Source: Deltaproteobacteria bacterium
GTDB lineage: Bacteria > Desulfobacterota > Desulfuromonadia > Geobacterales > DSM-12255
Length of the DNA: 33,005 bases
Assembly: GCA_021849045.1 (NCBI GenBank)
Contig: JAJZTK010000031.1
Coordinates: 1-33,005 of the forward strand
Reading direction: 5' to 3'
The translations under genes were made by a program, and so were the position numbers. The notes beneath the pieces were generated by a model, which was not told the DNA's origin, did no database searches, and saw only the letters and a list, made by a program, of their open reading frames with translations. Below are positions 1-33,005 of the stretch, in pieces. The stretch's first letter is position 1, and every line of letters begins with the position of its first letter.

Positions 1-6893: not shown

Positions 6894-8543
6894 ATGCGCC
6901 TAACAAGAGCCGTGAAGACCGTTCCAGCCGTTACTCTGCTCGCAGCGGGAGTGCTGCTGGCCATCGCCGTGCCGACGTTTGCCGGGGACGAAGCTCCGGC
7001 GGAAGCGACACGGGCGGAAGAAGCTGCCGCTCCACCCGCCCGTGCCGGCGAACCGACCTTTACCATCAAACGGTTCGTTATCGAAGGGACCACCCTTTTC
7101 CCGCTGGAGGTTCTGGAGCAGCGGCTGAAGGAGTTCACCGGCCGGAAAAAGACCGCGGCCGACGTGGAGGGGGCCAGGGATTCCCTGGAGCGGTTCTTCC
7201 ACGACCGGGGCTATCCGACGGTGCTGGTGAACATCCCGGAGCAGAAGGTGGAAAGCCGGGTGATCAGGCTGGAGGTGATCGAGAACCGGATCGGCAACCT
7301 GACCATCACCGGCAACCGCTGGTTCTCCACGGAGAAGATCAGACGCGACCTCCCGTCACTGGCGCCTGGGGAGGTGCTGTACCTCCCCAGGGTGCAGGAG
7401 GAAGTGGGCCGGATCAACCGCCACCCGGACTTCAAGGCGATCCCGGACATGCAGCCGGGCAAGACCGCCGAGTCGGTGGATTTCACCCTCAAGGTGGAGG
7501 ATAAGCTTCCCCTGCACGGCAGCCTGGAGCTGAACAACCGGTCGAGTCACGGCACCACGGCCCTGCGCCTGAACGCAGCGCTCCGCTACGACAATCTCTG
7601 GCAGCGGGAGCACTCCATCTCGGCCCAGTACCAGATTTCCCCCCAGAATCCGTCGGAGGTGGAGATCGCCTCCGGTTCCTATACCCTCCCCTCCCCTTGG
7701 GAGTTCAACGACAAGCTGGTGATCTACGGAGTCTGGTCCAACACGAAAACCGCATATGGCGCCGGGTTCAGCAACCTGGGCAAAGGGATGATCATCGGCA
7801 GCCGGGCCATTTTCCCGCTTCCGGCGGCAGGGGAATACGGTCACACGGCCGTGCTCGGCTTAGACTACAAGGAGTTCGAGGAGACCGTAGGGCTGGCCGG
7901 CAGCGAGCCGGTGAAAACGCCGGTCAGCTACCTGCCGTTCTCGGTCTCGTACAGCGGCTTCCTGAGGGACGCTAGCGGCGTCACCCAGATCAACGCAGGG
8001 GCCGTGGTCGCTTTTCGCGGTGCCGTGACCGACTCGACAAAATTCATGGATAAGCGCTACAAGGCCAGGGGGAACTACGTCACCGCTACCGCCGGAGTGG
8101 AGCGGAACCAGCAGCTGCCCCGCGGGTTTTCCCTGACTGCCAAGGTGGACGGCCGGTTGTCCGACCAGCCGCTGATCTCCAATGAACAGTATATTGCCGG
8201 CGGAATCGACACCGTCCGCGGCTACAAGGAGAGCGAGGCAAGCGGCGACAATGCGGCCCATGGCCTGTTCGAGCTGGCAGGTCCGGATCTGCTGAAGTCA
8301 GTCGGTAAGGAGCGGTTCTCGCTCTTCCCCTATCTGTTCTATGACGCCGCCGCCCTCTGGACCAGGGAGCCGCTTCCCGGCCAGGAGTCGGTCGTCGATC
8401 TGCAGGGGACCGGCCTCGGCGTACGGGGACTTCTTTTCCGCGACGTCGATTATCAGGTGGACCTGGCCTTTGCCCTGCGTGACACGAACCGTGTCGCCGC
8501 CGGTGATGCCTCCTTTCATTTCAAGGTGCGGTACCAGTTCTGA
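6894..8543 (+). CDS. Two-partner-secretion outer-membrane transporter (TpsB, ShlB/FhaC/HecB family)
   Basis: The product has 549 aa, the usual length for the family. The first 30 residues are a signal peptide (hydrophobic core LLAAGVLLAIAVPTFAG). Two POTRA domains follow: FTIKRFVIEGTTLFPLEVL with FHDRGYPTVLVNIP in the first, and IGNLTITGNRWFSTEKIR in the second. From about residue 205 a 16-strand-type barrel begins (LHGSLELNNRSSHGTT); the conserved loop-6 motif appears as GGIDTVRGYKESE, and the chain ends with an aromatic C-terminal residue (FKVRYQF), as outer-membrane barrels do. It should secrete the TpsA encoded at 1-691, although the two genes are separated by 6 kb and lie on opposite strands. 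The ATG at 6894 follows the upstream stop by one base. Confidence 0.93.
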   Translation: MRLTRAVKTVPAVTLLAAGVLLAIAVPTFAGDEAPAEATRAEEAAAPPARAGEPTFTIKRFVIEGTTLFPLEVLEQRLKEFTGRKKTAADVEGARDSLERFFHDRGYPTVLVNIPEQKVESRVIRLEVIENRIGNLTITGNRWFSTEKIRRDLPSLAPGEVLYLPRVQEEVGRINRHPDFKAIPDMQPGKTAESVDFTLKVEDKLPLHGSLELNNRSSHGTTALRLNAALRYDNLWQREHSISAQYQISPQNPSEVEIASGSYTLPSPWEFNDKLVIYGVWSNTKTAYGAGFSNLGKGMIIGSRAIFPLPAAGEYGHTAVLGLDYKEFEETVGLAGSEPVKTPVSYLPFSVSYSGFLRDASGVTQINAGAVVAFRGAVTDSTKFMDKRYKARGNYVTATAGVERNQQLPRGFSLTAKVDGRLSDQPLISNEQYIAGGIDTVRGYKESEASGDNAAHGLFELAGPDLLKSVGKERFSLFPYLFYDAAALWTREPLPGQESVVDLQGTGLGVRGLLFRDVDYQVDLAFALRDTNRVAAGDASFHFKVRYQF

Positions 8544-8592
8544 AAGAATTCGATAGCAAATGACCGGTGTCAGTGCGGAAGCGGCCTGAAAT

Positions 8593-9588
8593 TCAAGAAA
8601 TGCTGCCTGCCGAAGCAGCGGGCGCGGGATTCCGAACAGCTTCGTACCGGTTGAGTGCTATCCAGAGCAGAACCGGCAGAAAATATTGTCCAACTATCGA
8701 TACCAGAAAGGATAGTTGCAGGGCCGGTTGCCAGTCGAAGGCAACGAGAAGTACATTGCAGATTCTGAAAAGTAGATGCCCACCGAACAAAGCCACTCCC
8801 CCCCAACAGCCCCAAAACATTCTCAACTGCCAGCGCACGCGGTTTTCGGCTATTAAAAGTGCTGCAAAAAGAACGATGTTAAAAGTCTGGTAGTAGGCAA
8901 CGTGCTGATAGCTGATGATCAACTCATAATCGGCCAATCTGAACATGGCAGCTACCAATCGGTCGATTGCCCGCACGTAACTGCTGTTGAGGATGAACCA
9001 CGGGAGGAAAAGCAGGCTGCCCGATAAAAGCGCCCGGAGCAGGAAACGAATACGGCCCGCTGTTTCTGAAGATGCTGACCAACGCAAACAGGCTATGCCG
9101 GTGGCAACAACCAGCAGCAGCATGACGACTTGCCCCAGATAGAGGTGCAACAGCTCGAACAGTCGAGGATATTCCGCACCCACGACCGTCACTGCGGCGA
9201 TGCGTGCAAGATTGACGGCGGCCAGCAGCGCTCCTCCACAGAGAACACCGGCGACTCTGTTGAGCCACGGGGCCGGTGTTGCAAGCACGAAGGCACCGAA
9301 GAGGACGACCGGGTATAGCGGTGTGCACTCCGGGATTATCCGAACCGCAAAACTGCCTATGGCTATAAAATCGTTCTCTACTCGCGGGGCCATGTCAAAG
9401 AACTGGAGCAGGCTGCCAACCTGCCTGGCCGTCAACCTATTGAGCGGCCCCAGATACGGTTCCAGCCAAACGGCGGCGAGCAGGAACAGTGTACAGATCA
9501 GGGCAAAACGGCGAGTTGTCGTCTGACCGCCCGGCACGCGGGATTCCGTGACACCTGGAACTTCGATCATCGATTGCATGACGTCCAT
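8593..9588 (-). CDS. Exosortase/archaeosortase-family membrane protease
   Basis: The product has 331 aa with about eight hydrophobic helices. The exosortase catalytic triad is visible in order: Cys88 (IIPECTPLYP), Arg129 (AAVNLARIAAV) and His148 (FELLHLYLGQ). Exosortases cleave PEP-CTERM-type tails at the inner membrane and pass the protein to the surface. The ECTPLYP context is not the common EpsH form, so it probably belongs to a divergent subfamily that I cannot name with certainty. A PEP-CTERM/VPLPA-like substrate is encoded at 3810-4562. The gene faces the TpsB gene tail to tail. Three in-frame ATGs (9588, 9579, 9570) compete and none has a strong ribosome-binding site; the longest is given. 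Confidence 0.85.
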   Translation of the reverse strand: MDVMQSMIEVPGVTESRVPGGQTTTRRFALICTLFLLAAVWLEPYLGPLNRLTARQVGSLLQFFDMAPRVENDFIAIGSFAVRIIPECTPLYPVVLFGAFVLATPAPWLNRVAGVLCGGALLAAVNLARIAAVTVVGAEYPRLFELLHLYLGQVVMLLLVVATGIACLRWSASSETAGRIRFLLRALLSGSLLFLPWFILNSSYVRAIDRLVAAMFRLADYELIISYQHVAYYQTFNIVLFAALLIAENRVRWQLRMFWGCWGGVALFGGHLLFRICNVLLVAFDWQPALQLSFLVSIVGQYFLPVLLWIALNRYEAVRNPAPAASAGSIS

Positions 9589-9679
9589 GTTAATGCAATC
9601 CGCTCAGGCACGGTGTTACGGGTTGGCAACAATCGCTATGCACAACTGCAATGAAAAAGATGAACCGGGCTGGAGCTTG

Positions 9680-9808
9680 CTATTGTCCTTCTGCCTGCCT
9701 TATGGCACTATTCAGCTTGAGTAGAGCCTTGTCAGCCTCTTCTTCACCCGGGGTATTTATAGCAGAGCCGAAGATGCCGGCACTAGTTTTAGCATCGATC
9801 AATCGGAC
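9680..9808 (-). pseudogene. Possible C-terminal gene remnant (42 residues)
   Basis: A stop-terminated frame without a start or ribosome-binding site reads VRLIDAKTSAGIFGSAI, then GEEEADKALLKLNSAIRQ. It looks protein-like (an amphipathic final helix) and faintly like the end of a secreted lipoprotein of the CsgG/LpoB type. It may be the tail of a lost gene. The remaining gap (9589-9828) otherwise holds only the AKR ribosome-binding site. Confidence 0.25.
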
Positions 9809-9828
9809 CTATTGATAAGGAGCTCTCC

Positions 9829-10779
9829 ATGAACCACGTCGCACTCGGTGCCACCAATATCTCTTTTTTCCCTCTTGTGTTCGGCACACTTCCCCTTGGC
9901 CCGCTTCAGGCCGGTCTTTCTCCGACCGAGGGAGGCTGCCTCATCCGCCATGCGCTGGAACGCGGGGTCACCATGATCGACACTGCCACTCTCTACGGTA
10001 CTTATCCCCATGTGCGGGAAGGAATCGCCGGCTGGCGGAACGACGTCACCATCGTCACCAAGACCCACGCCAATGACGGGCCGACCGCCCGGGCACATGT
10101 GGAGATGGGGCTGCGGGAGCTGGGGTGCGAACGGTTCGATATCGTCCATATCCACGGAGCAAGGGTGGCAGATCCTTTTAGCGACCGGGCGGAGGTGCTG
10201 ACGGAACTGCTGCGAATGAAGGAGGAAGGAAAGATCGGTCATGTGGGGCTGTCGTCCCACTACATCTGCGCCGTCCGCAAGGCGGCAGATCACCCGGAGA
10301 TCGAGGTGATCCACCCGCTCATCAACCGGACCGGCATGGGAATACTGGACGGCAGTTCGGCAGAGATGGCAGAGGCGATCACTGCCTGCGCCAGGGCGGG
10401 AAAGGGCGTCTACGCCATGAAGGCCCTGGCCGGAGGGAATCTCATCTCTGAGGCGCGGGCCAGCCTTGCATACGTACGGGGGCTGGAAGGGGTCCATGGC
10501 GTGGCGATCGGCATGCTCTCAGAAGCTGAGGTCGAAGCCAACGTCGCCCTGTTCTCCGGCAACGCCCCGGAGGACGAGGTGTGGCGAAAACTGGAAAGCA
10601 GACGGCGCAAACTGCGCATCATGGAGAATTTCTGCAAGGGGTGCGGCGCCTGTGTCGAAACCTGCGGCAGCGGCGCCCTGTCCATCGTGGACGGCAAGGC
10701 GATACTCGACGAAACCGCCTGCATCCTCTGTGGCTACTGCGGCGCCTCGTGTCCGGAGTTCATCATCCGGGTGGTCTGA
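9829..10779 (+). CDS. Aldo/keto reductase with C-terminal 2x[4Fe-4S] ferredoxin domain
   Basis: The product has 316 aa. Residues 1 to about 255 are an aldo/keto reductase TIM barrel (VFGTLPLGPLQ, then MIDTATLYGTYPHVREGI with the catalytic Asp and Tyr of the family, then IVTKTHAN, GKIGHVGLSSH and GVYAMKALAGG). The last 50 residues carry two four-Cys clusters: C269, C272, C275, C279 and C298, C301, C304, C308. The first cluster ends in C-G rather than C-P. Ferredoxin-fused reductases of this type are common in anaerobes, and their substrates are mostly unknown. AAGGAG lies at a good distance before the ATG. It is a single gene with remnants on both sides. Confidence 0.88.
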   Translation: MNHVALGATNISFFPLVFGTLPLGPLQAGLSPTEGGCLIRHALERGVTMIDTATLYGTYPHVREGIAGWRNDVTIVTKTHANDGPTARAHVEMGLRELGCERFDIVHIHGARVADPFSDRAEVLTELLRMKEEGKIGHVGLSSHYICAVRKAADHPEIEVIHPLINRTGMGILDGSSAEMAEAITACARAGKGVYAMKALAGGNLISEARASLAYVRGLEGVHGVAIGMLSEAEVEANVALFSGNAPEDEVWRKLESRRRKLRIMENFCKGCGACVETCGSGALSIVDGKAILDETACILCGYCGASCPEFIIRVV

Positions 10780-10809
10780 ATGCTCATGAAGCGCTCATAT
10801 TGACACAAA

Positions 10810-10980
10810 TTACCCGACAAACAACATTCTCAGCCCCACGGCCACGAGAATCGCCCCAAATATCCGCGTCAAGACTTCCGTGGGGAGACGTAACGCCAAA
10901 TCGGCACTAAGAATGCTGCCGACCAGGAAGCCAAAACAAACCAGACCCCTGCCGGTAATATCGTCGTTCCGCATTGACAT
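10810..10980 (-). pseudogene. TauE/SafE-family permease remnant (C-terminal fragment)
   Basis: A 56-residue frame ending in TAA reads GLVCFGFLVGSILSADLALR, then LPTEVLTRIFGAILVAVGLR and MLFVG. This is the typical C-terminus of TauE/SafE sulfite-exporter-like proteins, where LP(T/E)...LKRIFG and a last helix end the protein. The two ATGs at its start lack a ribosome-binding site, and the upstream transmembrane helices are missing, so it is a truncated remnant. Confidence 0.6.
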
Positions 10981-11066
10981 AATAGAGCATCATGAACTAT
11001 ATATATTCAATAAACTGAATATTGCAAGACCATGGCGATTTCCGAATAAACATGGGACCCAACGGA

Positions 11067-11094
11067 TTGGCGTTGTTGCGAAACGTGATATAAA
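11067..11094 (+). promoter_or_regulatory. Possible sigma-70-type promoter before the small membrane protein/cytochrome operon
   Basis: TTGGCG and TATAAA are separated by 16 nt. Transcription would start near 11101, leaving a very short leader, so this is a weak call. Confidence 0.3.
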
Positions 11095-11112
11095 GTGATT
11101 GGGGGTGATGAT

Positions 11113-11286
11113 TTGACAGATCTAATGATATTGATTGCATTTTTGGTTGCCTGGGTAGTGGTGCAGAAATTCATCCTGCCACGACTCGGGATACCCACCT
11201 GAATGTCCAACACCTGCGACCTCGGGGACCGGGGTAAAAAAAACAGCGCAGATAAAACAGATAGCAGCGGACAATCTCCGGAATAA
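11113..11286 (+). CDS. Candidate small membrane selenoprotein (in-frame TGA)
   Basis: From a TTG at 11113, with GGGGGTGA about six bases upstream, the frame encodes one transmembrane helix (TDLMILIAFLVAWVVVQ) and KFILPRLGIPT. It then meets TGA at 11200-11202 and continues without a break as MSNTCDLGDRGKKN to a TAA at 11284. Read as selenocysteine, the product has 57 aa with U30 and C35 (U-x4-C) just outside the membrane and a hydrophilic tail. A 7-bp hairpin with a GGA loop (11219-11235) begins its loop 23 nt after the TGA, which fits bacterial SECIS spacing. Geobacter relatives make selenocysteine. Otherwise these are two coupled micro-ORFs of 29 and 27 aa (the ATG directly follows the TGA). 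It precedes a multiheme cytochrome, so a redox role is likely. Confidence 0.5.
11219..11235 (+). promoter_or_regulatory. SECIS-like hairpin
   Basis: ACCTCGG pairs with CCGGGGT (seven pairs, one G-U) around a GGA loop. The loop starts 23 nt after the in-frame TGA, and its first base is G, both features of bacterial SECIS elements. Confidence 0.45.
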
Positions 11287-11346
11287 GACGGGACTGGTGG
11301 CCAACGACATCAAGTCGACCGCATTTCGGACGGAAGGAGCAAGGTT

Positions 11347-13092
11347 ATGGTACGACTGGTGCTTATCTGCATCCTTTTCGCTGGAACCGCAGTCACTGTC
11401 AATGCTTCGGACAGCTGCACCGAGTGCCATGGCAGCCGGTAAAAAATGAAGTCCCTGGGATACGGTCCGTTCACCGTAACCCGCCAGGAAACGGAAGCGC
11501 AGACGCATATGCCGGCCGGATGCAGCGAATGCCATCTGGGCAATCCGGGTGTAAAGGACAAGGATACAGCCCATAAAGGGTTGGCCCGTCTGCTTGTCGT
11601 GAAGAAGAAAGGGTTTGCGGTGGCGACGTCGGCCCGGCGCTACCCGCTCGAATACGGTACAAACCCGATGAACCGTCTCTATACCGTTGTTGACAAGAAT
11701 GGCAAACCGGTCGGTGAGCCCTCGGTGGCAGCCATTTCCTGGCACGACAAAAAGGTCGATACCCTCAGCCAGGATTTCGAGGTCATGGGGAAAACCTGCG
11801 GGACATGTCATGCCAAGGAGTTTGACGAGTTTTCCAAAAGCACCATGGCGACCAATGGCAAGCAGAGCCAATACCGGGGATGGGTTACAAAAGACCGCGG
11901 CCCCCACAACTGCGGCCCATGGTTCGAGGGGAACTTCGAGACGATGCGGGCAAACACCATGGTCCCCATGTCGCCGGAGAGCCACCGCATCAACCAGAAG
12001 GCCTGCAACACCTGCCATGTAGGCTGCCTGGACTGTCATTTCAACCCACAGAAGAGACATCCCGCCGATCCCTCCATTGGCCCCCACACGTTTGTAAAAA
12101 CGCCCCCTTCCGAAAGCTGCTACGGCAACGGACGCGCCTCTATCTGCCATGCAGGGCCGGAGGACCGGCGCCGCGGGGCCGGCTATTTCGGCGGGTCGTT
12201 CTCCTATCCCGAAGGAAACGAACCCGATGTCCACCTGAAGGCCAAGGTAGGCTGCCTCGACTGCCACGAAAGCACCAGAAGCAACCCTGCCATCGGTCAC
12301 GGTATGATCAGACGCCAGGCACAGGAGTCGTGCCAGCGCTGTCATCCCGAGGCGGTTAAAAGCCATGCAACCTCACTGCACAGGAATCTCTCCTGCGAAG
12401 CGTGCCACATCCAGAAGGTAGCCGGCTATCAGGGGACATACTGGGGGCCGGGCAAGCTGGCAGGGGCGGCAACACCTTATTTCAAGTTCAAGGCCTATTA
12501 CGGCTACATGCCGGAGCCGATTCTGATCAAAGACCAGAAAGGACGCTGGATACCGGTCAAGCCGTTCCCCATGGCGGTCATGAACCAGAAAATGTCCCCG
12601 TTCAAACCCGGCCTGTACTGGCGCTACCCGCTCGATCTTCCGGATCTGAAGAGAACGGACGATGCCTGGGGCTATGTGGGTCTTTCCGGAGGACTGCCGG
12701 AAAACAACAAGGCCCTGCTCTGGATACAGATGGACAAGATGTCGCACAAACTGGGGAAAAGCCGCTCGTGCGACTCGTGCCACGCCGCTGCTGACGGCGC
12801 ACAGGTACGAAAGGTCACCTGGGAATACAGCGACCCTGGCGCGCTGCCGTTCAGCGGCAGTCACGAGATTCTCGCCAACCGTTCCGGACTGTTCGTCAAA
12901 GGGATGCAGTCGGACAAGATAGAACTGGAGCCGGGGTATACCCTGTCGGCACTTGCCCCGTGGGTCTATCTGAAGGATGCTTGGCAGATTCCGGGGGATT
13001 TCTCGCTGCCGGCCATCCAGGACCGGAAACGGTACGAAACGTTCACCAGCAGTCTCGACGTCAGCCGAAGGTCCGGGGTGGTGCATCGGTAA
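11347..13092 (+). pseudogene. Multiheme c-type cytochrome gene interrupted by an in-frame TAA
   Basis: An ATG at 11347 (GGAG upstream) starts a signal peptide (VRLVLICILFAGTAVTVNAS) and the first heme motif CTECH. At codon 32 (11440-11442) the frame meets TAA, and after one codon it continues from an ATG at 11446 for 548 aa. A G-to-T change of GAA would explain the stop (GSR-E-KMKSLGYG). The continued part carries eight CXXCH motifs (CSECH, CGTCH, CNTCH, CLDCH twice, CQRCH, CEACH, CDSCH), giving nine in all, plus an odd C-x8-CH (CYGNGRASICH). The downstream ATG has no ribosome-binding site, and a protein made from it would lack the export signal needed for heme attachment. So the gene is inactive, needs read-through, or the base is a sequence error. 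DUF302, kinase and activator genes follow in the same direction. The exact cytochrome family is not recognised. Confidence 0.8.
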
Positions 13093-13125
13093 CGCACTTA
13101 ACGCGAACCACGAAGGAGGAGACCC

Positions 13126-13524
13126 ATGAACCTGCAAAAGAACTACGCCTTTGGTAAGACAGTAGCGACCACCTTTGCGGAGACGGAAGCCAGGGTGCGG
13201 GAGGAACTGCTCAAGGAAGGATTCGGCATCCTCACCGAGATCGACGTGGCCAGCAAGTTCAGGGAGAAGCTCGGCAAGGATTTCCGCAGGTATCTCATTC
13301 TCGGCGCCTGCAACCCGGCCATGGCCTGGGAGGCGTTCGGCCGGGAACTGGATATCGGCACCCTGCTGCCGTGCAACGTGGTGGTCTATGAAGGTGATGA
13401 CGCCCAGAGTGTTGTCATGGTCATGGACCCGGTAGCCGCACTATCACTGATCGGCAACCCCGAGGTCGCGGAGCTTGCCCTGCTGGTGAAACAGAAAATG
13501 GAACGGGTACTGTCAGCACTTTGA
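13126..13524 (+). CDS. DUF302-domain protein
   Basis: The product has 132 aa and consists of one DUF302 domain: FAETEARVREELLKEGFGIL, then EIDVASKFREKLG, then YLILGACNPAMAWEAF, then LPCNVVVYEGDD. The conserved 'GACNP' turn and the 'LPCNV' strand are both present. The family fold is known but its role is not; these proteins often sit near redox or metal-related genes. No signal peptide is seen, so it should be cytoplasmic. AAGGAGGAG lies before the ATG. The histidine kinase starts seven bases after its stop, so the three genes 13126-16116 form an operon, probably with the cytochrome upstream. Confidence 0.9.
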   Translation: MNLQKNYAFGKTVATTFAETEARVREELLKEGFGILTEIDVASKFREKLGKDFRRYLILGACNPAMAWEAFGRELDIGTLLPCNVVVYEGDDAQSVVMVMDPVAALSLIGNPEVAELALLVKQKMERVLSAL

Positions 13525-13531
13525 GCCGCCA

Positions 13532-14761
13532 ATGCTGAAAAGAGTCCTGCTGCTGAGCGGAATCGGCCTGACCCTGGCCCTGCTCTGGTTTGCCGTAAGC
13601 AACTATCGGGCAGCCACCCCCCTGGCGGAAGAAAGTCTCCGGGGGGTGGCCCTGTCCATCTCTGCCGCTGTGGAGAATATTGCGGCCCACGATCCGTCCC
13701 TGCACTCGCTCACGACCCTTCACCCCAAGGATGTGGCCTTTCTGGCACTGCTCGATAAAGAGGGCACCTACCGCTTCCATTCCAATCCCGACCTGGTCGG
13801 CACCCGTGCAGAGGACGACCGCTACCGCGAAGCGCTGACCAAGGGGACCGCGATCGAAGGTCGGGTACTGCTGGGGACCGGGGAAAAGGCCTATGAATTC
13901 CTTGCCCCGCTCCATCTCGCCGACACGACACTGATCCTGCGCCTGATCCTCCACACCTATCGCGCCGATGCGGTCATCCGCCGGTCGGAGCTGAACATGA
14001 CGATCATTCTGGCGCTGCTGCTTGCCGGCTGGGTCATGGCGGCCATGATCTATCGCTTTGCCGTGCGGGAGGAGATGCATCACCTGGAAATGGCCCGGCA
14101 GGAGAGCCTGGCGCGCCTGGGCGAGATGGGGGCCACGCTTGCCCATGAAATCCGCAATCCACTTGGCGGCATCAAGGGGTTTGCCCAGATCATCGGGAAG
14201 AAGCCGATGGACACGCGCAACAGCGACTTTGCCGGCCTGATCGTTGGCGAGGTCCTGCGCCTGGAGCAACTCGTTGCCAGCCTCCTCGCCTATGCCAGGA
14301 GCGACCGCCCCGAAGCGAGCCTGTTCAGCCTCGATGAGCTCATCAGCCACTGCGTATCGCTCATGCGTCCCGAACTGGACCGCCTGGGGATCTCAGTTGT
14401 CGCATCCTGTCCCGAACGGTTTCAATGCCATGGCGACCGGGACCGTCTCGGCCAGGTCCTGCTCAACCTGATACAAAACGCCATCCAGGCAATGCCGGAT
14501 GGCGGCACCTTGAGCATTGCCGCGGGTGCCGGGGGCAAAGGCGTGTCCGTTTCCGTCTCCGACACCGGTCACGGCATCGGCAAAGAGGACAGGGAGAGGA
14601 TGTTCGAGCCATTCTTTACCACCAGGGCCAAGGGCACCGGCCTGGGCCTGGCGCTCTGCAAAAAGATCGTCGAGGAGCACAACGGCACCATCGGCGTAAC
14701 CAGCTCTCCCGGAAGAGGCACCACGGTTTCTGTTGAACTGCCAGGAGGAATTCGGAAATGA
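13532..14761 (+). CDS. Membrane sensor histidine kinase (NtrB/ZraS-like)
   Basis: The product has 409 aa. A first helix (residues 4-22) and a second (about 152-172, IILALLLAGWVMAAMIYRF) bracket a periplasmic sensor domain of about 130 residues with a Cache-like pattern (VAFLALLDKEGTYRFHSNP, then VGTRAEDDRYREAL). The phosphorylated His is H205 in LAHEIRNPLGGIKGF. The ATP-binding domain shows the N box (NLIQNAIQAMPDGG), DTGHGIG, FEPFFTT and GTGLGLALCKKI. It should phosphorylate the regulator encoded next, whose ATG overlaps its stop (ATGA at 14758-14761). The signal is unknown; the periplasmic domain and neighbours suggest an envelope, metal or redox cue. Confidence 0.93.
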   Translation: MLKRVLLLSGIGLTLALLWFAVSNYRAATPLAEESLRGVALSISAAVENIAAHDPSLHSLTTLHPKDVAFLALLDKEGTYRFHSNPDLVGTRAEDDRYREALTKGTAIEGRVLLGTGEKAYEFLAPLHLADTTLILRLILHTYRADAVIRRSELNMTIILALLLAGWVMAAMIYRFAVREEMHHLEMARQESLARLGEMGATLAHEIRNPLGGIKGFAQIIGKKPMDTRNSDFAGLIVGEVLRLEQLVASLLAYARSDRPEASLFSLDELISHCVSLMRPELDRLGISVVASCPERFQCHGDRDRLGQVLLNLIQNAIQAMPDGGTLSIAAGAGGKGVSVSVSDTGHGIGKEDRERMFEPFFTTRAKGTGLGLALCKKIVEEHNGTIGVTSSPGRGTTVSVELPGGIRK

Positions 14762-16116
14762 GCGGAACAAAGGGGTGCATTCTCCTGGCAGAAGACGATG
14801 CCACGTTCAGGAGTTTCGTCCGGACGATTCTCGAAGATGAGGGGTATGAGGTCCGTATTGCCCGTGACGGACGCGAAGGGAGTCAACTGCTTGGCCGGGA
14901 GAGTTTCGATCTGGTCATCTCGGACCTGAAGATGCCCCACAAGAGCGGACTGGAGCTGTTTCGGGAAACCCGGCAGGACCCCGGCGCGCCGCAGTTTGTT
15001 TTTCTGACTGCCTATGGCACCGTGGATGAAGCGGTAGCGGCAATGAAAGAGGGGGCTGTCGACTTTCTCACCAAACCGCTTTCCGCCCCGGAAGCGTTGC
15101 TCAACCTGGTCAACCGGGTCATGGAAAACCAGCAGCTTGCCAGGACGTTACACGCCATGAAGGAGTCAACCTCGACGGGCCTGCCTCCGGACGAACTGAT
15201 CTTTGCCGGCCAGGCGATGAAGCTGGTGCGCAACCTGGTTCTCGACGTTGCCGGCACCATGGCGACGGTGTTGATCTATGGCGAAAGCGGCACCGGCAAG
15301 GAATTGATCGCCAGAACCATCCATCTGCTGGGCCACGGGGGCAAGGCTCCCTTCGTCCCGCTCAACTGCGCCGCCATTCCGGAAAACCTCCTGGAGAGCG
15401 AACTGTTCGGCCATGAAAAAGGGGCCTTTACCGGTGCGATACAGGCCAGGCAAGGAAAGTTCGAGCTTGCCCGGGGGGGAACGATTTTCCTCGACGAGAT
15501 CGGTGAGATGCCGGTATCGTTGCAGGCCAAGCTGCTGCGCGTTCTGCAGGAACGGGTGTTCGAGCGGGTTGGCGGCAGCAGGGAGATCAGGGCCGATGTC
15601 AGGGTGATCGCCGCAACCAACCGGGACCTCCAGGATGAAGTGGCTGGACACCGCTTCCGGGAAGACCTGTATTATCGACTGAACGTCTTTCCCATCCATT
15701 TGCCTCCCTTGCGCGAGCGGGTCGACGCCATACCGCTCCTGGTAAATTTCTTCCTGGGGCACTTCAGCGGGCAGATCGGCAAGAAACTGAAAGGGATAGA
15801 ACCCGAGGCAGTGGCCGCCATGAGTCGCTATGCCTGGCCCGGCAATATCCGCGAACTTCAGAATGCCCTGGAACGGGCGGCCATCCTGGCCCAGGGGACT
15901 GTAAGGTGCGCGCATCTGCCCGATGGGCTCTTGAGCAAGGCCGCTCCTGCGGGCATGGACAGCAGAGAAGCACTGAAGTCGGTGGAACGGGACCTGATCA
16001 CCAAGGCGCTGGCCAGCCATGGAGGCAACCGCCGTCTGGCTGCCGAAGAACTGGGTATTTCCCGCCGCACCCTCCAGTACAAGCTCAAAGAATACGGTCT
16101 GCTCGAAGATAGGTGA
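14758..16116 (+). CDS. Sigma-54-dependent response regulator (NtrC family)
   Basis: The product has 452 aa in three parts. The receiver domain has D56 ([12 protein letters not shown]) as phosphoacceptor. The AAA+ domain has Walker A GESGTGKE at 175-182, the sigma-54 contact loop GAFTGA at 222-227 and the [13 protein letters not shown] segment. The C-terminal Fis-type helix-turn-helix reads [20 protein letters not shown]. It activates sigma-54 promoters. The next promoter downstream (16233-16248) is of that type with a palindrome just upstream, so it is the obvious target. Start overlaps the kinase stop by four bases. Confidence 0.95.
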
Positions 16117-16120
16117 GGAA

Positions 16121-16166
16121 GTGCAAAACGCTTCCCACTGCATGCAATGGTTTGCACCTGTTTTTC
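16121..16166 (+). terminator. Hairpin after the activator gene (terminator or enhancer site)
   Basis: GTGCAAAAC pairs with GGTTTGCAC and T5 follows two bases later. It lies five bases past the stop of the activator gene. Its centre is also about 115 nt upstream of the predicted sigma-54 start site, so it could serve as an enhancer-binding site instead. Confidence 0.5.
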
Positions 16167-16195
16167 AGAAATGACTATCGCACGGAGAGTACGGA

Positions 16196-16221
16196 TTCCG
16201 TAATATCAGCATATTACGAAA
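16196..16221 (+). promoter_or_regulatory. Palindromic operator-like site
   Basis: CGTAATAT-CAGC-ATATTACG is a perfect inverted repeat, extended to 10 of 11 positions with flanking TT/AA. It ends 11 nt before the -24 element, closer than usual for an enhancer site. It may bind the NtrC-type regulator or a second regulator. Confidence 0.55.
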
Positions 16222-16232
16222 CATATCGCTAT

Positions 16233-16248
16233 TGGCACGAGCCTTGGA
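16233..16248 (+). promoter_or_regulatory. Sigma-54 (-24/-12) promoter
   Basis: TGGCACGAGCCTTGGA matches the consensus TGGCAC-N5-TTGCW at all but one or two positions. It lies 47 nt before the first gene of the four-gene envelope operon, with a sigma-54 activator gene directly upstream. Confidence 0.8.
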
Positions 16249-16295
16249 ATACCTCCCCACAGAAACAACATCTCTCCTAGAGGAGGTATACCCAG

Positions 16296-16598
16296 ATGAA
16301 AAGAGGCACAATCATTCCCACACTGGCAGCTATCGCAACCCTCACGTTGACCGCCCAGGCATTTGCCCAGGGGGGCGGACGAATGGGAGGAAGCATGGCA
16401 GGAAGCCGTCAAATGTCAGCCACACACCAACAGGGTGGAGGACAGGGAAACGTGATGCAGCATGGCTCCACCAGCGGCACAGCCATGCAGAAAGGCCCCA
16501 TGAACGGTACCGGCCAGCAGAGCGTTATGCAGAAAAGAGCGGGAAATGCTGCCGGAGCCCGGCACACGCCTGGCAGCGGCATGACGGTTACACAATGA
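16296..16598 (+). CDS. Small exported Met/Gln/Gly-rich protein
   Basis: The product has 100 aa. Residues 1-25 are a signal peptide ending TAQAFAQ. The mature part is low-complexity with many Met, Gln, Gly, Ser, Thr and several His residues (GGRMGGSMAGSRQM, MQHGSTSGTAMQKGPM) and no Cys. It is probably disordered. Met/His-rich periplasmic peptides often bind copper or silver; that is only a possibility here. AGGAGGT precedes the ATG. It is the first gene of the sigma-54 operon. Confidence 0.75.
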   Translation: MKRGTIIPTLAAIATLTLTAQAFAQGGGRMGGSMAGSRQMSATHQQGGGQGNVMQHGSTSGTAMQKGPMNGTGQQSVMQKRAGNAAGARHTPGSGMTVTQ

Positions 16599-16644
16599 CC
16601 CGTTATAATGGCCACAGACCAAAGCCCATCCGGAGTTGTTGAGC

Positions 16645-17163
16645 ATGAGCATTGCACGCTTTTCGCCCGTAGTAACGCTGGCAGTCTTTCTGAATTGCCT
16701 GCTGATAGGCACCGCGTTCGCGGGCTTTGGATTCGGCGGCGATGATCTGGGGAAGAGCGGTCTAGACTTTAGCAAGGGGTACGACGTCAACACGGTGACT
16801 ACCGTTTCGGGCCGGATCGTCTCTTCCCCCCGGACCGATGAACATGAGCAGGTTTTCGTTGAAGTCAAGGCAGACGGCGACATCATCAGTCTCAGTCTCG
16901 GCCCGAAATCTTTCTGGGACAAAAAGGAAATCCCGCTCCATCCCAACGACGACATTGCCGCCAAGGGATCCAAGGCCCAGGGAAAAGACGGGAAGACATA
17001 TCTGCTGGTGCAAAAACTCACTAACCGAACAACCGGCGCCCAGATGGCAGTACGCAGCGAACGGGGAGTAGCTGCCTGGTCAGGGCGGAATGCGGGCGGC
17101 ATGATGTTCAATGGGCCGGGGGGCGGCATGCGGGGCAATGGCGGCGGCATGATGAGACGCTGA
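16645..17163 (+). CDS. Exported OB-fold-like protein with Gly/Met-rich tail
   Basis: The product has 172 aa from the ATG at 16645 (GGAG nine bases upstream; a TTG at 16636 is less likely). The signal peptide ends near GTAFAG. The core from about 45 to 125 alternates strands in an OB-like order (VSGRIVSSPRTDEHEQVFVE, then ISLSLGPKSFW, then DDIAAKGSKAQ, then KTYLLVQKLTN). The C-terminus is GGMMFNGPGGGMRGNGG and MMRR. The same kind of GM-rich tail ends the lipoprotein at 18114-19004. Function unknown; a periplasmic binding or metal-sequestering role is possible. Confidence 0.75.
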   Translation: MSIARFSPVVTLAVFLNCLLIGTAFAGFGFGGDDLGKSGLDFSKGYDVNTVTTVSGRIVSSPRTDEHEQVFVEVKADGDIISLSLGPKSFWDKKEIPLHPNDDIAAKGSKAQGKDGKTYLLVQKLTNRTTGAQMAVRSERGVAAWSGRNAGGMMFNGPGGGMRGNGGGMMRR

Positions 17164-17216
17164 AGACAGCCGGGCCGCTCTGCGCACAGTCGGCTTTCTT
17201 CAAAAAGGAGCTAATA

Positions 17217-18083
17217 GTGAAACAATCTCTTGGATCGGGACGGCTTTTCATCCTTCTCGCGGTCACAGCCACTTTTTTTCTCCCGGCAGCCGTTCATGCC
17301 GCCGGACCTGCCTATTCCGTCGGCCTCGGCTTCGAATTCGCCACCGGCAAATATGGCACCGGCACCAGGACGGACTCCGTTTACCTGCCGTTTACCGCGG
17401 CCATCTTCCCAACCGAGCGGCTCGATATTTCCCTGGAGCTCCCCTTTGTCTACCAGAGCTCAAGCGCCGTCGTGGCGGGCCAGTTTATGGGGATGCAGGG
17501 GCAGTCCGCGGGAACGCGGTCGGTTGGAGCCGCGATGAGCGGTCCCGGGGCGGGTTCCGGCTCCATGACATCAGCATCGTCGGGAACTGCCGGCAATTCC
17601 CAGGACGGGCTTGGCGACATGAAGCTGAAGGCGGGATATGTGCTGTATACCGAAGAAAAGCTTGTGCCGGCCATCCGCCCGAACTTTTACGTTAAGATTC
17701 CCACTGCTGACAAGAATAAGTTTCTCGGAACCGGCGCGTTCGACGAGGGGATGGCCGTGGAGCTCACGAAATGGTTCGGCAACTGGTTTGCCGACGGCGA
17801 GGCCGGGTATGCCTTCCAGGGGAAATCGTCGGTCCTGGCCGTCAGGGATTATCTGTATTACTACGCCGGAGGCGGGTACCAGCTCACCGACCGGTTGCGC
17901 CCTATGTTTCTGGTAAAAGGGAGCACCCCGATTGTCAAAGGAGCCTCGGCCCTCATGGAGGCTCGACTGAGGGTGAAGTACCAGCTGACCGAGCATGCCG
18001 GCTTCGACGGATACCTGGCCAAGGGAGTTGCCGATTCAAGCCCCGACTTTGGCACCGGAGTAGCAGTGTTCTACGATTTCTGA
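17217..18083 (+). CDS. Outer-membrane beta-barrel (transporter-like) protein
   Basis: The product has 288 aa from a GTG start with AAGGAG upstream. The signal peptide ends at AAVHAAG. After it, short amphipathic strands alternate through the protein (YSVGLGFEFATGKYG, VYLPFTAAIFPTERLDISLE, MKLKAGYVLYTEEKLVPAIR, YYAGGGYQLTDRLRPMFLVK), and the chain ends with Phe (GVAVFYDF), as barrels do. This is the pattern of the 'transporter, phenol degradation meta-pathway' type outer-membrane family. A Ser/Gly/Met-rich loop (residues about 90-125) is inserted between strands. It is the third gene of the sigma-54 operon and could release or take up a substrate across the outer membrane. Confidence 0.75.
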   Translation: MKQSLGSGRLFILLAVTATFFLPAAVHAAGPAYSVGLGFEFATGKYGTGTRTDSVYLPFTAAIFPTERLDISLELPFVYQSSSAVVAGQFMGMQGQSAGTRSVGAAMSGPGAGSGSMTSASSGTAGNSQDGLGDMKLKAGYVLYTEEKLVPAIRPNFYVKIPTADKNKFLGTGAFDEGMAVELTKWFGNWFADGEAGYAFQGKSSVLAVRDYLYYYAGGGYQLTDRLRPMFLVKGSTPIVKGASALMEARLRVKYQLTEHAGFDGYLAKGVADSSPDFGTGVAVFYDF

Positions 18084-18113
18084 TCACATCCACAATAAAT
18101 AAGGAGTCATACG

Positions 18114-19004
18114 ATGAAAAGAATCATTGCAGCAATAGGGTTGATGAGTGCGGCGGCTATCGCCGGCTGCGGCGGCAGCGGCAGTAACAGTGCCCAGACG
18201 GCACCGGTAAGCGGCGTCGTTGCCGACGGCTACCTCCGGAATGCCCTGGTGTTTCTCGACAAGAACGGCAACTATCAGCTGGATGCCGGGGAGCCGAATA
18301 CGACTACCGACCAGAACGGCGGATATACCTTGAATGTTGATCCTGCCGATGTTGGCAAGTATCCGGTCGTGGCGGTGGCGATCAAGGGCCAGACCATTGA
18401 CAAGGATACAGGCACTGCGGTTTCGAGCAGCTATCTCCTCAGCACCCCGGCAGCCGGTGTTTCCGGCACGGTCGGCAACTTCATCAGCCCGATGTCGACC
18501 CTTATCATGGAGAAACTCCAGGCGAATCCCGGCATGACCCTGGCAGGCGCCATGACCCAACTCCGCAACCAGCTGAACATGCCTGCCGGGATGGACATGC
18601 TCGGCAACTACGTGGCAGGTGCCGGGTCAGGGCAGTTCATGGCACAATACCAGACCATGCACCAGGTCGCCCAGCAGATGGCAGGCCTGATGGGTTCACA
18701 GTCGGGGCTCGTCATGAGCGGCAACAACGCGAACATGACCAGGTTCCGGAGCATGATGGGACAGATCAACCAGAACCTGCCGCAAATCGCCAACAACGCC
18801 GTTCAGGGGCTGGGGATGAACAGTACGTTCATGAATTCCATGATGAGCCAGATGCAGACGTCACTCCCCGGCATACCGGTATCGTCCGGCTTCCGGAATT
18901 TTTCGACCATGTTCCGCAACATGACCAGCCACCAGTACTTCTGGAATTACTCGTCCGGACAGATGAGGCCTACGACGGGGATGATGGGCGGGGGAATGCG
19001 CTAG
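18114..19004 (+). CDS. Met-rich lipoprotein with a calcium-loop-like repeat
   Basis: The product has 296 aa. The lipobox AIAGC (Cys at 19) is clear. Residues about 30-110 resemble a carboxypeptidase-regulatory/SdrD-like beta-sandwich: SGVVADGYLRNALVFLDKNG then NYQLDAGEPNTTTDQNGGY, where DKNGNYQLDAGE fits a calcium-binding loop. The C-terminal half is unusual, with about 25 Met residues and many Gln and Asn (FMAQYQTMHQVAQQMAGLMG, FRSMMGQINQN), ending GMMGGGMR. It is probably an outer-membrane-anchored binding protein. It closes the sigma-54 operon; a hairpin follows. Confidence 0.78.
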   Translation: MKRIIAAIGLMSAAAIAGCGGSGSNSAQTAPVSGVVADGYLRNALVFLDKNGNYQLDAGEPNTTTDQNGGYTLNVDPADVGKYPVVAVAIKGQTIDKDTGTAVSSSYLLSTPAAGVSGTVGNFISPMSTLIMEKLQANPGMTLAGAMTQLRNQLNMPAGMDMLGNYVAGAGSGQFMAQYQTMHQVAQQMAGLMGSQSGLVMSGNNANMTRFRSMMGQINQNLPQIANNAVQGLGMNSTFMNSMMSQMQTSLPGIPVSSGFRNFSTMFRNMTSHQYFWNYSSGQMRPTTGMMGGGMR

Positions 19005-19007
19005 TTA

Positions 19008-19049
19008 GAACGGGCAGGGTTGCGTCAGCAATAGCGACCCTGCCTGTTC
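19008..19049 (+). terminator. Strong hairpin closing the sigma-54 operon
   Basis: GAACGGGCAGGGT pairs with ACCCTGCCTGTTC (13 bp with one G-U) around a 16-nt loop. It starts just after the lipoprotein stop. No T-run follows, so the terminator call rests on stem strength and position. Confidence 0.6.
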
Positions 19050-19054
19050 TCCCG

Positions 19055-19279
19055 GCATCACAGTCGAACATCTCCCAGCATTTGACAGTCCTGCGCAATG
19101 CTCGGTTAATGGATTTCGCCCAGGATGATGCTCAACGTTGTTACTACGTCAGTCGCCCCCGGCTTGCGTCGACTGTCATTGCCCTGCTTGAAAAGGGAGA
19201 GCCGGCCATCCGCAAAACCAGGGAGGAGATCAATATGCACAGACAATCATCAGGAGGAGTGCTCCATGAAGGTCCGTGA
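19055..19279 (+). pseudogene. ArsR-family regulator remnant (N-terminus missing)
   Basis: The frame reads ASQSNISQHLTVLRNARLMD, then FAQDDAQRCYYVSRPRLAST and VIALLEKGEP. This is the recognition helix and wing of an ArsR winged-helix protein (SQSNISQHL.VLR..GL). The first 40 or so residues are absent; the frame upstream runs into the operon hairpin. It has no valid start, so it is a decayed copy. It directly precedes a SAM methyltransferase, a common ArsR partner. Confidence 0.6.
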
Positions 19280-19844
19280 CAGCGGCATGCCCGATGAAGA
19301 GATGTGGACCGGTTTTTTCGATCCGGCCAAGGTCCTGAGCATTTTCGGTCTCGACAGGGGGGTACGGGACCTGGTTGAATTCGGTTGCGGCTATGGAACC
19401 TTTACCCTGGCGGCCGCCGGAATTGCCGAAGGAACCGTCCATGCCCTCGACATTGAACCGGCAATGGTGGGCATTGTCCAACAAAAATGCCGCGAAGCCG
19501 ATATCACCAATGTCCGGGCAACGGTCCGCGATTTTGTGGCAGCAGGAACCGGCCTGACCGACAACTCCATGGATGCGGCCCTGCTCTTCAACATCCTGCA
19601 CCATGACGAGCCGGTAGGCTTGATGAAAGAGGCCCTGCGCGTACTCAAACCGAACGGCGTGCTGGCCGTCATTCATTGGAACTATGACCCTACGACGCCA
19701 CGCGGTCCGGCCATGGAAATCCGCCCCCGGCAGGAACAGTGCATCGAATGGGGAAAAGAAGCCGGATTCCGTTTCAACGAGCGGCACCGCCACGACCTGC
19801 CGCCGTACCACTACGGGTTGCTCTTCAGGAAACCCTTTACCTGA
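19266..19844 (+). CDS. Class I SAM-dependent methyltransferase
   Basis: The product has 192 aa from the ATG at 19266, with AGGAGGAG upstream. The Rossmann motif I is VEFGCGYGTF (residues 37-46), followed by HALDIEPAMV, then DNSMDAALLFNILHH and EALRVLKPNGVLAVIHW, which are the usual motifs II to IV of UbiE/ArsM-like methyltransferases. No conserved Cys trio typical of arsenite methyltransferase is seen (few Cys in all), so arsenic methylation is not supported. Substrate unknown. The neighbour upstream is the ArsR remnant and downstream a CGGC protein. Confidence 0.88.
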   Translation: MKVRDSGMPDEEMWTGFFDPAKVLSIFGLDRGVRDLVEFGCGYGTFTLAAAGIAEGTVHALDIEPAMVGIVQQKCREADITNVRATVRDFVAAGTGLTDNSMDAALLFNILHHDEPVGLMKEALRVLKPNGVLAVIHWNYDPTTPRGPAMEIRPRQEQCIEWGKEAGFRFNERHRHDLPPYHYGLLFRKPFT

Positions 19845-19930
19845 TGAGGCCCTTGCTGTCCGTGGGGCAGTCATCAGGGAACGACATCCCAACACGACCC
19901 ATGGTTATGGGAAGACACAAGGAGGCAGTC

Positions 19931-20260
19931 ATGAAGGTAGGCATCATCCGTTGTCAGTTGACCGAGGACATGTGCCCCGGCAGTACCGATTTCAAGGTTG
20001 CCAGGGAAGGGACGTTGGCCTTCGCGGAGACCGGTCCGGCGGAGATCATCGGGTTTCTTTCGTGCGGTGGCTGCTCCGGCAAGAAAGCCGTCACCAGGGC
20101 CGGGATGATGGTTGACCGGGGGGCAGAGGCAATCGTGTTCGCTTCCTGCATGAAGAACGGCAACCCCATCGGGTATCCTTGTCCGCACTTCGCGATGATC
20201 AAAGCTGCTGTCGAGAAGAAGCTCGGTCCCAAGACGAAAATCATCGACTGGACTCACTGA
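19931..20260 (+). CDS. CGGC-domain protein
   Basis: The product has 109 aa and matches the CGGC family: it opens MKVGIIRCQ, then MCPGSTDF, then FLSCGGCSGKK (C45 and C48), then IVFASCMKNG (C73) and PCPHF (C84). The Cys residues suggest metal or iron-sulfur binding, but the family role is not established. GGAGG precedes the ATG at 19931. It lies between the methyltransferase and the J-domain gene and is probably co-transcribed with the latter (9 nt gap). Confidence 0.85.
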   Translation: MKVGIIRCQLTEDMCPGSTDFKVAREGTLAFAETGPAEIIGFLSCGGCSGKKAVTRAGMMVDRGAEAIVFASCMKNGNPIGYPCPHFAMIKAAVEKKLGPKTKIIDWTH

Positions 20261-20269
20261 GATTATGCC

Positions 20270-20560
20270 ATGACCTATGCCGATTTGCAGGAGGCACTCC
20301 TGATTCTGGGGTTGGGAGATCGTGCCACACTGAAGGAAATCAAGACCCGGCAGAGGGAGCTGGTAAAACGATACCATCCTGATGCCGGCAATGCCGGCGA
20401 CCCCGAGTTGATCAGGAAGGTTAATGCAGCTTACAGGATGCTGCTCGACTATGTCTCCGAATACCGCTTCTCCTTTGCCGAGGATGAGTTTTACGAGCAG
20501 AATCCGGAAGAACGGCTTTGGATGCAATTTGCCGACGATCCACTGTGGGGGAAGAGATGA
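20270..20560 (+). CDS. Short J-domain (DnaJ-like) protein
   Basis: The product has 96 aa. A J domain fills residues 3 to about 65, with the HPD motif at 36-38 (VKRYHPDAGN) between helices II and III and INAAY-like NAAYRMLLDY later. It has no Gly/Phe or zinc-finger part, so it is a stand-alone co-chaperone-type domain. The remaining 30 residues are acidic and aromatic. Its stop overlaps the next ATG (ATGA at 20557-20560). Confidence 0.85.
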   Translation: MTYADLQEALLILGLGDRATLKEIKTRQRELVKRYHPDAGNAGDPELIRKVNAAYRMLLDYVSEYRFSFAEDEFYEQNPEERLWMQFADDPLWGKR

Positions 20561-20696
20561 GCTTGACTGGAGAACAGGGCATCCGGCTTGCTTTTTTTTC
20601 GGAGTCCTGGCGGTTGTTGTCGTTTGGGAGATCATTGCTCCACAGCATTTATTCAAAAGTCGCTTTAACCTGTATTTGCTTGACCTGATCGCCTGA
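20557..20696 (+). pseudogene. Sterol-desaturase-like N-terminal fragment with a frameshift
   Basis: From the overlapping ATG the frame reads MSLTGEQGIRLAFF up to a run of eight T. Continuing in the +1-base frame gives FGVLAVVVVWEIIAPQHLF, then KSRFNLYLLDLIA and a stop. The joined sequence matches the first membrane segment of sterol desaturase (fatty acid hydroxylase) proteins. The enzyme core with its His motifs is missing, so the gene is a short relic shifted at the T-run. Confidence 0.5.
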
Positions 20697-20703
20697 GTTT
20701 ACA

Positions 20704-20719
20704 TATTATGCGAATAATA
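20704..20719. promoter_or_regulatory. TetR operator candidate, site 1
   Basis: TATTAT-GCGA-ATAATA is a perfect inverted repeat 20 nt upstream of the TetR start. A similar sequence stands before the efflux operon. Confidence 0.5.
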
Positions 20720-20738
20720 GCTCACATGAGGCATTGAT

Positions 20739-21329
20739 ATGTTACCGAAAAAAAGCACTCGCATCCGCAAGGAAGAAATCGTCCGGGCCGCTCTCGACGT
20801 TGTCGGCAAGCGCGGGGTACGGGCACTGACCATTGCCGCCATCGCCGATGCGGCCGGCATGAGCGAGGCGAACATCTACCGGCATTTCGGCGGCAAGGAC
20901 GAGATCTTTGCCGCCCTGGCGGACTTCATCGGCAGTGCGGTGATGGGCAAGGCTTCCACCATCGCCGGTGGAAGCCGGAAGCCGCTGGAAAAGCTGGAAA
21001 CCATATATTTCTCCCACATCTCCCTGATCGCGGAACATCCGGGGATTCCCCGATTCGTCTTCTCCGACGATGTTCACCTCGGTCACCGGAACATCGCGGA
21101 CAAGTTGGCGCTACGCATCGGCAACTATGTAGAGACAATAACGGGCGTCATTGCCGCCGGGATTGCCGAAGGCAAATTGAAGCCTGGCCTGTCTCCCCGT
21201 GAAACGGCCCTGACCCTCCTCGGCATGATCCAGTTCAATGCCCTGCGTTGGACCATGGGTAACGCTTCCTTTGACATCCGGCAGGAGGCGGAAAAACTTT
21301 GGCATAATTTTATGAACTTGGTTCACTGA
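20739..21329 (+). CDS. TetR-family transcriptional repressor
   Basis: The product has 196 aa. The N-terminal helix-turn-helix is clear (IVRAALDVVGKRGVRALTIA, then DAAGMSEANIYRHFGGKDEI). The C-terminal two thirds are helical ligand/dimer domain (SHISLIAEHPGIPRFVFSDD), similar to efflux-linked TetR proteins. The next genes in the same direction encode an efflux system, the usual target. A palindrome precedes the gene and a related site precedes the efflux operon, consistent with auto-repression plus efflux control. The ATG at 20739 has only a weak GAGG upstream. Confidence 0.9.
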   Translation: MLPKKSTRIRKEEIVRAALDVVGKRGVRALTIAAIADAAGMSEANIYRHFGGKDEIFAALADFIGSAVMGKASTIAGGSRKPLEKLETIYFSHISLIAEHPGIPRFVFSDDVHLGHRNIADKLALRIGNYVETITGVIAAGIAEGKLKPGLSPRETALTLLGMIQFNALRWTMGNASFDIRQEAEKLWHNFMNLVH

Positions 21330-21352
21330 TTTTTTTTGCGTTGCACGTAAGT

Positions 21353-21367
21353 AAATAATCGCATAAC
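21353..21367. promoter_or_regulatory. TetR operator candidate, site 2
   Basis: Read on the minus strand this is GTTATGCGATTATTT, sharing TTATGCGA-TA with site 1. It lies about 120 nt before the membrane-fusion gene. Confidence 0.45.
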
Positions 21368-21485
21368 ATTCAACTCAAACAATATATCAAAGGAACTATA
21401 AAGTCTCCCCATCTGCATGCCCGTCAAACCTGCACAAGACAGTGATGCACAGACAGCCGTAGCCAAGTAACTTAAGGAGTCATCG

Positions 21486-22658
21486 ATGGACCTGCCAAAG
21501 TTTCTGGCCAGGAAGAGAAGATACCTGCTCTGGCCGGTAGCTGTTCTGGCCATAGGCATCGTGCTCAAGCTGACGCTCCTTGCCCCGCCGAAGGTCAAAG
21601 TCGTGACCATGGAAAAGCGCGATCTGACCGCCCAGATCTACGGCAACGGCACAGTAGAAGCCAAGGTGGTTGTCGGCGTCTCCAGCAAGATCACCGGCAG
21701 GATCGTGGCGTTGTATGCCGATCAGGGTAATCGGGTCACACAGGGCCAACTCCTGGCCAGGTTGGAAAACGATGACCTCCTCCAGCAGGAGCGGCAGTCC
21801 GAAGCCGGGCTGAACAGATCGGCGGCCAGTCTGAACGTCGAGCAGGCCAATCTCCGGAAGGCCCGGGTGAACCTGTCCCTGGCCGAAAAGAATGCTGAGC
21901 GGTACAAACGCCTGGCGGAAAATGATCTGGTCTCCAGGATGGAGGCAGAACAGTACGACACAACCTTCCAGGTGGCCAGGGAAGAGGTTGCCAGGTGTCA
22001 GGCAGCCATCGACGCGGTACGCATGGAACAACATGCCAGCCGTGCCGGTCTCGGCTTTGCCCGGAGCAAGGTGGCAGACACCCTCATCTATGCCCCCCAG
22101 GACGGGGTCATCATTACCCGCGACCTGGAGTTGGGGGCCACGGTTTCGCCGGGGATGTCGATCTTCACCCTGGCCGATCCGCGTACCGTCTGGGTCAAGG
22201 CCAATGTGGACGAATCACAGATGAGGGGGGTGGCTTCAGGCAATAAGGCCGTTATTACCCTGCGGTCCTCTTCCGGCGAGCAACTCCCCGGCCGGGTAGC
22301 CCGCATCGGGCACCAAAGCGACCGGGTGACCGAAGAGTTGGAGGTGGATGTGGCCTTTGAGAAGCCACTGCAAGGTCTCCGCCTGGGGGAGCAGTCCGAT
22401 GTCTACATCGTCACGGGGATGAAAAAGGATGCCCCCACCCTCCCATCTGCCGCCATTGTCACGAAAGGCAAGAAACGCGGGGTCTGGATCGTGGAGAACG
22501 GCAAGCTCATGTTCCGACCGGTGACCATCGGTATTGAGGATCGCCGCAACTTAACGGAAATCGTCGCCGGTCTCGACGCTGGCGCTCGTGTTGCTCTGGC
22601 GCCGCCGCCGGAAATGACCCGATTCAGGAACGGCATGAAAGTACGGGCAAGCCGATGA
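21486..22658 (+). CDS. Efflux membrane-fusion (periplasmic adaptor) protein, HlyD family
   Basis: The product has 390 aa. One N-terminal helix (YLLWPVAVLAIGIVLKLTLL) anchors it. Then come a barrel-sandwich (lipoyl-like) half (GNGTVEAKVVVGVSSKITGR), a coiled-coil hairpin at about 95-185, the second lipoyl half (DTLIYAPQDGVIITRDLELG) and beta-barrel segments (VWVKANVDESQMRG). It should link the ABC permease to an outer-membrane channel; no TolC-type gene is in the window. AAGGAG precedes the ATG. It overlaps the permease gene by four bases. Confidence 0.92.
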   Translation: MDLPKFLARKRRYLLWPVAVLAIGIVLKLTLLAPPKVKVVTMEKRDLTAQIYGNGTVEAKVVVGVSSKITGRIVALYADQGNRVTQGQLLARLENDDLLQQERQSEAGLNRSAASLNVEQANLRKARVNLSLAEKNAERYKRLAENDLVSRMEAEQYDTTFQVAREEVARCQAAIDAVRMEQHASRAGLGFARSKVADTLIYAPQDGVIITRDLELGATVSPGMSIFTLADPRTVWVKANVDESQMRGVASGNKAVITLRSSSGEQLPGRVARIGHQSDRVTEELEVDVAFEKPLQGLRLGEQSDVYIVTGMKKDAPTLPSAAIVTKGKKRGVWIVENGKLMFRPVTIGIEDRRNLTEIVAGLDAGARVALAPPPEMTRFRNGMKVRASR

Positions 22659-23857
22659 ATCTTGCCCTCCGGGACATACGCTATCACCGGGGAAGGTTCA
22701 TCCTGACCGCCATCGGCCTGGGGCTCCTCATCGGGGTGGTGATAAGCATGGGAGGAATCTACCGGGGGCTCTTTGCTGACGCCCTGGCTGTGTTCGACAG
22801 CACCAAGGCGGATATCTGGGTAGTGCAGCAGGAGACCAACGGCCCGTTTGCCGAGAATTCGCGCATTCCCGAGGACATCAAGTACCGCATACAAGCTGTG
22901 CCCGGCGTGGCCGAAGCATCCCCCCTCTCCTTCCAGACCATACAGATCGAGCGGTTGGGGAAGCCGTTCCGTTTCTTCCTCATCGGCTACGATCCGAACG
23001 GCTTCGGCGGCCCACCGGAGATCATCGCCGGCCGGAACATCCGCCAGAAGCATTACGAGATGGTGGTCGCCGAGGCGATGGGAAAGGAGCTCGGCGAGAA
23101 GATTCACCTGGGGCTCAACGACTATACGGTGGTGGGAATTACCGGCAAGGTCGTCTCTTCCGGCGGTGACCCCGCTGCCTATGTGAGCCTGGCGGACGCC
23201 CAGGAGATCCAGTTCAAGAAGGACAATAACGCCATCAGGAACGACCGGGAACGAATAGCCGCAAACCTGGCCGGCCTTCAGACCCTCTCCCCGACCCAGT
23301 CGAAATTCCTGCAACAGAACATCACCGGCATAACGGAGTCGACACATACGGTAAACACCATCGTTGCCAGGCTGGCACCGGGCGCAGACTTGCGGGAGGT
23401 ACAGGAACGGATCAGCCGCTGGAACCATTTTCGTCCCATTTCAGCCGAGGAACAGACCAGGATACTCACCAAAGGAATGATAGAGAAAGCACGGATGCAG
23501 TTGGGCCTCTTCCGGCTCATCCTCCTCGTTATCTCGGCGGTCATCATTTCTCTGATCATCTACACCTCCACCATAGACAAGATCAAGGTTATAGCCACAC
23601 TCAAGCTGATCGGGGCACAAAACCGGGTGATCATCGGCATGATCCTCCAGCAGTCACTGCTGATGGGGGTCATCGCCTACGCTATCGGCTACGTGCTGAT
23701 CCTTCTCACCTATGAAAAATTCCCCCGCCGGATCGTGCTTGAAGCCTTCGACCTGCAAGCACTCTTTGTCATCGTTATCGCCATCTGCACGATTTCAAGC
23801 TTCGTGGGGATACGGAAGGCACTCAAGGTCGAGCCGGCAGAGGCACTGGGGGGGTAA
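22655..23857 (+). CDS. ABC transporter permease, FtsX/MacB-like (DevC type)
   Basis: The product has 400 aa with four membrane helices: one at about 12-32 (RFILTAIGLGLLIGVVISMG) and three in the C-terminal FtsX domain (about 282-305, 330-352 and 368-385). The large periplasmic domain between them is MacB-PCD-like (SKADIWVV-type start, KYRIQAVPGVAEASPL, GLNDYTVVGITGKV). With its separate ATPase and adaptor it resembles DevBCA/MacAB-like exporters, which move lipids, peptides or toxic compounds. The substrate is not predictable. Confidence 0.9.
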   Translation: MNLALRDIRYHRGRFILTAIGLGLLIGVVISMGGIYRGLFADALAVFDSTKADIWVVQQETNGPFAENSRIPEDIKYRIQAVPGVAEASPLSFQTIQIERLGKPFRFFLIGYDPNGFGGPPEIIAGRNIRQKHYEMVVAEAMGKELGEKIHLGLNDYTVVGITGKVVSSGGDPAAYVSLADAQEIQFKKDNNAIRNDRERIAANLAGLQTLSPTQSKFLQQNITGITESTHTVNTIVARLAPGADLREVQERISRWNHFRPISAEEQTRILTKGMIEKARMQLGLFRLILLVISAVIISLIIYTSTIDKIKVIATLKLIGAQNRVIIGMILQQSLLMGVIAYAIGYVLILLTYEKFPRRIVLEAFDLQALFVIVIAICTISSFVGIRKALKVEPAEALGG

Positions 23858-23861
23858 ATCC

Positions 23862-24584
23862 ATGTATGCCGTCGAAGTGGAACGACTGACAAAGATTTAC
23901 GGCAAGGGGGAGACTACGGTCACCGCCATTGCCGATGCCACCCTCCGGGTCAAGCCGGGAGAACTGGTCGCCATCCTGGGTCCGTCGGGATCGGGAAAGA
24001 CCACGCTGCTCACCTCCATCGGCCTGATCAACGAACCGACCCACGGCAGGGTGATCATCGACGACACTACAGTTGCGGATGAGGGATGGCTGCCTGGTCT
24101 TGATCTGAAGCGAATCCGCCGGGAAAAGCTCGGCTTCATCTTTCAGGCCCACAACCTGATCCCCTTCCTGACAGCCCAGGAGAACGTCATGGTGGCACTG
24201 GAGATTAACAACCTTACCAGGAATAACGCCAAAGTCAGAGCGACCGAACTCCTGAATTCGCTCAATCTCGGTCACCGACTGGGTAGCTACCCCTCGGTCC
24301 TTTCCGGCGGAGAAGCCCAGCGCGTGGCCATTGCCAGGGCCTTGGCAAACCGACCGAAGGTGATCCTGGCCGACGAACCGACCGCGGCCCTTGACACCGA
24401 AAACGGGAAGAACGTGATGAATCTATTGAAGAAACTGGCGGTGGAAAACCGTTCGGCCATCCTGGTAGTCACCCACGACCACCGGATGGTGGAGGGATTT
24501 GACAGGATATTCCATGTCAGCGACGGTCGGATCACTAACGAAAAGCAACGGGTGGAAGCGGGAGGAACCCATGGACTGGGATGA
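23862..24584 (+). CDS. ABC transporter ATP-binding protein (MacB/LolD type)
   Basis: The product has 240 aa from the ATG at 23862, four bases past the permease stop. Walker A is GPSGSGKTT (40-48), the Q-loop is FIFQAHN, the signature is LSGGE (147-151), Walker B is VILADEP (167-173) and the switch His is in VVTHDHRM. The length and motifs fit the LolD/MacB subgroup that powers FtsX-type permeases. Its 3-prime end overlaps the methyltransferase gene by 14 bases, so the efflux and sulfur genes may form one transcript. Confidence 0.95.
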   Translation: MYAVEVERLTKIYGKGETTVTAIADATLRVKPGELVAILGPSGSGKTTLLTSIGLINEPTHGRVIIDDTTVADEGWLPGLDLKRIRREKLGFIFQAHNLIPFLTAQENVMVALEINNLTRNNAKVRATELLNSLNLGHRLGSYPSVLSGGEAQRVAIARALANRPKVILADEPTAALDTENGKNVMNLLKKLAVENRSAILVVTHDHRMVEGFDRIFHVSDGRITNEKQRVEAGGTHGLG

Positions 24585-25239
24585 CCGGTACAGCGAACCG
24601 GGCTTTGCCTATGGCACGGCACCGAATGATTTTCTCGCATCTGTGGTCGACAGGATTCCACGCGGAAGGATTCTGTCCCTTGCGGAAGGAGAAGGCCGCA
24701 ACGCAGTCTACCTCGCCTCGCTCGGGTACGGGGTGACCGGGGTAGACGGCTCTGCAGTAGGCCTGCGCAAGGCACAAGAACTTGCCGCAGAACGGGGCGT
24801 TGCCATAACCACGGTCGTGACGAATCTGGGCGATTTCCAGATCGAGACTGAGCAATGGGACGGGATCATTTCCTGTTATTGCCATTTGCCGTCTGCCATC
24901 CGCATACCGCTCCACCGGGCCGCTGTCAAAGGGCTGAAGCGTGGCGGGGTCTTTGTTCTGGAGGCGTTCAGCAAGGAGCAACTTGCCTATGGCACCGGAG
25001 GGCCACAATCTCCTGACATGCTCATGTCTCTGGAAGAATTGAAGAGGGAACTGAGCGGGTTGGAATTTATCCATGCCATTGAAATGGAACGTGACGTGCA
25101 TGAAGGAAACAAGCATACTGGTCTGGCAGCGGTGGTTCAACTGTTGGGGGTCAAGACCGGTGATAGCGAAAGGAATAAACTTTCCCCATCGTGTAAAAAG
25201 GAGAGCGAATGCAATCCAAGGAACTTGCCAAACGGATGA
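24571..25239 (+). CDS. TehB-like SAM-dependent methyltransferase
   Basis: The product has 222 aa. It begins with the W-DDRY...Y-G pattern typical of TehB/thiopurine-methyltransferase-like proteins (MDWDDRYSEPGFAYGTAPND). SAM motif I is ILSLAEGEGRNAVYLASLGY, with VTGVDGSAVGL following; IISCYCHLP and GGVFVLEAFSKEQL are later motifs. In these families chalcogen or metalloid groups are methylated, which fits the rhodaneses nearby, but the substrate is unproven. The ATG at 24571 follows GGAGG. The gene overlaps both neighbours (14 nt upstream, 31 nt downstream). Confidence 0.85.
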   Translation: MDWDDRYSEPGFAYGTAPNDFLASVVDRIPRGRILSLAEGEGRNAVYLASLGYGVTGVDGSAVGLRKAQELAAERGVAITTVVTNLGDFQIETEQWDGIISCYCHLPSAIRIPLHRAAVKGLKRGGVFVLEAFSKEQLAYGTGGPQSPDMLMSLEELKRELSGLEFIHAIEMERDVHEGNKHTGLAAVVQLLGVKTGDSERNKLSPSCKKESECNPRNLPNG

Positions 25240-25517
25240 AATCAAAAAAGCCGCCAACTGTCATCGATGTCAGGAGCGGTTTCGAGTTCCGAAATGGGCA
25301 CATACCCGGCGCGATTCATGCGTCTATCTGGAAAATATTGTTACACCCGGCGCACATCGCTTCCGACAAGAGTACTGAACTGGTAGTGACCTGCGAACAT
25401 GGCCCCCGGGCTCAACTGGCTAAAGGATTACTCAACGCCTTCGGGTACCGGAATGTTGTTCTGCTCGAAGGGCATATGGCCGGCTGGCGTCAGGCCGGGG
25501 GTCCACAAGAATTGTAA
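25209..25517 (+). CDS. Single-domain rhodanese (sulfurtransferase)
   Basis: The product has 102 aa. It is one rhodanese domain: TVIDVRSGFEFRNGHIPGAI, then the catalytic C62 in VTCEHGPRAQLA, and VVLLEGHMAGWRQAG at the end. It transfers sulfane sulfur as a Cys persulfide, in the cytoplasm (no signal peptide). AAGGAG precedes the ATG, and the gene starts inside the methyltransferase gene, so the two are tightly coupled. The CoA-disulfide/polysulfide-reductase-like gene downstream also carries a rhodanese domain. Confidence 0.92.
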   Translation: MQSKELAKRMKSKKPPTVIDVRSGFEFRNGHIPGAIHASIWKILLHPAHIASDKSTELVVTCEHGPRAQLAKGLLNAFGYRNVVLLEGHMAGWRQAGGPQEL

Positions 25518-25601
25518 CGTCAAAAGACATCACATTAAGAAAATGGCCGGTCCGCATTTGACGGTGCCGGCAAATATTCCACAGTTCAAGGGAGTACTTT
25601 T

Positions 25602-25964
25602 ATGAGAACGATTATTGCGCTTACCATGCTGCTCGTTATGTTGACAGTTCCTGCCCATGCCAAACTCAAAACCATTGGCCAGGTTGACCATCAGGAATTC
25701 GATCAGAGTAGCTTTCCCCCAAAAATGAAGGAGGCATATTCTTTAATGAAGTCAAAATGTCTCGTCTGCCACACGATGGAGAGAACGGTGATGGCCGTAA
25801 CTACGGGGATTGCTCCCATTTCAAGTACCGTTTTCGACAAGAGCGCAGCCCGTGCCTATTGCAACAAGATGCTCAAGAAACCCAACGCTAACATGTCAAA
25901 GCAGGACGTGAAAATCATAGTTGATCTTCTCAATTATCTGCTGGATCAAACAGCGATATATTGA
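25602..25964 (+). CDS. Small periplasmic monoheme c-type cytochrome
   Basis: The product has 120 aa. Residues 1-20 are a signal peptide ending PAHA. A single CXXCH (CLVCH, 53-57) binds heme. A Met-containing segment near MLKKPNANMSKQDV could supply the distal ligand, and the C-terminal helix (VKIIVDLLNYLLDQ) fits a short class I cytochrome. It lies between the rhodanese and the flavoprotein genes and could pass electrons from sulfur chemistry in the periplasm. AGGGAG precedes the ATG. Confidence 0.85.
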   Translation: MRTIIALTMLLVMLTVPAHAKLKTIGQVDHQEFDQSSFPPKMKEAYSLMKSKCLVCHTMERTVMAVTTGIAPISSTVFDKSAARAYCNKMLKKPNANMSKQDVKIIVDLLNYLLDQTAIY

Positions 25965-25979
25965 AAAGGAACCAGTCTC

Positions 25980-27662
25980 ATGAAAATTAACATTGTAGTC
26001 ATCGGTGCAAATGCCGCCGGAGCCAAGGCGGCATCCAAGGCAAAACGGATGAATAAAAACGTGGAAGTGACCCTGATCGACCGGGGCAACTTCATCTCAT
26101 ATGGGGCCTGCGGCATACCGTACTATGTCTCGGATGACGTAACCCATGTCCAGGAACTGATGAGCACACCGGTCGGAGTGGTACGGGATGCCACGTTCTT
26201 CAAAAAGGTCAAAGGGGTTACGGTCAGGACAAACAGTGAGGTGACGAGGATCGACCGTAAGGCGAAGATCGTTTACCTCATGGAAACGGCAACCTCTCAG
26301 GAAGCGTCTTTCGAATACGACCGCCTGATCCTTGCCACGGGCAGTTCTCCCTTTGTTCCTTTGCTGGACAATGTGAACCTCCCCAACATCCTGACCGTCA
26401 AATCGATCGAAGATGCCGAAGCACTGAAATCACGTGCCATAGCCGGCAGGTCCGCCTGTATCGTAGGCGGCGGTCTGATCGGTCTGGAAACGGCCGAAGC
26501 GTTGACGCAGAAAGGGATGCAGGTCACGATTGTCGAGATGCGCGACCAGCTTCTGCCGGGGATACTGGACCCGGAACTGGCGTTCCTGGTCGAAAAGCAG
26601 GTCAGGCAACAGGGGGTCACGATCATGACCGGCGACCGGGTAACCGGTTTCCGCGGCAAGGAAGGGGTGGAAACAATCCTCATCGGCGACCGGGAACTGA
26701 AGGCCGATTTGGTCGTCCTCGCCCCCGGCGTCACCCCCAATGTCGACCTGGCGCGGGCCGCAGGGCTGGAGATCGGCGTGACCGGCGCCATTGCCGTCGA
26801 CACAAGGCTGTGCACCAGCGACCCGCATATTTATGCCTGCGGCGACTGCTGCGAAACCACCCACCTGATTACCGGCAACAAGGTCCATATCCCCCTGGGG
26901 AGCACGGCCAACAAGCAGGGACGGGTGGCCGGGATCAACGCAGCCGGCGGCGAGGCCACCTTTGCCGGCGTCATCGGCACCAGCATCATCAGGGTGTTCA
27001 CCATCAATGCCGGCAAGACCGGCCTGACCGAGACCGAAGCCAGGGCCAACGGCTTCGATGTGGAGACAGTCATCTCGCCGGCTCCCGACAGGGCACACTT
27101 CTTCCCGGGAGCAAAACCGATCGTCCTGAAGATGATCGCCGAACGGAAAACCGGTCGGCTCCTCGGCCTGCAGGCCGCAGGCGAGGGGGCCGTTGACAAG
27201 CGGCTCGATGCCGCTGCGACCGCCATTACTTTTCATGCCACGGCGGAACAGTTGTCCCAGGTGGACCTGGCCTATGCGCCCCCCTATTCCGCTGCCATGG
27301 ACAACCTGATCGTGGCGGCTGACATCCTGAAAAACAAGCTCGCCGGCCATGCCAGAGGGATTACGCCCCAAGAGGTCAAACGCAAATTCGATGAAGAGGA
27401 CGACTTCATCCTGCTCGATGTCCGCTCGCCAGCAGAACATGGGGAGATCGGCATCGCAGGGGCAAAGCTGATTCCGCTTGGCATGCTGCGGGAGAAGCTG
27501 GACGAACTCCCCAGGGACAAGGAGATCATCACCTTCTGCAAGGTCAGCCTCAGGGGGTACGAGGCCCAGAAGATCCTGGACGCGGCAGGTTTCGAGAACA
27601 CGAAGTTCATGGATGGCGGCATCCTTGCCTGGCCCTACCCGCTCAGAGGGGCAATAGGCTGA
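25980..27662 (+). CDS. CoA-disulfide/polysulfide reductase-like flavoprotein with C-terminal rhodanese
   Basis: The product has 560 aa. The FAD-binding fold starts IVVIGANAAGAKAASKAKRM. The redox Cys of this group is C44 in SYGACGIPYY. The NAD(P)H fold is ACIVGGGLIGLETAEAL (about 157-175). ACGDC and the dimerisation domain (about 330-450) follow, with AYAPPYSAAMD typical of the family. A rhodanese domain occupies about 455-560, with its catalytic C520 in ITFCKVSLRGYEA. Proteins of this build (Npsr, CoADR-rhodanese) reduce persulfides, polysulfides or CoA-disulfide with NAD(P)H. It is the last gene of the cluster; a bidirectional terminator follows. Confidence 0.92.
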   Translation: MKINIVVIGANAAGAKAASKAKRMNKNVEVTLIDRGNFISYGACGIPYYVSDDVTHVQELMSTPVGVVRDATFFKKVKGVTVRTNSEVTRIDRKAKIVYLMETATSQEASFEYDRLILATGSSPFVPLLDNVNLPNILTVKSIEDAEALKSRAIAGRSACIVGGGLIGLETAEALTQKGMQVTIVEMRDQLLPGILDPELAFLVEKQVRQQGVTIMTGDRVTGFRGKEGVETILIGDRELKADLVVLAPGVTPNVDLARAAGLEIGVTGAIAVDTRLCTSDPHIYACGDCCETTHLITGNKVHIPLGSTANKQGRVAGINAAGGEATFAGVIGTSIIRVFTINAGKTGLTETEARANGFDVETVISPAPDRAHFFPGAKPIVLKMIAERKTGRLLGLQAAGEGAVDKRLDAAATAITFHATAEQLSQVDLAYAPPYSAAMDNLIVAADILKNKLAGHARGITPQEVKRKFDEEDDFILLDVRSPAEHGEIGIAGAKLIPLGMLREKLDELPRDKEIITFCKVSLRGYEAQKILDAAGFENTKFMDGGILAWPYPLRGAIG

Positions 27663-27997
27663 CGCGCATCAGATCAGGCACCAAAAAATCCATTGCCCTC
27701 CGGTCAATGGATTTTTGCGTTCCAATAGAGGCCTCTCTTGTCATCCTGTATCACCAGGTTGACAATGGGGGCTTTTCTCATTGAACGCATCCGTACGGTG
27801 CCTGAGCACAACCACCCATGCCAGCAGGCATGAAGATTGAGCCGGTTACCAGCGAAGAACACAGTCTTAACTTGTTTTATGAGCGGTTTTCAGATAATAA
27901 TTGCACGTTTTGGCTGTAGGGCTGTTTCCCTCGCACGACACGGCAGTTCGGCCAACGTCATTGCGTTAATGATCATGAGAGCAACAGGAGCCCCCCT
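27663..27997. other. Gene-free stretch before pfaD
   Basis: It contains a terminator (27684-27716), a perfect palindrome CATGCC-AGCA-GGCATG (27818-27833) that might be an operator, and a promoter-like pair TTGTTT/TAATAA with a 17-nt gap near 27870-27900. I see no real gene. Confidence 0.5.
27684..27716. terminator. Bidirectional rho-independent terminator
   Basis: AAAAATCCATTG pairs with CAATGGATTTTT around a 9-nt loop, giving an A-run on one side and a T-run on the other. It lies 21 nt past the flavoprotein stop. Confidence 0.85.
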
Positions 27998-29662
27998 TTG
28001 AAACAACTATTGCCAGTGGAACAGGCCGCCACAGGCCCTGTCGGTGAAAACCGTCTCGGCTGGTGGCGCGCAGACTCCTCTTGTTCGCCGGATCAGGTTG
28101 CCACCGGCCTTGAGCCGATTCGCCTGCTTAGCCACCCCCTGTACCTGGTGCGGGAAAACGGTGGGATCGTCCCGGTCAGCAACGGCTCGGCACTCATCGG
28201 CAACAGCCACCCGCATGAGGATGGCTTCCCCCTGGTGGGATACGCCCCACCCTCCCTGCCGGAAGGGCTGGGCGACCCGGAGTTCTGCGCCGACCTGGGG
28301 ATTCGCTACCCCTATCTGGGGGGCTCCATGGCCAAGGGGATCAGTTCGGTCGCCATGGCCGAGGAACTGGGCCGGGCCGGCATGCTCGGCTTCTTCGGCG
28401 CGGCCGGTCTGCCGCTGGCCGCGGTCGAGGCAGCCCTGGACCGTCTCGCCGCCAGCAAGCTCCCGTACGGGATCAACCTGATCCACTCCCCCCAGGAACC
28501 TGACCTGGAAAAGGCTCTGGCCGAACTCTACATCAGGCGCGGGGTGCGACTGGTAGAGGCATCGGCCTTTCTCGCCCTCACCCTGCCGCTGGTCCGGTAC
28601 CGGGTCCACGGCATTCACCGCGCTCCGGACGGCACCATCGTCGCCCCCAACCGGATCATCGCCAAGGTCTCCCGCGAGGAGTTGGCGGAGCGGTTCTTTT
28701 CGCCCCCACCGGAGAAGCTCCTGCGGGAACTGGTCGCCAGTGGCGAGATCACGGCCGGGCAGGCCGAACTGGCCACCCGGATACCCATGGCCCAGGATCT
28801 GACCGCCGAGGCCGATTCCGGCGGCCATACCGACAACCGGCCGGCCATGGCGCTCTTCCCCACCATCCTTTCACTTGCCGCAAGGATGGAGAAGAAACAC
28901 GGCTACAACCTCAGGCTCAGAGTGGGCCTTGCCGGCGGCATCGGCACCCCGGCTGCCGCCGCGGCAGCCTTCACCATGGGCGCCGCCTACATCATGACCG
29001 GCTCGGTGAACCAGGCGTGCGTCGAGTCCGGTACCTCGGACCAAGTGCGGGCGATGCTGGCGGAAACGCGCCAGGCCGACGTGACCATGGCCCCGGCTGC
29101 CGACATGTTCGAGATGGGGGTAACGGTCCAGGTCCTGAAACGGAAGACCATGTTCCCGATGCGGGCTGCCAAACTCTATGAAATCTACCGCAGCTGTGCA
29201 GGTATCGATGACATTCCTGTTGCGGAGAGGGAGAAGCTGGAAGCCGCCCTCTTCTGCAAGCCGCTGGCAACCGTCTGGAACGAGACCCGCGCCTACTTCC
29301 TCCAGCGCGATCCGCGCCAGGTGGAACGGGGTGACCGGGACGCCAAACACCGGATGGCCCTGGTCTTTCGCTGGTATCTGGGACAGGCGGCCCACTGGGC
29401 CAAGGATGGCAAAGCTTCCCGCACCATCGATTACCAGGTCTGGTGCGGACCGGCCATGGGTGCCTTCAACGAATGGGCTGCCGGCTCGTTCCTCGCCGAC
29501 CCGGCCCGGCGTGAGGTAGCCAACGTTGCCCGCAACCTCCTCTTTGGCGCTGCCCTGCTTAACCGCGCCACATTCCTGCGCAGCCAGGGAGTCAGCCTAC
29601 CTGCAGATGCAATTCAGGCAGTACCGCTCGAAGATGCCCAGATCAAGGAGTTTCTCAGGTGA
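27998..29662 (+). CDS. pfaD: PfaD-family enoyl reductase of a PUFA/polyketide synthase
   Basis: The product has 554 aa, the usual PfaD length. It is a nitropropane-dioxygenase/FabI-unrelated TIM-barrel FMN enzyme: GGSMAKGISSVAMAEELGRA and GMLGFFGAAGLPLAAVEAAL near the N-terminus, then GINLIHSPQEPDLEKAL, then EADSGGHTDNRPAMALFP and RVGLAGGIGTPAAAAAAFTM and GAAYIMTGSVNQACVE, which carry flavin-contact residues. The C-terminal half (KRKTMFPMRAAKLYEIYRSC, FNEWAAGSFLADP) is PfaD-specific. In polyunsaturated lipid synthesis it reduces the enoyl intermediates. Start is TTG, with CAGGAG seven bases upstream. Its stop overlaps the GTG of the next gene. Confidence 0.93.
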   Translation: MKQLLPVEQAATGPVGENRLGWWRADSSCSPDQVATGLEPIRLLSHPLYLVRENGGIVPVSNGSALIGNSHPHEDGFPLVGYAPPSLPEGLGDPEFCADLGIRYPYLGGSMAKGISSVAMAEELGRAGMLGFFGAAGLPLAAVEAALDRLAASKLPYGINLIHSPQEPDLEKALAELYIRRGVRLVEASAFLALTLPLVRYRVHGIHRAPDGTIVAPNRIIAKVSREELAERFFSPPPEKLLRELVASGEITAGQAELATRIPMAQDLTAEADSGGHTDNRPAMALFPTILSLAARMEKKHGYNLRLRVGLAGGIGTPAAAAAAFTMGAAYIMTGSVNQACVESGTSDQVRAMLAETRQADVTMAPAADMFEMGVTVQVLKRKTMFPMRAAKLYEIYRSCAGIDDIPVAEREKLEAALFCKPLATVWNETRAYFLQRDPRQVERGDRDAKHRMALVFRWYLGQAAHWAKDGKASRTIDYQVWCGPAMGAFNEWAAGSFLADPARREVANVARNLLFGAALLNRATFLRSQGVSLPADAIQAVPLEDAQIKEFLR

Positions 29663-32600
29663 ATAAAGAAGCGACCACGGAAAACACCCGCAGCGGGACA
29701 CCGCTCGCCATTATCGGCATCGGCTGCAACTTCCCCAAGGCCGATAACCCGACTACCTTCTGGGCGAACATCCGCGAAGGGCTCGATGCCATCACCGAGA
29801 TTCCGCCGACCCATTGGCGCATCGAAGAGTACTTTTCTGCCGAGCAAAAGACCCCGGACCATACTTACGGCCGTCGCGGCGGCTTCCTCTCGCCGCTTCA
29901 GTTCAACCCGATGGAATTCAACATCCCGCCGAACACCCTGGAGGCGATCGACACCTCCCAGCTGCTTGGTCTGGTCACGGCCGGCCAGGCGCTCAGGGAC
30001 GCCGGCTACGGCGCGGACCGGACCTACGACCGGAACAAGGTCAGCGTCATCCTCGGTGTCACCGGCGCACTGGAACTGGTGATCCCGCTGGGCGCACGCC
30101 TCGGCCACCCGATCTGGCGCTCGGCCCTCAAGGAAGCCGGCGTTGCCGACGCGGTTGCCGAAGACGTGGTACAACGGATCGCCGATGCCTATGTTCCCTG
30201 GCAGGAAAACTCCTTCCCCGGCCTGCTCGGCAACGTGGTGGCCGGCCGGATCAGCAAGCAGTACGACCTGGGCGGTACCAACTGCGTCGTTGACGCGGCC
30301 TGCGGCAGCTCCCTTTCCGCCCTGCACCTGGCCAGCCTGGAACTGGCCACCGGCAAGGCCGACATGGTGGTCACCGGCGGGATCGACACCTTCAACGACA
30401 TCTTCATGTACATGTGCTTCAGCAAGACGCCGGCCCTCTCCCCCACCGGCGACGCAAAACCGTTCGACGCCTCGGGCGACGGCACCATCCTAGGCGAAGG
30501 TCTAGGGCTAGTGGTCATCAAGCGGCTGGCCGATGCCGAGAGGGACGGAGACAGGATCTACGCGGTGATCCGCGGTGTCGGCTCATCCAGCGACGGCAAA
30601 GGAGAGGCGATCTACACCCCGAGCGCCACCGGGCAGAAAAACGCGCTCCTGGACGCCTATCGCCAGTCAGGGGTGGCCCCGGAGAGCATCGGCCTTTTGG
30701 AGGCCCACGGCACCGGCACCAAGGTCGGCGACGCCGTGGAGGTCTCGGCGCTGCGCGAGGTGTACGGCGAGGCAAAAGCCCCCTGGTGCGCCCTCGGTTC
30801 GGTCAAGTCCCAGATCGGCCACGCCAAGGCGGCCGCCGGCTCAGCCGGCCTGATCAAGGCAGCCATGGCGCTGCACCACAAGGTAATCCCCCCCACCATC
30901 AAGGTGACAAAACCCCTGGAGGAGGTGACCGCTGGCCACACCCCGTTCTACCTGGCAACGGAAAAGCGTCCCTGGCTGACCAGCGAGGGTTCGCCACGCC
31001 GGGCAGCGGTAAGCGCCTTCGGTTTCGGAGGCTCCAATTTCCACGCGGTCCTGGAGGAGTACCGGCCAGCCAAGGAAAAGGCCGACTGGGACGGCACCGT
31101 CCAGATCATCCCGTTTTCCGGCAGCGATCCCGCCTCCCTTGAAGCGGCGCTCGCAGGTCTTGCGACCGACCTCTCCGGTCAGGAACTGCGCGCCCGTGCC
31201 GCAGAGCTTCGGGCCGTATTCGATGCTGATGCCCCCTGCCGTTTGGCACTGGTGGTCGAACAGCAGCGAACGAACCTGTCCAGCCTGGTCGCCAACAGCC
31301 TGGCCATGCTCCGCAAGAGCCCGCACGCCCCCTGGCAGACCCCGGACGGCGCCTGTTACGCCACCGGCCGCACGCCCGGCAAACTCGCCCTCCTCTTCCC
31401 GGGGCAGGGGGCCCAGTACACCGGCATGCTCCGCGACCTTGCCTGCGCCTTCCCTGAGGTGTTCAAAGCCGTTGCCACGGCTGACCAAGGATTCAGCGCT
31501 GCGAACGGGAGCCGTCTTTCCGACCGGATCTACCCGTTCTCGGCCTTCGACCCTGCGGAAAAGGAGCAACAGGAAGAGTGGCTCCGCGCCACCGACGCGG
31601 CCCAGCCAGCCATCGGCGCGGTCAGCCTCGGCAGCCTCCGCCTGCTGGAAACGTTCGGCCTTTGCCCGGATGCGGCGGCCGGCCACAGCTATGGCGAACT
31701 CACGGCGCTCTGCGCTGCCGGCCGGCTCGACGAGAGCGCCTTCCATGAACTGTCCCGCCTGCGCGGCAGGCTCATGGCCGCTGGCGACGGCGACAAGGGG
31801 AGCATGCTGGCAGTGCCGGCCCCCCTGGCAACCGTGGAACAGATCCTGGCTGAGGAACAGCTCGATCTGGTCATCGCCAACCGCAACGCCCCGAACCAGG
31901 CAGTCCTCTCGGGGAGCAGCGCCGAGATCGACCGCGCCGTCCACGCTTTCAATGCCAGGCACCTTGCCAGCAAGCGCCTCCCGGTTGCCGCCGCCTTCCA
32001 CAGTCCGCTGGTGGCTGACGCCAGCGTGCCTTTCCTGGCGGCCCTTGACACTGTCGAACTGCGCGAGGGGACGGTCCCGGTCTACGCCAACAGTACGGCA
32101 GCAATCTACCCGGCCGAGGCCGCAGCGGCGAAGACCCTCCTGGCTGGCCAGTTGGCCAGACCGGTGGAGTTCGTGGCCGAGATCGAGGCGCTCTATGCCG
32201 CAGGTGTCCGCACCTTTGTGGAGGTCGGTCCCGGCGCCCGCCTGACCGGCCTGGTCAAGGCAATTCTCGGCGATCGTGACCACCAGGCCGTGGCCCTTGA
32301 CGCCTCCAGCGGCAAGCGGAACGGCATCGTCGACCTGGCACGGACCCTGTCTCAGCTGGCCGTGCTCGGCTATGGTCTGCGGCTCGGTCGCTGGGACGAT
32401 AGCTTCGTGCCGCCGGTCGCGGCAAAGGGGAAAAAACCGGTCATGACCGTCACCCTGAGCGGTGCCAACTACGTGAAGCCGCGGGAGAAGAGACCGGCGG
32501 TTAAAACCGTGACTCGGACCCATCTGGGCCTAAAGGACTCGAACCCTGAAGGGCCTAAAGGACTTGGGACTGGAATAAACCAAACCCGGCCGGCTATTGC

Positions 32601-33005
32601 TGCTCCACCAGCCGTGCCGGCAGCGGCGGCGCCGGCCCCTTCCCGTGAAATGCTCTCCGAGTCGCTCCGGGTGACGCGGGAGAGCATGGCACTCCTCCAG
32701 AAGATGCAGGAGGAGACTGCCCAGCTCCACCGCCGTTTCCTGGAAGGCCAGGAAACGGTGAGTCGGACCATCCGGACACTTTTGGAGCAGCAGCGACTCC
32801 ATCCGGCTGCCGCAACGGCACCTACGGATGCAAGGGTACCGGTTACTGCGCCGGCAGTTCATCTCGTAGGGGCGCCGCTTGCTGCGCCCAAAACATCCAT
32901 CACCAATCAGGGCGCGGCAAGCAGCGCCCCTAGACAAGATACCGACAACATAACCGAGACCCTGCTGGCCGTGGTCAGCGAGAAGACCGGCTATCCGGTG
33001 GAGAT
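29659..33005 (+). CDS. pfaA: PfaA-like multidomain PUFA/polyketide synthase (KS-AT-ACP...), partial
   Basis: A GTG at 29659 overlaps the pfaD stop; 1115 residues are present before the right edge. The ketosynthase (about 15-450) has Cys215 (DAACGSS), His350 (EAHGTGT) and His388 (IGHAKAAAG). The acyltransferase (about 570-870) has LLFPGQGAQYTGM and Ser677 in GHSYGE. Then comes a linker rich in Ala/Pro with a coiled-coil-like part (LQKMQEETAQLHRRF), and the sequence ends at the start of an acyl-carrier domain (ETLLAVVSEKTGYPVE). Tandem carriers and a ketoreductase are expected beyond the window. Two repeat-like insertions lie in the linker (32526-32564 and 32867-32932). The product may be a long-chain polyunsaturated fatty acid or a related lipid. 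Confidence 0.92.
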   Translation, partial: MNKEATTENTRSGTPLAIIGIGCNFPKADNPTTFWANIREGLDAITEIPPTHWRIEEYFSAEQKTPDHTYGRRGGFLSPLQFNPMEFNIPPNTLEAIDTSQLLGLVTAGQALRDAGYGADRTYDRNKVSVILGVTGALELVIPLGARLGHPIWRSALKEAGVADAVAEDVVQRIADAYVPWQENSFPGLLGNVVAGRISKQYDLGGTNCVVDAACGSSLSALHLASLELATGKADMVVTGGIDTFNDIFMYMCFSKTPALSPTGDAKPFDASGDGTILGEGLGLVVIKRLADAERDGDRIYAVIRGVGSSSDGKGEAIYTPSATGQKNALLDAYRQSGVAPESIGLLEAHGTGTKVGDAVEVSALREVYGEAKAPWCALGSVKSQIGHAKAAAGSAGLIKAAMALHHKVIPPTIKVTKPLEEVTAGHTPFYLATEKRPWLTSEGSPRRAAVSAFGFGGSNFHAVLEEYRPAKEKADWDGTVQIIPFSGSDPASLEAALAGLATDLSGQELRARAAELRAVFDADAPCRLALVVEQQRTNLSSLVANSLAMLRKSPHAPWQTPDGACYATGRTPGKLALLFPGQGAQYTGMLRDLACAFPEVFKAVATADQGFSAANGSRLSDRIYPFSAFDPAEKEQQEEWLRATDAAQPAIGAVSLGSLRLLETFGLCPDAAAGHSYGELTALCAAGRLDESAFHELSRLRGRLMAAGDGDKGSMLAVPAPLATVEQILAEEQLDLVIANRNAPNQAVLSGSSAEIDRAVHAFNARHLASKRLPVAAAFHSPLVADASVPFLAALDTVELREGTVPVYANSTAAIYPAEAAAAKTLLAGQLARPVEFVAEIEALYAAGVRTFVEVGPGARLTGLVKAILGDRDHQAVALDASSGKRNGIVDLARTLSQLAVLGYGLRLGRWDDSFVPPVAAKGKKPVMTVTLSGANYVKPREKRPAVKTVTRTHLGLKDSNPEGPKGLGTGINQTRPAIAAPPAVPAAAAPAPSREMLSESLRVTRESMALLQKMQEETAQLHRRFLEGQETVSRTIRTLLEQQRLHPAAATAPTDARVPVTAPAVHLVGAPLAAPKTSITNQGAASSAPRQDTDNITETLLAVVSEKTGYPVE
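32526..32564 (+). repeat. Two 14-nt direct repeats inside the pfaA linker
   Basis: GGGCCTAAAGGACT occurs at 32526-32539 and 32551-32564. The 25-nt period is not a multiple of three, so the copies are read in different frames; the repeat therefore looks like inserted non-coding sequence rather than a protein repeat. Confidence 0.6.
32867..32932. repeat. Palindromic repeat element inserted in frame in pfaA
   Basis: TAGGGGCGCCGCTTGCTGCG, continuing CCC, at 32867-32889 is repeated as its reverse complement at 32910-32932 (21 of 23 positions match) with 20 nt between. It can form a long hairpin. It is translated as part of the Ala/Pro linker (VGAPLAAPK...GAASSAPRQ) before the carrier domain. Confidence 0.75.

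Follow-up and report, generated by a model that had tools for sequence, protein, structure and literature searches.

Evidence for a widespread and apparently undescribed family of small membrane selenoproteins in bacteria

Results and discussion

A short reading frame divided by a single in-frame UGA codon

The window (the whole stretch of DNA analysed, 33,005 nucleotides) comes from a deltaproteobacterial genome of 4.33 Mb in 271 contigs. On its plus strand, a frame at positions 11113-11286 begins with a TTG start codon, ends with a TAA stop codon and was translated as LTDLMILIAFLVAWVVVQKFILPRLGIPT-[TGA]-MSNTCDLGDRGKKNSADKTDSSGQSPE-TAA, with the TGA at 11200-11202 as its sole internal stop. 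An earlier note on this DNA, made from the sequence alone, had described a frame split by a lone TGA and preceded by a good ribosome-binding site, and both points were borne out, the latter by a Shine-Dalgarno-like sequence, GGGGGTGAT, read on the plus strand at 11101-11109, just 5' of the TTG. The position homologous to the TTG is ATG or GTG in relatives, and a purine-rich Shine-Dalgarno-like stretch lies upstream of the start in nearly all homologs. With the UGA read as selenocysteine (Sec), the gene would encode a product of 57 residues with Sec at residue 30 (U30) and a cysteine, encoded at 11215-11217, at residue 35.

The AlphaFold2 model of the product (mean pLDDT 63.8, rising to about 85 across residues 1-20) has one helix, at residues 2-24 (11116-11184), followed by a disordered tail. 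Hydropathy likewise indicated a single transmembrane helix there, in keeping with the one helix that had been read before the TGA, and the best 17-residue window averaged a hydropathy of 2.25 across 121 family members. A 57-residue protein that crosses the membrane once, with Sec just past the helix, is thus a well-supported prediction. In the same 121 members the mean net charge was +1.6 between the helix and Sec versus -0.24 on the N-terminal side of the helix, and the Sec side was the more positive one in 93% of members by charge count. The positive-inside rule is well established for membrane protein topology and, given this charge bias, Sec probably lies at the cytoplasmic membrane surface, with the short N terminus outside.

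The UGA codon and the tail beyond it are conserved

A search of 196 close relatives returned homologs in 171 of them at a cut-off of E <= 1, at which the tail of the list includes weak matches, and nearly all of the matches listed contained exactly one internal TGA. A profile search of a phylum-wide sample, at E <= 0.01, placed the family in 168 of 395 genomes (~43%) and in 112 of 246 genera, with TGA throughout among the matches listed. Direct reading of well over 100 member sequences showed UGA as the Sec codon in every one, never TAA or TAG. Where family matches were reported to have no stop, the alignment had stopped short of the UGA, save in one case, and that exception (L218) was a weak stray match (E = 0.06). 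The homologs therefore kept both the codon and the tail, rather than losing the latter or ending regularly at GIPT, two of the outcomes that the earlier note had named as fatal to its proposal.

That note had allowed for either TGA or TGC/TGT at this codon. The first expectation stood and the second did not, as neither Cys nor any other sense codon was seen at the Sec position in the 196 and 395 genomes, a sampling of close relatives and of the phylum. The queries carried C in the Sec column, so that any Cys form would have scored no worse. Taxa beyond the phylum were sampled by one scan limited to close relatives and by a scan of viral contigs; the latter gave two relatives of the family, both with UGA, on putatively viral contigs. 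A scan of a plasmid collection gave zero matches. On these sequences, the family appears to be Sec-only.

In an alignment of 64 members the invariant columns were W14, L22, P23, G26, T29, U30 and C35, upholding the U-x4-C pair that had been proposed at the outset. Among 121 distinct members the spacing was U-x4-C in 115 and U-x5-C in 6; a few divergent members, read by eye, had a longer U-to-C spacing, giving an overall range of x4 to x8. The Cys codon after the UGA was TGC in 71 and TGT in 38 of 114 distinct members. The gene of Geobacter argillaceus, from the same genus, is 88% identical to that of the window, and between the two the codons after the UGA show five synonymous changes and three amino-acid replacements. 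Two divergent loci of one family (L209 and L211) read PSUGAPVD...PTUDG, with a second in-frame UGA, and may carry two Sec residues.

A SECIS-type hairpin follows the UGA codon

The window contains the hairpin ACCUCGG-GGA-CCGGGGU at 11219-11235, a 7-bp stem whose GGA loop begins 23 nt after the UGA, exactly as had been noted before. Taken singly, this hairpin is weak evidence, because its fold stability is ordinary for its base composition (z = 0.13, an uninformative value). Across the family, however, hairpins of 6-8 bp recur with the loop usually 23 nt past the UGA. Stems of at least 6 bp were found in 83% of 114 distinct members, compared with a mean of 8% and a maximum of 17.5% in shuffled sequences, and when the 5' and 3' halves were swapped between the 114 members the share of such stems fell from 75% to 18% (maximum 29%). 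In a fixed register, between 51 and 99 of the 114 members were paired at each position, by many pair types. In a subset of 32 members, picked for a common register and so favouring that register, 96.9% of cells were paired versus at most 53.6% when the partner strand was slid; in this register-chosen subset, compensatory two-sided changes occurred at all seven stem pairs and the loop began with G in 32/32. About one fifth of members have a predicted hairpin that is short, weak or shifted.

The published model of bacterial SECIS elements places the loop 16-37 nt from the UGA, with a G within the first two loop positions, and the family hairpin fits it in both loop distance and loop G (PMC13188914). 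The compensatory changes, and pairing far above chance in the shuffle, recombination and slide comparisons, give good support to the view that the hairpin at 11219-11235 is a SECIS element maintained by covariation, and answer the earlier call for a conserved hairpin.

The genome encodes the machinery for Sec insertion

The genes that the note had proposed looking for were all present in the genome of the window: SelA (5e-152), SelB (383 bits), tRNA-Sec (74.7 bits) and SelD, the last itself containing a UGA. The match to a second selD-like gene in this genome (G000:C3:3489-4422) came in two neighbouring segments, the first of them containing a UGA, which suggests a frameshift or a split gene.

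Within the phylum, the family occurred in 161 of 356 SelA-positive genomes versus 7 of 39 SelA-negative ones (Fisher p = 0.001). As a main test this co-occurrence is weak, since 356 of the 395 genomes already have SelA, and part of the SelA-negative set was identified by elimination. All seven family-positive, SelA-negative genomes had a clear tRNA-Sec (69.7-86.5 bits), and for this reason they are taken to decode Sec, the SelA gene probably being missing from the assembly. In genomes with neither SelA nor the family, tRNA-Sec scored at most 50.8 bits in six of the seven tested.

Comparison with known selenoprotein families

No NCBIfam 20.0 model, those for TsoA, OS_HP3 and SaoC included, reached its family cut-off score against 64 members, the best match being to an unrelated ATP synthase subunit (E = 0.019). 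Pfam gave weak unrelated matches and nothing above the gathering cut-off, the FeoB-associated Cys-rich membrane protein included, and Rfam gave no family membership. Among the 119 prokaryotic selenoprotein families catalogued in 2026, there is no small single-transmembrane family with a TU(M/L)SxxC motif (PMC13188914, Table 1). The candidate had been put forward as a new selenoprotein, and with these comparisons the family does appear new, allowing for an unlisted mention in subscription papers, supplementary tables or NCBI protein records; its kind, a bacterial selenoprotein, is already known.

With the catalogued families it shares an in-frame UGA, a SECIS-type hairpin 16-37 nt away whose loop opens with G, the Sec machinery in the genome and a Sec near a redox-type Cys. 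Unlike them, it showed no Cys form in the genomes sampled, and its motif and form are unlisted (PMC13188914). Nearly all selenoproteins have Cys homologs, and established searches use Cys/Sec pairs or alignment to Cys homologs (PMC13188914); such searches would miss a family that lacks a Cys form, as this one appears to. The gene was probably also overlooked because its in-frame stop codon gives it the look of a short gene fragment. The dual CXXC motif small protein OS_HP3 (NF041197) is likewise a small predicted selenoprotein (PMC13188914), but the dual CXXC motif is absent from the window family, which the OS_HP3 model did not match. In the selenoprotein TsoA (NF045695), too, a short Sec motif closes with Cys; that motif is LULAxC, in contrast to TU(M/L)SxxC, and the NCBIfam model of TsoA did not match either.

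Eukaryotic SELENOK and SELENOS are small single-pass membrane selenoproteins that carry Sec on a polar cytosolic tail. The resemblance is one of architecture only, and a relation in sequence is not expected.

Alternative readings of the UGA codon

The alternative offered in the earlier note was a pair of coupled micro-ORFs, in which the UGA is an ordinary stop that ends a 29-residue membrane peptide and a translationally coupled micro-ORF begins at an ATG behind it. An ATG does stand directly after the TGA in the window, as it does in 80 of the 114 distinct members. The other 34, however, have no ATG, GTG or TTG there (the codon being CTG, CTC, ATC, GCT, GCC, ACC or similar), and on this ground the reading fails and was rejected. 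The stop is moreover always TGA in the members read and the U-to-C spacing is nearly fixed, and the conserved loop position and base pairing, both anchored on the UGA, are left without an explanation. We regard two separate peptides as extremely improbable.

A different possibility is that a Sec-decoding ORF with its SECIS element acts as a selenium-sensing leader, serving mainly to control a downstream gene, for instance that of the cytochrome, through coupling or termination, with a peptide that itself has no function. The gene is indeed very small, and some genomes have a same-strand gene shortly after it. Yet most lineages have a different gene downstream, frequently one in the opposite orientation; the FmdB partner gene sometimes precedes the selenoprotein gene; and the protein conserves both the motif next to the transmembrane helix and the residues around Sec. 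A leader is therefore very unlikely. By contrast, the conservation across the UGA and the covarying hairpin let us assign 11113-11286, with high confidence for a reading made from sequence, to a widespread and apparently undescribed family of bacterial selenoproteins; this confidence concerns its identity as a selenoprotein and leaves function aside.

Genes adjoining the selenoprotein gene

The next gene in the window encodes a multiheme cytochrome, an arrangement that is common to G. argillaceus. The earlier note had placed the selenoprotein before such a cytochrome, and this holds for the window and G. argillaceus but is not general to the family. A functional link to the cytochrome was rejected, the neighbour not being conserved across the family, and its presence is incidental.

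The most frequent partner elsewhere was an FmdB-type zinc-ribbon protein (TIGR02605), encoded within about 420 bp at 25 loci, directly upstream or downstream of the selenoprotein gene and never on the opposite strand. The FmdB motif gave only five further matches across the rest of the 1.3 Mb scanned. Three of the FmdB-adjacent loci (L038, L042 and L043) are on metagenome-assembled contigs whose records name KSB1 or unclassified bacteria, and the genome of the window encodes four FmdB-type proteins elsewhere. The FmdB-type protein is a neighbour of the family in about 25 loci and not a homolog, the window protein having no zinc ribbon. Rare Sec forms of FmdB-family proteins exist (PMC2398784); a literature search on FmdB function gave nothing useful. 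The FmdB-type neighbours end in a Ser-rich tail, ...SCGxGGF(S/T) (loci L153-L178, L038, L042, L043, L191, L194, L196 and L198).

At two loci (L159 and L170) the gene order was ArsR, selenoprotein, FmdB, thioredoxin-like. A YgaP-like transmembrane protein and an MBL-fold protein adjoin the selenoprotein gene in some loci, an RND-type efflux system does so in some, and CcdA-like, TlpA-like, rhodanese and C_GCAxxG-type genes adjoin it in others. Of these names, FmdB, ArsR, YgaP-like and MBL were tested against libraries, and CcdA, TlpA, thioredoxin, rhodanese, RND and C_GCAxxG are readings of the sequence, not library matches. The ArsR/SmtB-type neighbour had weak similarity to TsoR/BigR, a point of resemblance to TsoA. 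No single neighbour is conserved family-wide. As a group, the neighbours point to, rather than settle, a role in thiol, sulfur or metalloid redox work.

A proposed function

The computational evidence gives good support to the reading that the genome's own SelA, SelB, SelD and tRNA-Sec decode the UGA at 11200-11202 as Sec, the SECIS element being the hairpin at 11219-11235. This Sec, accompanied by the Cys at residue 35 on a flexible polar tail, would then sit at the cytoplasmic membrane surface, and the two residues might, with lower confidence, form a reversible selenenylsulfide or a pair that binds soft metals. The product could in this way serve as a membrane-anchored adaptor for redox or for handling chalcogens or metalloids, alongside cytoplasmic thiol partners, of which the FmdB-type zinc-ribbon protein would be the likeliest and thioredoxin, CcdA or TlpA would be candidates in some loci. 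Membrane-anchored selenol/thiol redox or soft-metalloid handling, as a class of function read from the neighbours, is put forward tentatively.

It could also be that, in the same selenoprotein, the Sec/Cys tail is a ligand for the delivery of metal or selenium, as in a metallochaperone, and not an electron carrier. ArsR/SmtB-type regulators, RND-type efflux and the zinc-ribbon protein adjoin the gene in several lineages, and the variable U-to-C spacing of divergent members is as compatible with a flexible ligand as with a redox pair. However, the thioredoxin-, CcdA- and TlpA-like neighbours suit thiol redox at least equally, and a second Cys is usually missing from the tail; a delivery ligand is a possibility to be kept in mind, at less than even probability. 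The composite proposal, of an obligate-Sec family that is among the most widespread in the phylum and was missed by searches needing a Cys homolog or a longer frame, and whose tail forms a new membrane-anchored selenium redox module with an FmdB-type zinc ribbon, falls somewhat short of an even chance.

The analysis adds a family found in roughly 45% of the SelA-bearing genomes of the phylum, the metal-reducing Geobacter group included, and suggests that searches based on Cys/Sec pairs have a blind spot for Sec-only microproteins. It also offers a small, testable membrane selenoprotein together with a specific partner gene.

Other features of the window

On the minus strand, a short frame at 10810-11010, with a TGA read through, lies between an aldo/keto reductase gene and the selenoprotein gene, and resembles what is left of a gene for a membrane protein. 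The cytochrome frame (11347-13092, plus strand) contains an in-frame TAA at 11440-11442, just past the first CxxCH. G. argillaceus has CAA at this position, a single-base difference, and the TAA would be either a nonsense change or an assembly error.
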